From: an uncultured Clostridia bacterium
GTDB taxonomy: Bacteria > Bacillota > Clostridia > Christensenellales > Borkfalkiaceae
DNA: 64,000 nucleotides
Direction of reading: 5' to 3'
Assembly: GCA_947597925.1 (NCBI GenBank)
Contig: CANQFA010000001.1
Location: 1-64,000 of the forward strand
The translations under genes were made by a program, and so were the position numbers. The first letter of the stretch is position 1, and each line of letters begins with the position of its first letter. This document shows positions 1 to 64,000 of the stretch, one piece after another. The notes beneath the pieces were generated by a model, which was not told the DNA's origin, did no database searches, and saw only the letters and a list, made by a program, of their open reading frames with translations.

Positions 1-74
1 TACGTCCGTTCGACTTGCATGTGTTAAGCACGCCGCCAGCGTTCATCCTGAGCCAGAATCAAACTCTTAAGTTT
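1..74 (-). rRNA. rrs: 16S rRNA, 5' end only (partial)
   Basis: Read on the minus strand, the first bases give the universal 16S start (AGAGTTTGATTCTGGCTCAG, positions 67 down to 48), followed by the conserved GATGAACGCTGGCGGCGTGC and AACACATGCAAGTCGAACG blocks. Only about 74 nt are inside the window; the rest lies to the left. The gene runs leftward, away from the origin near 14.3 kb, as expected for an rRNA operon on the leading strand. Confidence 0.97.
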
Positions 75-295
75 AATTGTTTAGAGTCGGCACAGGCTAA
101 TGTGCCGACGGCTCTAACGAAATTCGTTATTTTTGCTGACTTTGCTTTGAGTACTATTGTCTCAAAAAATTGACAGAAACTGCATTTTTGCTCGCTTACA
201 AAAGTGTTACAAAAAATCGTTTCTTTCTTATTCCATTTTTAATCTGCGTTGACAGGCAACAGCCTGTGCCACCCTTTCGCAGAGTGAGCTTGCCC

Positions 296-325
296 ATTAT
301 ATCACGGTTAAACTCTCTCTGTCAA
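296..325 (-). promoter_or_regulatory. rRNA operon promoter, proximal
   Basis: On the minus strand there is a perfect -35 TTGACA (320-325) and a perfect -10 TATAAT (296-301), separated by 18 bp, about 220 bp upstream of the 16S 5' end. Consensus boxes are typical of rRNA promoters. Confidence 0.85.
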
Positions 326-418
326 GCGTTTTTCGCAACTTTTTCGGAAAATTTTTCGGGAAATTTTTCCCTGCTTTTCCGAGGGGCCGCGAGGCGCTCT
401 CTTTCGGACAGCTTGTAC

Positions 419-447
419 ATCATATCACACCAAAAAGGGAAAGTCAA
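419..447 (-). promoter_or_regulatory. rRNA operon promoter, distal
   Basis: On the minus strand, -35 TTGACT (442-447) and -10 TATGAT (419-424) are separated by 17 bp. It lies upstream of the consensus promoter at 296-325, giving the tandem arrangement usual for rRNA operons. Confidence 0.7.
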
Positions 448-524
448 CTGTTTTTTGCCCGTTTTCGGCGAAATTTTTCGGAAATTTCGTCTTTTTTTCG
501 GGGAAATTTTCCCACCGCAAGGGA

Positions 525-553
525 TTGTGTTTTCCCGCGAAGTGTGATACAAT
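525..553 (+). promoter_or_regulatory. promoter of the small membrane protein gene
   Basis: -35 TTGTGT (525-530), 17-bp spacer, -10 TACAAT (548-553), 22 bp before the start codon at 575. It diverges from the rRNA promoters. Confidence 0.65.
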
Positions 554-574
554 AGAAGGGAACGGGAGGGTATC

Positions 575-802
575 ATGAAAATTGCAACCATGGTTTTTTG
601 CATTCTCGCCTGCCTCTGCGTAGCCGCCGCCATTCCCCTCGGCGCCCTCGTGGACTGGCTTTGGTTCGCCGTATGCGTGGCGGCTGCCCTGCTCTTCGGC
701 GGCGCCATGCTGCTCACCAAAAAACTTTCCGCGCCCCCCGAGACGCACGCCTTCCTCGAGGAAAAGCCCTCCGAAAAGGACGATTCCCCCGCGGAGCAGT
801 GA
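575..802 (+). CDS. small two-helix membrane protein, unknown
   Basis: A 75-residue protein not assigned to a family. It has two hydrophobic segments (about residues 4-24 and 28-47) and then a charged, acidic tail of about 25 residues, so a small integral membrane protein with a soluble tail is likely. The ATG at 575 has a purine-rich ribosome site (GGGAGG) and a good promoter at 525-553. It stands alone between the rRNA promoters and a bidirectional terminator at 866-888. Function unknown. Confidence 0.6.
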   Translation: MKIATMVFCILACLCVAAAIPLGALVDWLWFAVCVAAALLFGGAMLLTKKLSAPPETHAFLEEKPSEKDDSPAEQ

Positions 803-865
803 CCTCCCGTCCCCTATCTGTCCTTATATATATAATTGTATACGCGCGTACTCTTTATATAATAT

Positions 866-888
866 AAAAAGCGGCTTGTCCGCTTTTT
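866..888. terminator. bidirectional terminator
   Basis: A 9-bp perfect stem (AAAAAGCGG 866-874 with CCGCTTTTT 880-888) and a 5-nt loop give a T-run in both directions. It serves the small gene on the plus strand and the recombinase gene on the minus strand. Confidence 0.85.
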
Positions 889-889
889 T

Positions 890-1807
890 TCATGGGAGGA
901 GGCGCCCGATGCGGTTCATCATCTCCGTCTTGTGCTCGATGAGGGAGTGAGCATATCGCTGCAGGGTCACCGTGGGGTTTTGGTGGCCGAGGATCTCCGA
1001 GAGCGTCCTCACATCCATGCCCACCTCGAGCGCCCGCGTCGCAAAGGTGTGCCGAAGGGAATGAAAGCCGCGGTGCGGGATGTGGAGACGGCGGAGAAGA
1101 TTTTGAAAGGACCTCTGATAGGAGCGCACCTGCGCCCCGTACTCCGACTTGCCGATCACCACGAACTTTCCCTTCGTCGCGCGGCGAAGGTCGCGAAGGT
1201 GCCCTAAGAGCTGCTTGGGCAGGGGGATGACCCGCTCCGAGCTCTCCGTCTTCGTCGTGTCGAAGGTCTTGACATAGCTCCCCTCCCGCCATCCGTCATG
1301 ACAGGTCTTCGTGACGGAAAGGGTCCCCTTTCGAAAGTCGATGTCCTCCCATGTGAGGGCGAGGAGCTCCCCGATCCTCAGTCCCGTATAGAGGGCGAGG
1401 AGGATGCCGAAGAGGTGGGAATTTCTGCGGCGCTCCAGGATATACCGCTCGATCTTCTTCTGCTCCGCCGCGGTAAAGCAGGTCACCTTCTTCCCGCACC
1501 GCGCCCGCGGCCGCGCCACGGTATCGGCAAAATGCCGCGCCGCGACCCCGAGGGAGACCGCCTTCCGGAGGGATGCCTTGAGCACGGACAGCACGTTGTT
1601 TGCCGTGTTGGGCGAGAGTCCCCTCCCCGCGAGGGAGACCGAGAGCGCCTGCAGCCGCGCCGGGGTGAGCGCCTCCATATCCTCTTCGCCGAGCGCGGGC
1701 ATGAGATATTTCTCCGCCTGCTGACGATACTTGCGGTAGGTAAGCTCCTTGGTCGATGCCTTCACGTAGAGCTCCAGCCACTCGTTGAGCCATTGTTTGT
1801 ACTGCAT
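890..1807 (-). CDS. tyrosine recombinase / integrase
   Basis: A 305-residue tyrosine site-specific recombinase. The N-terminal SAM-like DNA-binding domain covers about residues 1-90 and the catalytic domain about 110-305. The catalytic set is visible: R144 (TGLRIGE), H249 and R252 (HSLRHTFATRA), H275 (ILGHQNP) and the nucleophile Y285 (LQRYAHS). The start at 1807 is chosen because GGAGTAA precedes it with proper spacing; the open frame extends upstream to 1867 without a ribosome site. There is no phage or conjugation gene nearby. Instead, about 350 bp upstream of its start lie two inverted 25-bp sites of recombinase type flanking a promoter (2155-2329) and then a pilin gene. I infer that it inverts that promoter; excision or integration of a small element is the alternative. 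Confidence 0.93.
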   Translation of the reverse strand: MQYKQWLNEWLELYVKASTKELTYRKYRQQAEKYLMPALGEEDMEALTPARLQALSVSLAGRGLSPNTANNVLSVLKASLRKAVSLGVAARHFADTVARPRARCGKKVTCFTAAEQKKIERYILERRRNSHLFGILLALYTGLRIGELLALTWEDIDFRKGTLSVTKTCHDGWREGSYVKTFDTTKTESSERVIPLPKQLLGHLRDLRRATKGKFVVIGKSEYGAQVRSYQRSFQNLLRRLHIPHRGFHSLRHTFATRALEVGMDVRTLSEILGHQNPTVTLQRYAHSLIEHKTEMMNRIGRLLP

Positions 1808-2154
1808 ACTTGTTACTCCTTTCGTTTGAATTCGGCGCCTTTCGCGCCCGCGTATATGATACTTCATTTGCGGGCACCATGGATAATATTCGCCTTACGA
1901 AAGGAAAAAGTATGAAGGGCCTACCGCGGGTGGTAGGGGGCCTTGCTGTCCCCTTGAGGGTGAGATTCCTCACGTTCGTTCGGAATGACGTACCTTGCAT
2001 TTCGACGACCGAAGGGAGGAGAAATCTCAAGCCCGAGATTCCTCACATTCGTTCGGAATGACGAAAAGAGGGGACGCCACCCCCCTCGAGGGCACAAAAA
2101 AACGGGCGGCGGAGGCCTCCCGAAAAACACACGATATGGGACATTTTCCCGAAG
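1808..2154. other. intergenic region with REP-like repeats upstream of the recombinase
   Basis: No gene is supported here. The stretch contains a GC-rich inverted repeat around 1917-1943 and one copy of a repeat (1998-2044) that recurs at 3257-3303, embedded in two GGAATGACG-ending units. It separates the recombinase from the invertible promoter. I see no convincing promoter for the recombinase here in the present orientation. Confidence 0.6.
1998..2044 (+). repeat. REP-like intergenic repeat, copy 1
   Basis: 47 bp, starting CATTTCGACGACCGAAGG, identical to 3257-3303 as far as I can read. It is followed by CATTCGTTCGGAATGACG, and a similar GGAATGACG unit precedes it. Short imperfect-palindromic GGAATGACG repeats of this kind are common between genes in many Bacillota. 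Confidence 0.75.
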
Positions 2155-2179
2155 TACATAGATTATGCTGTTCTATGTA
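2155..2179 (+). repeat. left inverted recombinase site of the invertible promoter
   Basis: 25 bp built like a tyrosine recombinase core site: arm TACATAGA (2155-2162), 9-bp spacer TTATGCTGT (2163-2171) and the perfectly complementary arm TCTATGTA (2172-2179). It is repeated in inverted orientation at 2305-2329 with 23 of 25 matches. Confidence 0.8.
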
Positions 2180-2304
2180 GCAAAATGTGCCATCTCGGCC
2201 AAAGAAAAAAGCGCCAAACGGCGCTATTTCGGGAAATTCTTTCAAGAAAATATTCTTTTTCGCTTGACAATGCATTGGGAAGCAGGTATAATAGAGACAA
2301 GAAG
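2180..2304 (+). mobile_element. putative invertible promoter segment (inverton)
   Basis: This 125-bp segment between two inverted 25-bp sites carries one consensus promoter (TTGACA 2264-2269, TATAAT 2287-2292) that points right, towards the pilin gene at 2408 (ON state). Inversion would move the promoter to about 2192-2220 pointing left, towards the recombinase gene, and silence the pilin. The layout of recombinase, invertible promoter and surface-structure gene is that of known phase-variation switches such as fim. That it inverts here is inference. Confidence 0.75.
2264..2292 (+). promoter_or_regulatory. pilin promoter inside the invertible segment
   Basis: Perfect -35 TTGACA (2264-2269) and perfect -10 TATAAT (2287-2292) with a 17-bp spacer. 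Transcription would start near 2299 and cross the right inverted site before reaching the pilin start at 2408. Confidence 0.88.
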
Positions 2305-2329
2305 TACATAGAACAGCATATTCCATGTA
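2305..2329 (-). repeat. right inverted recombinase site of the invertible promoter
   Basis: On the plus strand: arm TACATAGA (2305-2312), spacer ACAGCATAT (2313-2321), arm TCCATGTA (2322-2329). Its reverse complement matches 2155-2179 at 23 of 25 positions. The asymmetric spacers are in opposite orientation (8 of 9 match), which dictates inversion rather than deletion. Confidence 0.8.
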
Positions 2330-2407
2330 ATCTAATCGGGTGATATTGTCGCTCCGTCCCGGCGGCTTTAGAACAAAAAAATCATGATTTTTTTAAGGAG
2401 AAGAACA

Positions 2408-2833
2408 ATGCAAAAAAGAAGCAAAAAAGGCTTTACGCTCGCCGAACTTCTGATCGTCGTCGCGATCATCGCCGTCCTCGTCGCCATCGCAGTGCCGCTC
2501 TTCGTGGGCGCTTTGCAGAAGGCTGAGGATGCCACGAAGGATGCCAACATCCGTGCCGTCCGCGGTACCGCCGCTGTCTATCTGCTTGAGAACACCAAAG
2601 ATACCACCAAGCTTTGGCCGACAGATGTTGAGAGCTGGGACGTTGAAGCAACCGTTTCCAGCACCGGTGAAGTTGCGCTGAAAAAAGTCACGGCTATCGT
2701 TAAGGGCGGCTCTGCCTCTTACAAAACAGTTGGTGAGGCCGTAAAGACCGATGCGGGCGGATACACAATCACAGTCAACCTTACAAAGACCGTTATCACC
2801 GCAGAAGCTGGCAATCCTATTACTGGTGAATAA
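2408..2833 (+). CDS. type IV pilin-like protein (prepilin)
   Basis: A 141-residue prepilin. A short basic leader (MQKRSKKG) ends at the prepilin peptidase site G8/F9, followed by FTLAELLIVV with the conserved Glu at mature position 5 and a hydrophobic helix to about residue 33. The rest is a small pilin head with an alanine-rich helix and a threonine/valine-rich C-terminus. ATG 2408 is preferred over the in-frame ATG at 2384 because AAGGAG (2396-2401) sits 6 nt before it. No assembly ATPase, platform protein or peptidase is in the window, so the product must use machinery encoded elsewhere or be a pseudopilin. Its only visible promoter lies in the invertible segment, so expression is probably phase variable. 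Confidence 0.9.
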   Translation: MQKRSKKGFTLAELLIVVAIIAVLVAIAVPLFVGALQKAEDATKDANIRAVRGTAAVYLLENTKDTTKLWPTDVESWDVEATVSSTGEVALKKVTAIVKGGSASYKTVGEAVKTDAGGYTITVNLTKTVITAEAGNPITGE

Positions 2834-2848
2834 TCTCATCTAAAAATA

Positions 2849-2985
2849 ATGCGTCGTTGGGGACAAACGACGCATCCATTCGGAGCTACGCGGAGACCAA
2901 GGCAAGGGTCCGCTGATGCTTATTCGTATCCGACAGGGATGTAAGGATACGGAAAACAGCGAAACGATTTCGTTCCGCTGTTTTT
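2849..2985 (+). ncRNA. hairpin-rich 3' region of the pilin transcript, with terminator
   Basis: Four stem-loops follow the pilin stop: ATGCGTCGTT/AACGACGCAT (about 2850-2875), GCGGAGACC/GGGTCCGC (about 2889-2913), CGTATCC/GGATACG (about 2924-2951), and a terminator with arms AACAGCG/CGCTGTT plus inner pairing and a T-run (about 2953-2985). It does not match a riboswitch consensus that I know. It may be a structured 3' UTR, a small RNA or just tandem terminators. Confidence 0.45.
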
Positions 2986-3368
2986 TTGTGCTTTTACGAC
3001 GGGAGGGACCGACGAGGCGCTATAATCGTGTACCGACGAGGCGCTCTCTTATGTCACCCTGAGCTTGTCGAAGGGTCGCCTTAGCCTTACGTCCCCTTTT
3101 TCAGAAGACTGTGGCGATGTTTCGACTACGCTACTTCGTCGCTGCGCTCCTCGTGCCGACCTTAGAGCACAATAGAAGCCTCGGTCGGGGCAACATGACA
3201 CATTGGAACGCTTTTCGCGTCCCTCCTCACGTCATTTCGCCCCGCACCCTCCACGTCATTTCGACGACCGAAGGGAGGAGAAATCTCAAGCCCGAGATTC
3301 CTCGTCGCTGCGCTCCTCGGAATGACGTTTGAGGGGGCGCCAAGAATGACGTAAATCCACCCCCATTA
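2986..3368. other. repeat-rich intergenic region
   Basis: No gene is supported. The region holds a 14-bp direct repeat ACCGACGAGGCGCT (3008-3021 and 3032-3045), a CACCCTGAGCTTGTCGAAGGGT unit (about 3055-3077), two CGTCGCTGCGCTCCTCG units, and copy 2 of the 47-bp repeat. The short open frames have no protein character. Confidence 0.6.
3257..3303 (+). repeat. REP-like intergenic repeat, copy 2
   Basis: Same 47 bp as 1998-2044, here followed by GTCGCTGCGCTCCTCGGAATGACG. The two copies bracket the pilin and invertible-promoter island. Confidence 0.75.
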
Positions 3369-4781
3369 TCACATTTCGGGGGTGCGGAGGAAGTAATGGT
3401 AGATGTCGTCGGAGCCTGTGGGGCGCATGCCGGCGGCGAGCAGCATGCGGTGCGAGCGCTCGTTTTCACGGAAACACTTCGCCTCCATCCGCTCGATATT
3501 GAGCTTCGAAAAGGCGTACTCCGTGTACATCTTCACGGCCTCCCGCGCAATGCCCCTCCCCTCAAATTCGGGCAGGAGGCGCACCCCGACCTCCGCGCTC
3601 GCATCGTAGCCGAAGCGGTGCAGCACGGCCTCGCCGCAGAGCTTGCCCTCGAAAAAGATCCCGAGGGGCATCTCCATGCGGCAGCGGAAGCTCTCCTTCG
3701 CAATGCGCAAAAATCCCGCCGCCGAGGGCCTGCGGGCGTGATCTTCCCGCCAGTCGTACCCCCAGTAGCGGTTGCGCACGTCGTCCCCGGCGAGGCGTGC
3801 ATACTCCGCCATGTGCTCCCTCTCCACGGGGGCGAGGGTCAGGCGCTCCCCCTCGATGACGGGGAGCTTTCCCACAAGGTCTATGGCGCGCTTGGGGGTC
3901 ACATTGTACTTCTGCACGAGCTCCACGGGCAGGTACTGGAGCTTGGACTTGCGAAGGCCGAGATCGCCCGCGTCGTCCATGCGGTTGAGATAGCGGGCGT
4001 CCCCCGCGAAGGTGCGCGCAAACTGCTGTGCGAGGAAGGGATAGATGCCCTCGTAGCCGCGGAGAGCCTTTTCGATATGCACGACCACCATGTCGCCGCA
4101 GCGCTCCCCCGCCGAGAAGCCGACCACCTTTCCGCCCACGGTGAGGATGCCCGCAAAGATGGCGAGCTCTTTTAGGTGCGGCAGGATGGCGTAGACCTCG
4201 TCCATCTCCTCTTCGGCGAGATATCCGCCCTTTGCGCGCTGGATGCCCTCATATTCCTTCAGGAACTCACAGACCCCACCCATGTCCGAGGGAGAGGCCT
4301 CGGAAAAGCGCCAATCGGGGTATAATTTTTCAAATTTCCGCACATGATTGCGCTGCCCGGCGTGACTTTTCCCGGGGTATTCGCAAAAATCGGAGGCGAG
4401 GTAGAGATAGTCCCGCCAGCGGCGGTTGTTCGTGACGAGCGCCTCGGCGTATCGCGGTACCATGTCCGCGATGCGGTCGCGCGGAACGTTGGTAAAGTGC
4501 AGGCGGACCTCTCTGTCCCTGCACTCCCTCTCGAGGGCGGAGATCGCGGCGAGCTCCTCTTCCCTGTCGTGCGTCAGGGAGATGGGAAAGTGATAGAAGC
4601 ACTTGCCCGCGTAGTATTCGCGCAGGACGAGGCAGTTTTCGAAAAAGGCATAGTCGGGCTTCAGGGCGTCATTCCACATGAAGAGAAAGCCGCGGGAAAA
4701 GTCCCCCATGTGCAGTTTTTGTGCCGCAAGATAGGGCGCGAGGGCGCCCTGTTCCAATTTGTCAACTCGCTGAAATTCCAT
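3369..4781 (-). CDS. DUF2156 - GNAT acetyltransferase fusion
   Basis: A 470-residue two-domain protein. Residues 1 to about 300 resemble DUF2156 (itself an acyltransferase-like fold related to the synthetase domain of aminoacyl-phosphatidylglycerol enzymes), with the family's pattern near the end of that domain (MDDAGDLGLRKSKLQYLP). Residues about 310-470 are a GNAT N-acetyltransferase of RimJ/RimL type, with an LPEFEGRGIAREAV acetyl-CoA loop and FRENERSHRMLLAAGM near the end. Start 4781 fits the family N-terminus, yet a strong terminator (4789-4809) ends only 3 nt before this ATG and there is no ribosome site, so expression needs readthrough from parB or an internal start. The substrate is unknown. 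Confidence 0.82.
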   Translation of the reverse strand: MEFQRVDKLEQGALAPYLAAQKLHMGDFSRGFLFMWNDALKPDYAFFENCLVLREYYAGKCFYHFPISLTHDREEELAAISALERECRDREVRLHFTNVPRDRIADMVPRYAEALVTNNRRWRDYLYLASDFCEYPGKSHAGQRNHVRKFEKLYPDWRFSEASPSDMGGVCEFLKEYEGIQRAKGGYLAEEEMDEVYAILPHLKELAIFAGILTVGGKVVGFSAGERCGDMVVVHIEKALRGYEGIYPFLAQQFARTFAGDARYLNRMDDAGDLGLRKSKLQYLPVELVQKYNVTPKRAIDLVGKLPVIEGERLTLAPVEREHMAEYARLAGDDVRNRYWGYDWREDHARRPSAAGFLRIAKESFRCRMEMPLGIFFEGKLCGEAVLHRFGYDASAEVGVRLLPEFEGRGIAREAVKMYTEYAFSKLNIERMEAKCFRENERSHRMLLAAGMRPTGSDDIYHYFLRTPEM

Positions 4782-4784
4782 GTG

Positions 4785-4809
4785 AAAAGCCCCGAATCCG
4801 CTTCGGGGC
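4785..4809 (-). terminator. terminator after parB
   Basis: The stem GCCCCGAA (4789-4796)/TTCGGGGC (4802-4809), with loop TCCGC and TTTT on the minus strand (4785-4788), forms a good intrinsic terminator. The next gene's ATG follows 3 nt later, so the hairpin might act as an attenuator. Confidence 0.8.
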
Positions 4810-4816
4810 CCTCCCT

Positions 4817-5713
4817 TTACTTGAGATTGTCGAGGATGTCGAGGATCTCGGACAGCCGTTCGAGGTCGTCGCGCGTGTAGTAGTCGATGTAGATGCGCCC
4901 CTTCTTCTCGGTGCCGATGAGGGAGACCTTTGTGTGCAGGGCCGCGCGCATGCGGTCGACGAGGTGCTTGAGCTCCACGCTGGCGATGGCCGTGCGCGTC
5001 TCCTTTTTCCGAGCGAGCACTTCGGGGGGATTGAGCAACTGCTTGACGGCGCGCTCCATTTCCCGCACCGACCAGCCGCACTTCACGCATTCGCGCGCGA
5101 GTTCCCCCTGCTTCGCCTTGGGCACGGGCACCAGCGTGCGGGCATGCCCCGCCGAGAGCTTGCCCTCCCTTACGAGGGAGATGACCTCCTCCGAGAGCGT
5201 GAGGAGGCGCAGGGTGTTTGCGACCGCGGGGCGGGACTTTCCCAGCCGCTCGGCGAGGACCTCCTGCGTGAGGGAATATTCCTCCATGAGCTTCTTCATG
5301 CCGAAGGCCGCCTCGATGGGGTTGAGGTCCTCGCGCTGAAGATTTTCTATGAGGGAGATCTCCTGTATCTCGCGCTCGTCGAGTTCCTTGACGACGGCGG
5401 GAATGCGCTCCAGTCCTGCGCGGCGGGCGGCGCGGAACCGCCTCTCCCCCGCGATGATCATGTACGTCCCATCCCCGTTTTTATTGACCACGATGGGCGA
5501 GATGACGCCGTGCTCGCGGATGGAGTTGGCGAGGTCGTTCATGGCGTTTTCATCGAAGACCTTGCGCGGCTGAGCGGGGTTGGGGTAGATGGAGGAGAGG
5601 AGGAGCTCTTCGGGTCCCCCCTCCCTCACCGTGTCGGGCACAAAGGCCTCTTCGTCCTCTTCGTAGCCCTCGCCGAACAGCGTAGAAAGCCCTCTCGTGA
5701 TCCCTTTCGCCAT
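4817..5713 (-). CDS. parB: chromosome partitioning protein ParB (Spo0J)
   Basis: 298 residues, close to the usual Spo0J length. The N-terminus MAKGITRGLSTLFGE is typical. The CTP-binding ParB/sulfiredoxin domain includes IIAGERRFRAARRAG (the GERRFRA box). A central helix-turn-helix (EVLAERLGKSRPAVANTLRLL) recognises parS, and a C-terminal dimerisation region follows. The ribosome site GGAGGG precedes ATG 5713. Two parS sites lie about 2.3 kb upstream (8005-8060), and the origin is about 8.5 kb away. No parA (soj) is adjacent, which is unusual. ParB should load at parS and spread as a CTP clamp. Confidence 0.97.
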   Translation of the reverse strand: MAKGITRGLSTLFGEGYEEDEEAFVPDTVREGGPEELLLSSIYPNPAQPRKVFDENAMNDLANSIREHGVISPIVVNKNGDGTYMIIAGERRFRAARRAGLERIPAVVKELDEREIQEISLIENLQREDLNPIEAAFGMKKLMEEYSLTQEVLAERLGKSRPAVANTLRLLTLSEEVISLVREGKLSAGHARTLVPVPKAKQGELARECVKCGWSVREMERAVKQLLNPPEVLARKKETRTAIASVELKHLVDRMRAALHTKVSLIGTEKKGRIYIDYYTRDDLERLSEILDILDNLK

Positions 5714-5786
5714 TTGCTTTCCCTCCTGTTTTTAGGTGCCCGTCTCCGCCCTTTTGACCGAAAACGGGCATGGCATGTCCGAAAGC

Positions 5787-7832
5787 TCAGTGCTTGTCTT
5801 CAGAATCCTGAGGTTCTTCGGGCGCCTTTTCGGGCTCCGCTTTTTCGGCATTTTCACCGAAGGGAACATCGGGTTCGCCCTTGTCATGCTCCTCCATGTA
5901 GGCGAGCACTTCCTTATAGTCGGCCCCCTTCATGAGCAGGTCTACCTCTGCGGTGTAGATGGTCTCGCGCTCCACGAGCACGCGCGCCATGTTGTCGAGG
6001 ATGGAGCGGTGTTCGGTGAGGAGCTTGGTGGCCCGCGCATACTCTTCCGAGATGATGCGCTTGACCTCTTCGTCGATGATGCCCGCCGTCTCCTCGCTGT
6101 AGGTGGCCCTCTCCTCGAAATCTCTGCCGATGAAGACGGGACCGTCCGACGAGTAGGCGATGGGCCCGAGGCGGTCGCTCATGCCCCACTCGGTGACCAT
6201 CTTGCGGGCAAGGGCGGTCACCTGACGGATGTCGCCCGAGGCACCCGAGGAGACATCGTGCAGCACGATCTCCTCCGCCACCCTGCCGCCGAGACCCGAG
6301 CAGATCTGCGCGCGGAGAGTGCCCACGGTGTCGAGATTGTTGTCCGATTCGGGCCGATAGAGGGTGTAGCCGCCCGCAGGCCCGCGCGGGATGATGGAGA
6401 CCTCCTGCACGTTGTCGAGTTCGTGGCAGAGCTTGCCGAGGATGGCATGCCCCGACTCGTGGTAGGCGGTGAGCTTCTTCTCCTGTTCGGTCACGACGCG
6501 GCTCTTCTTCTGGGGACCGAGGATGACCTTATTGATGCCCTCGTAGAGCTCGAGGTTGCCGATGAGGGTCTTCCCCGCGCGCGCCGCGAGGATGGCGGCC
6601 TCGTTGAGAAGATTCGCAAGGTCCGCGCCCGAAAATCCGCTCGTGATGCGCGCGATGGTGCGGAAGTTGACGTCGGGCGCCATGGGCTTATTGCGCGCAT
6701 GGACCTTCAAAATTTGTTCACGTCCCTTAACATCTGGCAAGTGCACATAGATCTGTCTGTCGAAACGGCCGGGGCGCAGGAGCGCGTTGTCGAGGATGTC
6801 GGCGCGGTTGGTCGCCGCCATGACGATGACCCCCTCGTTGGTCTCGAAGCCGTCCATCTGCACGAGGATCTGGTTGAGGGTCTGCTCGCGCTCATCGTGT
6901 CCGCCTCCGAGGCCCGCGCCGCGCTGCCGCCCCACCGCATCGATCTCATCGATAAAGATGATGCAGGGCTGGTTGCGCTTGGCGAGATCGAAGAGGTCGC
7001 GCACGCGCGAGGCGCCCACACCGACGTACATCTCCACGAAATCGGACCCGCTGACCGAGAAGAAGGGCACGCCCGCCTCCCCCGCCACGGCCCGCGCGAA
7101 GAGCGTCTTGCCCGTTCCCGGAGGGCCTACGAGCAGCACGCCCTTGGGGATGCGCGCGCCGAGCTCGGAGAATTTTTTGGGATTGCGCAGGAACTCCACC
7201 ACCTCGGCGAGCTCCTCCTTTTCCTCCTCCGCGCCCGCGACATCGGAAAAGCGCACCTTGATATTGGTCGTGATGCGCGCCTTGGTGCGGCCGAAGCTCA
7301 TCACCTTGCCATCGCCCATGCTCGTCGAGCGGAGGACGATGAAGATGAGGATGACGCCCATCACCAGCACGCCGATATAGAGCAGGTTGCTCCACCCCGC
7401 GCCCGCGTTGGGGTCGGAAAACTCGATGGAGATGCCGCGTTCCGCGAGGGCAGACTCGCCGTACTCCCAGTCGGGGTTGGCGGTGTAGGGATTGGGCCCG
7501 ATCGCCCAATAGCTGTAACTCGCGCTGTCCTTGGTGTAGCCGTACCATGTGTACCCGTCGAAGCGGATCCTGACGATATAGGCGCTCTCGGGGATCTCGT
7601 GCGGCGCAGACTCATCCGCGAGGACGCCCGCATCTCCGTTCTCCTCGGGCGGCGTAGTGGGAGCGGGCTTCAGAAGCTGTACGAATCCCGCATCGGAGAC
7701 GTTCTCCCAGTCCTCGTTTGACCAGACACGCTGCTTATTTCTCGTGTCGACCGCCTGTACGACATAGTAGATGCCGAAGACGAGCGCGAGGAGGAGGACG
7801 GCACCGATGATGAACTTGACTACCTTATTCAA
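5787..7832 (-). CDS. ftsH: ATP-dependent zinc metalloprotease FtsH
   Basis: 681 residues. One N-terminal TM helix (about 5-27), an extracytoplasmic domain to about residue 160, a second TM helix, then an AAA+ domain with Walker A GPPGTGKT (about 235) and Walker B IIFIDEID, and an M41 protease domain with zinc site HESGH (about 457). It degrades misfolded membrane proteins and regulators. The start is TTG 7832: AGGAGA precedes it by about 6 nt and the first TM helix follows; the open frame extends to 8012 but across the promoter. The outer domain is longer than usual and has an acidic, proline-rich stretch, and the C-terminal tail is highly acidic. Promoter at 7897-7925. Confidence 0.97.
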
Positions 7833-7896
7833 TCTGTGTCTCCTTTTCTTTGATTTACCCTGCGTTTGCAGGCAGTATGTGCAAACAGGTATAAAT

Positions 7897-7925
7897 ATTG
7901 TATCATATTCCGCGAAAAAACTCAA
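7897..7925 (-). promoter_or_regulatory. ftsH promoter
   Basis: Minus strand: -35 TTGAGT (7920-7925), 17-bp spacer, -10 TACAAT (7897-7902), about 65 bp before the TTG start. The leader carries a small hairpin around 7858-7885. Confidence 0.75.
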
Positions 7926-8004
7926 GCAAATCCCGCCGTTTCCGCATAGTTTTTCGCAATTCTCACAATCTTTCACGCGAACGACACGGAAAGGGCGTTT
8001 TTTG

Positions 8005-8020
8005 CGTTTCACGTGAAACG
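8005..8020. promoter_or_regulatory. parS site (14 of 16)
   Basis: A 16-bp perfect palindrome with core GTTTCACGTGAAAC. It differs from the Bacillus-type consensus TGTTNCACGTGAAACA only at the outermost base pair. It lies 40 bp from a perfect parS, in the intergenic gap between ftsH and cvpA. Confidence 0.85.
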
Positions 8021-8044
8021 TAAACCGAAATTTTTCCGAAGCGA

Positions 8045-8060
8045 TGTTTCACGTGAAACA
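8045..8060. promoter_or_regulatory. parS site (perfect)
   Basis: TGTTTCACGTGAAACA matches the parS consensus at all 16 positions. It is the expected loading site for ParB encoded at 4817-5713 and lies about 6 kb from the origin. Confidence 0.95.
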
Positions 8061-8071
8061 TACAGCGCATG

Positions 8072-8096
8072 AAAAATCCCGCTTTCGCGGGATCTC
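8072..8096 (-). terminator. terminator after cvpA
   Basis: Stem ATCCCGC/GCGGGAT (about 8076-8082/8087-8093) with a 4-nt loop and a T-run on the minus strand, just after the cvpA stop. Confidence 0.8.
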
Positions 8097-8106
8097 TTCT
8101 CTTGAC

Positions 8107-8652
8107 TTATGCCTTTCCGAAGGCGAAGTTGACGGTAAATGCCGCGGCCCACTCCAGCCATCCGCTGAAATAGAGGGGGCCCACGATATAACTCGTGTTG
8201 AGGAAGCTTGTCACCGCCGCGATATTGCACCACTTCAGGATGAGGAGCACGATGCAGCAGGCGAGCAGCGCCTCGGCGGCTCCGAGCAGCGCGCCCAAGA
8301 TCTTGTTGACGACCGCGACGGGGCCTACCGCCTCGACCAGCATGGTGCCGAGCGAGCCGAGCAACCATGTTAAGAGCTTAACGATTATCAAGATCAGTAC
8401 GAAGCTCAGGATGACGCCCAGCCAATAGGCGATGGCGGTATTTCCGCCGAACCACGAGGCCATCGTGGTGGTGAGCCCGAACCAGCTCTCGAGTGCGGCT
8501 GCGAGCTGCGTGCAGAAGAAGAACGCGATGACCCCCGCAAGCAGGCTGCCCGCGAGTTTCAGGACGCTCTTTACGAATCCGCGCATCGCTCCGCCGATGA
8601 GCCCTGCCAGAATGAGCACGACAAAGACGATGTCGATGATCCATCCGTTCAT
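8107..8652 (-). CDS. CvpA family membrane protein
   Basis: 181 residues with four hydrophobic segments. The N-terminus (IIDIVFVVLILAGLIGGAMR followed by GFVKSVLKL) is the CvpA family signature of a first helix and a Gly-rich turn. The C-terminal half keeps LGALLGAAEALLACC, as in the family. CvpA proteins are inner-membrane proteins of uncertain role, linked to colicin V production and envelope homeostasis. The start at 8652 has a perfect GGAGGTGA ribosome site. It is monocistronic, with its own promoter and terminator. Confidence 0.88.
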   Translation of the reverse strand: MNGWIIDIVFVVLILAGLIGGAMRGFVKSVLKLAGSLLAGVIAFFFCTQLAAALESWFGLTTTMASWFGGNTAIAYWLGVILSFVLILIIVKLLTWLLGSLGTMLVEAVGPVAVVNKILGALLGAAEALLACCIVLLILKWCNIAAVTSFLNTSYIVGPLYFSGWLEWAAAFTVNFAFGKA

Positions 8653-8676
8653 AAAATCACCTCCTTCTGTCTCTTC

Positions 8677-8705
8677 ATTATACCACCTTTTCGGGGGTTT
8701 GTCAC
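8677..8705 (-). promoter_or_regulatory. cvpA promoter
   Basis: Minus strand: -35 GTGACA (8700-8705), 17-bp spacer, -10 TATAAT (8677-8682), 25 bp before the start codon. Confidence 0.75.
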
Positions 8706-8795
8706 GGTTTTTATGAAAAGTGTTTAGAACTTTTTCGCGCGGTCAAAACCTAAGCCGCGCGCATTTGCACGAAATCCATCCCTTCGGAGGAATTT

Positions 8796-9338
8796 ATGGA
8801 CTTTGCCTTTCATTTTTATAACACGCTGGCGGAGACGGGCATTTTGATGGCGCTCACGCGTATCCTCGGCCCCCTCGAGGCGCCGCCCGTCATCCTGTGC
8901 GTGGGGAGCGACCTCGCGGTGGGGGACAGCCTCGGGCCCGTCACGGGGACCATGCTGAAGGCGGATCCCGCGTTCGGCGGCTTTGTCTATGGCACCCTGA
9001 AGACGCCCGTCACGGCGAAGGAGGCGGGGCATCTCGGCGAATTTCTGAGAAGGACGCACCCGAAGAGCAAGGTGATCGCCGTCGATGCCGCGGTGGGGGA
9101 GCCCTCCGACGTGGGCCTCATCAAGGTCTTCGAGGGGCCCCTGCGCCCGGGGTCGGGTGCGGGAAAGAAGCTCGGGCGGGTGGGCGACGTCTCCGTGCTC
9201 GGCATCGTGGCGCCGAAGTCCGCCTTTTCCTACGCCCTCCTCAACCTCACGCGGCTCAACGTGGTCTATGCCATGGCGGAGCTCATCAGCGGCGCCCTCG
9301 CGGGATACGGCGAACACCTTTCGTTTCTCCCAAAGTAG
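8796..9338 (+). CDS. yyaC: spore protein YyaC (DUF1256, GPR-like)
   Basis: A 180-residue member of the YyaC/DUF1256 family, related in fold to germination protease GPR. The family signatures VILCVGSDLAVGDSLGPVTG near residue 30 and GTLKTPVTAKE soon after are intact, as is the conserved IAVDAAVG. In Bacillus subtilis yyaC sits beside spo0J and is made during sporulation; here it lies about 3 kb from parB. GGAGGAATTT precedes ATG 8796. No sigma-A promoter is obvious, which fits a sporulation sigma factor, though I could not identify its boxes. Its presence suggests that the host is, or descends from, a spore former. Confidence 0.93.
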   Translation: MDFAFHFYNTLAETGILMALTRILGPLEAPPVILCVGSDLAVGDSLGPVTGTMLKADPAFGGFVYGTLKTPVTAKEAGHLGEFLRRTHPKSKVIAVDAAVGEPSDVGLIKVFEGPLRPGSGAGKKLGRVGDVSVLGIVAPKSAFSYALLNLTRLNVVYAMAELISGALAGYGEHLSFLPK

Positions 9339-9419
9339 GCGAAAATTTTTTGTAAAACATTCTTAAAATGCAAACGGCTTACATTCTGAAATATTTTTGC
9401 CGAAAACCCCTCATATTCC

Positions 9420-9448
9420 TTGACGAATGACCCAAAAAGGACTAAAAT
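9420..9448 (+). promoter_or_regulatory. promoter of the 76-residue gene
   Basis: -35 TTGACG (9420-9425), 17-bp spacer, -10 TAAAAT (9443-9448), 33 bp before the start codon. Confidence 0.75.
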
Positions 9449-9481
9449 AACGTCATAAAATAAAAAAGGAGGAATGGTGCC

Positions 9482-9712
9482 ATGATCAAGAAGACCAAGA
9501 CCAAGACCTACGATACCGAAACCGCAACTGTCGTGAAGAAGGTGACGAGCGGCTATTTCGGCGATCCCGCAGGCTACGAAGTCACGCTTTTCGAGACGCC
9601 GGAGGGGGATTACTTCCTCTATACCAATGGCGGCAGCGCATCGCCCTATACGTCCGAAGAGATCAAAACGCTCTCCAAGGCGGCTGCGAAAAAGTGGCTG
9701 GAAGAGAACTGA
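9482..9712 (+). CDS. small soluble protein, unknown
   Basis: 76 residues, lysine/threonine-rich at the N-terminus, with an alternating beta-type pattern around a glycine-rich turn (YFLYTNGGSAS) and a C-terminal helix ending KKWLEEN. No signal peptide or membrane segment. AAAGGAGG precedes ATG 9482, with a consensus-like promoter 33 bp upstream and a strong terminator just after. The signals make expression very likely. I do not recognise a characterised family. Confidence 0.75.
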   Translation: MIKKTKTKTYDTETATVVKKVTSGYFGDPAGYEVTLFETPEGDYFLYTNGGSASPYTSEEIKTLSKAAAKKWLEEN

Positions 9713-9721
9713 CTTCACAAA

Positions 9722-9750
9722 AAAAGAAGCTCCCTCGGGGAGCTTCTTTT
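9722..9750. terminator. bidirectional terminator between the 76-residue gene and jag
   Basis: A 13-bp perfect stem (AAAAGAAGCTCCC 9722-9734 with GGGAGCTTCTTTT 9738-9750) and a 3-nt loop, with T-runs on both strands. It ends the gene at 9482 and the rpmH-jag operon. Confidence 0.92.
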
Positions 9751-9756
9751 TTGCGG

Positions 9757-10689
9757 TTAATCGTTGTCGGTGGGGAGTTTTGTCTCGGTTCCTTCGGACA
9801 TGGGTTGCTCGTTTTGCGTCTCGGGGGTCTCTTCCTTTCCGAGGTAGGTGCCGAAAAATCCCGAGAAACTTCCCTTCCTGTAGCCCGGCGTCGAGCCCTT
9901 GGAAAAGCTCGTGCCGCTCGTCTCGGGCGTCGCGTCCTTGGGGAATTCCCTTCTCTCGCGGGGCTTGCCGCCGCGCTTGTCGTAGGGCCGTCCTCCGCGG
10001 TCGCCGCGATCGCCTCGATTTCCGCGGAAGTCCTTTCCTCCGCGGTCGCCTCGATTTCCGCGGGGTTTCATGTTCTTGGGGGTGATCACGACATAGCGCG
10101 CGGGCTCCTTTCCCTCGCTCTTGGTGGTGACCTCTTCATTGTCCACGAGGGCGGAGTGGATGACCCTGCGTTCGTAGGGATTCATGGGCTCGAGGCGGAC
10201 CCGCTTTCCGAGCCGCACCGCCTTTGCCGCCATCTTCTCCGCGACCCGCTTCAGGGTCTCCTCGCGCTCCTCGCGGTAGTTGCCGCAGTCCACGACGACG
10301 CGCTTATACTCCCGTCTGCCCGTATTGGCTACGGCGCCCGCGAGCGTCTGGACCGCGTCGATAAATTCGCCCCTGCGGCCTATCACGCCCTTCGTCTCGC
10401 CCTCGAGGTCGATGACGATGCGCTCCTCTTCCTCCTTGAGCACGGGCACGGCCTCTGCGCCGATGAGGGGGAAGAGCCCCTCGAGAAACTTTACCGCACG
10501 CTGTCCGTCCGTGAGGACTTCCACGACCTTTTCGGAGATCTCCACCCGCGCATCGACATGGCCGATGCCGAAGAGTCCTCCCTTCTTTCCTTCCTCGAGC
10601 ACTTTGATCTCCGCGTCCTCACGCGAAATGCCGAGCTGTTCGAGGCCGGCCTTTACCGCCTCCTCTACCGTTTTGCCTTGAAATTCCAT
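9757..10689 (-). CDS. jag: RNA-binding protein Jag / KhpB
   Basis: 310 residues: an N-terminal Jag_N domain (1-50, MEFQGKTVEEAVKAGLEQLG), a KH domain with the GxxG loop at VIGRRGEFIDAVQ, and an R3H domain to about residue 215 (ERRVIHSALVDNEEV). A long basic tail rich in RG/RGD/GGR repeats follows, which typical Jag proteins lack. Jag pairs with KhpA to bind RNA and affect cell elongation and sporulation. It is the last gene of the rpmH-rnpA-yidD-yidC-jag operon, starting 19 nt after the yidC stop. The RG-rich tail probably adds nonspecific RNA binding. Confidence 0.95.
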   Translation of the reverse strand: MEFQGKTVEEAVKAGLEQLGISREDAEIKVLEEGKKGGLFGIGHVDARVEISEKVVEVLTDGQRAVKFLEGLFPLIGAEAVPVLKEEEERIVIDLEGETKGVIGRRGEFIDAVQTLAGAVANTGRREYKRVVVDCGNYREEREETLKRVAEKMAAKAVRLGKRVRLEPMNPYERRVIHSALVDNEEVTTKSEGKEPARYVVITPKNMKPRGNRGDRGGKDFRGNRGDRGDRGGRPYDKRGGKPRERREFPKDATPETSGTSFSKGSTPGYRKGSFSGFFGTYLGKEETPETQNEQPMSEGTETKLPTDND

Positions 10690-10708
10690 GATTGACCTCT
10701 CTTTGGCG

Positions 10709-12187
10709 TTATTTGCGCCGCTTCTTTCCTTCGGGATCCTTCCACGAAAGTGTCCTTCCGTATTTTTCCTTGATCTTTTCCTCTTCCTTCTTTTTGAAGA
10801 CTCTGCCGATGATGAAATTGGAGAGAAGGGTCACGAGGAGGGCGATCAGGCTGGACATCGTCATATAGATACTGAATGCCGCGCTGTACATAAAGGCGAA
10901 TACGCCGTAGATGAGGGGGAGGAGGACGAGCATCATCTTCTGCGAAGAGGCGCCCGCGCCGTCCACCGTCTGATAGCGGCTGGTATCTTTCTGGCTGCGC
11001 ATGGTGATGAACTGTGACAGGAGCATGAGCCCGATGGAGAGCACGATGAGGACGAAGTACCCATTGGGCTCAGCCTTTTCCTCCGTGAGGCGGGAGGTGA
11101 GGCTCGCGTACTGCGCATCGGTGATGATGGTGGAGAGCCGCACCTTTTCGCCGCTCTCCAGTGTCACGGTGCTCCCCAAGAGCCCTCCGAGGTCGGTGGG
11201 GATGGGGTGCGCATAGGAGACATCGGGATACCACACGTTTTTGACCCACAAAAAGCCCGGGGCGTTTTCCTCGGTGCGGTACCAGTCGCGCGCGGCGAGG
11301 GCGCCGATGTCGGTGATATACAGCCTGCAGGCCGTCTCCCGCGAGACGGGCGTGCCCGCCTCCTCCTGTGCCGCCATGATCTCCTCGACGCCCGCGGCCG
11401 CATCTTCGTCCTCGAGGAGGAGGTCGCAGTCGATGACATAGTTCTTCTCGAGCTTTGCGGCATCGAGGTTGTATTCGTACGATATGCACTGCCCCTCTTT
11501 GGACACGCGCATGTATTTGTTGCCGTCCTTCTCGGACATGGTATAGACTGCGCCCGTCTCCGAGGCCTTCTCTATCCCGAGCGTCGCGCCGACCTCCCAT
11601 GCGGCGGAGAGGGTCTTCTGCTCGCCTCCCTCCTGCCACACGAAGGTGTATTTCCCATCCTCGACGACGGGAATTCCCTCCTCGTCCTTCAGAAGCGCCA
11701 CGTCGACGCCCTCCACGCCGTACTCGAGGATGGCCTCGTTATAGGCCTCGGACATGCCGATAAAGGTGGAGAGATTGGCGAACTGGGAGTAGGCATTGAA
11801 GCCCTGAAAGGCAACGATGAGGATGGCAAGCGAAAGGAGAGAGGGGAGGCAGGCGCTGAACATGGAGATGCCGTTTTTCTTGTACAGTTCCTGCATCTTG
11901 GTATTATACATGTTCTGGTCGTCGGCGTATTGCTTCTGCAGTTTCTCGAGGTCGTCCTTCATCTCCGCCATGACGAGGTTATTTTTCCGCATCTTGACGC
12001 GCTGGTAGATGTCGAAGGGGAGGGTGATGGCCTTCAGGATCAGCGTAAAGAGGATGATCCCGAGACCGATATTTCCCACGCCCTCGATGATGACACGCGC
12101 AAACTGACCGAGCCAATCGAGCCCGATCTGATAGCCCTGTTCGAGCAGGGTAAACGTACTTTCCGCAAGAAGGGATGAAATCATCAT
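10709..12187 (-). CDS. yidC: membrane protein insertase YidC/SpoIIIJ with a large outer-face insertion
   Basis: 492 residues, nearly twice the usual 250-280 for a Gram-positive YidC. The core is recognisable: first core TM helix about 36-55, cytoplasmic hairpin about 66-105, second helix about 110-130, then GFLWVKNVWYPD (311-322) and three C-terminal helices. About 170 residues (135-308) are inserted in the outer-face loop after the second helix and look like a soluble beta-rich domain. The groove Arg of SpoIIIJ appears to be Lys (LILKAITLPFD). The start is ATG 12187, after GAGGTGG; a GTG at 12202 is an alternative. It inserts membrane proteins, with yidD and jag as operon partners. Confidence 0.93.
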   Translation of the reverse strand: MMISSLLAESTFTLLEQGYQIGLDWLGQFARVIIEGVGNIGLGIILFTLILKAITLPFDIYQRVKMRKNNLVMAEMKDDLEKLQKQYADDQNMYNTKMQELYKKNGISMFSACLPSLLSLAILIVAFQGFNAYSQFANLSTFIGMSEAYNEAILEYGVEGVDVALLKDEEGIPVVEDGKYTFVWQEGGEQKTLSAAWEVGATLGIEKASETGAVYTMSEKDGNKYMRVSKEGQCISYEYNLDAAKLEKNYVIDCDLLLEDEDAAAGVEEIMAAQEEAGTPVSRETACRLYITDIGALAARDWYRTEENAPGFLWVKNVWYPDVSYAHPIPTDLGGLLGSTVTLESGEKVRLSTIITDAQYASLTSRLTEEKAEPNGYFVLIVLSIGLMLLSQFITMRSQKDTSRYQTVDGAGASSQKMMLVLLPLIYGVFAFMYSAAFSIYMTMSSLIALLVTLLSNFIIGRVFKKKEEEKIKEKYGRTLSWKDPEGKKRRK

Positions 12188-12189
12188 AG

Positions 12190-12459
12190 TTACAGGAGCC
12201 ACCTCTTTTTACGTCCCTCCGGCGCGGGATCGAGCCCGCCCTTGGAGAGGGGATTGCAGCGGAGGATGCGCCATAGCCCGAGAAAAATTCCTCTCACGAC
12301 GCCTAAATTGTTGATGCACCGCTTGGTATATTCCGAGCAGGTGGGCGTGTAGAGGCAGGTGTGATGGGAAAGCCTTTTCTGATAGAAGTCTATCATGCGC
12401 ATGCAGGCGCCGCGGATGGGCCTTCTGTGAGGGCGCCTCACTTGCCTTCCGCTTCGCAT
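12190..12459 (-). CDS. yidD: membrane protein insertion efficiency factor YidD
   Basis: 89 residues, slightly longer than the usual 70-85. The family core is intact: FYQKRLSHHT, the cysteine motif YTPTCSEYTKRCI, and the C-terminal LRCNPLSKGGLDPAPE. YidD assists YidC-dependent insertion and stays on the inner face of the membrane through an amphipathic N-terminus. ATG 12459 overlaps the rnpA end by 22 nt and AAGGAG lies upstream inside rnpA; an internal start near the second methionine pair is possible. The stop is 2 nt from the chosen yidC start, so the two are translationally coupled. Confidence 0.93.
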   Translation of the reverse strand: MRSGRQVRRPHRRPIRGACMRMIDFYQKRLSHHTCLYTPTCSEYTKRCINNLGVVRGIFLGLWRILRCNPLSKGGLDPAPEGRKKRWLL

Positions 12460-12773
12460 AGGGCAAGTTTCTCCTTCCTTTCTATCTTCCCGAGATCCCT
12501 CGAAAAAGCGGCGAAAGAATAGTTCTCCGCCTCTTTTGGAATGAGGAGCACGAGACAGGGCTTCCATTCATTGCAAGCGCGAAACGCCTCCCGAAGAAGG
12601 CGCTTGAGGCGGTTGCGCACGACACTCTTGCCGTACCGTTTTCCCACGCAGACCGCCATCTTCAGTTCCTTTGCGGGGAGATAGACGACCGTTACCGTCT
12701 CGGAATACGCCTTTTTCCCGCTCTTCAAAACCGCGGTGATCTGTTTTGCCTTTTTCAGCCGCAGGTAATTCAT
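12438..12773 (-). CDS. rnpA: ribonuclease P protein component
   Basis: 111 residues, normal length. The RNR signature is clear (GKSVVRNRLKRLLREAFR, about residues 48-65), after a first strand region with AVCVGKRYG. It binds the catalytic P RNA and helps mature tRNA 5' ends. The start at 12773 is 6 nt past the rpmH stop, and the end overlaps yidD. This is the conserved rpmH-rnpA-yidD-yidC-jag operon of Bacillota. Confidence 0.98.
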   Translation of the reverse strand: MNYLRLKKAKQITAVLKSGKKAYSETVTVVYLPAKELKMAVCVGKRYGKSVVRNRLKRLLREAFRACNEWKPCLVLLIPKEAENYSFAAFSRDLGKIERKEKLALCEAEGK

Positions 12774-12779
12774 GAAAGG

Positions 12780-12914
12780 TTATGCGGAGAGATGCTTTCT
12801 TCCCTTATTCCTTCTGTTTTTCAGGACCTTTCTTCCGCCGGCAGATGCCATTCTCTTGCGGAAACCGTGGACCTTACTTCTCTGTCTCTTTTTGGGCTGA
12901 TACGTTCTTTTCAT
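12780..12914 (-). CDS. rpmH: 50S ribosomal protein L34
   Basis: 44 residues, too short for most gene lists but unmistakable: [18 protein letters not shown] at the N-terminus, then [12 protein letters not shown] and the basic C-terminus ending in LSA. It is the first gene of the operon, with GGAGAAG before ATG 12914 and a near-perfect promoter at 12951-12979. It encodes a small, very basic large-subunit protein. Confidence 0.98.
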
Positions 12915-12950
12915 GGATTTTCTTCTCCTAATTTGATGACTGCTCTTATG

Positions 12951-12979
12951 ATTATAAGAAATTTCTGCTCTTCCGTCAA
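12951..12979 (-). promoter_or_regulatory. rpmH operon promoter
   Basis: Minus strand: -35 TTGACG (12974-12979), 17-bp spacer, perfect -10 TATAAT (12951-12956), 36 bp before the rpmH start and immediately after the dnaN stop. Confidence 0.9.
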
Positions 12980-12983
12980 GCGA

Positions 12984-14078
12984 TTATGGGGAATTTCTTA
13001 CCGGAAGTATGAGATAAAGCCCCTGTTTTTCCTGTACATTTTCGAGGATGAAGGGGGAGACGGCGCCGTTAAAGGAGATGACGACACTTTCTTCGGTGAG
13101 CGCCTTGAGGGCGTCGAGGAGAAATTTTGCGTTCATGGAGATGGTGAGATCCACCCCTCTCACCTCCGCCGGGACCTCCTCGGAGACATTTCCGAGGTCG
13201 GAGGCAGAAATCACCTTGACGGCATTTCCGCCAATCTCGAGGTTCACGAGATTATTCTTATCCCCGCGGTTCAGGATGGCGGCGCGCTCCACGCTCGAAA
13301 TAATTTCCGCGCGCGACAGCGTGACGACGGTGGAGAAGGTGGTGGGAATGACGCTCTCCTTTCTGATGAAGTCTCCCTTATAGAGTCTGGAGACGATGGT
13401 GGTGCCTTCGCTCTCGGCGAGGAGCATCCCGCCGTTCGTGTAGAGGGTGATCTCTCCCTCGTCGGAGAGCATGCGGGAGAGCTCATTGAGCGTCCTTGCG
13501 GGGCAGACGATGTCGGCCTCCGCGCTCTTTGCCACGATCTCCGCACTCGCCGTGGCGAGGCGGTAGCCGTCGAGGGCACATACCTCGAGGCGGTCGCCGA
13601 ATTCCATTCTGCAGCCCTTCAGGATGGGTCTGGAATCATCCTGTGCGCAGCAGAAGCTCGTCCCCGCGATGACCCGCTTAAAGTCCGTCTTCATGAGAAC
13701 GAAGGAATTTTCCCCGACCTCTAAATCGATCTGGGGGAAGTCCTCGGCGGAGAGAGACTGGACATAGGAGACCGAACCGCGATAGCGGATCTCCACGCCC
13801 TTTTCTCCCGTGGAGAGGGAGATCTCCTCCCCCGAAAGTTTGGAGATGAAGTCGGAAAAGAGCTTGCCCGGCACGCAGATCTCGCCCTCTTCGAGCACAT
13901 CCGCCTTGATTTCCTTTTTGATGGAGAGCTCTCCGTCCGTCGCAAGGAGGGAAACTCCCTCGAGCGTGGCGGTGAGACGGATACACTCCATGATGGGCGC
14001 CGTCGTGCGGACGGCACAGGCCTTCGAGACCTTCAGGACCGCTTCGGAGAGCGTGAGCCCGTCGCAGATAAATTTCAT
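12984..14078 (-). CDS. dnaN: DNA polymerase III beta sliding clamp
   Basis: 364 residues, normal for DnaN. The three clamp domains are present; MKFICDGLTLSEAVLKVSKA starts domain 1 and the C-terminus ends in LILPVRNSP, matching the conserved MPVR-type end that forms the client-binding pocket. The start at 14078 follows GGAGGCAA. The open frame runs upstream to 14378, but only through the origin. The gene begins right at the edge of oriC and runs leftward in the same direction as rpmH. Normally dnaA lies between the origin or rpmH and dnaN; here it is absent. Confidence 0.97.
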   Translation of the reverse strand: MKFICDGLTLSEAVLKVSKACAVRTTAPIMECIRLTATLEGVSLLATDGELSIKKEIKADVLEEGEICVPGKLFSDFISKLSGEEISLSTGEKGVEIRYRGSVSYVQSLSAEDFPQIDLEVGENSFVLMKTDFKRVIAGTSFCCAQDDSRPILKGCRMEFGDRLEVCALDGYRLATASAEIVAKSAEADIVCPARTLNELSRMLSDEGEITLYTNGGMLLAESEGTTIVSRLYKGDFIRKESVIPTTFSTVVTLSRAEIISSVERAAILNRGDKNNLVNLEIGGNAVKVISASDLGNVSEEVPAEVRGVDLTISMNAKFLLDALKALTEESVVISFNGAVSPFILENVQEKQGLYLILPVRNSP

Positions 14079-14120
14079 GGTTGCCTCCTTATCATCGATG
14101 TAAAATAGATATATATCTCT

Positions 14121-14138
14121 TAGTAATAGTAGTAATAG
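14121..14138 (+). promoter_or_regulatory. DnaA-trio array
   Basis: Six consecutive triplets TAG TAA TAG TAG TAA TAG. Read 3' to 5' from the adjacent DnaA boxes this is GAT AAT GAT GAT AAT GAT, exactly the (G/A)AT trio described for Bacillus subtilis oriC, on which DnaA forms a filament on single-stranded DNA. The AT-rich 14101-14120 lies directly beyond. Confidence 0.85.
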
Positions 14139-14142
14139 GGCG

Positions 14143-14432
14143 TGTGGAAATGTGGATTTCTCCCGCGTCCTCTCTATTATAGCGAAAAACGGGAAAAAAG
14201 ACAAGCATTTTCTCCCGAAAATAAGAGATTTTGCGTGTCTTCCCATGTGGAAAGAGGGTGGAAAGGTGTGTGGAAGGAAAGGAGAACTTTCCACGATTTC
14301 AAAGGGTCTCCTTTTTCGAAAAGGGGAAGTAAGCTGTCCGTGGAAAAGAAGACGGGAAGAGGGAGAATCTGTCCACATCTCTTTCCACGATGTGGAAACA
14401 CGTGGAAAAATAGGGTGTGGAAAGTGTGGAAC
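14143..14432. repeat. cluster of about 13 DnaA-box-like sites
   Basis: Sites on the two strands (TGTGGAAA or its complement, up to one or two changes): 14143, 14151 (TGTGGATT), 14246, 14257, 14269, 14288, 14339, 14370 (TGTCCACA), 14382, 14391, 14401, 14416 and 14425. The preferred box is TTTCCACA rather than TTATCCACA; TTTTCCACA is the known cyanobacterial DnaA box. Confidence 0.8.
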
Positions 14433-14444
14433 GAAAAATTTTAC

Positions 14445-14473
14445 TTTACAAACGGTGCAAAAAATGGTATAAT
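14445..14473 (+). promoter_or_regulatory. rsmG promoter (apparently leaderless)
   Basis: -35 TTTACA (14445-14450), 17-bp spacer, -10 TATAAT (14468-14473). Only 6 nt separate the -10 box from ATG 14480, so the transcript should begin at or next to the start codon. Confidence 0.8.
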
Positions 14474-14479
14474 GTTTTT

Positions 14480-15163
14480 ATGATAGAAGTAAAGATGGAA
14501 GCGGTACAGCGTGTCTATACCGAGAAAAAAGACAAGTTTACGCGGTTTTTCGAACTGCTCTCACAGTACAATGCGAAGTTTAACCTCACCTCCATCACGG
14601 AGGAGAAGGATGTCCTCTATAAGCACTTTTATGATTCCCTCGCCGGGATGGACCTCTTTCCCAAGGGAATCGAAGTCGCCGAAGTGGGCTCGGGCGGGGG
14701 ATTTCCCTCCATTCCCCTCATGTTCGCGCGGGAGGACCTCTCCTTTACCCTCATCGAGAGCAAGAGCAAGAAGTGCGACTTTCTGAAGGTCGTCGTGCGG
14801 GAGTTCGGCCTCAAGGCTACCGTGCTCTGTTCCCGCGCCGAAGAGGTGAGCAGAAGCAACTTCCGTGAATATTTCGATGCAAGCACCGCCCGCGCCGTCG
14901 CCTCTCTTCCCGTGCTGGCGGAGTACTGCCTTCCCCTCGTCAAGCCGGGCGGCCTCCTCGTCGCCTATAAGGGGCCTACCGAAAAGGGACGCTCGGCCAT
15001 CCGCGCCTTTTCTCAGCTCGGCGGAGAGCTCGAGGACGAGGCGGAGTATTCCCTTCCCGAGGGAATAGGTACGCGGACGCTCATCGTCGTGAGAAAAGTA
15101 GACCACACGCCGCCCAAGTATCCGCGCGGAAAGGGTGAGGAAAGGAGGACCCCTCTCTCGTGA
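14480..15163 (+). CDS. rsmG: 16S rRNA (guanine527-N7)-methyltransferase RsmG
   Basis: 227 residues (usual 200-240). The N-terminal helices include FNLTSITEEKDVLYKHFYDSL, a family signature, and the SAM-binding loop is EVGSGGGFPSIPL. It methylates G527 of 16S rRNA. Start 14480 puts the ATG at the predicted transcription start, so the message would be leaderless; ATG 14495 is in frame but also lacks a ribosome site. It is the first gene to the right of oriC and overlaps the next gene by 4 nt. RsmG commonly lies near the origin in bacteria. Confidence 0.95.
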   Translation: MIEVKMEAVQRVYTEKKDKFTRFFELLSQYNAKFNLTSITEEKDVLYKHFYDSLAGMDLFPKGIEVAEVGSGGGFPSIPLMFAREDLSFTLIESKSKKCDFLKVVVREFGLKATVLCSRAEEVSRSNFREYFDASTARAVASLPVLAEYCLPLVKPGGLLVAYKGPTEKGRSAIRAFSQLGGELEDEAEYSLPEGIGTRTLIVVRKVDHTPPKYPRGKGEERRTPLS

Positions 15164-15621
15164 GCATCGTGAAGACCGTCGCACTCTCTGGGCACCGCAT
15201 CCTGCCCGAAGACTTTGACCGCTACCGCCTGCAGGGAGCGCTCGAGGATCTTCTGGAGGAGGGGTATACCTCCTTTTGCTGCGGCATGGCGCAGGGGTTC
15301 GATCTCCTGGCTCTCGAGTGCCTCATAGACCTGAAATACAGGTACCATGTCCGCGTAGAGGCGTGCATTCCGTACAGCGGGCACTCGGCTTCGCTTCCCT
15401 ATAGTGACCGCGTGCGCTATGGGGAACTGCTCGCAAAATGCGACGAAAAGACGGTCCTCGCGGAGGAATACCGCGCGGGGTGCATGCAGGCAAGAAACCG
15501 CTACATGGTGGACAAGAGCGACCTCCTCTTCGTCTACTGCACCCAGAAGAAGGGCGGCACCGTCTACACGGTGAAGTATGCCCTCTCCCGTGGCGTGGAA
15601 GTGCGCTATTTCACTCCCTGA
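15160..15621 (+). CDS. SLOG-family protein, YpsA/DUF1273-like
   Basis: 153 residues with a Rossmann-like SLOG fold pattern: an N-terminal strand and VALSGHR, CCGMAQGFDLLA (nucleotide-binding glycine motif), VRVEACIPYSG, and a C-terminal GGTVYTVKYALSRGVEV. These are the landmarks of DUF1273/YpsA proteins, thought to bind a nucleotide-derived ligand; YpsA influences cell division in some Bacillota. The start is GTG 15160, overlapping the rsmG stop (GTGA), so translation is coupled. Confidence 0.85.
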   Translation: MSIVKTVALSGHRILPEDFDRYRLQGALEDLLEEGYTSFCCGMAQGFDLLALECLIDLKYRYHVRVEACIPYSGHSASLPYSDRVRYGELLAKCDEKTVLAEEYRAGCMQARNRYMVDKSDLLFVYCTQKKGGTVYTVKYALSRGVEVRYFTP

Positions 15622-15709
15622 AAAAGGGCAAAATCCGACCCCATTCGTGCAAAACAGAGAAATTTATCTCCTCTTTCCGTGATAGAATAGCGGGAAAAGG
15701 AGATTTTTT

Positions 15710-16585
15710 ATGTCATACGAAAAACGTGTCTGCGTGCTCAAGCAGGTAAAGAAGGGATTTACGGCGGACGGGAGCGCCCTCTCGGGAGCCGTGTACTGCG
15801 AGAGGCTGGGGGAGGAGCTCACCCTGACTCCTCGCCTTCTGGGCCTCGCGCCCGTAAGAGAGGGGAGGTACGCCCTCGCCGTGTGGGTGGAGGGAAATCT
15901 CTATCTCGCCGAGCTTTCGCCCGCCGTCCGCCTGCGCACGCCCTCCATCCGCGGCGGCGTCGCCGTCCTCCTCGCCTATCTCAAGCACGATCCCGAGCCC
16001 ATCGCCTTCGGAAATTGCGGTCTGGCGCCGAACAGCTGGGAGGCCCTCCTGCCCGCATTCGGCGTTTCTACCGAAAAGGAGGCACCCATGCCCGAGGAAG
16101 AGAAGGATACCATGCCCGCACAGGAGGAGGTATCCACGGACATGCCCCCCTTTCGCGAGGCGAAATCTTACGACGACGAGGCGATCGCCTCCGCCGACTA
16201 CTTCGGCGGCGAAGGGCGCGGCGATGAAGATGCTTCGCCTGCGGGCGAAGACGAGACCTTTGCACCGATCTCTTTCGGTGCCCGCCTCGCGTACTATGAG
16301 TCCGTCCGCGACCGCCTCGAGCGCGCCTTTTCTTCATATCCCCGCGACGAGCGCCTCCTCGGCATCTTTCCCCACTCCGAATGGGTGCGCACGGAAGGGG
16401 GGCTCCTCGGCGTCATCTACGAAGAGGGACGGCCCCGCTATCTCTGCGTGGCTGCGGAGGATCCCCCCGCGGAGATGAGGAAGCGGAGCCTCTTCGTCCC
16501 CCTCTCTCCCTTCGGCGAGGGCGGCATCTATGTCGTCTTCCAGTCGGCGGACACGGGCGACTACATCGGGGTGGAGGAGGGGTGA
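15710..16585 (+). CDS. unknown protein with an acidic linker
   Basis: 291 residues that I do not recognise. The N-terminal 115 residues look like a compact beta domain (cysteine near residue 7, then KKGFTADGSALSGAV and a regular hydrophobic pattern). Residues about 125-185 form a highly acidic linker, and the C-terminal 100 residues a second globular domain (IFPHSEWVRTEGGLLGVIYE). No signal peptide or TM segment. AGGAGA precedes ATG 15710. The two-domain layout with an acidic linker suggests a structural or regulatory protein of this lineage. Confidence 0.7.
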   Translation: MSYEKRVCVLKQVKKGFTADGSALSGAVYCERLGEELTLTPRLLGLAPVREGRYALAVWVEGNLYLAELSPAVRLRTPSIRGGVAVLLAYLKHDPEPIAFGNCGLAPNSWEALLPAFGVSTEKEAPMPEEEKDTMPAQEEVSTDMPPFREAKSYDDEAIASADYFGGEGRGDEDASPAGEDETFAPISFGARLAYYESVRDRLERAFSSYPRDERLLGIFPHSEWVRTEGGLLGVIYEEGRPRYLCVAAEDPPAEMRKRSLFVPLSPFGEGGIYVVFQSADTGDYIGVEEG

Positions 16586-16623
16586 GCGCCGCGGGAAAGG
16601 CATCCCATTTTTTTGGATATCCT

Positions 16624-16652
16624 GTTACAGCGGGGACATTTTGTGGTATAAT
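16624..16652 (+). promoter_or_regulatory. PEPCK promoter
   Basis: -35 GTTACA (16624-16629), 17-bp spacer, -10 TATAAT (16647-16652), about 65 bp before the chosen start. Confidence 0.65.
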
Positions 16653-16717
16653 ATACAATGGGACGGAAAAGGGTCTTTTTCGCCCTGCCACAATTTTCCA
16701 AGGAGGATTTTCTGAAG

Positions 16718-18484
16718 ATGGCTCTCACCAAGAACAAGAAGGTGCTTGATTTCGTAAAGGAAAGCGCCGAGCTTGCTTGCCCCGACAAGATAGTATGGAT
16801 CGACGGCAGCGAAGCGCAGCTCGAGGAGCTCCGCCGCGAGGCCGTGAAGACGGGCGAAATGATCGAACTCAACCAGGAGAAACTGCCCGGGTGCTACTAT
16901 CACCGCACCGCGCAAAACGACGTGGCGCGCGTGGAGGACCGCACCTTTATCTGCTGCAAAAACAAGGAGGACGCCGGTCCCATCAACTACTGGATGGACC
17001 CCGAGAAGGCCTATGCGCTCTGCCGCGAGATCGCGCGCGGCAAGATGAAGGGCCGCACCATGTACGTCATTCCCTACTCTATGGGCGTCGTCGGCTCGCC
17101 CTTCTCGAAGATCGGCATCGAGGTCACCGACTCCATCTATGTCGTCCTCAACATGGCCATCATGACCCGCGTGGGGCTCGACTGCTACGAGGCCCTCGGC
17201 GAGGACGGCGACTTCATCAAGGGCTTCCACTGCAAGTGCGATGTGGACCCCGAGAAGCGGTATATCATGCACTTCCCCGAAGATGACACCATCATCTCGG
17301 TCAACTCGGCATACGGCGGAAACGTGCTCCTCGGCAAGAAATGCTTTGCCCTGCGCATCGCCTCCTATCTCGGCAAGAAGGAGGGCTGGATGGCCGAGCA
17401 CATGCTCATCCTCGGCGTGACGTTCCCCGACGGCAGCAAGCACTATGTCGCGGCGGCCTTCCCCTCCGCATGCGGCAAGACCAACCTCGCCATGCTCATT
17501 CCCCCCAAGCACTATCTCGAGAAGGGGTACCGCGTGGAGTGCGTGGGCGATGATATCGCGTGGATCCGCGTGGGCGAAGACGGCAGACTCTGGGCGGTCA
17601 ACCCCGAAAACGGATTCTTCGGCGTGGCGCCCGGAACCAACGAGAAGTCCAATCCCAACGCCCTCGCCGCGACGAAGCGGGGGACCATCTTTACCAATGT
17701 CGCCATTGACCCCGCCGACAACACGGTGTGGTGGGAAGGGCTCACCAAGCAGCCGCCCGAAAAGCTCATCGACTGGCTGGGCAATGACTGGACGCCCGCA
17801 AGCGGCGTAAAGGCGGCCCATCCCAATTCCCGTTTCACGGCACCCGCAGTCAACTGTCCCTGCCTCTCGCCCGAGTTCAATTCCAAGACGGGCGTGCCCC
17901 TCGACGCCATCATCTTCGGCGGCCGCAGGGCGACGACGACTCCGCTCGTCTATCAGTCCCGCGACTGGGACCACGGCGTCTTCGTGGGCTCGGTCATGAG
18001 CTCGGAGACGACGGCTGCCGCGACGGGTGCGGTGGGCGTCCTCCGTCACGACCCCATGGCGATGAAGCCCTTCTGCGGCTATCACATGGCGGACTATTTC
18101 GCACACTGGATCGAGATGGGCAAGAAGATCGCGAACCCGCCCAAGATCTTCAATGTCAACTGGTTCCGTCAGGGTGAAAAGGGCGAATTTTTGTGGCCGG
18201 GCTTCGGCGACAACATGCGCGTCCTCGAGTGGATCCTGAAGCGCTGTGCGGGGGAGGCGGAGGCCCGCGAGACGGCCATCGGCTATGTCCCCTACGCCAA
18301 GGATATCGACCTCGAGGGGCTCGATGTCACCGAGGAGACGCTCGAGAGCATCCTCTATGTCGACAAGGAGCGCTGGAGCAAGGAAGCGGACGAGATAGCG
18401 GGCTACTATGAGCAGTTCGGCGACCGCCTGCCGAAGGAGCTCAAAGAGAGCCTCGCGACGCTGAAGAAAAACTGCGAAAACTAA
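16718..18484 (+). CDS. pckG: phosphoenolpyruvate carboxykinase (GTP)
   Basis: 588 residues, matching GTP-type PEPCK (about 590-620). The kinase-1 P-loop is AFPSACGKTNLAML (around residue 249), with GDDIAWIR metal-binding residues and FGVAPGTN following; ATP-type enzymes have a different P-loop context. It interconverts oxaloacetate and PEP with GTP/GDP. In anaerobes it often runs in the PEP-carboxylating, energy-saving direction, which is inference here. ATG 16718 lies 12 nt after AAGGAGG; the longer frame to 16658 crosses the promoter. It has its own promoter and terminator. Confidence 0.97.
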   Translation: MALTKNKKVLDFVKESAELACPDKIVWIDGSEAQLEELRREAVKTGEMIELNQEKLPGCYYHRTAQNDVARVEDRTFICCKNKEDAGPINYWMDPEKAYALCREIARGKMKGRTMYVIPYSMGVVGSPFSKIGIEVTDSIYVVLNMAIMTRVGLDCYEALGEDGDFIKGFHCKCDVDPEKRYIMHFPEDDTIISVNSAYGGNVLLGKKCFALRIASYLGKKEGWMAEHMLILGVTFPDGSKHYVAAAFPSACGKTNLAMLIPPKHYLEKGYRVECVGDDIAWIRVGEDGRLWAVNPENGFFGVAPGTNEKSNPNALAATKRGTIFTNVAIDPADNTVWWEGLTKQPPEKLIDWLGNDWTPASGVKAAHPNSRFTAPAVNCPCLSPEFNSKTGVPLDAIIFGGRRATTTPLVYQSRDWDHGVFVGSVMSSETTAAATGAVGVLRHDPMAMKPFCGYHMADYFAHWIEMGKKIANPPKIFNVNWFRQGEKGEFLWPGFGDNMRVLEWILKRCAGEAEARETAIGYVPYAKDIDLEGLDVTEETLESILYVDKERWSKEADEIAGYYEQFGDRLPKELKESLATLKKNCEN

Positions 18485-18495
18485 ACCTACCCACG

Positions 18496-18523
18496 AAAAA
18501 ACCGCACCCATGTGCGGTTTTTT
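18496..18523 (+). terminator. PEPCK terminator
   Basis: A 12-bp perfect stem (AAAAAACCGCAC 18496-18507, GTGCGGTTTTTT 18512-18523) with loop CCAT. Confidence 0.92.
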
Positions 18524-18548
18524 CTTATGGAAAAGTTCGGGAAAGGGG

Positions 18549-18577
18549 TAGACAAGAGGGGATGGGCATGATATAAT
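18549..18577 (+). promoter_or_regulatory. promoter of the CmpB-like gene
   Basis: -35 TAGACA (18549-18554), 17-bp spacer, -10 TATAAT (18572-18577), 26 bp before the start. Confidence 0.75.
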
Positions 18578-18603
18578 AAAAGAAATTTACACAGGAGAAA
18601 CGC

Positions 18604-19335
18604 ATGACATTCGTCGACCACATCCTCGTCGCCTTCTTCCTCTTCTTCATCGGCAGCACCCTCGGTTGGTGTCTCGAAGTGCTCTTCCGCCGCTTTTTCT
18701 CGGCGAAGAAATGGATCAACCCCGGCTTCCTCACGGGGCCCTGTCTTCCGCTCTACGGATTCGGGGTCACGGGGCTCTATTTCCTCTCTCTCATCCCCCT
18801 TAACACGGGCATGGTATGGCTCGATGCGCTCCTCATGATTCTCATCATGGGTGCCGCCATGACGGTCATCGAGTACATCGCGGGTCTCATCTTTATCAAG
18901 GGAATGGGCATCAAGCTGTGGGATTATTCCAACCAATGGGGCAACCTGCAGGGCATCATCTGCCCCCTCTTTTCCTTCTTCTGGCTGGTGGTGGCGGCGG
19001 TCTTCTATTTCGTCGTCGACGGCCCCGTCGTGGAGGCGGTCGCCTGGTTCGTGGGGCACATCGAGTTTGCCTTTGTCGTGGGGGCGGCCTTCGGCGTCTT
19101 TCTCGTCGACCTCGGCCACTCCTTCCATCTCGCCGCGCGCATCCGCAAGTTCGCAAAGGAGCACGAGGTGGTCGTGCATCTCGAAAAGCTCAAGGAGACC
19201 CTGCACGACAAGGTGCGCGAAGCGGAGGGCAAGGCGGGCTTCCTCTTCCCCTTAAAGGCGCTCTCCAATTTCAAAGAGGAGCTTACCGAGGCAAGGGAGA
19301 AGTTTTCCACCGCGCTCAAGAAGAAGAGAAAATAA
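18604..19335 (+). CDS. putative ABC-transporter type IV / CmpB family membrane protein
   Basis: 243 residues with about five TM helices in the first 170, then a cytoplasmic Lys/Glu-rich coiled helix. The N-terminus (FFLFFIGSTLGWCLEVLFRR followed by NPGFLTGPCLPLYGFG) and the middle (EYIAGLIF, LWDYSN, GNLQGIICPLFSFFW) are the conserved blocks of PF06541. The family is named after a putative ABC permease but has no proven function. GGAGAAACGC precedes ATG 18604. No ABC ATPase is adjacent, so transport is unproven. Confidence 0.88.
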   Translation: MTFVDHILVAFFLFFIGSTLGWCLEVLFRRFFSAKKWINPGFLTGPCLPLYGFGVTGLYFLSLIPLNTGMVWLDALLMILIMGAAMTVIEYIAGLIFIKGMGIKLWDYSNQWGNLQGIICPLFSFFWLVVAAVFYFVVDGPVVEAVAWFVGHIEFAFVVGAAFGVFLVDLGHSFHLAARIRKFAKEHEVVVHLEKLKETLHDKVREAEGKAGFLFPLKALSNFKEELTEAREKFSTALKKKRK

Positions 19336-19355
19336 ATCGTTACACCGAAAACGAA

Positions 19356-19383
19356 GTGGGCATGTCCGAAAGGACATGCCCAC
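19356..19383. terminator. bidirectional terminator
   Basis: A 12-bp perfect stem (GTGGGCATGTCC 19356-19367, GGACATGCCCAC 19372-19383) with a GAAA loop, followed by ATTTT on the plus strand. It lies between the convergent CmpB-like and DeoR-type genes. Confidence 0.85.
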
Positions 19384-19419
19384 ATTTTCACAATTATGAA
19401 ATTTTCGGTGCACTCGCGG

Positions 19420-20178
19420 TCACATGACCACGATGTTTCTCGAGGTGAACTTTTCCTTGAGGTCGGCGGGGAAGTTGTCGTCGGTGATGAGCACGTCGAT
19501 GTCCTCGAGCCGCGCGAAGGTATAGGGCATGATCTTGCCTATCTTGGAGCTGTCGAGCATCATGTACATGGACTTTGCCTTGCGGCGGGTCATCTTCAGG
19601 AGGTCGGCCTCTATCTGCGAGGCGCACGAGAAGCCGTTTTCGGGGGTGAAGGCCGAGGCCGAGATGATGGCGAGCTCAAAGTTCGTGTTGTCGAAGTAGG
19701 ACTTGGCGACGGGGGAAGCGGTGGAGAGGTTGTCCTTCATCACCTGCCCGCCGAGGACGGTGAGGTGCACATTCTTCTTTTGCGCGAGTTCGATGGCGAC
19801 GGCAAGCCCATTTGTAAAGATATGGACATTGATGTCGGGCAGTTCCTTCGCGAGGTACATGGCGGTCGTGCCGCCGTCGATGAAGAGCGAGGTATTCTCG
19901 TCGACGAGGCGGGCCGCCTTTTGCGCGATCTTTATTTTTTCGTCGGTATGGATGGTCGTCTTCTTGGTATAGGGCTCTCCCGATACCTTCTGCACTTCCT
20001 TGACCGACATTGCCCCGCCGCGCACGCGGATGATGCGCCCCTCCTGTTCCAGCTGGAAGAGGTCGCGGCGCAGTGTCATCTGCGAGACATGGGGGAAATA
20101 GTCGTCGAGTTGCTCCAGTGTCAGCTTGCCGCGCTTGTCGAGAAGCTCGGCAATTTCTTCTACTCGGTCACGTTTCAT
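19420..20178 (-). CDS. DeoR-family transcriptional regulator
   Basis: 252 residues. The N-terminal DeoR helix-turn-helix includes VSQMTLRRDLFQLEQEGRIIRVRGGA, the standard recognition-helix block. The C-terminal sugar-phosphate sensor (DeoRC) includes FIDGGTTAMYLAKEL and IFTNGLAVA. Such proteins usually repress sugar or polyol catabolic genes and respond to a phosphorylated intermediate. No sugar operon is adjacent, so its target is unknown. GGGAGGAG precedes ATG 20178; promoter at 20213-20241. Confidence 0.93.
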   Translation of the reverse strand: MKRDRVEEIAELLDKRGKLTLEQLDDYFPHVSQMTLRRDLFQLEQEGRIIRVRGGAMSVKEVQKVSGEPYTKKTTIHTDEKIKIAQKAARLVDENTSLFIDGGTTAMYLAKELPDINVHIFTNGLAVAIELAQKKNVHLTVLGGQVMKDNLSTASPVAKSYFDNTNFELAIISASAFTPENGFSCASQIEADLLKMTRRKAKSMYMMLDSSKIGKIMPYTFARLEDIDVLITDDNFPADLKEKFTSRNIVVM

Positions 20179-20212
20179 GGTTTGTCTCCTCCCAAATCTT
20201 TCTATATGTAAG

Positions 20213-20241
20213 ATTCTAACACACTTTCAGAAGGAAAGCAA
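20213..20241 (-). promoter_or_regulatory. DeoR-type gene promoter
   Basis: Minus strand: -35 TTGCTT (20236-20241), 17-bp spacer, -10 TAGAAT (20213-20218). Confidence 0.6.
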
Positions 20242-20380
20242 GCGTTTTTACACAAATTATCAGTTTTTTGGCGAAAGTTTCTGTAAATTTCGGTTTACTT
20301 TTTTGGGTGAACCGTTTTAACGAAAAAATATTTCAAAACTATTTTGCACTTTTACGAGGGAAAGACGGGCGTGAAATCGG

Positions 20381-20409
20381 TTGCCTTTTTTCTTGCGGAA
20401 TGGTACAAT
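20381..20409 (+). promoter_or_regulatory. cysE-cysS promoter
   Basis: -35 TTGCCT (20381-20386), 17-bp spacer, -10 TACAAT (20404-20409), 55 bp before the cysE start. I see no T-box or SAM riboswitch in the short leader. Confidence 0.65.
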
Positions 20410-20464
20410 ATCAAGGAGTCGGCACGCACCCCTTTCCTTTCGCATAGGCTGAAGGGGAGGCAAC

Positions 20465-21017
20465 GTGTTTTTTCGCAGTTTACGCGCCGATCTCGACGCC
20501 GCCATGCAGCATGACCCCGCCGCGCGGAGCAGGTGGGAAGTACTTCTGACCTATCCCGGGGTACGGGCGCTCATATGGCACCGCCGCGCCGCCTTTTTCT
20601 GGCGGCACCGCATGAAGTGTCTCGCGCGCATGATGGCGGAGTGGGCGCGCTTTCGCACGGGCATCGACATCCATCCCGCGGCAACGATCTCGGCGGGTGT
20701 TTTTATCGACCACGGCGCGGGCGTCGTCATCGGCGAGACCGCGGAGGTGGAGGAGGGCGTCGTCCTCTATCAGGGCGTGACGCTGGGCGGCACGGGCAAG
20801 GAGACGGGCAAGCGCCACCCTACCGTAAAAAAGGGCGCCGTCATCTCCTGCGGGGCAAAGGTCCTCGGCGGCTTTACCGTGGGAGAGGGGGCCCGCATCG
20901 GCGCGGGCGCCGTCGTATTGAAGGAGATCCCGCCCCATGCCACCGCGGTGGGCGTGCCCGCAAGGGTGGTGCGCATGGACGGAGAGCGCGTGGAGGACCC
21001 GCGCGCGGAGAATAAAA

Positions 21018-21031
<14 letters not shown>
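20465..21031 (+). CDS. cysE: serine O-acetyltransferase
   Basis: 188 residues, the short Bacillota type. N-terminal helices ([19 protein letters not shown]) are followed by a left-handed beta-helix of hexapeptide repeats with [23 protein letters not shown] (catalytic His) and [12 protein letters not shown]. It makes O-acetylserine, the precursor of cysteine. The start is GTG 20465 after GGGGAGG. It overlaps cysS by 14 nt; the cysE-cysS pair also occurs in Bacillus and couples cysteine supply to its tRNA charging. Confidence 0.95.
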
Positions 21032-22409
<1,378 letters not shown>

Positions 22410-22437
22410 ACGCATGCGGAATGCAAAAGGAGATGTC

Positions 22438-24249
22438 ATGAAGATCACGGGAAAGGAATTGAGACAAAAGTGGCTGGGGTTTTATGAGAGCAAGGGGCAC
22501 ACCGATATCGGCGCGGTCTCCCTCATCGGCGACGGCACGACGGGCGTCATGTTCAATGTGGCGGGCATGCAGCCCCTCATGCCCTATCTCCTCGGGAAGG
22601 CGCACCCCGCGGGCAAGCGGCTGTGCAATATCCAGGGCTGTGTGCGCACCGTGGACATCGACGCGGTGGGCGACGCCTCGCACTTCACCTTCTTCGAGAT
22701 GATGGGAAATTGGTCGCTCGGCGACTACTTCAAGAGGGAGAAGACGGCGTGGACCTTCGAACTTCTGACCGAGGTCTTCGGCTTGGACAGGGACAAGCTG
22801 TGCACGACGGTGTTTGCGGGCAATGAGTCCGCCCCCCGCGACGAGGAGACGGCGGGCCTGCTCATCGGGCTGGGTATCCGCCCCGAGCACGTCTTCTATC
22901 TCCCCAAGGAGGACAACTGGTGGGAACTCGAGGGCACCGTGGGCACCCCCTGCGGCCCCGACAACGAGTGGTTCTATCCCCTCGATCCCGAAAAGGAGGA
23001 TCCCGTCTTCCCCGAGGACTATGTGGAGATCGGCAACGACGTCTACATGCAGTACAAGAAGACGGCGGAGGGATATGAGCCCCTCGAACACAAAAATGTC
23101 GACACGGGGTTCGGTTTTGACCGCATGCTCCTCTTTCTGAATGGCCTCTCCGACGCCTATCGCACCGACCTCTTCACGGGCGCCATCGCAAAGCTCGAGG
23201 AGCTCTCGGGCGCGAAATACGGCGAAGACGGCGAGATGACGCGCGCCATGCGCATCATTGCCGACCATACCCGCACGTCGGTCATGCTCATCGGCGATGC
23301 AAACGGCATCTTGCCCTCCAATGTGGGCGCGGGGTACATCCTCCGCCGCATCATGCGCAGGGCGATCCGCTACTGCAGGCGGCTGGGCATCTCTTCGGGC
23401 GCGATGTGCGAAGTCGCCCGAATCTTCATCCGCGAGGTGTACAGCGAGGCCTATCCCTTCCTCATCGAGCGGGAGGCGCACATCCTCTCCGAGATCGAGA
23501 AGGAGGCCGAACGCTTCGAGACGACGCTGCAGGGCGGCATGAAGGAATTCGAGAAGTGCATCATGGGAATTGCGCGCAAAAACGAGTTCCTCTCCAGGCA
23601 GGACCCCGCCTATGTGCCCGAGACCACGATCGGCGGCAAGCAGGCCTTCCGCCTCTACGATACCTTCGGCTTCCCCCTCGAACTCACCGAGGAGCTCGCC
23701 GCGGAAAAGGGGCTCACCGTCGACCGCGCGGGTTTCGAGGCGGCCTTTAAGGAGCACCAGGAGAAGAGCCGCGTGCTCGCCAAGGGCGAGGCGAAGGGAG
23801 GACTGGAGTCCCACTCCGAGATGGCGGTGAAGTATCACACCGCGACCCACCTCCTGAACGCCGCACTGAAGAGGGTGCTCTCCCCCGACTGCAACCAGAA
23901 GGGGAGCAATATCAACGAGGAGCGCCTGCGCTTCGACTTTAACTTCCCCCGCCCCATGACGGAGGAGGAAGTGAAGGCGGTCGAGGACCTCGTCAATGAG
24001 AAGATAAGGGAGGACCTCCCCGTCGTTTTCCGCGAGATGCCCCTCGAGGAGGCGAGACGCGAGGGCTTCGTGGGCGTCTTCGACGGCAAATACGGCGAAG
24101 TCGTGAAGACCTACTCGATAGGGGACTTCTCGAAGGAGATGTGCGGCGGTCCCCACGTGGAGCGCACGGGCGTACTCGGGCACTTCCGCATCGTCAAGGA
24201 GCAGTCCTCCTCGGCGGGGATCAGAAGGATCAAGGCCGTCCTCGAGTGA
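22438..24249 (+). CDS. alaS: alanyl-tRNA synthetase, short form without the C-Ala domain
   Basis: 603 residues, where bacterial AlaRS is usually about 870. The class II catalytic domain is present (GTTGVMFNVAGMQPLMPYLL, TFFEMMGNWSLGDYF, DTGFGFDRML), then the tRNA-recognition helices, and the editing domain with HTATH and CGGPH zinc ligands. The protein ends right after the editing domain (RRIKAVLE), so the C-Ala dimerisation and tRNA-elbow domain is absent. Short AlaRS proteins of this kind, with HPAGKRL and GNWSLGDYF motifs, are known to me from candidate-phyla bacteria. Transfer, or a second AlaRS elsewhere, are both possible. AAGGAGA precedes ATG 22438. Confidence 0.93.
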   Translation: MKITGKELRQKWLGFYESKGHTDIGAVSLIGDGTTGVMFNVAGMQPLMPYLLGKAHPAGKRLCNIQGCVRTVDIDAVGDASHFTFFEMMGNWSLGDYFKREKTAWTFELLTEVFGLDRDKLCTTVFAGNESAPRDEETAGLLIGLGIRPEHVFYLPKEDNWWELEGTVGTPCGPDNEWFYPLDPEKEDPVFPEDYVEIGNDVYMQYKKTAEGYEPLEHKNVDTGFGFDRMLLFLNGLSDAYRTDLFTGAIAKLEELSGAKYGEDGEMTRAMRIIADHTRTSVMLIGDANGILPSNVGAGYILRRIMRRAIRYCRRLGISSGAMCEVARIFIREVYSEAYPFLIEREAHILSEIEKEAERFETTLQGGMKEFEKCIMGIARKNEFLSRQDPAYVPETTIGGKQAFRLYDTFGFPLELTEELAAEKGLTVDRAGFEAAFKEHQEKSRVLAKGEAKGGLESHSEMAVKYHTATHLLNAALKRVLSPDCNQKGSNINEERLRFDFNFPRPMTEEEVKAVEDLVNEKIREDLPVVFREMPLEEARREGFVGVFDGKYGEVVKTYSIGDFSKEMCGGPHVERTGVLGHFRIVKEQSSSAGIRRIKAVLE

Positions 24250-24275
24250 AAGACGGAAAGTACACTAATTAAGGT

Positions 24276-24307
24276 AAGAGAGGCCGCCTCCTTCGAGGCG
24301 GTCTCTT
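24276..24307 (+). terminator. terminator after alaS
   Basis: A stem of AGAGGCCGCCTC against GAGGCGGTCTCT (about 24278-24304) with a CTTC loop, followed by a short T/A run. It ends the cysE-cysS-alaS unit. Confidence 0.7.
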
Positions 24308-24396
24308 AAAAACTGCCCCTCTCGGCACGGAGGAGCCCGAAAGCGGAAAAATTTTCGTTTTTCCGAAAAAATCTTAAAAACAAAACTCAAAACAGC

Positions 24397-24425
24397 TTGA
24401 CGGAACTTTTTCGAGGTCCTATAAT
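24397..24425 (+). promoter_or_regulatory. rplM-rpsI promoter
   Basis: -35 TTGACG (24397-24402), 17-bp spacer, perfect -10 TATAAT (24420-24425). Confidence 0.88.
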
Positions 24426-24431
24426 AAAGGG

Positions 24432-24522
24432 GTAGTCGGCGCAAAAGGCAGAAAACGCTCGCCCCGGGCGGACCCAAAGACAGCCGACGGAAAGTTACTG
24501 CCTTCGGACATCAACAAGGAGT
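24432..24522 (+). promoter_or_regulatory. structured 5' leader of rplM (probable L13 leader)
   Basis: About 95 nt separate the predicted transcription start from the L13 start codon. They can form a closing stem GTCGGC (24435-24440)/GCCGAC (24483-24488) and a second long-range pair AGGCAG (24446-24451)/CTGCCT (24498-24503), which interlock like a pseudoknot. L13 leaders that bind L13 or S9 for autoregulation are known in Bacillota; the match is inferred from position and pairing. Confidence 0.5.
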
Positions 24523-24528
24523 ACGAAT

Positions 24529-24960
24529 ATGAAAACCTACATGGCGAACGCTCAGACCGTTGAGAGAAAGTGGTACGTCGTCGATGCGACGGGCCTTCCC
24601 CTCGGCAGATTGGCTTCCAAGGTCGCGTCCATTCTCCGCGGCAAAAACAAGCCGACCTTCACTCCCAACGTGGATACGGGCGATTTTGTGATCATCATCA
24701 ACAGTGACAAGGTAGTTCTCACGGGCAAGAAGCTCGAGAACAAGTTCTATCGCTATCATACGGGCTATATCGGCGGACTCAAGGAGATCCCCTACGGCAA
24801 GATGATGGCGGAGCGCAGCGACCTCGCGGTCTACGAAGCCGTGCGCGGCATGCTCCCCAAAAATTCTCTCGGCAGACAGATGATCAAGAAGCTGAGAGTG
24901 TATAAGGGTGCAGAGCATAACCACGCGGCCCAGAAGCCCGAACCGCTGAAATTATTTTAA
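24529..24960 (+). CDS. rplM: 50S ribosomal protein L13
   Basis: 143 residues, normal. It begins [20 protein letters not shown], keeps [16 protein letters not shown], and ends ...[17 protein letters not shown] as in other L13 proteins. It is an early-assembling large-subunit protein. AAGGAG precedes ATG 24529. It is followed by rpsI after 16 nt, the universal rplM-rpsI pair. Confidence 0.98.
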
Positions 24961-24976
24961 GGTGAGGAAATAAGAC

Positions 24977-25390
24977 ATGGCGAAAGCAGCGATCAAGAAG
25001 AAGTTACAGTTCTGGGGAACGGGAAGAAGAAAGAAGGCCATCGCGAGAGTGCGCCTCCTTCCCGCCGGCAGCGGCACCATCGTGATCAACGACCGTCCGC
25101 TTGAGGACTATTTCCCGCAGGGCACGACGCAGTATGTCGTCAAGCAGCCCCTCGTCGAGACGGGCGCCGAAGGCAAGTACGATATCTTCGTAAATGTCAT
25201 CGGCGGCGGCTTCACGGGACAGGCGGGCGCCATCCGTCTCGGCATCGCGAGAGCACTTCTCGAGGCTGAACCCGAGACCCGTCCCGCCCTCAAGAAGGCA
25301 GGCTTCCTCACGAGAGACCCCCGCGTCAAGGAGCGCAAGAAGTACGGCCTCAAGAAGGCACGCAGAGCGCCCCAGTTCTCCAAGAGATGA
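24977..25390 (+). CDS. rpsI: 30S ribosomal protein S9
   Basis: 137 residues. It has [20 protein letters not shown] at the start and the invariant basic C-terminus [12 protein letters not shown], whose last residues contact P-site tRNA. GGTGAGG precedes ATG 24977. It is the second gene of the rplM-rpsI operon and is followed by a strong terminator. Confidence 0.98.
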
Positions 25391-25394
25391 CAAG

Positions 25395-25420
25395 AAAACC
25401 GACCCCGCAGGGTCGGTTTT
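25395..25420. terminator. terminator after rpsI, bidirectional
   Basis: An 11-bp perfect stem (AAAACCGACCC 25395-25405, GGGTCGGTTTT 25410-25420), 4-nt loop, with T-runs on both strands. It also serves the small minus-strand gene ending at 25422. Confidence 0.9.
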
Positions 25421-25421
25421 T

Positions 25422-25679
25422 TCATGGAGAAGGCTTGTGTTTTGCCTTGCCTGCCACCGCATCGTGCCGCGCGAGAAAGTCGCCGAGCGCATTCGCGGGT
25501 GCGGAAGGAAGGGGCGCGGGCGTTCCGTCGTAGGCGGGCGGCGCGAAGGAGGGGTCGGGCACGCGGCCCCCGCGCGTCTCCTCTTTGGGCTCTTCCTTTT
25601 CGGGAGGGGAGGGCTTTTCCGCGGCGGCGGCCATGGCGGAGAGGGCGTCGAGCAGTTCGAAGATGCCGAATTTTTCCAT
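25422..25679 (-). CDS. small proline/glutamate-rich protein, unknown
   Basis: 85 residues: a hydrophobic/helical N-terminus (MEKFGIFELLDALSAMAAAA), then a Pro/Glu/Lys-rich low-complexity stretch and a C-terminus LGDFLARHDAVAGKAK. AAGGAG lies 8 nt before ATG 25679, which favours this over the longer frame starting at 25751. The FGIFELLDALS start resembles short hypothetical proteins seen in Clostridia, but I cannot name a family. It is alone on its strand and convergent with rpsI. Confidence 0.65.
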   Translation of the reverse strand: MEKFGIFELLDALSAMAAAAEKPSPPEKEEPKEETRGGRVPDPSFAPPAYDGTPAPLPSAPANALGDFLARHDAVAGKAKHKPSP

Positions 25680-25790
25680 ACGAGACTCCTTTTCAGGCAG
25701 ATTTCGGGGCGGAAAGGGCGGGAAAGTGCGCAAATTTCCCCTTCCGCACAAATTTTTTCAAAGAAAAGCGCAAGTCGGGCGAGTTTTTGA

Positions 25791-25819
25791 TTGCAAAAAA
25801 CCTCGCTTTAGTTTATAAT
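25791..25819 (+). promoter_or_regulatory. promoter of the 777-residue lipoprotein gene
   Basis: -35 TTGCAA (25791-25796), 17-bp spacer, perfect -10 TATAAT (25814-25819), 53 bp before the start. Confidence 0.75.
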
Positions 25820-25871
25820 GAAGAATGTATCGTTAGAACCTATTTTCCGAAAAACGGAAGGATCATAGAAT

Positions 25872-28205
25872 ATGCGTAAATCTGTAAAAAGAATGTTGGC
25901 TGTTGCCGCGGCTGCGGCGCTCTCGGCAGGCGTGCTCTCTCTCGGCGCCTGCACGGACACGCCCATCACGGCAAGCGGAATGCCCTCGGGCTACGAAAAT
26001 GTGGCGTCCAACGGCGGATTCGTCGTGTCGGTGGGGGATTCCTATTACTTCATCAACGGCAAAGAGGACTACACCGCGGACAACTCCTACGGCACCCCCG
26101 TAAAGGGCTCCCTCATGCGCGTCAAGAAGACGGAGCTCGGGGACAATAAGGCCGAGACGGTCATCCCCTCCCTCATGGTGGCGGGGGACTATACGGCGGG
26201 ACTCTTCGTGTACGGCGACCGCGTGTACTACGCGACCCCCACGAACAGCCGCAATACCTCGGGCGAGATCGAGAACTCCTATCTCGACTTCAAGAGCGCC
26301 AAGCTCGACGGGTCGGATATCCGCGACGTCCTCCGTCTCGAGTCCAATACGACGGTCTACCGCTATGTGCAGCCCGAGAAAGGGGGGACCGTCTATCTCC
26401 TCTATGTCGAGGGGTCCTCTTCGTACACCCTCCACTCCTACAATCTCGACACAAAGACGGACACCGTGCTCTTCGAGGACGCCACCTCCTATGAGCTCGA
26501 CGCCCGCGATGTGACCAATCCCGTCGTCTACTACACCATGTCCGTGACCGCCGACCTCGGAAGCGACGCGGCCCTCGCACAGCCCTACAATCAGATCTAC
26601 CGCGTCTCCGCAGAGACGACGGAGGTCCCCGCGGGCTATGCCTACGGCGAAGAGGACTACTGGGATATGGACTGGCTCAAGGAAAACGGCGACGGCGAGA
26701 TCCCCTATACCAACCTCGGGACGCTCGTCCTCGACGGGCGCGGCAGTGCGCAGGACAAGTCGGACTTCAACCATACCTCCCTGGAAAATACCGCGCTCAG
26801 GGCCCCGCTCGGCTATACCTATTCTCTCCGCAGCTATCAGGAGGGCGCCCTCTACTACACCCTCACCGAAGTGACGGGAAATGAGATCGCCAACCTCTAC
26901 TATCTGCCCGAGACCCTCCTCACCGACAGCTGGGAGAGCGCGGAGAGCGCGGATGCGGGCACCAAGAAGGCCGAGCTCGTCGCCTCCAAGTACATCCTCG
27001 ACACCAAGGCGACGGATGCCGCCTCCACCTATTTCTTCACCAAGGAGGGCAAGCACGCCTTCTTCTACGCCGCGACGGAGAATCTCTTCTATGCCGAGAT
27101 GGACGGCGCGGGAAATATCGCTTCCGAGCTCTGCATCGCAAAGGGCATCGGCACGCCCACCATCCTCAGCGTCGACATGACGTCGTCCGACAAGTATGAG
27201 TACGTCTACTTCACCCACACGAACGGCAGCGGCACCTCGGTGGAGCGCGCCGTCTTCAACGGGACGGAGGAGAACTACCGCAACCTCACCTATACCGACG
27301 ACGCGGGCGAGCACGACAATACGCCCTTCGTCTCCCGCAAGGTCCTCGACCTGCAGCACGCGACGTCGTGGTATCCCTATGAGCTCATCGACGGCCTCGT
27401 CTTCTATGCCGACGCAGAATCCATCGGGGGCACCTCCTATAACTACATCTCCGTCTTCGACTTAAACGGCGAAAACGGCATCATGGACAACAAGGAGCTC
27501 AAGGAGGTCAACGACAGGTACGACTCCGTGGTGAATGCCTCCGACAAGGAGAAGGGGCTCTTCGCCAAGCTCAACGACGTCTTCGGCAACTCCGACCTCT
27601 CCGACGCCATCCGCTACTACTTCTATACGGGCGAGACGAAGTTCTTCGAGGAGAACATCAAGGAAGCGACCGAGACATACGGACAGAAGGAATATTCCCT
27701 CTACACCGAGGACGAGCAGGCGGCCTTCGAGGCCTTCACGAAGAATGAAGCCTATGAGCTCTCGGGCAAGACCGTCTTCTCTGCCGACGACTATAAGGGC
27801 TACCGCACCTACGACGGATTCCGCACCAAGCTCGGCAGCTGGAACGAGGCGGACACCGAGGCCTATGAAGACTACTGGAAGACGAGCGGGCTCAACTACT
27901 ACAACCCGCCCGCAGAGACCGAGACGGGCCTCGCATGGTGGGCATGGCTCCTCATCGCCCTCGCCATCGCCGTCGTCGTGGCGGCCGTAGCTATCGTCAT
28001 CGTCGCCCTCGTCTTCTCCAAGAAAAAGAAGGCGGCGGCCGAGCCCGTCAAGCGCCGCGCCGTCGACACCACGGACAACCGCGACATCGACGTCTATGCC
28101 GACGATCCCACCGAGCCCGAGGTCCCCGAAGCGCCCGCAGAAGCGGCTGAGGAGCCCGCCGAAGAGCCTTCCGAAGAGCTTGCAGAGAACCCCGAAGAGG
28201 AATAA
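25872..28205 (+). CDS. large surface lipoprotein with C-terminal TM anchor, unknown
   Basis: 777 residues. A signal peptide with lipobox LSLGAC (Cys at about 27) is followed by about 640 residues with repeated beta units of the form YYxxNG / VYYATP / GLVFYADAES, which suggests a DUF5050-like propeller. A strong TM helix follows (WWAWLLIALAIAVVVAAVAI, about 693-712), then a basic stop-transfer cluster and an acidic Pro/Glu-rich cytoplasmic tail. Having both a lipid anchor and a C-terminal TM helix is unusual; the acidic tail could bind a cytoplasmic partner. The start ATG 25872 lacks a strong ribosome site (GGAAGGATC at 25856-25864). Function unknown. Confidence 0.8.
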   Translation: MRKSVKRMLAVAAAAALSAGVLSLGACTDTPITASGMPSGYENVASNGGFVVSVGDSYYFINGKEDYTADNSYGTPVKGSLMRVKKTELGDNKAETVIPSLMVAGDYTAGLFVYGDRVYYATPTNSRNTSGEIENSYLDFKSAKLDGSDIRDVLRLESNTTVYRYVQPEKGGTVYLLYVEGSSSYTLHSYNLDTKTDTVLFEDATSYELDARDVTNPVVYYTMSVTADLGSDAALAQPYNQIYRVSAETTEVPAGYAYGEEDYWDMDWLKENGDGEIPYTNLGTLVLDGRGSAQDKSDFNHTSLENTALRAPLGYTYSLRSYQEGALYYTLTEVTGNEIANLYYLPETLLTDSWESAESADAGTKKAELVASKYILDTKATDAASTYFFTKEGKHAFFYAATENLFYAEMDGAGNIASELCIAKGIGTPTILSVDMTSSDKYEYVYFTHTNGSGTSVERAVFNGTEENYRNLTYTDDAGEHDNTPFVSRKVLDLQHATSWYPYELIDGLVFYADAESIGGTSYNYISVFDLNGENGIMDNKELKEVNDRYDSVVNASDKEKGLFAKLNDVFGNSDLSDAIRYYFYTGETKFFEENIKEATETYGQKEYSLYTEDEQAAFEAFTKNEAYELSGKTVFSADDYKGYRTYDGFRTKLGSWNEADTEAYEDYWKTSGLNYYNPPAETETGLAWWAWLLIALAIAVVVAAVAIVIVALVFSKKKKAAAEPVKRRAVDTTDNRDIDVYADDPTEPEVPEAPAEAAEEPAEEPSEELAENPEEE

Positions 28206-28225
28206 AACAAATCCCAAAAATCGAG

Positions 28226-28250
28226 ACATCCCGCTTCGGCGGGATGTTTT
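28226..28250 (+). terminator. terminator
   Basis: A 9-bp stem (ACATCCCGC 28226-28234, GCGGGATGT 28239-28247) with a TTCG loop and a T-run. Confidence 0.92.
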
Positions 28251-28336
28251 TTGGGTAAAAAAGGGGAGAAAGGGCGGCTTCCGAAAAATTTTCGGAAAAT
28301 TCTCCGAGGTTTTTCGCAAAACACCCGCGAAAACGG

Positions 28337-28365
28337 TTTACAAACGGAATCATAACTAATATAAT
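28337..28365 (+). promoter_or_regulatory. promoter of the zinc-ribbon / XRE / comFC operon
   Basis: -35 TTTACA (28337-28342), 17-bp spacer, perfect -10 TATAAT (28360-28365), 26 bp before the first start. Confidence 0.8.
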
Positions 28366-28391
28366 GTAGGGCGACTACGGAGGAGCAAACG

Positions 28392-28874
28392 ATGCATTAT
28401 ATCAAATGCCCGCGCTGCGAGCTCAACTACATCGACGCGGATGCGCAGGATTACTGCGACGTCTGTCAGAAGGAGATGAAGGGTCTCCCCACGGGGACCG
28501 AAGACATCGAGGAGGCGGAGGAAGACCTCCCCACCGAACTCTGCCCCATCTGCGGTGAAAACATGATCCGCCCCGGCGAGAAGATGTGCGAGGAGTGCCG
28601 CAAAAAGGCGGACTACGAAGAGACCGATCCCGACCCCGACGACGAGGACGACGACGAGTGGCGCGAATACCTCGACGACGACACCGACGAACTCGACGAG
28701 GACATCGATATCGGCGAGACCTACGACGAGCCCGAGGAGGAAGAGGAAGAAGACTTCTCCGAAGAGGCCGAAGAGGAGGATCTCGAGTATGTCACGGGCG
28801 ACGACATCTACCGCCTTGCGGGCGAAGATGAAGACGACGATGACGACGACAGGGGAGACGACGAGGACTTCTGA
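28392..28874 (+). CDS. double zinc-ribbon protein with acidic tail
   Basis: 160 residues. Two Cys4 zinc ribbons: CPRC/CDVC (residues 6-25) and CPIC/CEEC (about 53-74). The second half is almost entirely Asp/Glu. No membrane segment. The GGAGGAGCAAACG ribosome site precedes ATG 28392. It heads an apparent operon with an XRE regulator and comFC. Function unknown; the ribbons may bind nucleic acid or protein, and the acidic tail may mimic nucleic acid. Confidence 0.78.
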   Translation: MHYIKCPRCELNYIDADAQDYCDVCQKEMKGLPTGTEDIEEAEEDLPTELCPICGENMIRPGEKMCEECRKKADYEETDPDPDDEDDDEWREYLDDDTDELDEDIDIGETYDEPEEEEEEDFSEEAEEEDLEYVTGDDIYRLAGEDEDDDDDDRGDDEDF

Positions 28875-28894
28875 CGAGGACGCGGGAGGGGCCC

Positions 28895-29113
28895 ATGTAC
28901 GGAACAAGGATACGAGAACTCCGACTTGACAGGGGCTGGTCTCAGGAGATGCTCGCGCGGGAACTCGGCGTCACACAGATCACGGTGAGCAGGTATGAGC
29001 GGGAAGTCCTCGACCTCGGGACGGCCACGATAATCTCGCTCTGCGGCATCTTCGGCGTCTCTGCGGACTATCTTCTGGGCATCACGGACGATGACCCGAG
29101 GGACTTCCTGTGA
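28895..29113 (+). CDS. XRE-family transcriptional regulator
   Basis: 72 residues, nearly all one helix-turn-helix of XRE type (IRELRLDRGWSQEMLARELG, VTQITVSRYEREVLDLGTAT, ISLCGIFGVSADYLLGITDD). GGGAGGGGCCC precedes ATG 28895. It is 20 nt after the zinc-ribbon gene, and its TGA overlaps the GTG of comFC. It is probably a small repressor. Confidence 0.92.
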   Translation: MYGTRIRELRLDRGWSQEMLARELGVTQITVSRYEREVLDLGTATIISLCGIFGVSADYLLGITDDDPRDFL

Positions 29114-29880
29114 CCTTTCGGGAGCTCAGGGAGCGCCTGCACGAGGCAAAAGAGCGCTACGACGACACCCATAACTTTACCTGCGACATCTGCGGACGGG
29201 AGATCTTCGACGGAAGGAGGGTGTGTGCGCCCTGTCTTGCGGCATTGCCCGCCAACGACGGCAAGATCTGTCCCTTCTGCGGGCGCGCGGTCGTGGAGGA
29301 CGGCGCCTGCCTCCTCTGCAAGGACAAGCCGCTCGGCACCGAAAAGACGCGCTCTCCCTACCGCTACGAGAGGGAGGCGGCGCGGCTCGTGGTGCGCGCA
29401 AAGCGCGGACAGGCCTATCTCGCCCGCACGCTTGCGGAGCTCTCTCTGCCCCTCGCAGAGCGCGAATTTGCGGACATCGACCTCATCGTTCCCGTGCCCA
29501 TGACCGAAAGGGCGCGGAAGGAGCGGGGATATAACCAGACCGAACTCTTTGCCCACTATCTCGGCAAGGCATGGGGAAAGGAAGTCTTTACGGGCGTCAT
29601 CAAGCGCAAGGATACGGGCTCACAGAAGACGCTCGGGCGGCGCGAACGCGAGGAGAACCTCACGGGCTGCTTCCATGTCAGCAGGAGAAAGGAAGTAAAG
29701 GGCAAGCGCGTGCTCATCTTGGATGACGTCATGACGACGGGCGCGACGGTGGGCGTGCTCACCGATACCCTGAAGCGCGCGGGCGCGGCAAAGGTCTGTG
29801 CGCTCACTTTCGCCTCGGCAAAGCAATATGTCCTCTCCAAGGCGCAGCGTGCGGAGCAGGAGGGAAAGAAGGGCTCATAA
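29110..29880 (+). CDS. comFC: ComF family amidophosphoribosyltransferase-like protein
   Basis: 256 residues. An N-terminal zinc ribbon (CDICGREIF, CAPC, CPFCGR, CLLC) is followed by a phosphoribosyltransferase domain with IVPVPMTERARKERGYNQTE and the PRPP loop LILDDVMTTGATV. ComFC is involved in natural DNA uptake or later DNA handling; comFA is not in the window. The start is GTG 29110, coupled to the upstream stop. The family also occurs in non-competent species, so competence is not implied. Confidence 0.93.
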   Translation: MTFRELRERLHEAKERYDDTHNFTCDICGREIFDGRRVCAPCLAALPANDGKICPFCGRAVVEDGACLLCKDKPLGTEKTRSPYRYEREAARLVVRAKRGQAYLARTLAELSLPLAEREFADIDLIVPVPMTERARKERGYNQTELFAHYLGKAWGKEVFTGVIKRKDTGSQKTLGRREREENLTGCFHVSRRKEVKGKRVLILDDVMTTGATVGVLTDTLKRAGAAKVCALTFASAKQYVLSKAQRAEQEGKKGS

Positions 29881-29999
29881 CGGGAGCCCTTCTCGCATAT
29901 GGTAGAGTAGCGGAAGGAGAGTTTCGGCAAAAGAGGAGCTTTTTCGGCAAAAAACCTCATCCTTTTCCTTCCCCATCCCTGTATGATAGAGGAGTAAGC

Positions 30000-30770
30000 A
30001 TGCGGTTTATCACAATTCGCTTCAAGACGCTCGTCCTCTCCCTCGCCGTCCTCCTCGCGCTGTGTGCGGGGACCGCTGCGGCGGCGGGCGCGGAGGCACA
30101 GTCCGTCTATTTTGCGGGGGCGCGCTCCCTGCCCATCTATTCCGTAGAGCGGGAGGACCGCCGCGTGGCACTCTCCTTCGACTGCGCGTGGGGGGTGGAC
30201 TATACCGACTCCCTGCTCGAGACCCTCCGAAAGGAGAAGGTGCGCGCGACCTTTTTTACCGTGCAGTTTTGGGCGGAGAAATATCCCGCCTACCTCAAAA
30301 AGATCGCGGAGGGCGGACACGAGATCGGCACGCACAGCGCCACGCATCCCTACATGTCCCGCCTCACGAAGACGGAGATAGAGAAGGAGCTCACGACCTC
30401 CTCCGAGGCCATAGAAAAGGTGACGGGGCGGCGCGTGGAGCTCTTCCGCCCGCCCTACGGCGACTACGACGACCTGCTCATAGACACCGCAAACGAGATG
30501 GGGCTCTATCCCATCCAGTGGGATGTGGACTCCCTCGACTGGAAGGACCTCTCGGCGTCGGATATCGTCTCGCGCATCGTCTCGCGCGCAAAGAGCGGGA
30601 GCATCGTGCTCATGCACAACAACGGCCTGCACACCGCCGAGGCGCTGCCCATCGTCATAGACACCCTGCGGGCAAACGGGTTCGAGTTCGTCCCCATCGG
30701 CGAGCTCATCTACCGCGAGAACTACACCATCGATCACACGGGGAGGCAATTCCCCAAAAACGCGGCCTAA
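30000..30770 (+). CDS. secreted polysaccharide deacetylase (PdaB/NodB type)
   Basis: 256 residues with an N-terminal signal or anchor segment (about 8-30). The NodB domain has all metal and catalytic motifs: SFDCAWG (Asp), HSATH (metal His pair), RPPYGDYD, and LMHNNG near the end. It removes acetyl groups from a cell-wall polysaccharide; PdaB-like enzymes act in spore cortex maturation, and length and layout fit that subgroup. GGAG precedes ATG 30000. It is monocistronic or the first gene of a loose group. Confidence 0.92.
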   Translation: MRFITIRFKTLVLSLAVLLALCAGTAAAAGAEAQSVYFAGARSLPIYSVEREDRRVALSFDCAWGVDYTDSLLETLRKEKVRATFFTVQFWAEKYPAYLKKIAEGGHEIGTHSATHPYMSRLTKTEIEKELTTSSEAIEKVTGRRVELFRPPYGDYDDLLIDTANEMGLYPIQWDVDSLDWKDLSASDIVSRIVSRAKSGSIVLMHNNGLHTAEALPIVIDTLRANGFEFVPIGELIYRENYTIDHTGRQFPKNAA

Positions 30771-30827
30771 AAAGCCGACCTACAGGCAAATTTTACGGAG
30801 GGTCCGCCCTTCGGAAGGGAGATACTT

Positions 30828-31505
30828 ATGGATTCCAATACGGAAAGGAACAACAGAGTTTACATCTGCGGGGAGATCGTGTCCGAGGCGACCTTTTCGC
30901 ACGAGGTCTACGGCGAGGGATTTTACGAATTTTTCGTGCGGGTGATGCGCCTCTCGGGACAGGCGGACGTCCTGCCCGTGACCGTCTCCGAGCGGCTCAT
31001 CCACAGCCGCGAACTCAAGGTGGGGAGCACCCTCTCCGCGGTGGGGCAATTTCGCAGCTACAATAAGCTCGAGGGGGGAAAGTCCCGCCTCATGCTCACC
31101 GTGTTTGTCCGCGAACTCGTGGAGCCCACCGACCGCAATCCCAATTCCATCGTGCTCTCGGGCTATATCTGCAAGCCGCCCGTCTACCGCACGACCCCCT
31201 TTAACCGCGAGATCGCCGACATCCTCCTCGCCGTCAACCGCGCCTATAATAAGTCGGACTACATCCCCTGCATCGCGTGGGGGAGAAACGCCCGCTTCGT
31301 GCAAAATCTCAAGGTGGGCGACCGCGTGGTGCTCTCGGGCAGGATCCAGAGCCGCGAATATCAGAAGCGCTTTTCGGAGACCGATGTCGTCACCATGACC
31401 GCATACGAGGTATCCGTGTCCAAGCTCGCCGCCTATGATGCGGACGCCGCAGAGCCGAATGACACTTATGATGCCTTCTCGCCCTACGACGCCTCCTCCC
31501 AGTGA
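30828..31505 (+). CDS. single-stranded DNA-binding-like protein with two OB folds
   Basis: 225 residues, containing two consecutive SSB-like OB domains: the first from about 8 to 100 (NNRVYICGEIVSEATFSHEV), the second from about 108 to 205 (NSIVLSGYICKPPVYRTTPF, ILLAVNRAYNKSDYIPCIAWG, GDRVVLSGRIQSREYQKR). Ordinary SSB has one such fold and an acidic tip; here the tip lacks the usual DDDIPF. It is probably an accessory SSB of Clostridia, active as a monomer or dimer. Ribosome site GGAAGGGAG before ATG 30828. Confidence 0.85.
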   Translation: MDSNTERNNRVYICGEIVSEATFSHEVYGEGFYEFFVRVMRLSGQADVLPVTVSERLIHSRELKVGSTLSAVGQFRSYNKLEGGKSRLMLTVFVRELVEPTDRNPNSIVLSGYICKPPVYRTTPFNREIADILLAVNRAYNKSDYIPCIAWGRNARFVQNLKVGDRVVLSGRIQSREYQKRFSETDVVTMTAYEVSVSKLAAYDADAAEPNDTYDAFSPYDASSQ

Positions 31506-31577
31506 CGGCGCATCCTTCCTCTCCGTGTGTGCGGTCCTCTCCCGCCCATGGGGAGGATTTTATTTTTTCTCAAACGG

Positions 31578-31606
31578 TTGACAAGCCCGCCTCCGTCGTG
31601 TAAAAT
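31578..31606 (+). promoter_or_regulatory. promoter of the isochorismatase-plsC pair
   Basis: -35 TTGACA (31578-31583), 17-bp spacer, -10 TAAAAT (31601-31606), 20 bp before the start. Confidence 0.82.
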
Positions 31607-31626
31607 AGGGGAGAAAGGAGAAGACC

Positions 31627-32166
31627 ATGAAAGATACGGCGATACTTGTCATCGACATGCTCGAAGATTTCCTGTCGGGCGCACTGAAGTGTGAGCGGGC
31701 GGCTAAGACCCTCCCCCTCGCGAAGGAGTTTCTCACGCGGGCGCGCGCGGCGGGACTTCCCGTCATCTTCTGTTGCGACGCACACAGGAAGGGCATCGAC
31801 GGCGAACTTCCCCTGTGGGGAGAGCACGCCATGGCGGGCACGAAGGGCGCGGAGATCGAGGGCGAACTCGGTCCCGAAGCGGGGGACTTCACGGTGTATA
31901 AGCGCCGCTACTCCGCCTTTTTCCATACCGAACTGGACATTCTTCTGCGCGAACTCGGCATAAAGCGGGTCATCCTCTTCGGCATCCAGGCGCATATCTG
32001 CGTCCAGCACACGGCGGCGGACGCCTACTTCTACGGCTACGAAGTCTATGTCGTGCCCGAGCTCACCGAGGCCTTTACCGAGGAGAAGAAGGAAGGGGCC
32101 CTCGCGTACATGCGGGAGATGTATGCCGCAAAGGACTTCCCCGCCCGCGCGGAGTTTCCCGCATAA
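31627..32166 (+). CDS. isochorismatase-family cysteine hydrolase
   Basis: 179 residues. The catalytic triad is visible: D10 (AILVIDMLEDF), K92 (VYKRRYSAFF) and C125 (GIQAHICVQHTAADA), with the cis-peptide loop before the Cys. The family includes nicotinamidases and N-carbamoyl hydrolases. The HxH metal site typical of nicotinamidases is not obvious (DAHRKG instead), so I do not assign a substrate. AAAGGAG precedes ATG 31627. plsC follows 3 nt after the stop. Confidence 0.9.
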   Translation: MKDTAILVIDMLEDFLSGALKCERAAKTLPLAKEFLTRARAAGLPVIFCCDAHRKGIDGELPLWGEHAMAGTKGAEIEGELGPEAGDFTVYKRRYSAFFHTELDILLRELGIKRVILFGIQAHICVQHTAADAYFYGYEVYVVPELTEAFTEEKKEGALAYMREMYAAKDFPARAEFPA

Positions 32167-32169
32167 GCC

Positions 32170-32982
32170 ATGGAAAAACGGACGAAAAACGAGAAGGTGC
32201 GGGGGATCCAGACCGCACTCGAGGAGCACCGCCGCTTCGACTACGACTATATCGCATTCGGGCACAACTGGACGATGCCGGACGGAAATTTCCGCTACCG
32301 CAAGCCGTGGTATGAGTGCATCGTCACGGGCTTCTGGCGCTTCTGGATGGGCCTCCTCGCGCCCCCCTTCATCCGCCTCCTCTACGGCACGAAGACGACG
32401 GGAAGGGAGCATGTGCGCGCCCTGAAGAGGGCAAAGAAGGGGGCCATCTCCGTCTGCAACCACTTCAACTATCTCGACACCCTCTTTATCCGCGACGCCA
32501 TCGGGCACTTCGATTCCTTCCATACCATGGCGCCGTGGAACAATAAAAAGGGGCTGGGCGGGCACATCATCCGCCATGCGGGCATGTGGCCCTTTAGCGC
32601 GAATATCGCCGCCATGCGTGCACTCAACGAGGAGATGGGGCGGCAGCTCGGCAGGGGGAATATCGTCAACTTCTACGCCGAGCAGGCCATGTGGATCAAC
32701 TATCAAAAACCCCGCCCCATGAAGGAGGGCGCCTTTCACTACGCGGTGAAGTTCGGCGTGCCCGTGCTGCCCGTCTTCTGTACCTTTGACCGCAACAAGA
32801 GGGGGCATGCCCGAAAGCTCCGCATCCATATCCTTCCGCCCGTCTATCCCGACGAGACTCTCCCCCCGAAGGCGCGCGCCGCGAAGATGAAGGAAGAGGC
32901 GGAGAAAGCGTGGAGAGAATGCTACGAAGAGGCCTATAAGATGCCCCTCGAATATCTCCCCGACAAGAGAAAAAATCCATGA
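32170..32982 (+). CDS. 1-acyl-sn-glycerol-3-phosphate acyltransferase (PlsC-like)
   Basis: 270 residues. The acyltransferase HX4D block is VCNHFNYLDTLFIRDA, followed by the substrate block NIVNFYAEQAMW and VPVLPVFCTF. A hydrophobic segment near residues 60-75 gives membrane association. It transfers an acyl chain to lysophosphatidate in phospholipid synthesis. The start, 3 nt after the upstream stop, shows coupling. Confidence 0.87.
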   Translation: MEKRTKNEKVRGIQTALEEHRRFDYDYIAFGHNWTMPDGNFRYRKPWYECIVTGFWRFWMGLLAPPFIRLLYGTKTTGREHVRALKRAKKGAISVCNHFNYLDTLFIRDAIGHFDSFHTMAPWNNKKGLGGHIIRHAGMWPFSANIAAMRALNEEMGRQLGRGNIVNFYAEQAMWINYQKPRPMKEGAFHYAVKFGVPVLPVFCTFDRNKRGHARKLRIHILPPVYPDETLPPKARAAKMKEEAEKAWRECYEEAYKMPLEYLPDKRKNP

Positions 32983-33020
32983 GAAGATCCCCGCGGAAAG
33001 GGGGCCCATAAGAATTTGGA

Positions 33021-33054
33021 ATGAAGCGGTTTGGCGGTCGTCAAACCGCTTTCA
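33021..33054. repeat. palindromic hairpin, copy 1
   Basis: AAGCGGTTTG (33024-33033) and CAAACCGCTT (33042-33051) around GCGGTCGT, extended by ATGA/TCAT. A near copy with the same arms and a related loop occurs at 58764-58800, at the right end of the serine-recombinase element. No long T-run follows. It may be a family of small palindromic repeats. Confidence 0.65.
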
Positions 33055-33140
33055 TATGCCAAAAGCGGGAAGTCCGCTGAAAGAGGCAGTTGAAAAATTT
33101 TTATATTGGGGAAATCGAAAAGGACCCGAAATTGCTATAA

Positions 33141-33173
33141 AAAAATCGGCGAGAACTTTCCTCGCCGATTTTT
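33141..33173. terminator. bidirectional terminator after the glycosyltransferase gene
   Basis: A 13-bp perfect stem (AAAAATCGGCGAG 33141-33153, CTCGCCGATTTTT 33161-33173) with a 7-nt loop. Confidence 0.92.
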
Positions 33174-33183
33174 TATAGAAGGA

Positions 33184-34476
33184 TCATTTGATGTCGTGCA
33201 GGTCGTGATATTCTATCCGCTCGGTCTCCTTCCACGCGGGCGGGGTCTTGTCCTGCTTCACCGTCCACCAGCTCTGCACATACAGGGGGATGTATTCGAG
33301 CAGATAGAAGGGATTGAAGAGGAGCATCCTGAGCTTTTCGCCCGCCGTGAGCGACTTAAAGGTGTCGCCGCAGGCATACATCGCGAGGATGCTGTAGGCA
33401 AAGAGGAGGACATAGAGGATGCCGAAGGGCAGGAGGATGAGGAAGAGGAGGGCCCTTATCCCGCGGGGGTCAAAGGTAAAGAGGCTGACGATGAGGATGG
33501 CGAGCCCGCACACCATCGTCGCCGCGGTGACGGCGGCAAAGAGGATGAGGGGAAAGACACCGAAGAAATACTCCACCTCGCCCGCCGTATAGTGCCCGCG
33601 CCGCTTTGCCTGTGCCATGATGCGGTCATGGTACTTCTTGTCGCACTGCTTGTACCCCATGAGCCAGCGGAGGCGGCGGGTATAGTTTTCGCCGTGGCCG
33701 AGCGCCTCCTCGGTATAGAGGACGGCATAGGGGTAAAACATGGAGGTAAAGCCCCGCAGGAGGGAGTCGAGCTTGAGCTCATAGTCCTCGGTGAGGGTGC
33801 GGTAGGGCCACCCGCCCAGTGTCTCGATGATGCGGCGGCGGAGCATCATGCCCTGTCCGCAGAGGTTGAGAGGCATGGCATGCCGCATGCGGTAGGTATT
33901 GCCGAGGTCGTCGAGGATGGGCCAGGTGAGCGCCGAGCAGTTGGAGAAGACGGTGCGGTTCTCCTTTCCGCCCAAAAAGTTTTTCGCGCGCTTGCGGGTG
34001 AGATAGATGTCGTAGTCCGCCTCGAGGGCATTGTTGAGCTCGGTGACATAAGAGGGGGCGAGCACGGCGTCGGCATCGACGATGACGAAGGCCTCGTAGC
34101 TTTTCAGGACTTCGGGCGAGAGGCTCTTGAAATATCCGTCGAGGGCGTCGCCCTTGCAGGTCTGCTCGGGGACGACGAAGACATTTGCCCCCATCTCCCG
34201 CGCGATCGCCACGGTGGGGTCGGCGGGGTCCTTTACGATGACATTGACGTCGAAAAAGGCGGGGTCGTAGTCCTGCCCCTTGATGGAGGCGAAGAGGTCC
34301 CGTATTATCTTGCTCTCGTTGCGCGCGGGGATGACGAGGGCTATCTTCCGCTTCTCCTTCGCGCGGTAGTGCTCCGCCTTCTTGAAGGCATAGCGGAAGC
34401 CGAGGAGCTTGGGAAGGTATAAGATGAGCGCGAGGCCCGTGAGGGCGACATAAAAGACGCCGATCCAAAAAAACAT
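33184..34476 (-). CDS. membrane glycosyltransferase, family 2
   Basis: 430 residues. N-terminal TM helix (about 3-20); GT2 catalytic domain with KIALVIPARNESKII, the DxD-type VIVDADAV, the acceptor motif TEDYEL and an RRLRWLMGYK segment in the QxxRW position; then at least three C-terminal TM helices (about 320-400). It resembles processive or N-acetylglucosaminyl-type synthases. It adds sugars on the inner face, perhaps for an exopolysaccharide; no other polysaccharide gene is next to it. Start 34476 after AAGGAGG. Confidence 0.9.
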   Translation of the reverse strand: MFFWIGVFYVALTGLALILYLPKLLGFRYAFKKAEHYRAKEKRKIALVIPARNESKIIRDLFASIKGQDYDPAFFDVNVIVKDPADPTVAIAREMGANVFVVPEQTCKGDALDGYFKSLSPEVLKSYEAFVIVDADAVLAPSYVTELNNALEADYDIYLTRKRAKNFLGGKENRTVFSNCSALTWPILDDLGNTYRMRHAMPLNLCGQGMMLRRRIIETLGGWPYRTLTEDYELKLDSLLRGFTSMFYPYAVLYTEEALGHGENYTRRLRWLMGYKQCDKKYHDRIMAQAKRRGHYTAGEVEYFFGVFPLILFAAVTAATMVCGLAILIVSLFTFDPRGIRALLFLILLPFGILYVLLFAYSILAMYACGDTFKSLTAGEKLRMLLFNPFYLLEYIPLYVQSWWTVKQDKTPPAWKETERIEYHDLHDIK

Positions 34477-34509
34477 GCGCACACCTCCTTCCTTTTTTGT
34501 ATTACTGCA

Positions 34510-34538
34510 ATTATAGCAAAAATTGCGCCCGCTGTCAA
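34510..34538 (-). promoter_or_regulatory. glycosyltransferase gene promoter
   Basis: Minus strand: perfect -35 TTGACA (34533-34538), 17-bp spacer, perfect -10 TATAAT (34510-34515). Confidence 0.9.
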
Positions 34539-34631
34539 CGAAATGTAATGAAATTTCATGACAAGTGCCCGCGCGGCGCGAAACGACAAAAAGAGAGCGG
34601 GGCATGTCCGAGACACACCCCGCGGAAATTT

Positions 34632-36002
34632 TCAGAAGAGGGTCTTTTCGCCGAGGAAGGAGATGACTTCTTCGGGCGACATGCGCTGCTGCTCCATGGT
34701 GTCGCGGTCGCGCACGGTCACAGTGCCGTTTTCGAGGGTATCGAAGTCCACCGTGAGGCAGTAGGGCGTGCCGATCTCATCTTGCCGCCTGTACCGCTTG
34801 CCGATGGACCCCGCCTCGTCGTAGGTGACCGTAAAGCGCTTCTTGAGCTTTTCGAGGAGCTCCTTTGCGGGCGCGGCGAGATTTTTCTGGAGGGGCAGGA
34901 CGGCAGCCTTATAGGCCGCGATGGCGGGATGGAAGTGCATGACGCTGCGCACTTCGCCGTTTTCGAGGGTCTCCTCTTCATAGGCCTCGGTGAGCACGGC
35001 GAGCATGAGGCGGTCGGCGCCGATGGAGTACTCGATGACATAGGGGATATACCGCTCTCCCGAGATGGGGTCGATATAGGTAAGGCTCTTGCCCGAATAT
35101 TCCTGATGCCGCGAGAGGTCGTAGTCGGTGCGGTTGTGGATGCCGTTGAGCTCCTGCCAGCCCATGGGGTAGAGATATTGGATATCGCACGCCTCCTTTG
35201 CATAGTGGGCGAGCTTGTCGTGGTCGTGGAAGCGAAGATGCTCGGGGTTGAAGCCGAGGTCGACGAGGAAGCGGAAGGCGCGCTCCTTATATTCTCTGTA
35301 ATATTCCTCGTCCGTGCCCTCCTTGCAGAACCACTGGTGCTCCATCTGCTCGAACTCGATGGTGCGGAAGATGAAGTTCCCGGGGGTGATCTCGTTGCGG
35401 AAGGCCTTGCCGATCTGCGCGATGCCGAAGGGGACCTTTGCCCGCGTCGTGCGCTGGACATTGAGGAAATTCACAAATTCACCCTGCGCCGTCTCGGGAC
35501 GGAGGTAAATCTTATTCTGGCTCTCGTCGGTCACCCCGCGCGAGGTCTCGAACATGAGGTTAAAGGTGCGGATGGGCGTCCAGTCGAAGCCGCCGCAGTT
35601 GGGGCAATGTACCTCGTGTTCGCGGATATAGGTCTCCATCTCCTCATTGGACATGAGGTCGGGGTTGACGGCGCCCTTCGAGTGCGCCTCAATGAGGTTG
35701 TCGGCGCGGTGGCGCGTCTTGCACTTCTTGCAGTCCATCTTGGGGTCGGAGAAGGAGGTGGTGTGTCCGCTCGCCTCCCAGACGCGCGAATTCATGAGGA
35801 TGGCGGCATCGACGCCGTAGGAGTTTTCGCTCTCGGCGACGAAGCGCTTCCACCACGCCCGCTTGATGTTGTTTTTGATCTCCACACCCACGGGGCCGTA
35901 GTCCCAGGTATTTCCCATGCCGCCGTAGATCTCGCTGCCGGGAAAGACGATCCCGCGCGCCTTGCACAGGGCGACGAGCTTGTCCATCGTGATAGTTGCC
36001 AT
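34632..36002 (-). CDS. glyS: glycyl-tRNA synthetase, dimeric type
   Basis: 456 residues, the alpha2 class IIa form used by many Bacillota, unlike the alpha2-beta2 GlyQ/GlyS enzyme. It keeps CKARGIVFPGSEIYGGMGNT at the N-terminus, the motif 2 region (FRNEITPGNFIFRTIEFEQME) and the C-terminal anticodon-binding domain ending in FLGEKTLF. The zinc-type cysteines CKKCK and CPNC are present. The start at 36002 (MATITMDK) is preferred over the longer frame to 36029 because the family begins here and GGTAGG precedes it. Promoter at 36035-36063; no T-box is seen in the short leader. Confidence 0.96.
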   Translation of the reverse strand: MATITMDKLVALCKARGIVFPGSEIYGGMGNTWDYGPVGVEIKNNIKRAWWKRFVAESENSYGVDAAILMNSRVWEASGHTTSFSDPKMDCKKCKTRHRADNLIEAHSKGAVNPDLMSNEEMETYIREHEVHCPNCGGFDWTPIRTFNLMFETSRGVTDESQNKIYLRPETAQGEFVNFLNVQRTTRAKVPFGIAQIGKAFRNEITPGNFIFRTIEFEQMEHQWFCKEGTDEEYYREYKERAFRFLVDLGFNPEHLRFHDHDKLAHYAKEACDIQYLYPMGWQELNGIHNRTDYDLSRHQEYSGKSLTYIDPISGERYIPYVIEYSIGADRLMLAVLTEAYEEETLENGEVRSVMHFHPAIAAYKAAVLPLQKNLAAPAKELLEKLKKRFTVTYDEAGSIGKRYRRQDEIGTPYCLTVDFDTLENGTVTVRDRDTMEQQRMSPEEVISFLGEKTLF

Positions 36003-36034
36003 ATGTGAACCTACCTTTCTTTCTTTCAACGAAC

Positions 36035-36063
36035 ATTATACAGGAGAATGGAAAAAGGGTCAA
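36035..36063 (-). promoter_or_regulatory. glyS promoter
   Basis: Minus strand: -35 TTGACC (36058-36063), 17-bp spacer, perfect -10 TATAAT (36035-36040). Confidence 0.85.
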
Positions 36064-36099
36064 GCGTTTCGGGCCCCTTTTCGCGAATTGCCGCAGAGC

Positions 36100-37131
36100 T
36101 CAGAAGCAGCGCTCCCGCCGCGACTTCCTGCATTCCTCCACCCTGCCGCATTGGTAGCACAGCTCGTTTTCGAGGGGCGCGCCCGCCGCGAAGGCCGTGA
36201 GATTTTTCACCGTCGTCTCGGCGATGTTCTCGAGCGCCTCCCCCGTCAAGAAGGCCTGATGGGAGGTCACGATGACATTTGGCATGGAGATGAGCCGCGC
36301 GAGGGTATCGTCTTCCACGATATGCCCCGAGAAATCGCGGAAGAAGAGGTCGCTCTCCTCCTCATAGACGTCGAGACAGGCGGCGCCCACCTTCCGCGCC
36401 TTGATGCTCTCGACGAGGGCCTCCGCGTCGATGAGGGCACCCCGCGACGTATTGAGGATGACGACGCCCGTCTTGCACTTCGCGAGGGTGTCGGCATTGA
36501 GGAAGTGAAAATTTTCCTCCGTCAGCGGGCAGTGGAGGGAGAGGATGTCGCTGCGCGCGAGGAGTTCGTCTTCCGAGACATATTCGATGCCCGCGCCCTC
36601 CGCGGGATAGGGGTCGAAGCCCAAGACATGCATGCCGAATCCGCGGCAGATGTCGGCAAAGACGCGGCCGATCTTTCCCGTGCCCACGATGCCCACCGTC
36701 TTGCCGTGCAGGTCGAAGCCCGTGAGGCCCGAGAGGGAGAAGTTGAACTCCCGCGTGCGGTTATATGCCTTGTGGATGCGCCGCACCGAGGTGAGCAGGA
36801 GCGCCATGGTGTGCTCGGCGACGGCGTAGGGAGAGTAGGCGGGCACGCGCACGACGTGGAGCTTTCCGAAGCAGGCGGCGAGGTCGACGTTGTTATACCC
36901 CGCACAGCGCAGGGCCGCCACGCGCACCCCCGCGGCATAGAGTTTTTCGGCGACGGGCGCGCTCAGGACATCGTTGACGAAGAGACACACGCCGTCATAC
37001 CCCCGCGCGAGCTCCGCCGTGTCCTCTCCGAGGCGGGTCTCGAAGAACTTGAACTCGATGCCCGCCTCCTCTCCGAGGCGGGTAAAGGCGGGGATATCAT
37101 ATTCCTTTGTGTCGAAAAATGCGATCCTCAT
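36100..37131 (-). CDS. ldhA: D-lactate dehydrogenase (2-hydroxyacid dehydrogenase)
   Basis: 343 residues. NAD-binding GTGKIGRV in the central Rossmann domain; catalytic Arg in LNTSRGALID, Glu in the following block and His in VTSHQAFLT. The VPAYSPYAVAEHTMALLL and ALRCAGYNNVDL blocks are those of fermentative D-LDH. It reduces pyruvate to D-lactate. A cysteine-rich C-terminal tail (CYQCGRVEEC) is an odd addition. It starts 15 nt after the PAP2 gene stop, so the two may be co-transcribed. Confidence 0.92.
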   Translation of the reverse strand: MRIAFFDTKEYDIPAFTRLGEEAGIEFKFFETRLGEDTAELARGYDGVCLFVNDVLSAPVAEKLYAAGVRVAALRCAGYNNVDLAACFGKLHVVRVPAYSPYAVAEHTMALLLTSVRRIHKAYNRTREFNFSLSGLTGFDLHGKTVGIVGTGKIGRVFADICRGFGMHVLGFDPYPAEGAGIEYVSEDELLARSDILSLHCPLTEENFHFLNADTLAKCKTGVVILNTSRGALIDAEALVESIKARKVGAACLDVYEEESDLFFRDFSGHIVEDDTLARLISMPNVIVTSHQAFLTGEALENIAETTVKNLTAFAAGAPLENELCYQCGRVEECRKSRRERCF

Positions 37132-37146
37132 AAAGACCTCCGGGAT

Positions 37147-38004
37147 TCATATTTTCAGGATGCGGAAGAGAAGCTCCGCGAGGAAGATGGCCGCCCCCGC
37201 GAGGAGAAACCAGCGCAGGAGCGAAAAGGCCGCGCCCTCGGGAAAGAGGAGGGTGCAGGCATAGACGGCGCCTACGGAAAGGAGCCCCACGGGAAGGCGG
37301 AGAAGACGCCGCTTGAGGGACTTCGGGGGCGAATATTTCAGAAAGGAGGCGAGGGGCGAGAAGAAGGCCGCCCCCGCGATGAGCGCGGACGTGTGTACCA
37401 TGTCCGAGGTCGGGGCGAAGGGAAGGACAAAGAGGGCGACGAGGGCGAAGCATCCGAGGAAGTAGTAGCGGAAGGCATAGAGCTCGCGGAAGACGGCATG
37501 CCAGAAGAGGGCGATGAGCAGTCCGAACCCCATCCCCGCCAGAAGGTCGGAGGGATAGTGCACGCCGAAGTAGAGGCGAGAGAGGGCGATGAGGAGGGGA
37601 AGAAGGAGGGCGGCGGTCCAGACGAGGCCCCTCCTCTTTTTCGCCGTGAGGGCGCAGGAGGAGGTGAACGCCAGGGAGGACTGCGCATGTCCGCTCGGGA
37701 AGGAGATATAGTCCCCGAGGTCCCGCGTCGAGAAGAGAGGGGTGTCGAGGTCGAGCCGCTCCACGACGCCCGCGGCATAGGGGCGGGGACGGCGCACTCC
37801 CTCCTTCATCATGGCATTGACGGAGGCCGAGGTGAGCACGGTGAAGAGGAGCTCCTCTCCCCGCCTGCCGCCTATGAGCCAGTAGAGGAGGATGACGGCG
37901 GCGCCCACGACGAGCCCTTCCCCCAAAAATCCGAAGAGTGCGGCGACGGGAGTCAGGGCGGCGGAGCGAATGCTCTCAAAAAATTGTAAGATGGCCTGTT
38001 CCAT
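37147..38004 (-). CDS. PAP2-family membrane phosphatase
   Basis: 285 residues with about six or seven TM helices. The three phosphatase motifs are present: KEGVRRPRP, PSGHA, and SRLYFGVHYPSD. Such enzymes remove phosphate from undecaprenyl-PP or phosphatidic acid at the outer face of the membrane. ATG 38004 has no ribosome site and lies only 6 nt after a -10 box (TATAAT, 38011-38016 on the minus strand), so the message is probably leaderless. A TTG at 38022 would lie on top of the -10 box. It is followed by ldhA. Confidence 0.88.
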   Translation of the reverse strand: MEQAILQFFESIRSAALTPVAALFGFLGEGLVVGAAVILLYWLIGGRRGEELLFTVLTSASVNAMMKEGVRRPRPYAAGVVERLDLDTPLFSTRDLGDYISFPSGHAQSSLAFTSSCALTAKKRRGLVWTAALLLPLLIALSRLYFGVHYPSDLLAGMGFGLLIALFWHAVFRELYAFRYYFLGCFALVALFVLPFAPTSDMVHTSALIAGAAFFSPLASFLKYSPPKSLKRRLLRLPVGLLSVGAVYACTLLFPEGAAFSLLRWFLLAGAAIFLAELLFRILKI

Positions 38005-38155
38005 AGCTTGATTATACCACAAATTCCAAAAAAATACCCCGAAAAACTATCCTTTTCGGGGAAAATATGTTATAATTGTTACGGAACGCCGCGCGGGTCC
38101 CTTTTTGGGGTGCAAAATTTTCTCTTCCGCGCCGTTTCCATGGGAGAACAGCCAA

Positions 38156-39772
38156 ATGCAATCGGAAAATTTCATTCAGGACATCGTGGAGAGCGACCTC
38201 GCGGAGGGGAGGGTGGAGAAGATCCGCACCCGTTTCCCGCCCGAGCCGAACGGCTACCTCCATCTCGGACACGCCAAGGCAATGTACGTCGACTTCGGCA
38301 CCGCCGAAAAGTACGGCGGCAAGTGCAACCTCTTTTTCGACGACACCAACCCCTCCAAGGAAAAGACGGAGTTTGTGGACGCCATCCGCGCCGACATCCG
38401 CTGGATGGGCTACACGTGGGACAGGGAGGTCTATGCCTCCGACTTCTTCGACACCATCTATGCCTATGCCGAAAAGCTCATCGGGATGGGAAAGGCCTTC
38501 GTCTGCGACCTTTCCGCCGAGGAGATCAAGGCGACGCGGGGCACCCTCACCGAGCCCGGCACCGAGAGCCCCTATAGGAGCCGCACGCCCGAGGAGAACC
38601 TGAAGCTCTTCCGCGAGATGCGGGACGGGAAATATGCCGACGGGGAGAAGTGCCTGCGCGCGAAGATCGACATGGCGTCCCCCAATATCAACCTCCGCGA
38701 CCCCGTCATCTACCGCATCCTCCGCGCAGAACATCACCGCACGGGGAACAAGTGGTGCATCTATCCCATGTACGATTATGCGCACCCCATCTGCGACTTT
38801 TTGCAGGGCGTGACCCATTCCCTCTGCACGCTGGAGTTCGAGGACCATCGCCCGCTCTATGACTGGGTGGGCATCACGCTGGGCTTTGCGCCCAAGCCGC
38901 GGCAGATAGAGTTTGCCCGCCTCAATGTCACCAACCTCGTCATGAGCAAGCGCTATCTCAAAAAGCTCGTGGAGGAGGGCACCGTGCATGGATGGGACGA
39001 TCCCCGCATGCCCACCCTCGCGGGCATCCGCAAGCGGGGCATCCCGCCCGAGGCGGTGCGCGACTTCTGCGCGCGCGCGGGCGTCGCAAAGGCGCAGTCG
39101 GAGTGCGAGATCGGCTATTTCGAGGCGGTGGTGCGGGACTATCTCAACCTCCACGCCCCCCGCGCCATGGCCGTCGTCGACCCCCTCAAGCTCACCATCA
39201 CCAATTACGAGGGCGAGGAAGAGGTGGACTTCGAGATCAATCAACTCGAGGAGGGCGCGGGCACCCGCAAGGTGAAATTCTCCTCCACCCTCTATATCGA
39301 GCGTTCGGACTTTTCGCTCGACCCGCCGCCCAAGTACTACCGCTTAAAGCCGGGCGGGTACGTCCGCCTCAAGAATGCCTACATCATCCGCGCCGATGAA
39401 GTCGTGCGGGACGAGAATGGGGAGGTCACGGAGGTGAAGTGCACCTATCTTCCCGAGAGCCGCAGCGGAAACGACACGAGCGGCATCAAGGCAAAGGGCG
39501 TGCTCCACTGGGTCGAGGCCTCCTCGGCGGTCGATGCCGAACTTCGGAAATACGACCACCTCCTCCGCGATGCGGACTATGCGGGGCAGGACTTTTCGGA
39601 GCGGCTCATCCGCGACAGCGAGCACATCTTTGCGGCGAAGGCGGAGCCCTTCCTCGCGGAAAACGAGGGGAGCTATCAGCTCATGCGCACGGGGTACTAC
39701 CGCGCCTTCCGCGAAGGGGGAAAACTCGTCCTCTCCGAGATAGTCTCGCTCAAGGATAACTTCAACAAATAA
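38156..39772 (+). CDS. glnS: glutaminyl-tRNA synthetase
   Basis: 538 residues, typical GlnRS. HIGH box PPEPNGYLHLGHAK, KMSKS equivalent VMSKRYL, and the GlnRS-specific TLEFEDHRPLYDW and IRKRGIPPEAVRDFC. The C-terminal beta-barrel anticodon-binding domain is complete. Most Bacillota make Gln-tRNA indirectly with GatCAB and lack GlnRS, so this gene points to acquisition in its lineage (known in some Clostridia). ATG 38156 after GGGAG; a -10 box TATAAT lies near 38070. Confidence 0.96.
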   Translation: MQSENFIQDIVESDLAEGRVEKIRTRFPPEPNGYLHLGHAKAMYVDFGTAEKYGGKCNLFFDDTNPSKEKTEFVDAIRADIRWMGYTWDREVYASDFFDTIYAYAEKLIGMGKAFVCDLSAEEIKATRGTLTEPGTESPYRSRTPEENLKLFREMRDGKYADGEKCLRAKIDMASPNINLRDPVIYRILRAEHHRTGNKWCIYPMYDYAHPICDFLQGVTHSLCTLEFEDHRPLYDWVGITLGFAPKPRQIEFARLNVTNLVMSKRYLKKLVEEGTVHGWDDPRMPTLAGIRKRGIPPEAVRDFCARAGVAKAQSECEIGYFEAVVRDYLNLHAPRAMAVVDPLKLTITNYEGEEEVDFEINQLEEGAGTRKVKFSSTLYIERSDFSLDPPPKYYRLKPGGYVRLKNAYIIRADEVVRDENGEVTEVKCTYLPESRSGNDTSGIKAKGVLHWVEASSAVDAELRKYDHLLRDADYAGQDFSERLIRDSEHIFAAKAEPFLAENEGSYQLMRTGYYRAFREGGKLVLSEIVSLKDNFNK

Positions 39773-39838
39773 GACCTTTCGGATAAAACGACGGCACCAT
39801 GTCCGAAGGGTAGGCCTCAAAACCATACGGAGGTTCAT

Positions 39839-40939
39839 ATGGAACAGATAATTTCGAGCATCATGACCGTCCTCATCGTAGCGGTGTGCGTCTATGCGGC
39901 GGGGTCCATCATCTACGGGGCCCTGCGCAAGTTCTCGCGCATGGGCTGGGGGGCGTGGCAGATCCTCTTTGCCTGGGGGCTCACCGCGATCTTCGGGCTT
40001 GTCCCCGTGGGAGGAACGCCCGCCGTACGGTTTTGGGTGGGACTTCTCGAGATCCTCGGCGCGGTGGGGATCTCCCTCGCCGTGGGCGCCGCCGTGCGCT
40101 TCGCCATGGAGAAAAAGGTCCGTCCCGCGCATGCCTTCTGGAGGGTCTGCGACCGCCTGCTCGGCGTCGTGACCGCTCTCCTCAATGTCGCGGTGATCGT
40201 CCTCGTCGTCGGCGTCGCCGTGCTCCTCTACTTCAACTTCGTCCACGAGTCGGAGCCCATGTCCGTCCTCGGCGCCATCTTCGGGTCGGAATACTGGAAA
40301 TACTTCCTGCGCTTTGCGGCGGATATCTTCCTCATCGTCCCTCTCTTCTTCGTCATGCGTACAGGCTACCGCGTGGGCTTCGCCCGTTCCGTCGTCGTCG
40401 TCCTGATGCTCATCCTCACGGTGGGCTCGGTGGCACTCGCCGCCTACCTCGTGCTCGGCGTGCCCTTCTTCCGTGATATCGCGGTCGATATCTTCTCCGC
40501 GAGCGGCGCGGGGGAGAAGTGGGCGCCTCTCGGATTTCTCATCGTGGGCGGAGGACTCTTCGTCGTCTTCTTCATCATCTCCTGCGTGCTCGGCTTCCTG
40601 ATGAGCAAGCTCGTCCGCCGCGTGCGCTATTCGTACTTCTGGGGCATCCTCGACGGCACCATCGGGGCGGCGATCGCGACGGCGGTCTTCCTCCTCCTCG
40701 TGCTGGTCTTTTATGCCCTCCTCGCCTATCTCGCCTCGGGAGCCATCGGGCAGCTCGTGGAGAGGATCGCACAGGCGCTCACGGAGGCAGGCCTGCCCGC
40801 CGACAGCCTCGGCAACGTGGAGAATATCGTGACGAATATGCAGGATATCCTCACGAAGATCCGCGACATGCTCGTCTCGTCGCGCATCACAAGCGGGCTC
40901 TACTACGGCAACTTCATCGTATTCGGAGCCCAAGCATAA
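39839..40939 (+). CDS. polytopic membrane protein, possibly CvpA-like
   Basis: 366 residues with about nine TM helices. The last third (GILDGTIGAAIATAVFLLLV followed by a helix and a long amphipathic segment, then SSRITSGLYYGNFIV) resembles the C-terminal half of CvpA proteins; the first two thirds are not recognised. No enzyme motif is visible. ATG 39839 follows GGAGG. It is not clearly in an operon with glnS (66-nt gap) or with the following small genes (38-nt gap). Confidence 0.7.
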   Translation: MEQIISSIMTVLIVAVCVYAAGSIIYGALRKFSRMGWGAWQILFAWGLTAIFGLVPVGGTPAVRFWVGLLEILGAVGISLAVGAAVRFAMEKKVRPAHAFWRVCDRLLGVVTALLNVAVIVLVVGVAVLLYFNFVHESEPMSVLGAIFGSEYWKYFLRFAADIFLIVPLFFVMRTGYRVGFARSVVVVLMLILTVGSVALAAYLVLGVPFFRDIAVDIFSASGAGEKWAPLGFLIVGGGLFVVFFIISCVLGFLMSKLVRRVRYSYFWGILDGTIGAAIATAVFLLLVLVFYALLAYLASGAIGQLVERIAQALTEAGLPADSLGNVENIVTNMQDILTKIRDMLVSSRITSGLYYGNFIVFGAQA

Positions 40940-40977
40940 GCGGATAATTTTCCCTCCGCGGGGCATACTTTTTGCGT

Positions 40978-41340
40978 ATGTTGGACCCGTCATCTGCCGC
41001 TCTTTTAAGGGCGGTCAATGAAGCCTGCCGCGGCGGGGGATTTGTCATATTGGAAGAGGAGGAGCTTGCCCGCGCCCTGCCCTATGGGGAGGGAGATGTG
41101 GGGAAGATCCTCGCCTATCTCGAGGAAAAGCGGCTCATCGAGACGCGCTATGCGGAGGGAGGCATCTTCTGCGTGCGGACCGTGCCCGCGGGGCGGGCCT
41201 ATCCCGAGCGCGCCGAGCGGGAGAGCCGGGAGGAGAAGAGAAGCCTCCGCGACCACTTCCTCTGGTCCTTCTGGGGAAGTCTTGCGGGCGGTGCGCTCAT
41301 CACCCTCCTCGCCCTCCTTCTGGAGGCGCTCCTTGTATAA
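40978..41340 (+). CDS. small winged-helix-like protein with C-terminal TM helix (paralogue 1)
   Basis: 120 residues. The first about 70 have a helix-helix-helix-wing pattern (DVGKILAYLEEKRLIETRYAEGGIFCVRTVPAG), like a winged-helix DNA-binding domain. A charged linker and one C-terminal TM helix (about 97-118) follow. The next gene has the same plan. Membrane-tethered winged-helix proteins can be signal-responsive regulators. ATG 40978 is preferred; TTG 40972 is also possible. The stop overlaps the TTG start of the paralogue. Confidence 0.65.
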   Translation: MLDPSSAALLRAVNEACRGGGFVILEEEELARALPYGEGDVGKILAYLEEKRLIETRYAEGGIFCVRTVPAGRAYPERAERESREEKRSLRDHFLWSFWGSLAGGALITLLALLLEALLV

Positions 41341-41704
41341 CGCACAGCTCTCGAGAAGGGAAAATGAAGTCATGTCGGCAGTTTTCGAGCTCTCCGGCGG
41401 CAAGGAGCGCTTTCTGGTCTCTCCCTACGAGATCCTGTCCGTGCTTCCCGCGCGGGCGGCCTTTGACGAGGAGAAACTTGAGAGAGTTCTGCGCGCGCTG
41501 GAGCTCGACGGCTATTTCGAGCTCGTGTCATCGGACAGGAAGGGCGAAAAGACCTACTGTATCCGCATGCGCGAGGCGGGCAGGTCGTATCGCAGGGAGG
41601 ACACCAAGCGGCGGCGCGACCTCGCTGTGAGGCTGCTCCTCGCCGCCGTCTGCGGATTGCTCTCCGCGACGATAGGGCTTCTTCTGAAGGTGATCGCGGG
41701 TTAG
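41333..41704 (+). CDS. small winged-helix-like protein with C-terminal TM helix (paralogue 2)
   Basis: 123 residues with the same design as the gene before it: LSRRENEVMSAVFELSGGKE, FLVSPYEILSVLPARAAFDE, LERVLRALELDGYFELVSSD (winged-helix-like), KTYCIRMREAGRSYRRE wing and linker, then one TM helix (about 101-120). TTG 41333 is chosen because GGAGG (41322-41326) sits 6 nt before it and the frame gives a complete N-terminal helix; ATG 41372 would cut the first helix. It overlaps the preceding gene by 8 nt, so the two are coupled, and uvrB follows 12 nt after the stop. Confidence 0.7.
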   Translation: MYNAQLSRRENEVMSAVFELSGGKERFLVSPYEILSVLPARAAFDEEKLERVLRALELDGYFELVSSDRKGEKTYCIRMREAGRSYRREDTKRRRDLAVRLLLAAVCGLLSATIGLLLKVIAG

Positions 41705-41716
41705 CGGAGTTCGGAT

Positions 41717-43678
41717 ATGGAACATCATGAGTTTGTATTGAAGGCGCCCTTTTCGCCTACGGGAGATCAGCCCGAGGCGATCGCATCGCTCACGCAGGGC
41801 GTTTTAGACGGCATCCGCACGCAGGTGCTTGTGGGCGTGACGGGAAGCGGCAAGACCTTTACGATGGCAAATGTCATCAGAAATGTCGGCAGACCCGCCC
41901 TCGTCATCGCACACAACAAGACGCTTGCCGCCCAGCTCTGCAATGAATTTCGCGAGTTCTTCCCCGAGAACCGCGTGGAGTACTTCGTCTCCTACTACGA
42001 CTACTACCAGCCCGAGAGCTATATCCCCTCGACGGATACCTATATCGAGAAGGATATGTCCATCAACGACGAGATAGATAAGCTCCGCAACGCCGCGACT
42101 TGCTCTCTCGGCGAGCGGGACGACGTCATCATCGTCTCTTCGGTGAGCTGTATCTATGGCTTGGGTGCCCCCGAGGAGTTCTTCCGTCTCGGCATCTCCC
42201 TTCGCCCGGGACAGAGGATGGAGCGCAGTGAGCTCCTCTCCCGCCTCGTGGATATCCAATATTCCCGCAACGACCTCGACTTCAAGCGCTCCACCTTCCG
42301 GGTGCGCGGCGACGTCGTGGAGATCTTTCCCGCATCCAACTCGGAGGTCGCCGTCCGCGTGGAATTCTTCGGCGACGAGATCGACCGCATCTCCGAAGAG
42401 GACGTGACGACGGGCAAAGTAGTTTCCACCCTCAAGCACGCCGTCATCTTTCCCGCCAGTCATTATGCGGTGGGGAGCGAGCGGCTCGAAAAGGCCCTCG
42501 CCATGATCGCAGAGGACCTCGAGGGGGAGGTGACCGCCTTTGAGGTGCAGGGCAAGCTGCTCGAGGCACAGCGCCTCCGCCAACGCACCGAGCACGACCT
42601 CGAGATGATGCGCGAGATCGGCTACTGTTCGGGCATCGAGAACTATTCCCGCTATTTCGACGGCAGGAGCCCGGGGGAGCCCTCCTTTACCCTCCTCGAT
42701 TACTTCCGCGGAAATTTCCTCGTCTTCATCGACGAGAGCCACATGACCATCCCGCAGATCCGCGCCATGTACAATGGCGACCGCGCGCGCAAGACCAATC
42801 TCGTGGAATACGGCTTCCGCATGAGCTCGGCCTATGACAACCGCCCGCTCACCTTCGAGGAATTCGACGCCCGCGTGCCCCAGCTCATCTGCATCTCGGC
42901 GACGCCCGCGCCCTACGAGCTCTCCATTTCGGGAAATACGGTGGAGCAGCTCATCCGCCCCACGGGACTTTTGGACCCGCCCGTGACGGTAAAGCCCACC
43001 AAGGGACAGATCGACGATCTCCTTTCCGAAGTACATACCACGGTCATGGGTGGGGGACGCGTGCTCGTGACCACCCTCACAAAGCGCATGGCAGAGGCGC
43101 TCACCGACTACATGAAGGAGGCGGGCATCAAGGTCCGCTACATGCACTCGGACATCGACACTCTGGAGCGCATCGACATCATCAACGGACTTCGGAGCGG
43201 AGAATTTGACGTGCTGTGCGGCATCAACCTCCTCCGCGAGGGGCTGGACCTGCCCGAAGTCAAGCTCGTCGCCATCCTCGATGCCGACAAGGAGGGATTT
43301 CTCCGCAGCGAGACCTCCCTCGTGCAGACCATAGGCCGCGCCGCGAGAAATGCGGAGGGCAGGGTCATCATGTACGCCGACGAGATGACGGGCAGCATGG
43401 AGCGCGCCATCGGCGAGACGAACAGGCGGCGGAGCAAACAGCAGGCCTATAACGCGGCGCACGGCATCGTCCCGAAGACCATCGTCAAGGAAGTGAAGTC
43501 CACGATCTCCGTGACGGGCAAGGCAAAGCGGGGCGCCGAAGTCGCACAGAAGGACATCCCCGAGGAGATAGAGAAGCTCAAGACGCTCATGCGCATCGCG
43601 GCAAATGCCCTCGACTACGAGCGCGCCATCGAGATCCGCGAGACCATCAATGAGCTCAGAAAACGCATGAGGAAGTAA
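41717..43678 (+). CDS. uvrB: excinuclease ABC subunit B
   Basis: 653 residues, normal. Helicase motifs: Walker [15 protein letters not shown], the beta-hairpin [23 protein letters not shown], the C-terminal helicase motifs ([18 protein letters not shown]), and the UVR domain at the end ([19 protein letters not shown]). It loads onto damaged DNA with UvrA. A 5'-nucleotidase-like gene lies between uvrB and uvrA. No uvrC is in the window. Confidence 0.98.
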
Positions 43679-43726
43679 GTTTTTCTACCCCATATCCCCA
43701 AAATCATGCAAAGAAGGAGGCACCAC

Positions 43727-44317
43727 ATGAGGATCGCAGTGGATCTGGACGATACCCTCAATATCGTCGACCGCGTCGGCAGGGCGGGCGCCTATATCGA
43801 ACGCAAGAACCTCGACTTTCACCTCGCGAAGGAGTTTTCCAATAAGTTCGTCGAGGTCTATGACTGGGAACTCCCCGACGTCCTGGAGTTCATTCGCGAC
43901 GGGGGGATCGTTGCCTTTACGGACGCCGAGGCACGGAAGGGGGCGCGGCAGGTCCTCACCCGCTGGCGCGAGGAGGGACATGAAGTCGTCATCCTCACCT
44001 CCCGCCCCGAGGAGTGGTTCGTCAACCCCGAGAAGGTAGCCCGCGACTGGCTCGAGAAGCGGAGCATCCCCTACGACGAGATCGTCGCCAATATCCCCTT
44101 CGCCCAAAAGGGCAAGTACTGCAGGGAGCACGACATCCCCATCCTCGTGGACGATGACCCCGATGTCTGTCTCGCCGCACAGGAGGACGGGGTGCGCGCC
44201 GTCCTCGCCGTGGGCAAGCACAATATCCATCGTGCCGCGGAGATCCGCTACGGGGGCAAGGACTGGAAACAGATCGACCTCGCGGTGAGGCACATCCTCG
44301 GCATGATCCGCACCTGA
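43727..44317 (+). CDS. HAD-family 5'-nucleotidase-like phosphatase
   Basis: 196 residues. HAD motif I is IAVDLDDTLN (residues 3-12), motif II VILTSRP, and the acidic motif IV VDDDPDVCLAA; a cap-like helical segment lies after motif I. This layout is that of the NT5C-type deoxynucleotidase-like proteins (PF06941). AAGGAGG precedes ATG 43727. It lies between uvrB and uvrA, with uvrA only 16 nt downstream. A role in cleaning up nucleotides after repair is a guess from context. Confidence 0.85.
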   Translation: MRIAVDLDDTLNIVDRVGRAGAYIERKNLDFHLAKEFSNKFVEVYDWELPDVLEFIRDGGIVAFTDAEARKGARQVLTRWREEGHEVVILTSRPEEWFVNPEKVARDWLEKRSIPYDEIVANIPFAQKGKYCREHDIPILVDDDPDVCLAAQEDGVRAVLAVGKHNIHRAAEIRYGGKDWKQIDLAVRHILGMIRT

Positions 44318-44333
44318 TTTTAGAAGAAAGACC

Positions 44334-47147
44334 ATGAAAGATAGCATCGTCATCAAGGGCGCAAAGGCAAACAACCTCAAAAACATCGACCTCACCATCC
44401 CGCGCGGTACGCTCACCGTCTTCACGGGGCTCTCGGGCAGCGGCAAGTCCACCCTCGCATTCGACACCATCTTTGCCGAGGGACAGCGCCGCTACATGGA
44501 GAGCCTCTCTTCCTACGCGCGGCAATTCCTCGGCATGATGGAGAAGCCCGACGTGGAGTCCATAGAGGGGCTCTCGCCCGCCATCTCCATCGATCAGAAG
44601 ACGACGAGCCACAACCCCCGCTCCACCGTGGGCACCGTGACGGAGATCTATGACTACCTCCGCCTCCTCTTCGCGCGCGCAGGCACCCCCCATTGTCCCA
44701 AATGCGGCAGGGAGATCAAGCGGCAGACGGTAGATGAGATCGCCGACCGCGTGATGGAGCTCCCCGAGGGGAGCAAGATCCTCGTGACCGCGCCCGTTGT
44801 CCGCGGCAAGAAGGGGGAATTCAAGAAGGAACTCGCCGCCTACCGCAAGAGCGGCTTTGCGCGGGTGAAGGCGGACGGCATCGTCTATGACCTGCAGGAG
44901 GACATCGTCCTCGAGAAGAATGTGCGGCACGACCTCTCCGTCGTCGTGGACCGCCTCGTCGTGAAAGAGGGGGCCTTAAAGCGCCTCACCGAGTCGCTCG
45001 AGACGGCTCTGAAACTCGCCGACGGGCTTGTCGTCATAGACATGGGTGGCACGGAGACGCTCTACTCCTCCCGCTACGCCTGTCCCGACTGCGGCATCTC
45101 CATCGAGGAGGTGGAGCCCCGTCTCTTCTCCTTCAATACCGTCTGGGGCGCCTGCCCCACCTGCTCGGGCCTCGGCTTTACGCAAAAGGTGGACCCCGAC
45201 CTCATCTGCCCCGACCGCAGGCTGACTCTGCGCGGGGGCGCCATCCGCATCAGCGGATGGAATCTCGACTCCTCCTCCGTCACACAGGCCTACCTCGGCG
45301 CCCTGTCGCGGCACTACGGCTTCTCCCTCGATGTCCCCGTGGAGGACCTCCCCGAGGGCGTCTTCGAACTCCTGATGTATGGGAATGGGGGCGAGAAGAT
45401 CGACCTCGAGTACAATACAAAGACCTTCCGCTCCACCTATAAGGCGGCGTGGGAGGGCTTCGTCAATAACCTCCAGCGGCGGTACGAGCAGACGGCTTCG
45501 CAGGGCGTCAAGTGGGATATCGAGCGCTATATGCGCACCTCTCCCTGCCCCGCCTGCCACGGAAAGCGGCTGAAAAAGGAGGCCCTCGCTGTCACGGTGG
45601 GGGGAAAGAACATCTACGAGGTGTGCGAGATGCCCGTGCGCGAGCTGCCCGCCTTCTTTGCGGGGCTCACCTTCTCCGCCGCGGGGCATGCCGTCGCCGA
45701 TGTCATCCTCAAGGAGATCTCGAGCCGCCTCAACTTCCTCGCGGGCGTGGGGCTCGAATACCTCACCCTCTCGCGGAGCGCCGCCACCCTCTCGGGCGGA
45801 GAGAGCCAGCGCATCCGCCTCGCCACGCAGATCGGGAGCGCGCTCTCGGGCGTCCTCTATATCCTCGATGAGCCCTCCATCGGCCTCCATCAGCGGGACA
45901 ATGAGAAACTCCTCGCCTCCCTCAAGGGGCTCAGGGACCTCGGCAATACCCTCATCGTCGTCGAGCACGACGAAGACACCATGCGCGCGGCGGACTTCCT
46001 CGTCGACATCGGCCCCATGGCGGGCGTGCACGGCGGGGAGATCGTCGCCACGGGCAGTGTGGAGGACCTCGAGGCCGAGCCGCGCTCCATCACGGGGGAC
46101 TATCTTGCGGGGCGGAGAAAGATAGAGGTGCCCGCCGTCCGCAAGGAGCCCGACGGGAGATGGCTCCGCGTGCACGGATGCCGTCAGAATAACCTCAAAA
46201 ATATCGATGTCGCCTTTCCCGCAGGCCTTTTCACCGTCGTCACGGGGGTGAGCGGCTCGGGCAAGAGCTCCCTCGTCAATGAGATCGTCATGCCCGCCCT
46301 CTCCAACGCCCTCAACGGCGCCCGCCTTCCCTTGGGGGATGCCGACTCCTTCGAGGGGATGGAATATTTCGACAAAGTCATCGCCATCGACCAGTCGCCC
46401 ATCGGCAGGACGCCGCGCTCCAATCCCGCCACCTATACGGGTGTCTTCACCAATATCCGCGACCTCTTCGCGGCGACGACGGACGCGCGGACCATGGGCT
46501 TCAAGTCGGGAAGATTTTCCTTTAACGTCGCGGGCGGGCGGTGCGAGAACTGCCAGGGCGACGGCATCATGAAGATCGAGATGCACTTCCTCCCCGACGT
46601 CTTCGTCCCCTGCGAGGTGTGCGGGGGCAAGCGCTATAACCGCGAGACGCTCGAGGTGAAGTATAAGGGCAAGTCCATCGCCGACGTCCTCGACATGACC
46701 GTGGAGGAGGCCTGTGACTTTTTCAAGAGCCTTCCCTCCGTCTACAATAAGATCAGGACCTTAAACGACGTGGGGCTCGGCTATATCAAGCTCGGGCAGT
46801 CCTCCACCACCCTCTCGGGGGGAGAGGCCCAGCGCGTGAAGCTCGCGACCGAGCTCGCGAAGCGCTCCACGGGCAAGACCTTTTATATCCTCGATGAGCC
46901 CACGACAGGGCTCTCCGCCTACGACGTCGACAAGCTCGTCAAGATCCTCCTCCGTCTCCGCGAGGGAGGAAATACCGTCGTCGTCATAGAGCATAACCTC
47001 GACGTCATCAAGGTCGCGGACTACCTCATCGACCTCGGACCCGAGGGAGGGGACGGCGGTGGCACCGTCGTCGCCACGGGCACGCCCGAGGAGCTCACGC
47101 GGGTACAGGCAAGCTATACGGGCGCCTTTTTGAAGAAGGTGCTCTGA
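44334..47147 (+). CDS. uvrA: excinuclease ABC subunit A
   Basis: 937 residues, full length. Two ABC ATPase modules, each with Walker A (GLSGSGKSTLAFDT near residue 32; GVSGSGKSSLVNE near 640), signature LSGGE and a Walker B with LDEP. Zinc modules: CPKCG, CPDCG/CPTCSG, CPACHGKR and CENCQGDG/CEVCGGKR. It detects DNA damage and delivers UvrB. AGAAAG lies before ATG 44334. The next gene starts 8 nt downstream. Confidence 0.98.
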   Translation: MKDSIVIKGAKANNLKNIDLTIPRGTLTVFTGLSGSGKSTLAFDTIFAEGQRRYMESLSSYARQFLGMMEKPDVESIEGLSPAISIDQKTTSHNPRSTVGTVTEIYDYLRLLFARAGTPHCPKCGREIKRQTVDEIADRVMELPEGSKILVTAPVVRGKKGEFKKELAAYRKSGFARVKADGIVYDLQEDIVLEKNVRHDLSVVVDRLVVKEGALKRLTESLETALKLADGLVVIDMGGTETLYSSRYACPDCGISIEEVEPRLFSFNTVWGACPTCSGLGFTQKVDPDLICPDRRLTLRGGAIRISGWNLDSSSVTQAYLGALSRHYGFSLDVPVEDLPEGVFELLMYGNGGEKIDLEYNTKTFRSTYKAAWEGFVNNLQRRYEQTASQGVKWDIERYMRTSPCPACHGKRLKKEALAVTVGGKNIYEVCEMPVRELPAFFAGLTFSAAGHAVADVILKEISSRLNFLAGVGLEYLTLSRSAATLSGGESQRIRLATQIGSALSGVLYILDEPSIGLHQRDNEKLLASLKGLRDLGNTLIVVEHDEDTMRAADFLVDIGPMAGVHGGEIVATGSVEDLEAEPRSITGDYLAGRRKIEVPAVRKEPDGRWLRVHGCRQNNLKNIDVAFPAGLFTVVTGVSGSGKSSLVNEIVMPALSNALNGARLPLGDADSFEGMEYFDKVIAIDQSPIGRTPRSNPATYTGVFTNIRDLFAATTDARTMGFKSGRFSFNVAGGRCENCQGDGIMKIEMHFLPDVFVPCEVCGGKRYNRETLEVKYKGKSIADVLDMTVEEACDFFKSLPSVYNKIRTLNDVGLGYIKLGQSSTTLSGGEAQRVKLATELAKRSTGKTFYILDEPTTGLSAYDVDKLVKILLRLREGGNTVVVIEHNLDVIKVADYLIDLGPEGGDGGGTVVATGTPEELTRVQASYTGAFLKKVL

Positions 47148-47155
47148 GGAGGACC

Positions 47156-48331
47156 ATGTTCGACAAGAGATCGGAAAAACTCGGCACCGAGCGCTCGGAG
47201 ATCCGCGAGCTCTTCGAGTGCGCAAACGCCATGCGGGCGGAGGGAAGGGAGGTCTACGACTTCTCCATAGGCAATCCCACGGCGCCCACTCCCGAAAAGG
47301 TGACGGAGGAGCTTGTGCGCCTCCTCAGGGAAGAGCCGTCCGCGCGCCTGCATGGATACACCTCCGCGGCGGGGGATATGACGGTGCGAAGGGCGGTCGC
47401 AAGGCAGCTGCAGAGCGCATCGGGGGTATCCATGTCCGAGGACCTCGTCTTCATGACGTGCGGGGCGGCAGCCTCCCTCGTCATCGCGCTCACGGCCGTC
47501 CTCGAGCGGGGAGAGGAGGTCGTCGTGCCCGCGCCCTATTTCCCCGAATATGCCGTCTTTACCGAGACGGCGGGCGGGCGCCTCGTGCCCGTGAAGACGG
47601 ACGGGAGATTTCACCTAGACCTCGGGGAGATGGAGCGCGCCATCACGGAGAGGACCCGCGCCGTCCTCCTCAACTCGCCCAATAACCCCACGGGTGCGGT
47701 CTATGGAAAGGAGGAGCTCCGCGCGCTCGGCGAACTCCTCCGAAAGAAGGGAATGGGGTACGGAAAACCCATCTTCCTCCTCTCCGATGAGCCCTACCGC
47801 GAACTCGTGTACGACGGCGCGCCGCCCGTGAGTCCCCTCGCGGTCTACGAAAACACCGTGATCCTCTACTCCTTTTCCAAGTCGCTGACCCTTGCGGGGG
47901 AGAGGGTGGGCTATCTCGCCGTCTCCTCGCGGTGCGCGCAAAAGGAGCGCCTCTTTGCCGCCATGGCGGGCGCGGCGAGGGCACACGGCTATGTCTGCGC
48001 GCCTGCGCTCTTCCAGAGGGCGCTCGCCTCCTGCCTCTCGGAGAAGTGCGACCTCGGGCAATATCGCGCCTGTCGGGACCTTCTCCACACCTCTCTTTCG
48101 GACATGGGGTATGCCTGCACGCTCCCCGAGGGGGCATTTTATCTCTTCGTAAAGGCGCCGCGCGGCGACGGAAAGGAATTTTCCGAGCGTGCAAAGGGCT
48201 TCGGACTCATGCTTGTTCCCTCCGATTCCTTCGGTATCGCGGGGTATGTCCGCATCTCCTACTGCGTGCCGCTTGCCGTGGCGGAGGGGAGCCTGCCCGC
48301 CTTCCGCGCCCTCCTTGCCTCCTACAGATAG
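47156..48331 (+). CDS. PLP-dependent aminotransferase (class I/II)
   Basis: 391 residues. The fold-type I pattern is clear: FSIGNPTAPTPE near the start, NSPNNPTG, the DEPYRELVY strand, and the PLP lysine in SFSKSLTLAGERVGY. Closest to AspC/AAT-like enzymes that transaminate aspartate or related amino acids; the precise substrate is not readable. The ATG is 8 nt after the uvrA stop, with AGGAGG overlapping that stop. Confidence 0.93.
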   Translation: MFDKRSEKLGTERSEIRELFECANAMRAEGREVYDFSIGNPTAPTPEKVTEELVRLLREEPSARLHGYTSAAGDMTVRRAVARQLQSASGVSMSEDLVFMTCGAAASLVIALTAVLERGEEVVVPAPYFPEYAVFTETAGGRLVPVKTDGRFHLDLGEMERAITERTRAVLLNSPNNPTGAVYGKEELRALGELLRKKGMGYGKPIFLLSDEPYRELVYDGAPPVSPLAVYENTVILYSFSKSLTLAGERVGYLAVSSRCAQKERLFAAMAGAARAHGYVCAPALFQRALASCLSEKCDLGQYRACRDLLHTSLSDMGYACTLPEGAFYLFVKAPRGDGKEFSERAKGFGLMLVPSDSFGIAGYVRISYCVPLAVAEGSLPAFRALLASYR

Positions 48332-48370
48332 GCGCGTCGAAAAAATTTTGAAAAATTTTCTCAAGAGGTC

Positions 48371-48399
48371 TTGACAATCAAAAGATTATTTTGTAAAAT
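48371..48399 (+). promoter_or_regulatory. rpiR-type gene promoter
   Basis: Perfect -35 TTGACA (48371-48376), 17-bp spacer, -10 TAAAAT (48394-48399). Confidence 0.82.
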
Positions 48400-48450
48400 A
48401 ATAGTCGGTCCCCGCGCGCGGATCTCGTGACAACAGGAAAGGAGAACGGC

Positions 48451-49278
48451 ATGCCCAACAACATTCGCAGAAAATTTGCTCAGCTGAAGGAAGGCAAGCT
48501 CACCAAGAGCCAGAAAAAGCTCATCGACTATTTCGAAAGCGTAGACCTCAAGAAGGTCATCTACATGTCCATCACCGACCTCGCGGCGGCGACGGGCGTC
48601 GCCGAGGCGACCGTGCTCCGCTTCTGCCGCCTCCTCGGCTTCGGCGGCTATCAGGAGTTTCGCCTGAGCCTCGCACAGAGTCTCTCCGAGACGCTGGACG
48701 ACGAGACGGGCATCGGCTTTATCGGCGAACTCGAGGAGACCTACCGCACGGCCATGGAAAATGTGCGCCGCGGCCTCTGTGAGGAAGATGTGCGCACCGC
48801 CATCGAGCTCATCCTCTCCTCGCGCACGGTATGCTGCTTCGGCGTGGGGCACTCCTATCTCGCCGCCCTCGAGCTGCATAACCGCCTCATGATGATGGGC
48901 GTCGTCACCTACTGTGAGCGGGATGCCCACCTGCAGAATGTCTACCTCTCCTCGCGGACGGCGGAGGATCTCCTCATCATCTTCTCCGTCTCGGGCTCCT
49001 CGAAGGACACCGTGGAGGCCGCCGAACTCGCCCGTTCCCTCGGCATGCGGGTGCTCATCGTGACCTGCTACGAGAAATCCCCGCTCTCCCGCTTCGGCGA
49101 TCTGGTGCTCTCCGCCGCACCCATGGACTCTCCCGTCCGCCCCGGCGCCATGGCGGGAAAGATCATGCAGCTCTTCATGGTCGATGTCCTGTGTACGGGC
49201 ATGCACAATGCCGACCGCGTGCGCTTCGACGCCTACTACGCCCGCAGCAGCCGCGCCACCGTGGGCAAGATGATCTGA
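48451..49278 (+). CDS. RpiR-family transcriptional regulator
   Basis: 275 residues. N-terminal RpiR helix-turn-helix (SITDLAAATGVAEATVLRFCRLLGF) and C-terminal SIS sugar-isomerase-like domain (CCFGVGHSYLAALELHNRLM, IIFSVSGSSKDTVEAA). It senses a phosphosugar. AAAGGAG 6 nt before ATG 48451; the longer frame from GTG 48427 lacks it. It precedes the GH31 glycosidase gene, the obvious candidate target. Confidence 0.94.
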   Translation: MPNNIRRKFAQLKEGKLTKSQKKLIDYFESVDLKKVIYMSITDLAAATGVAEATVLRFCRLLGFGGYQEFRLSLAQSLSETLDDETGIGFIGELEETYRTAMENVRRGLCEEDVRTAIELILSSRTVCCFGVGHSYLAALELHNRLMMMGVVTYCERDAHLQNVYLSSRTAEDLLIIFSVSGSSKDTVEAAELARSLGMRVLIVTCYEKSPLSRFGDLVLSAAPMDSPVRPGAMAGKIMQLFMVDVLCTGMHNADRVRFDAYYARSSRATVGKMI

Positions 49279-49295
49279 ATCCCGAAAACGCGACT

Positions 49296-49322
49296 CCGCA
49301 CCCTCCGAGGTGCGGGTTTTTT
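49296..49322 (+). terminator. rpiR-type gene terminator
   Basis: Stem CCGCACC (49296-49302)/GGTGCGG (49309-49315) with a 6-nt loop and a T-run (49317-49322). Confidence 0.85.
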
Positions 49323-49481
49323 GCGCCGTTCGGGGCGCACGAAAATGTAAGAAATTTTCAAATCCGCTCGAAAGGAGGGAAAAAAAGAGAAAAATTTCTC
49401 ACTTTACAGTAAATTTAAGAAATAATATGAACGTATTTCGAAGGATTTTTCACAAAAGATAAAAATTTTTTTCAAAAGCTC

Positions 49482-49510
49482 TTGACAATTTCACAAAGTC
49501 GGGTTACAAT
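49482..49510 (+). promoter_or_regulatory. GH31 gene promoter
   Basis: Perfect -35 TTGACA (49482-49487), 17-bp spacer, -10 TACAAT (49505-49510). The spacer starts ATTTCACAAAG, a possible operator area, but no clear inverted repeat is seen. Confidence 0.85.
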
Positions 49511-49540
49511 AGAGATACTGGGGGAAATGTTCGATATTTT

Positions 49541-51502
49541 ATGAAAAAAATCAATGCCCGACACATTGTGAAAACCGCAGACGGCTTTTCGCTCACCCTC
49601 TTCCGTGAGTACCGCGCGGTGTTCGGCTTCGGCGAGAAGTTCGACTCCGTGAATCAGAAGGGGAAGCTGGTCCGTGCCTGCATCCGAGGGAAGCGCTTCA
49701 ATCAGGGGGAGTGCACCTATCTCTCCATGCCCTTTTTCCTCACGCCCGACGGTTTCGGCATCTTCGTGGATACCTATGTCGAGGTGGACTTCGATTTCCG
49801 CCGCGACGGGGAGCTCACCATCACCTACGGCGAGGGCAGCCGCGGCGAGGGCGCCACGGTCTGGTATTTCGAGGGCACGCCGAAGGAAATTTTAGCCGAG
49901 TTCCGCAGCGTGGCGGGCATGCCCCGCGTCTTTCCCAAGTGGGTGCTCGGCAGCTGGATGAGCGCCAACCGCTGGACTTCGCAGGAGGAGGTCGAGCGGC
50001 AGCACGCCATGTCGCGCAAGTGGAATTTCCCGCACAACGTCCTCGTGCTCGAGCACTGGAGCGATGAGAATGCGGGCTATCTCTTCCGCGGGACCGATCT
50101 CTCCGTGACGGACGGGAGCGGCCATGCGGAGTATTCCGAGATGCGCTTCGGCGAGATCTGGCCCGACCCCCGCGCCATGATCCATGCCCTGCATGCGGGC
50201 GGGGTCCGCGTCATCCTCCGCGTGGAGCCCTACATGCACCGCGACGGCGACGCCGGGACGGCGAGCGGGGCGCAGAGCCGCGCAGACAGCGAGTATGCGG
50301 CGGCGCACGGCGAATGCGTAAAGGGGGAGGACGGCGCGCCCTATCCCCTCACGGGAAGCGCACACGAGGGGGATATCCTTCCCGACTTCACCAATCCCGC
50401 CGCGGCGGAGCATTGGTTCTCGCGCTTTGCCTATCTCCGCGACATGGGCGTGGACGGATTCAAGACGGACGGCGGGGAGATCGTCTTCGACGGCGCCGTC
50501 ACCTTCTTCGACGGGACGACGGAGCGGGAGGGAAATAACCGCTACGCCGAGATCTATACCGAGGGATTCGCGCAGTTCGTGGGGGAGACGGGCATCGTCT
50601 GTTCCCGCGCGGGCGGGCAGAGGAGCCCCTCCTTCTCGGTGACGTGGGCGGGCGAACAGGAGTCCACGTGGGCGGAATTTGCCGCCGTCATCAAGGCGGG
50701 GCTCTCGGCCTCCTTCTCGGGCGTCTCCCTGTGGGGGTTCGACATCGCGGGCTTTGCGGGATATCTCCCCTCCAAGGAGCTCTACCTGCGCGCGGTGCAG
50801 ACGGCGGCCTTTGTCCCCGTGATGCAGTGGAATAGTTACGAAGGCGACGACCGCTGCGACTTTACGGGCGCATGGAAGATAGGCGACCGCAGCCCGTGGA
50901 ATATCGCGGCCTATCACAAAGACGGCGAACTGCTCGACAATCTCAGGACGCAGTTTTTCCTGCACTACAATCTCATGCCCTACTTCTATCACCTCATGAA
51001 GGAGGCGGGGAAGACGGGCGTGCCCATCCTCCGCCATCTCGCGCTCGAGTTCCCCGAGGACGAGGCCGTGTACGGCATGGATGATGAATTTATGCTCGGT
51101 GACGCCCTGCTCGTGGCGCCCGTACTGCGCGACTATGTCGCCACGCGAAAGGTCTATCTGCCGCGCGGGCGGTGGTATGACCTCTTCACGGGGGCGCTCT
51201 ACGGCGGCGGCTGGCACGAGATCAAGCTCGACAAGCGGCATCTGCCCGTCTTCATGCGGGACAACTGCTGCGTCGCGCTCAACCTGAAGGACGGCAAGCT
51301 CTGCTCCGATGTCGGCTGCGGGCTGGAGAGCTACTGCGAGCTCGTCTTCCTCGTGACGGGAGAGGGGGCGCGGGACTTCGCCGACGACCTCGGGAATGCC
51401 GTCTCCCTCGTCTGGAATCCGCGCGAGAGCTATGCCCGTAAAAATAAGACCAATGTGCGCTACCGCGTGCTCCGTCTCGGAAGGGACAAGATATATGGAT
51501 AA
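49541..51502 (+). CDS. glycoside hydrolase family 31 (alpha-glucosidase / alpha-xylosidase type)
   Basis: 653 residues, cytoplasmic (no signal peptide). The N-terminal beta domain includes FGFGEKFDSV, and the catalytic barrel has GFKTDGGE (nucleophile Asp) with WAGEQESTWAEF and GVSLWGFDIAGFAG, typical of GH31. C-terminal beta domains follow, with VYGMDDEFMLGDALLVAPVL. It releases alpha-linked sugars from oligosaccharides taken into the cell. It probably forms an operon with the Big2 lipoprotein and GDPD that follow. GGGGGAAA precedes the ATG at an unusually long distance. Confidence 0.94.
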   Translation: MKKINARHIVKTADGFSLTLFREYRAVFGFGEKFDSVNQKGKLVRACIRGKRFNQGECTYLSMPFFLTPDGFGIFVDTYVEVDFDFRRDGELTITYGEGSRGEGATVWYFEGTPKEILAEFRSVAGMPRVFPKWVLGSWMSANRWTSQEEVERQHAMSRKWNFPHNVLVLEHWSDENAGYLFRGTDLSVTDGSGHAEYSEMRFGEIWPDPRAMIHALHAGGVRVILRVEPYMHRDGDAGTASGAQSRADSEYAAAHGECVKGEDGAPYPLTGSAHEGDILPDFTNPAAAEHWFSRFAYLRDMGVDGFKTDGGEIVFDGAVTFFDGTTEREGNNRYAEIYTEGFAQFVGETGIVCSRAGGQRSPSFSVTWAGEQESTWAEFAAVIKAGLSASFSGVSLWGFDIAGFAGYLPSKELYLRAVQTAAFVPVMQWNSYEGDDRCDFTGAWKIGDRSPWNIAAYHKDGELLDNLRTQFFLHYNLMPYFYHLMKEAGKTGVPILRHLALEFPEDEAVYGMDDEFMLGDALLVAPVLRDYVATRKVYLPRGRWYDLFTGALYGGGWHEIKLDKRHLPVFMRDNCCVALNLKDGKLCSDVGCGLESYCELVFLVTGEGARDFADDLGNAVSLVWNPRESYARKNKTNVRYRVLRLGRDKIYG

Positions 51503-51529
51503 GAAATTCGATCAGGAGGCTGAAGGAAT

Positions 51530-52072
51530 ATGAAAAAGGTAAGAGCGGTTGCTTTTGCCGCCCTTTTGCTTGCGCTCTGTCTGCTCTGCGCATGCACGGG
51601 CGGAATGCTTCCCTCCACCCTCGAGGTGACGGAGGGGGGCGAAGAGACGCTGGAGGCTACGGGCTTCGAAGAGGGTGACGAATGGGTCGTCCTCAATGAT
51701 GCCGTCGCAGTAGTCGAGGCGGACGGAGCCACGGCGACAGTGCGGGGAGTGGGCATCGGAACTACCGAAGTGCACATCCTCCGCGACGGAAAGACGGTGG
51801 GCACCTGCACGGTAAACGTGGTGCTTCCGCCCCTCTCCGTCTTCCTGCCCGAGGGGCTCCTCGTCCTCAAGAAGGGCGGCAAGGCGAGCGTGAGGGCGCT
51901 CATGGGCGTGCCCTATGAAGACGATGCCGAGTGGACGACTTCGGACAGGTCTGTGGCATCGGTAGAGGGCAATGGCCTCACGGCGCGCGTCGTGGCGGTG
52001 GGCACGGGCTCCTGCACGATGACGGTGCGCGCAAGCGGCTACGAGGCGAGCTTCACCGTGACGGTGGCATAA
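51530..52072 (+). CDS. lipoprotein with two Big2-like domains
   Basis: 180 residues. Signal peptide with lipobox LLCAC (Cys about 21), then two bacterial immunoglobulin-like (Big2) repeats: about 28-97 (LEVTEGGEETLEATG, NDAVAVVEADGATATVRGVGIGTTEV) and about 99-180 (LLVLKKGGKASVRALMG, WTTSDRSVASVEGNG). It is likely a small adhesive or stabilising surface domain protein. AGGAAT precedes the ATG, 27 nt after the GH31 stop. Confidence 0.88.
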   Translation: MKKVRAVAFAALLLALCLLCACTGGMLPSTLEVTEGGEETLEATGFEEGDEWVVLNDAVAVVEADGATATVRGVGIGTTEVHILRDGKTVGTCTVNVVLPPLSVFLPEGLLVLKKGGKASVRALMGVPYEDDAEWTTSDRSVASVEGNGLTARVVAVGTGSCTMTVRASGYEASFTVTVA

Positions 52073-52084
52073 GGGGGAAAGGGC

Positions 52085-53851
52085 ATGAAAAAGTTTACTT
52101 CCATCATGGCGGCATTTGCCGTTTTTGCAGCCTGCATTGCGGGCATGGGTGCCCTCGGCGCGCTCAAAGCGCACGCAGAGCCCAAAAGTTACGACGAGTA
52201 TGTGAGTGTGGCGTCCTCGGGAAATCTCGCCGTGGGGCCCACGCTCGTCTTAGAGCCCGCAAGCCGCGCGGAAATCGAGAAGGCCGCCGCCGCGACCCCG
52301 CGCCCCGCATCCGTCATCGTGAGCCCCGACCGCGACATGAATGTCCGTCTCGGCGGGGAGACGGTGGCGCTTGCCGACCTCTTCGACGACGAACTGAAGG
52401 GCAACTTTATCCCCGTCGTCCGCCTCGGGAAGGACACGGTGGACCCCTTCCTCGGCTGGCTGAAGGGGACGTATGCCATCAAGGACATCATGGCGATCTC
52501 CTCCGAGATCTCCGTCATCGCCGCGCTCTATGCCGATGAGACGGGCTATCTCGTCAATACCGTCTATGACCTCACCGAGACCACGCTGCAGGCGGGGCGG
52601 TATACCGAGTGGGAGCATGTCGCCGAGGCCAACAAGGCGGGGTGCAACATCCTCATGTATGACGGAAAGGACCCCAACTTGCACGTGGCGGCGGAGTATG
52701 TCGAGGCCCTCACCAAGGTGTGCTGGGCATATACCGAGACGGAGGCAGAGGCGGCCTGCGCCATGGCGGCGGGCTGCTACGGCGTCGTGGGTACCTCCAC
52801 CGACGACCTCCTCGGGGCTGCAGCCCTCTTCCGCGAAAAGGGCTTTGCGCGCGCCCAGTACGTCGCCGCCCACCGCGGGATCACGAAGTATGCAAACGAG
52901 CAGTCCCTGACGGGCGTCATGGCCTCCTACAATGAAGGCGCGACGCACGCCGAGATCGATATTCAGATCACGAGCGACGAAGTCATCCTCGTCAACCACG
53001 ACAACGACAGCCGCGGCGTGACGGGGCAGAACAAGACCTTCGTCAACGAGACGGCGGAGACCATGCAGGGGCTTCCCTTCTCGAAATACAAGCAGTACGA
53101 GGACACCTTCGCCACCCTCGACGAGACGGTGCGCATGATGCAGAAGACGGACGTCATCCTCATCATCGAACTCAAGTCGGACTCCGCCTCCGTGCGCGCG
53201 GTGGAGGAACTGCACGTCATAGAGAACCTCAAGAAGGTCATGGACCGCTATCCCGCCTTCCGCGGACATTGGTATACCATCACCTTCTTCGCACCCTATG
53301 CCGAGAAGATGCGTGAGCTCATGCCCGAGATCCCCGTGGGATTTTTGGGCGTCATCACCGCGGGAACGGAGACGGCGCAGGGCAAGCCCGCGTGGGGCGG
53401 CGGCCACAAGCAGATGACCGATATCGCGGGGAAGATCGCCTTCCTCCGCTCCTACAATATCGGCCTCGACGAGAGCAAGACGACGGCGACCAATACGACG
53501 GCCTGCAATTACCTCGCCCGCGGCTACACGCAGAACACGTGGACCTTCTCGGGGACCGACCACTTCGGCTATCAGGTCAATGTCGCCACGACCAACAACG
53601 CCGAGGACTGCGCCATGCTCGTCAAGGAGATCTCCGCCGAGAGCCGCTCCGTCACGCGGGCAGCCTTTGAGAGCAAGACGGCGGACTTCGAGTGCATCTC
53701 CTATAACGGATGGCGGGAATCCGTGACCTGCTCCTTCATCGTGGTAGAGGAGAGTGCCTCCTCGGCGACGGTCATTCCCTACCTCTCGCAGACGGCGGGA
53801 GCGACTACTTTCGGACTCTACGGACTTCCCACGCATCTCGAGATCATCTGA
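52085..53851 (+). CDS. secreted glycerophosphodiester phosphodiesterase
   Basis: 588 residues with a cleavable signal peptide (ending AHAEP, about 31). The N-terminal 250 residues are an unrecognised thioredoxin-like or accessory domain. Then the GDPD barrel begins at VAAHRGITKYANEQS (His and Arg of the active site), EIDIQITSDEVILVNHD (metal ligands and second His), IIELKSD and GFLGVI. It hydrolyses glycerophosphodiesters, perhaps lipoteichoic acid or deacylated lipids. It is the last gene of the GH31-Big2-GDPD unit. Its terminator is the one split by the mobile element. Confidence 0.9.
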   Translation: MKKFTSIMAAFAVFAACIAGMGALGALKAHAEPKSYDEYVSVASSGNLAVGPTLVLEPASRAEIEKAAAATPRPASVIVSPDRDMNVRLGGETVALADLFDDELKGNFIPVVRLGKDTVDPFLGWLKGTYAIKDIMAISSEISVIAALYADETGYLVNTVYDLTETTLQAGRYTEWEHVAEANKAGCNILMYDGKDPNLHVAAEYVEALTKVCWAYTETEAEAACAMAAGCYGVVGTSTDDLLGAAALFREKGFARAQYVAAHRGITKYANEQSLTGVMASYNEGATHAEIDIQITSDEVILVNHDNDSRGVTGQNKTFVNETAETMQGLPFSKYKQYEDTFATLDETVRMMQKTDVILIIELKSDSASVRAVEELHVIENLKKVMDRYPAFRGHWYTITFFAPYAEKMRELMPEIPVGFLGVITAGTETAQGKPAWGGGHKQMTDIAGKIAFLRSYNIGLDESKTTATNTTACNYLARGYTQNTWTFSGTDHFGYQVNVATTNNAEDCAMLVKEISAESRSVTRAAFESKTADFECISYNGWRESVTCSFIVVEESASSATVIPYLSQTAGATTFGLYGLPTHLEII

Positions 53852-53871
53852 AAACCATCTGAAAATCCATG

Positions 53872-53884
53872 AAAAAAGCGGACC
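53872..53884 (+). terminator. left arm of an interrupted terminator
   Basis: AAAAAAGCGGACC, 20 nt after the GDPD stop. Its perfect complement GGTCCGCTTTTTT lies at 58830-58842, downstream of the P-type ATPase gene. Together they form the 13-bp stem of a bidirectional terminator between convergent genes; about 4.9 kb now sits in its loop. Confidence 0.82.
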
Positions 53885-54059
53885 GAAGGGTGTATTCCAT
53901 AGGGAATCAAGAAAAAACTTAATTTTATATCGGAATACACCTTTGGGCGAGTCAAACAAAGAAGTCGAGAGTTTTCAATCCTCGGCTTCTTATCTTTTAA
54001 TATCGATTATCAAGATAGTTCTTTTTTACAATATTATTTTCTAAAATGGCTCAAAACCG

Positions 54060-54088
54060 TTGACAATCATATTGTTTCGCGCTATAAT
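54060..54088 (+). promoter_or_regulatory. abiE promoter
   Basis: Perfect -35 TTGACA (54060-54065), 17-bp spacer, perfect -10 TATAAT (54083-54088), 21 bp before abiEi. AbiEi proteins repress their own promoter, so an operator may overlap. Confidence 0.88.
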
Positions 54089-54109
54089 AGTTAAAAGGAT
54101 GAAGTCATT

Positions 54110-54847
54110 ATGGTAAAACAAGTTCCCTATCTCTTTACAAAAGCGGATGTCCGCCCGCAGTTTTTGAGCGATATGCAATATGAGAATTGGATCGCGGGAC
54201 TTCTTCGCACCAAAAAGATCATGAAAGTGCGCAAGGGGCTTTATGTCCTCGCCGACGTTACGGGCGAGCCGATGGCGACGAAATTCGAGATCGCAAGCAA
54301 GATCGCGGACGACGCCTTCCTCTGCTATCATTCGGCATTGGAATTTTACGGCGCGGCGAATCAGGTGTTTCATACAGTGACGGTCGGGAGCAAGTCACGG
54401 TTCAATCCGTTCACCTTCCTCGACGTCGATTATATCCGCAAACAACCGAACAACGACTACGGTATTGCATATATCGAACAGGCGGGGGTGCGCGTCACCA
54501 CTCTCGAGCGCACGGTGATCGACTGTATCGACGACGTTGATGCTTGCGGCGGGATCGACGAACTGCTCGGCGCGCTCGGGCAAATTCGCATCCTCGATGA
54601 GAAAGAACTGCTCGGCGCACTCAACGCCTACAACTGTGTGCTTCTCTATCAAAAGGCGGGATATATTCTGCAACATTATCAAGAAAAATTCGGTTTTTCG
54701 GACGATTTCTTTGACGAATGCAAACGGCATTTGACAAAGCAAGTGAAATACTTTTTGAAGGACGAATACGGCGAAGTGGAATACAATTCCGAGTGGCGGC
54801 TGATGGCGCCGAAAAATCTCATCGCTCGAATCGGAGGAGGCTATTAA
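54110..54847 (+). CDS. abiEi: AbiEi-type antitoxin / regulator
   Basis: 245 residues. The N-terminal winged-helix domain covers about 1-85 (FTKADVRPQFLSDMQYENWI, KIMKVRKGLYVLADV) and the C-terminal domain contains YHSALEFYGAANQVFHTVTVG and TTLERTVIDCIDDVDACGG, the standard AbiEi blocks. In type IV toxin-antitoxin systems AbiEi does not bind the toxin but represses the operon. The toxin gene starts immediately after its stop (0-nt gap). Lower GC than the host. Confidence 0.93.
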   Translation: MVKQVPYLFTKADVRPQFLSDMQYENWIAGLLRTKKIMKVRKGLYVLADVTGEPMATKFEIASKIADDAFLCYHSALEFYGAANQVFHTVTVGSKSRFNPFTFLDVDYIRKQPNNDYGIAYIEQAGVRVTTLERTVIDCIDDVDACGGIDELLGALGQIRILDEKELLGALNAYNCVLLYQKAGYILQHYQEKFGFSDDFFDECKRHLTKQVKYFLKDEYGEVEYNSEWRLMAPKNLIARIGGGY

Positions 54848-55786
54848 ATGGAATTTTCTAAACAATATCTCAATAGTTTGGCGGCGCAGACGGGTTTCAT
54901 CAAGGAAACGCTCGAAAAGGTCTTGCGGCTTGCCGAGGTCTTGCGTTTTTTGAACGCCGACACCGTCATCGGTGAAAAGCTCGCGCTGAAAGGCGGCACG
55001 GCAATCAATCTGACGGCGGTCGAACTTCCGCGGCTCTCCGTGGATATCGACCTCGATTATGCGGAGAACGTCGCCCGCGAGGAACTCCCTACCGTAAAGG
55101 AAAAAATCGGCAAACGCCTCACCGACTATATGTTTCAGGAAGGGTATTCGCTCATCGACACGCGGGAGTATTTCGCGCTCACATCTTTTGTGTTCGGCTA
55201 TATCAACTGCGTGGGCAATCGGGACAATATCAAAGTCGAGGTCAACTATCTTGACCGTTGCCATATTCTTCCCCTCGAAAGGAAGAGCCTTTTGACGAAG
55301 GGAATTATCGGCGGCTTTGACGTCCTTACGCTGAATACGACCGAACTGTATGCAAGCAAGCTCAACGCGCTTTTATCGCGGGCGACGCCGCGCGATTTGT
55401 ACGACGTCAATTCGATGATCGAGCACGGCATTGTGAGCGACGAAACTTTGCTCAAAAAGTGCCTGATCTTTTATAGCGTCATCGCGGGTGACTATTCGAT
55501 TTTGGAATTGAACTATGCCAATCTCGAAAGTCTGAATTTTTACAAATTTAAGACGCAGTTGAAGCCCGTGATCGCCAAGACGGACACTTTTAGTATTGAG
55601 GAAGCAAAGACGACTGTGATCGACTACTTAAAAGAACTGATTGTCTTGACGGCGGGCGAAACCGAATTCGTGCTAAAAATGAAAGAGAAAGTCTATGACC
55701 CTTCACTTCTTTTCGACGATGAGGAGATCGTCAGGCGAATCGCAAATCACCCCGCTGCCTTGTGGCGCACAAGAGACACGGAATAA
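54848..55786 (+). CDS. abiEii: AbiEii-type nucleotidyltransferase toxin
   Basis: 312 residues. Nucleotidyltransferase-fold motifs: K48-G-G (LALKGGTAINLT) and S64-x-D66-x-D68 (RLSVDIDLDY), followed by IKVEVNYLDR and ELYASKLNALLSRATPRDLYDV, all conserved in AbiEii. Homologues transfer nucleotides to tRNA or use GTP and stop growth, giving abortive phage resistance. The ATG follows the abiEi stop directly. All motifs appear intact, so the system is probably active. It is the likely cargo of the recombinase element. Confidence 0.94.
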   Translation: MEFSKQYLNSLAAQTGFIKETLEKVLRLAEVLRFLNADTVIGEKLALKGGTAINLTAVELPRLSVDIDLDYAENVAREELPTVKEKIGKRLTDYMFQEGYSLIDTREYFALTSFVFGYINCVGNRDNIKVEVNYLDRCHILPLERKSLLTKGIIGGFDVLTLNTTELYASKLNALLSRATPRDLYDVNSMIEHGIVSDETLLKKCLIFYSVIAGDYSILELNYANLESLNFYKFKTQLKPVIAKTDTFSIEEAKTTVIDYLKELIVLTAGETEFVLKMKEKVYDPSLLFDDEEIVRRIANHPAALWRTRDTE

Positions 55787-55926
55787 AGACAAAGATCGAT
55801 ATTTCACGCGATGTAAGGTTGAACCTGACAAAATTCAAGGGTGCGATTGGTGGCTTTTGTTGCAAAAATAGTGTAAAGTTATAGCGACAGGAGCGAGATA
55901 GGCTCCGAAATTCGGGAGGTAACTTT

Positions 55927-58748
<2,822 letters not shown>

Positions 58749-58763
58749 CACGGGAGGGACAAC

Positions 58764-58800
58764 GAATAAGCGGTTTGACTAACCGCCAAACCGCTTATTC
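58764..58800. repeat. palindromic hairpin, copy 2
   Basis: A 14-bp perfect stem (GAATAAGCGGTTTG 58764-58777, CAAACCGCTTATTC 58787-58800) around ACTAACCGC. It shares the arm core GCGGTTTG with 33024-33051. It follows the recombinase stop, near the right end of the element. Confidence 0.7.
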
Positions 58801-58829
58801 ATAGAATCCCTATGGACACCCGTCAGAGA

Positions 58830-58842
58830 GGTCCGCTTTTTT
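58830..58842 (-). terminator. right arm of the interrupted terminator
   Basis: GGTCCGCTTTTTT, perfect complement of 53872-53884. It formerly ended the P-type ATPase transcript; in the present arrangement its partner is about 4.9 kb away. Confidence 0.82.
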
Positions 58843-58856
58843 CATGGGAAAATATT

Positions 58857-61412
58857 TTAAGGAACTCCCTTTTCACTCGTGGGATTCATGAGGTCGCAGA
58901 GCTTGATGAGGGCGTGTGAGAGGGGAAAGGCCGCGAGCAGGACGCAGGCGAGGTAGAGGATCTGCGGGAAGGTGAGGGAGACGGCGTCCCAGCCCGTGAA
59001 GACGACGTTGGCCGTAAAGGGCACGGCGAGGATGACGATGGAGACGGCGGCGGAGAAGGCATATACGGCGCTTCTGAGGAGGTTGAAGGGCTGCAGGATG
59101 CGGAAGAGGATGACGAGCCCGCCGAAGGTGAGCGCGAGGAAATAGAGGGCGCTCAGCGTCTCTCCCGTGAAGCCGTAGACCTCGGGCACGGTAAAGGAGG
59201 CCACATAGACGGCCATGATGCATCCCACCAGCGTCACGGCGCCCGGGATGCTCCGCGAGAGGACGTAGGGGATAAATTTGCCCTTCACCCGCGCGGTATT
59301 GGGCTGCAGCGAGAGGACAAAGGAGGGGATGGCGGCGACGAGCACCTCGAAGAGGAGCATGTTGTTGGTCTTGAAGAAGTAGGGGGTATACGTCCCGCTC
59401 AGGGTGAGGAAGAAGCAGAGCGCCGCCAAAAAGATGGTAAATAGGGTCTTCGTGATATAGAGGGAGGCGCACGACTTGATATTGTTGATGACCCGCCGCC
59501 CCTCATAGACCACGGAGGGGAGATTCATGAAGTTGTTGTCGGTCAGCACGATATGGGAGACATTGCGCGCGGCCTCGGCGCCCGTCGCCACCGTGATGGC
59601 GCAGTTTGCCTCCTTGAGGGCGAGGATGTCATTGACGCCGTCGCCCGTCATGGCCACCGTGCAGCCCTGTTTTTTGAGCGCCTTGACGAGGATGGCCTTT
59701 TGCTCGGGCGTGACTCTGCCGAAGACGGTGTACTGCGTCGCCACATTCTCCACTTCGTAGTCGGTGAGGCCGTCGAGGGAGATGTATTTGCCCGCGCCCT
59801 TCACGCCCACGCGGCGGGCGACCTCGGACACGGTCACGGGATTGTCGCCCGAAATGATCTTGATATTCACATCGTTTTCGCGGAACCACTTGATGGTCTC
59901 GGCGGCATCTTTCCGCACATTGTCGGCGAGGGTGATGATGGCGACGGGACGGAGGAGGGAGGGCAGGCGCTCTCCCGAGATGGCGGCCTGCGAATGGGCG
60001 AGCACGAGGACGCGGAGCCCCGACTGGGCATATTGCCGCACGATCTTCTCCACCTTTCCCGTGAGGGGACGGAGGACGAACTCGGGCGCGCCGAGGACGA
60101 AGGTCCCCGCCTCTCCGAAGGTCACGGCGGAGAGCTTCCGCTGCGAGGAGAAGGGCAGGATCTCGGTGGCGGTGAGGGGCCCCGTGCGCCCGAAGCGCTC
60201 CGAGAGGGCGATGGCGGTCTGGTTATTTTCGTCGAGTGCGGCGAGAAAACTCCCCATGATCTCATCAACGGAGCGGTCGCTGACGGGATTTAAGAGCATG
60301 CAGTCGCTCACCGTCATGCGGCCGTCGGTGATGGTCCCCGTCTTGTCGAGGCAGAGGACATTGACGCGGGCGAGCATCTCGAGGGAATAGAAGTCCTGCA
60401 CGAGGGTGTGCCGCCGCGCGAGCCTTCCCACGCCGAGCGCCATGGCGAGCGAAGTGAGGAGGAGAAGCCCCGAGGGGATCATGCCTATGACGACGGCGCC
60501 CGTGAGCATGATGGATTCCGAGATGCTCTCCGTGGAGAGGAAGTTGACCCAATACATGGCCGCCGCGACAAAGGGGATAAAGACGCCGATGGCGTAGATA
60601 AAGACGCGGATGGAGTTCATGATCTCCGAGTGCGGCTTCTTGTACTTCTTCGCCTTGGAGGTCAGGGTATTGAGGTAGGTCGCGCTGCCCACCTTTTCGG
60701 CGCGCACGCGGCAATTTCCGCTCGCGACATAGGAGCCCGCGTAGAGCATCTCGCCGACTTCCTTTTTCACGGGGACGGATTCGCCCGTGAGGAGAGATTC
60801 ATTGATCTCCGCCACCCCCTCCGCAAGCACGCAGTCGGCGGGGACCTGCTGGCCCGCCTCGAGGAGGATGACGTCGTCGAGCACGATCTCGCGGATGGGG
60901 ATCTCCTGTTTGACGCCGCTCCGCATCACCTTTGCCGTAGAGGACACGAGCACGGCGAGCTTGTCGATCTGGTGCTTGGCGATGAGCTCCTGCGCGATGC
61001 CGATGACGAGGTTGATGGCGAAGATGGCGACAAAGAGGAACTGCGTGACGGGGGCGCCCGCATAGATGAGGGCAAGCGCCACCACGAGGCAGAGGAAGTT
61101 GAAAAAGGTGCAGATATTGCCGACGAAGATGGCGGTATACGACTTGGAATACCGCTTGTTGACGTCGTTAAAGAGGAGCTGTTCGTTGCGGAGGGCCACC
61201 TCCTCCGCGGAGAGCCCCTCCTTGAGGGCGGGATGAAAGCGCTCCACCTCGGCGGAGTCGGGGATATGCTTTGCGCGGCGGAAGCGCTTCATGAGCTTCT
61301 TGTCGGCGGGAGCAGAGAGCCTGCTTACGATCCCGCCGAAGACGCGCGCGGAAAAGGGCTTCTTTTCGGGCTGAGCGCCCTGCTCTTCTTCGGGGCCGAG
61401 TTCGGGGTCCAT
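58857..61412 (-). CDS. cation-translocating P-type ATPase, atypical
   Basis: 851 residues with about ten TM helices. The phosphorylation site is VLCLDKTGTITDG, and the actuator motif is NESLLTGESVPV. The hinge has TGDGVNDILALKEA. In membrane helix 4 the usual PEGL is PSGL (GMIPSGLLLLTSLAM), so an acidic ion ligand is missing. The protein resembles the Exp7-like P-type ATPases of Streptococcus, which I recall have PEGL. The ion is unknown. GGAGG lies 5 nt before ATG 61412. It converges with the GDPD unit. Confidence 0.92.
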   Translation of the reverse strand: MDPELGPEEEQGAQPEKKPFSARVFGGIVSRLSAPADKKLMKRFRRAKHIPDSAEVERFHPALKEGLSAEEVALRNEQLLFNDVNKRYSKSYTAIFVGNICTFFNFLCLVVALALIYAGAPVTQFLFVAIFAINLVIGIAQELIAKHQIDKLAVLVSSTAKVMRSGVKQEIPIREIVLDDVILLEAGQQVPADCVLAEGVAEINESLLTGESVPVKKEVGEMLYAGSYVASGNCRVRAEKVGSATYLNTLTSKAKKYKKPHSEIMNSIRVFIYAIGVFIPFVAAAMYWVNFLSTESISESIMLTGAVVIGMIPSGLLLLTSLAMALGVGRLARRHTLVQDFYSLEMLARVNVLCLDKTGTITDGRMTVSDCMLLNPVSDRSVDEIMGSFLAALDENNQTAIALSERFGRTGPLTATEILPFSSQRKLSAVTFGEAGTFVLGAPEFVLRPLTGKVEKIVRQYAQSGLRVLVLAHSQAAISGERLPSLLRPVAIITLADNVRKDAAETIKWFRENDVNIKIISGDNPVTVSEVARRVGVKGAGKYISLDGLTDYEVENVATQYTVFGRVTPEQKAILVKALKKQGCTVAMTGDGVNDILALKEANCAITVATGAEAARNVSHIVLTDNNFMNLPSVVYEGRRVINNIKSCASLYITKTLFTIFLAALCFFLTLSGTYTPYFFKTNNMLLFEVLVAAIPSFVLSLQPNTARVKGKFIPYVLSRSIPGAVTLVGCIMAVYVASFTVPEVYGFTGETLSALYFLALTFGGLVILFRILQPFNLLRSAVYAFSAAVSIVILAVPFTANVVFTGWDAVSLTFPQILYLACVLLAAFPLSHALIKLCDLMNPTSEKGVP

Positions 61413-61576
61413 GACTACCTCCTTTTCCGAAAGGTTCTCCTCTATTATATCCGACTGCGGGCAAAAAGTCAAACTCTTTTTCCGTATGCCGTCCAAAAGG
61501 CGGGGAGGGGGGCGGCGGAACTTTGGAAAAAGCGGGAGAAAAAAGGGGGATTTTTCCGCAAGGCGCGGGCAAAGCG

Positions 61577-61605
61577 TTGCACTTTCTTCGGAAAAGGTGT
61601 ATAAT
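61577..61605 (+). promoter_or_regulatory. serS promoter
   Basis: -35 TTGCAC (61577-61582), 17-bp spacer, perfect -10 TATAAT (61600-61605), 24 bp before ATG 61630. No T-box is seen in the short leader. Confidence 0.82.
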
Positions 61606-61629
61606 TGAAAAAAAGACCGAGGAGTGTCT

Positions 61630-62916
61630 ATGATCGATATCGCTCTCCTGCGTGCCGATCCCGATCGGGTACGCGAAAACATCAGAAAGAAATTTCAGGA
61701 CCATAAGCTCCCGCTTGTGGACGAGGCCCTCGCGCTCGACGAGGAGCGCCGCAAGCTGCAGAGGGAGGGAGACGACCTCCGCGCGGCAAGGAATGCCCTC
61801 TCGAAGAAGATCGGCGAGCTCATGCGCGAGAAGAAGAGGGAGGAAGCCGAGGCGGTCAAGGCCGAGGTGACGGCAGATGCCGCCCGTCTCGCCGAGGTGG
61901 AGGCGCGCGCCGCCGAGACGGAGCAGAAGCTCCGCGCGGTCATGATGCGCATCCCCAACTTCGTCTGCGCGGAGACGCCCGTGGGAAAGGACGACTCTGA
62001 GAATGTAGAGCGTCAGCGCTTTCTGGAGCCCAAGGAATATGACTTCGAGGTGCCCTATCATCTCGACATCCTCGAAAAGCTCGGCGGCATCGACATCGAC
62101 AGCGCGAGAAAGACGAGCGGGCAGGGCTTTTACTACCTCACGGGGGATATCGCCCGCCTGCATTCCGCCGTCCTCGCCTATGCCCGCGACTTCATGGTGG
62201 ACAAGGGGTTCACCTACTGCATCCCTCCCTTCATGATCCGCTCCAGCGTCGTGTCGGGCGTCATGTCCTTCGAAGAGATGGACGGCATGATGTACAAGAT
62301 CGAGGGAGAGGACCTCTACCTCATCGGCACGAGCGAGCACTCCATGATCGGACGGTTCATGAATACCACCCTCGACGAAAAGGAGCTTCCCCTGACCCTC
62401 ACGAGCTATTCGCCCTGCTTCCGCAAGGAAAAGGGCGCGCACGGCATCGAGGAGCGGGGCATCTACCGCATCCACCAGTTCGAGAAGCAGGAGATGATCG
62501 TCATCTGCAAGCCCGAAGAGAGCGAGGCGTGGTATGAGAAGATGTGGCGCTACACCGTGGAGCTCTTCGTCTCCATGGGCATCCCCGTCCGCCAGCTCGA
62601 GTGCTGCACGGGCGACCTCGCCGATCTCAAGTACCGCAGCTGCGACGTGGAGGCATGGTCTCCCCGTCAGAAGAAATATTTCGAGGTGGGCTCGTGCTCC
62701 AATCTGACCGATGCTCAGGCGCGCCGCCTCGGCATCCGCTATAAGACCGAGGGGGGCAGCAAATTTGCCCATACCCTCAATAACACGGTGGTCGCGCCTC
62801 CGCGCATGCTCATCGCGTTCATCGAAAACCATCTCCGCGAAGACGGCAGCGTGGAGATCCCCGAAGTCCTCCGTCCCTATTTAGGAGGGAAGAAGGAGAT
62901 CGTGCCGAAGCCGTGA
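61630..62916 (+). CDS. serS: seryl-tRNA synthetase
   Basis: 428 residues. A long N-terminal coiled coil (about 25-105) binds tRNA-Ser. The class II catalytic core has FYYLTGDIARL, TSEHSMIGRFMN, motif 2 FRKEKGAHGIEERGIYRIHQFEKQE and motif 3 LNNTVVAPPRMLIAFIENH. Motif 2 has AHGIEERGIYR where most bacterial SerRS have SAGRDTRGL, resembling archaeal-type sequences. The ATG is chosen over the GTG at 61624 because GAGGAG is 5 nt upstream. The stop overlaps the GTG of the next gene. Confidence 0.96.
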   Translation: MIDIALLRADPDRVRENIRKKFQDHKLPLVDEALALDEERRKLQREGDDLRAARNALSKKIGELMREKKREEAEAVKAEVTADAARLAEVEARAAETEQKLRAVMMRIPNFVCAETPVGKDDSENVERQRFLEPKEYDFEVPYHLDILEKLGGIDIDSARKTSGQGFYYLTGDIARLHSAVLAYARDFMVDKGFTYCIPPFMIRSSVVSGVMSFEEMDGMMYKIEGEDLYLIGTSEHSMIGRFMNTTLDEKELPLTLTSYSPCFRKEKGAHGIEERGIYRIHQFEKQEMIVICKPEESEAWYEKMWRYTVELFVSMGIPVRQLECCTGDLADLKYRSCDVEAWSPRQKKYFEVGSCSNLTDAQARRLGIRYKTEGGSKFAHTLNNTVVAPPRMLIAFIENHLREDGSVEIPEVLRPYLGGKKEIVPKP

Positions 62917-63881
62917 GATACGTCTTTTTCGACATCGAATGCGCGTGTGTCTTCAAGTACACCGCCAAGATCTGTGCCTTCGGATATGTTGTGACCGACG
63001 ACAAGTTCGAAGTGCTCGAGCGGGAAGATATCCTCCTCAACCCGAAGGGAAAATTTCACCTCACCGACCGCAAGGGGCAGGAGGGGCTCGTGCTCCCCTA
63101 TGAGTACGAGGACTTCAAAAAATATCCCCTCTTCCCCGCCGTCTATCCCCGCATCAAGTCCCTCCTCGAGGCGAAGGACGTCCTCGTCTTGGGACATGCC
63201 ACCATCAACGACGTCAACTACCTCAACCTCGAGACCAAGCGCTACAAGCTCCCTTCCTTCCGCTTCCAGTTCCACGACACGCAGTTCTTCTATATGAACG
63301 CGGTGGGGGAGTACGGGCATCAGGTGGGGCTGGGCGGCATGGCCGAAGCGCTCGGCGTGGAGTTTACCCCGCACCGTGCGGTGGACGATGCCTATGCCAC
63401 CATGCGCGTCTGCGAGGCGCTCGTAAAGAGGGAGGAGACCGACCTTCCGGGGCTCATAAACCGCTACGGCGTGAAGGGCGGACGTGTCGCGGGATACCGC
63501 ATTTCGCCCCCCTCCTCGCGCGGACAGAAGGAATATTACGAGGAGCGTGCGCGGGAGAGAGAGGAGTATCACCGCGCCCACGAGGAATTTTACCGCTACG
63601 TCAATAAGTACATGCACCGCCGCAGAAAGGGCGGGCCCCTCGACGGCAAGGTCTTCTGCTTTGCGAAGGACGTCGAGACAGATGTCCCCATGTCCGTGAC
63701 GATGCTCACCGCGATCTACGGCGGAGGGGGCAGGTACACCTCCCATCCGAGCGATTGCAATGTCTATGTCGCGCGGGAGAAGGGGGGAGTCCGCTTCGAG
63801 AGCGCCATGCAGGCGGGGGCGGAGTTCCTCTCCGTGGGAGAGCTCCGCGAGATGCTCGACGGGCAGGGCGCAGTCGTATGA
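62913..63881 (+). CDS. DEDDh exonuclease with C-terminal BRCT-like domain
   Basis: 322 residues. The first 180 form a DnaQ-like 3'-5' exonuclease: VFFDIECACV (Asp and Glu), LVLGHATINDVNYL, and FTPHRAVDDAYAT (His and Asp). The C-terminal 75 residues (LDGKVFCFAKDVETDVPMSV, LTAIYGGGGRYTSHPSDCNV) look like a BRCT domain. The middle is a charged helical linker. It may be a repair exonuclease or polymerase-associated nuclease. The start GTG 62913 overlaps the serS TGA, and the stop overlaps the next gene's ATG. Confidence 0.85.
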   Translation: MRYVFFDIECACVFKYTAKICAFGYVVTDDKFEVLEREDILLNPKGKFHLTDRKGQEGLVLPYEYEDFKKYPLFPAVYPRIKSLLEAKDVLVLGHATINDVNYLNLETKRYKLPSFRFQFHDTQFFYMNAVGEYGHQVGLGGMAEALGVEFTPHRAVDDAYATMRVCEALVKREETDLPGLINRYGVKGGRVAGYRISPPSSRGQKEYYEERAREREEYHRAHEEFYRYVNKYMHRRRKGGPLDGKVFCFAKDVETDVPMSVTMLTAIYGGGGRYTSHPSDCNVYVAREKGGVRFESAMQAGAEFLSVGELREMLDGQGAVV

Positions 63882-64000
63882 CGGACCTTCCCGTACAATT
63901 TACAGAGAGAATGAAGGAGAGGCTGGGAGAAGATTTCTCGGCCTTTTCGGCATCTTATGCGCGTCCGCCTCTGCGCGGGCTCAGGGTCAACCCGCTCAAG
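63878..64000 (+). CDS. NOL1/NOP2/Sun-type rRNA methyltransferase, N-terminus (partial)
   Basis: Only the first 41 residues are in the window. MTDLPVQFTERMKERLGEDF followed by SAFSASYARPPLRGLRVNPLK is the standard start of RsmF/RsmB-like 16S rRNA m5C methyltransferases (LP..F..RM..LG..F, GLRVNPLK). The catalytic part lies to the right. ATG 63878 overlaps the TGA of the exonuclease gene, so it is translationally coupled. Confidence 0.85.
   Translation, partial: MTDLPVQFTERMKERLGEDFSAFSASYARPPLRGLRVNPLK

Follow-up and report, generated by a model that had tools for sequence, protein, structure and literature searches.

The window, a stretch of 64,000 nucleotides at the start of contig C1 of an uncultured gut Clostridia genome (G000; 1.62 Mb in 28 contigs, completeness 94.9%), very probably carries a site-specific promoter-inversion switch of a type IV pilin gene, which is one of a dispersed set. 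This conclusion is built on what can be read from the DNA itself, namely the sites, the promoter, hairpins resembling terminators and the copies scattered over the genome (Table 1), together with inversions that took place in relatives. In the proposed mechanism, a small tyrosine recombinase of the Int type would recognise 25-nt sites whose common arms are TACATAGA/TCTATGTA, and strand exchange in the core would invert the 125-nt promoter segment. In the present orientation the promoter would transcribe the pilin gene (ON), while in the flipped orientation transcription would run outwards and end within about 100 nt at the terminator beside the distal site (OFF). Acting in trans, this enzyme would invert such segments in front of several pilins, whose N-terminal part is constant and whose C-terminal part varies. 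These alternative pilins could be assembled by one and the same type IV pilus machine, so that mixed pilus types would arise in the population.

The wider reading, to which we give an even chance, is that this genus chooses among dispersed type IV pilins by promoter inversion with one pilus machine. Here a domesticated Int-type recombinase with a resident switch would act in trans on many loci, cores private to some loci would keep these from recombining with others, and in part of the cassettes the site would double as a terminator tightening the OFF state. Across the wider clade this unit of recombinase and switch would precede leucine-rich-repeat, InlB-repeat and ABC-transporter genes.

Table 1. 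Features of the window and of the sister switches in the same genome
Feature	Position	Strand	Basis or remark
5' end of 16S rRNA gene	1-74	-	contig edge; recombinase gene <1 kb away
Tyrosine recombinase gene, 305 aa from ATG 1807	890-1807	-	frame open to 1867
Putative intrinsic terminator outside distal site	2096-2122	-	fold -12 kcal/mol, then TTTTTTT; z -1.3, only slightly better than shuffles
Distal recombination site TACATAGATTATGCTGTTCTATGTA	2155-2179	+	inverted-repeat search
Invertible segment, 125 nt	2180-2304		inverted-repeat search; homologue in opposite orientation in G012
Terminator-like hairpin within segment, facing away from promoter	2210-2225	-	terminator scan
Sigma-70-type promoter TTGACA-17-TATAAT, ON orientation	2264-2292	+	12/12 consensus match
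Proximal recombination site, minus strand TACATGGAATATGCTGTTCTATGTA	2305-2329	-	inverted-repeat search
A/T palindrome AAAAAATCATGATTTTTT directly 5' of Shine-Dalgarno	2375-2394	+	weak fold, no better than shuffles
Shine-Dalgarno AAGGAG	2395-2400	+	read from sequence
Type IV pilin gene, 141 aa	2408-2833	+	N_methyl PF07963 E 1.6e-8; TIGR02532
Terminator 3' of pilin gene	2953-2990	+	inverted repeat; fold -18.7 kcal/mol, z -3.2
Switch C1:129047/129186, core TACGTTA, before pilin	C1:129047-129210		OFF
Switch C3:147002/147141, core TACGTTA, before pilin	C3:147002-147165		OFF
Switch C15:12391/12530, core TACGTTA, before pilin	C15:12391-12554		OFF
Switch C1:273954/274102 (L005, L014), core TAAGCTA, before 1161-aa pilin-like protein	C1:273954-274126		OFF

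Site pair, promoter and putative terminators of the window

An inverted-repeat search returned the same two 25-nt sites, at the same coordinates, that an earlier note on this DNA had described; 23 of 25 positions are complementary (92%) and 125 nt lie between them. Dinucleotide shuffling of window 1500-3500, repeated 60 times, gave 19/25 as the best 25-nt inverted repeat, and the real pair is therefore beyond chance. The supposed build of each site, arms around a 9-nt spacer, was also borne out, the 8-bp arms being complementary at 8/8 positions in the left site and at 7/8 in the right. The two sites mismatch at positions 6 and 9, with a core identity of 8/9.

A single consensus promoter aimed at the pilin gene had been claimed between the sites, and it is there as a perfect match, ending 12 nt upstream of the proximal site. 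Thus the window has the layout of an inverton, i.e. a promoter enclosed by inverted repeats and directed at a gene. A promoter scan at a looser threshold found 1 against a shuffle mean of 1.0, a count that is uninformative by itself; the weight of the promoter call comes from the perfect match and from similar promoters in the sister cassettes.

On the other hand, the idea that the promoter in the OFF state reads into the recombinase gene and feeds back on switching was not supported, because the putative terminator outside the distal site should stop this transcript. The window hairpin, which is separate from the recombination site, was picked up by an outward-terminator scan of cassettes and missed by a stricter terminator scan. 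Among 27 cassettes, which include several near-copies, an outward terminator-like hairpin lies between the distal site and 75 nt outside it in 23 (the misses being L063, L070, L072 and L074) and on the pilin side in one, against an expectation of 1.1 of 27 from mononucleotide shuffles. The OFF transcript should thus end before the recombinase gene, and feedback as the main design was rejected on this ground; leaky read-through into the gene may occur. The recombination site itself forms the stem, with a T run after it, in the three TACGTTA cassettes, in four of G036 and in one of G035; two of these were folded and gave -23.6 and -17.5 kcal/mol.

The hairpin within the segment would face the pilin gene in the OFF state and could block read-through. 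A similar one is present in L079-L081, and hairpins of this sense occur in 6/27 cassettes including the window, those of the opposite sense in 2/27. The A/T palindrome before the Shine-Dalgarno sequence recurs, slightly shorter and at the same place, in L002-L004, the other three pilin cassettes of this genome. Window positions 1962-2063 and 3240-3333 are occupied by an interspersed repeat of intergenic DNA (CATTTCGACGACCGAAGGGAGGAGAAATCTCAAGCCCGAGATTCCTC...), which is also found in L002-L004; it recurs around pilin cassettes and between recombinase and switch.

Past inversions in relatives and the neighbouring recombinase

Both orientations of such segments occur at homologous loci, the flipped examples being paralogs or other species. 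From genome G036 ten stretches were taken and seven compared, namely L063, which is of a sister type, and six cassettes that share a type. The interior of L068 is inverted against L064, L065, L066, L067, L070 and L063; flipped in silico at the site centres, it becomes colinear with L064-L067 and L070 (95-98% over 207-391 nt) and with L063 (89% over 367 nt). In G060, 166 nt are inverted between L095 and L096 with 97% identity. The third case is Pumilibacter muris CLA-AA-M08 (L169) against a metagenome-assembled genome (L167), where 192 nt are inverted (93% identity, three gaps) and the adjoining flanks are 99.6% identical over 238 nt on one side and 99.8% over 544 nt on the other; further out the identity is 92-95% over most of the remainder and 84% in the last stretch. 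This switch precedes a leucine-rich-repeat protein, not a pilin. In these three comparisons the half-sites were exchanged as a reciprocal crossover predicts, and those of G060 narrow the crossover down to the interval from position 6 to position 17 of the 25-nt site.

The exchanged half-sites also bear on a reading without any switch, in which the repeats would form a MITE-like element or two palindromes bound by a regulator. Near-identical cassettes at several places (99%, 95%) and the near-palindromic nature of each single site would suit it. Neither origin agrees with half-sites exchanged in three comparisons, with locus-specific cores matched within most pairs or with the linkage to a recombinase described below, and we rejected it, on the exchanged half-sites and the pair-specific cores, as highly improbable.

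The opposite orientation was also sought in related genomes, as the earlier note had proposed. The nearest relative of the window pilin (G012 C3:41796, 70% identity) follows a segment that aligns to the window segment with a score of 84 when flipped and 24 when unflipped, against at most 32 in 50 shuffles. The same orientation test against 18 cassettes was clear for the closer ones, with the promoter itself adding to the scores; neither orientation was clearly preferred for several of the more distant ones (L062, L063, L065, L082, L091 and L204).

The gene on the other side of the switch is a tyrosine recombinase gene as had been stated, with profile matches to Phage_integrase (PF00589, E 4.3e-27) and PF14659 (E 4.8e-8). 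ATG 1807 is most likely its start since aligned relatives begin there with a similar M-x-Y motif. Residues R149, K191, H254, R257, H280 and Y290 (310-aa numbering from 1822), which we take to be the catalytic R-K-H-R-H-Y set of a tyrosine recombinase, are invariant in 24/24 aligned sequences. Among solved structures its nearest relatives are chains named Int, one of them being 6emy, presumably the Tn1549 integrase. The retained residues weigh against a formerly active switch that is now locked ON in this species, which is also opposed by like or larger site differences in cassettes that did flip (22/25 in G036, 21/25 in G060). Such a lock could be suspected from the mismatches between the window sites, the atypical side of the recombinase and the one orientation known at the locus; we hold it to be unlikely.

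Recombinase and sites are found together across the genus. A relative of the recombinase at E 1e-20 is present in 36/71 genus genomes, and 61 of the genus genomes were covered by both the site scan and the recombinase scan. Relatives with at least 54% identity occur in 20/22 site-positive vs 4/39 site-negative genomes (Fisher 3e-10, kinship uncorrected; the threshold was chosen after seeing the data and some matches cover part of the protein only). For any relative at E 1e-20 the counts are 20/22 vs 13/39 (1e-5, kinship uncorrected). Four genus genomes have the recombinase (at least 54%) without sites, and two have weak single sites without recombinase; G013 carries a relative of 54% identity and no sites. 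Moreover, at the best 80 named of at least 579 confirmed candidate recombinase loci, a site pair lies within 700 bp in 36, and the nearby pairs are all on the 3' side of the recombinase gene (38/38) at a median distance of 44 bp. One pair lay elsewhere in 608 kb, and the reversed-pattern control gave three. A pair was undetected at 44 of these best 80 loci, including 15 of the first 38; re-inspection of 17 recombinase loci gave one clear site at some and none at others. The window differs from all 38 nearby pairs in having its switch on the 5' side, and the repeats flanking this region may have rearranged the order of recombinase and switch.

This unusual side raises the question of whether a real switch is flipped by another enzyme, with the neighbour as a bystander. 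The genome has four Phage_integrase matches, that is, the window recombinase and three others on C11, C8 and C15, and RecV of Clostridioides difficile is needed for some switches but not all (PMC5903667). Against such an arrangement stand the nearby pairs at 36 of the 80 best loci and the co-occurrence across the genus; the C11 match (359 aa), the only one compared, is merely 23% identical to the window recombinase over 181 aa. We consider it improbable that another recombinase of the genome does the flipping, and infer that the window segment itself inverts and that the neighbouring enzyme takes part. With common arms at five loci and one close recombinase in the genome, a master-recombinase system of the RecV or Mpi type may be present, in which a single enzyme would act in trans. 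The flipped relatives with exchanged half-sites, the G012 orientation and the linkage of recombinase and sites all favour the central claim of the earlier note, that the recombinase would flip the promoter and thereby turn the pilin gene ON and OFF.

Probable sister switches and the pilin repertoire

With up to three mismatches the site pattern matched at five loci of the genome, and a reversed control at none; a second site pattern added partner sites missing from the first search. By promoter direction the four sister switches read OFF, their promoters being directed away from the gene, and the switch of the window reads ON. Compared with the C3 copy of the TACGTTA cassettes, the C15 copy is 99% and the C1 copy 95% identical. 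Near the C1:273954 switch there are further prepilin-type matches at C1:269k. For a possible rule of one ON cassette per genome, 71 distinct pairs (identical copies dropped) were sorted into 6 ON, 17 OFF and 48 stateless, i.e. with no pilin-type target within 350 bp or with a weak promoter. When the dropped copies beside pilins are added (L015, L016, L081 and L087, all OFF), 6 of 27 are ON; an assembly displays a single orientation per locus, and one of the ON pairs, L082, is poor (19/25). In L076 (G035 C6) two tandem pilin genes stand behind a single switch.

The family-wide dyad is longer than the 8-bp arms of the window sites, being about TACATAGAwTA-nnn-TAwTCTATGTA. Among 79 pairs picked on arms alone, with cores ignored, core identity was 8-9 of 9 in 54 and at most 7 in 25 (at most 4 in 21 of these), and averaged 5.1 between loci; the pairs with low core identity are probably mispairings. 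With cores mostly matched within the pair and enclosed by the arms, and with the G060 crossover falling in the interval 6-17, the sites look like those of a tyrosine recombinase. Such cores, matched within and different between loci, would limit exchange to partner sites. Cores are common to most of the compared G036 loci and to the three TACGTTA loci of the own genome, so that exchange between loci is possible there.

The gene at 2408 had been called type IV pilin-like, in agreement with its profile matches and its GFTLxE prepilin signal. The predicted structure (mean pLDDT 87) combines a long helix at the N-terminus with four strands, and the sequence profile matches solved type IV pilins. 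A Foldseek search of this model against the PDB gave no match at E 0.001 or better, its rows being mostly antibody and T-cell-receptor domains; we took this null result for a helix-dominated pilin as uninformative.

The pilin is not alone, contrary to what had been supposed: it is one of several in the genome with a constant N-terminus and a variable C-terminus, three more of which lie behind a like switch. PF07963 gave 12 prepilin-type matches, 11 of them above the family cut-off. Two of them, at the end of C9 and the beginning of C3, probably belong to one gene, because these contig ends share about 77 nt with the gene start; no recombination site turned up at these ends with up to three arm mismatches. 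Another pilin, at the C10 end, is truncated by the contig edge before its upstream region. For 22 pilins of the own and related genomes, pairwise identity averages 75% over the first 52 residues and 22% over the remainder. At the C3 start the pilin is followed on the same strand by a frame with two PF00482 matches and by two PF00437 ATPases, which we take for PilC, PilT and PilB. These machine genes and the multiple pilins suggest that the genome pairs a single type IV pilus machine with several alternative pilins.

Contigs of the G000 assembly end at, or not far from, pilin genes and switch sites (C10 end, C9 end and C3 start; L059-L061), and like contig-end breaks are seen in G029, G035 and G036. 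The true number of cassettes may for this reason be higher.

Relation to known systems and distribution

There is precedent for each element taken singly: for invertible promoters, for master recombinases and for phase variation of pilins. The E. coli fim switch shares with the window an invertible promoter, a tyrosine recombinase and a pilus subunit as the target. It uses two tyrosine recombinases at one locus and serves a chaperone-usher fimbria, whereas the window target has the prepilin N_methyl motif and does not belong to the chaperone-usher type. The fim segment is 296 bp long and carries only a promoter (PMC5903667). The present system is also similar to that of Moraxella in that DNA inversion varies a type IV pilin. 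Marrs reportedly described in 1988 that the Moraxella inversion involves the pilin genes themselves, with the DEDD-type enzyme Piv. In contrast, a promoter segment and a tyrosine recombinase are involved here. Pilin variation by DNA inversion in Moraxella is referred to in two sources (PMC11868660, PMC5903667). Neisseria likewise has pilin variants with a constant N-terminus and a variable C-terminus, unlike the present case without promoter inversion. These variants arise by RecA-mediated change of the pilin gene. Pilin antigenic variation of Neisseria is mentioned in one of the two sources just named (PMC11868660).

As for scattered switches, the account of C. difficile names one tyrosine recombinase, RecV, needed for several of them; the switches named there serve flagella, CwpV and signalling, and inverted repeats are common to only two of seven switches, the others being unrelated (PMC5903667). 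Ours is alike in occurring in Clostridia with one tyrosine recombinase and several scattered switches, the enzymes being likened by description, and differs in that arms are common, cores are locus-specific and most targets in the genome are pilins. In Bacteroides fragilis the master enzyme Mpi, a serine recombinase, inverts at least 13 scattered regions including seven polysaccharide loci (PMC5903667); dispersed promoters are common to both systems, and the enzyme here is a tyrosine recombinase. In the hCom2 study, Clostridia invertons of group 139 are statistically linked to neighbouring tyrosine recombinases of invertase group 35, and the words 'pilin' and 'pilus' are absent from its main text (PMC11892184). 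Our Clostridia inverton beside a tyrosine recombinase is likened to this group by description. A C. difficile paper of 2022 contains both 'phase variation' and 'type IV pili' (PMC9286219). Promoter inversion before a type IV pilin was not found among the matches listed in a search of titles and abstract starts of open-licence PMC papers, which supports its absence weakly. Thus the combination of dispersed, inverting promoters in front of alternative type IV pilins, with sites that double as terminators, may be new.

Many bacteria use type IV pili for adhesion, motility and the uptake of DNA. If the window pilin is produced and exposed on the surface, as we suppose, a gut commensal with a switchable set of pilins would hedge its bets against antibodies of the host and phages specific to a pilus, the presumable selecting forces, by a route different from the pilin-gene recombination of Neisseria. 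Since flipped paralogs exist within single genomes, switching should be testable from existing metagenomes, and with P. muris CLA-AA-M08 there is a named strain that carries a switch of this type.

Allowing one mismatch, the site pattern is present in 22/61 genus genomes and 1/40 others of the order (reversed control 0), with single weak matches in two of the 22 and in the sole non-genus genome; it is absent from 39/61 genus genomes at this tolerance. The strict full pattern occurs in 9/151 family genomes, from 4/18 genera. Relatives of the window pilin were found in 16/71 genus genomes, and in 11/22 site-positive vs 3/39 site-negative ones. Because only half of the site-positive genomes have such a relative, many switches must serve other genes. 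In the wider clade, the switch beside recombinase relatives precedes other genes: two of five picked proteins have BspA-type leucine-rich repeats, and the other three are an ABC-transporter ATPase, a protein with InlB-type repeats and a Sel1-repeat protein. The Sel1-repeat gene, a candidate target in L140, starts nearly 700 nt away from its switch.
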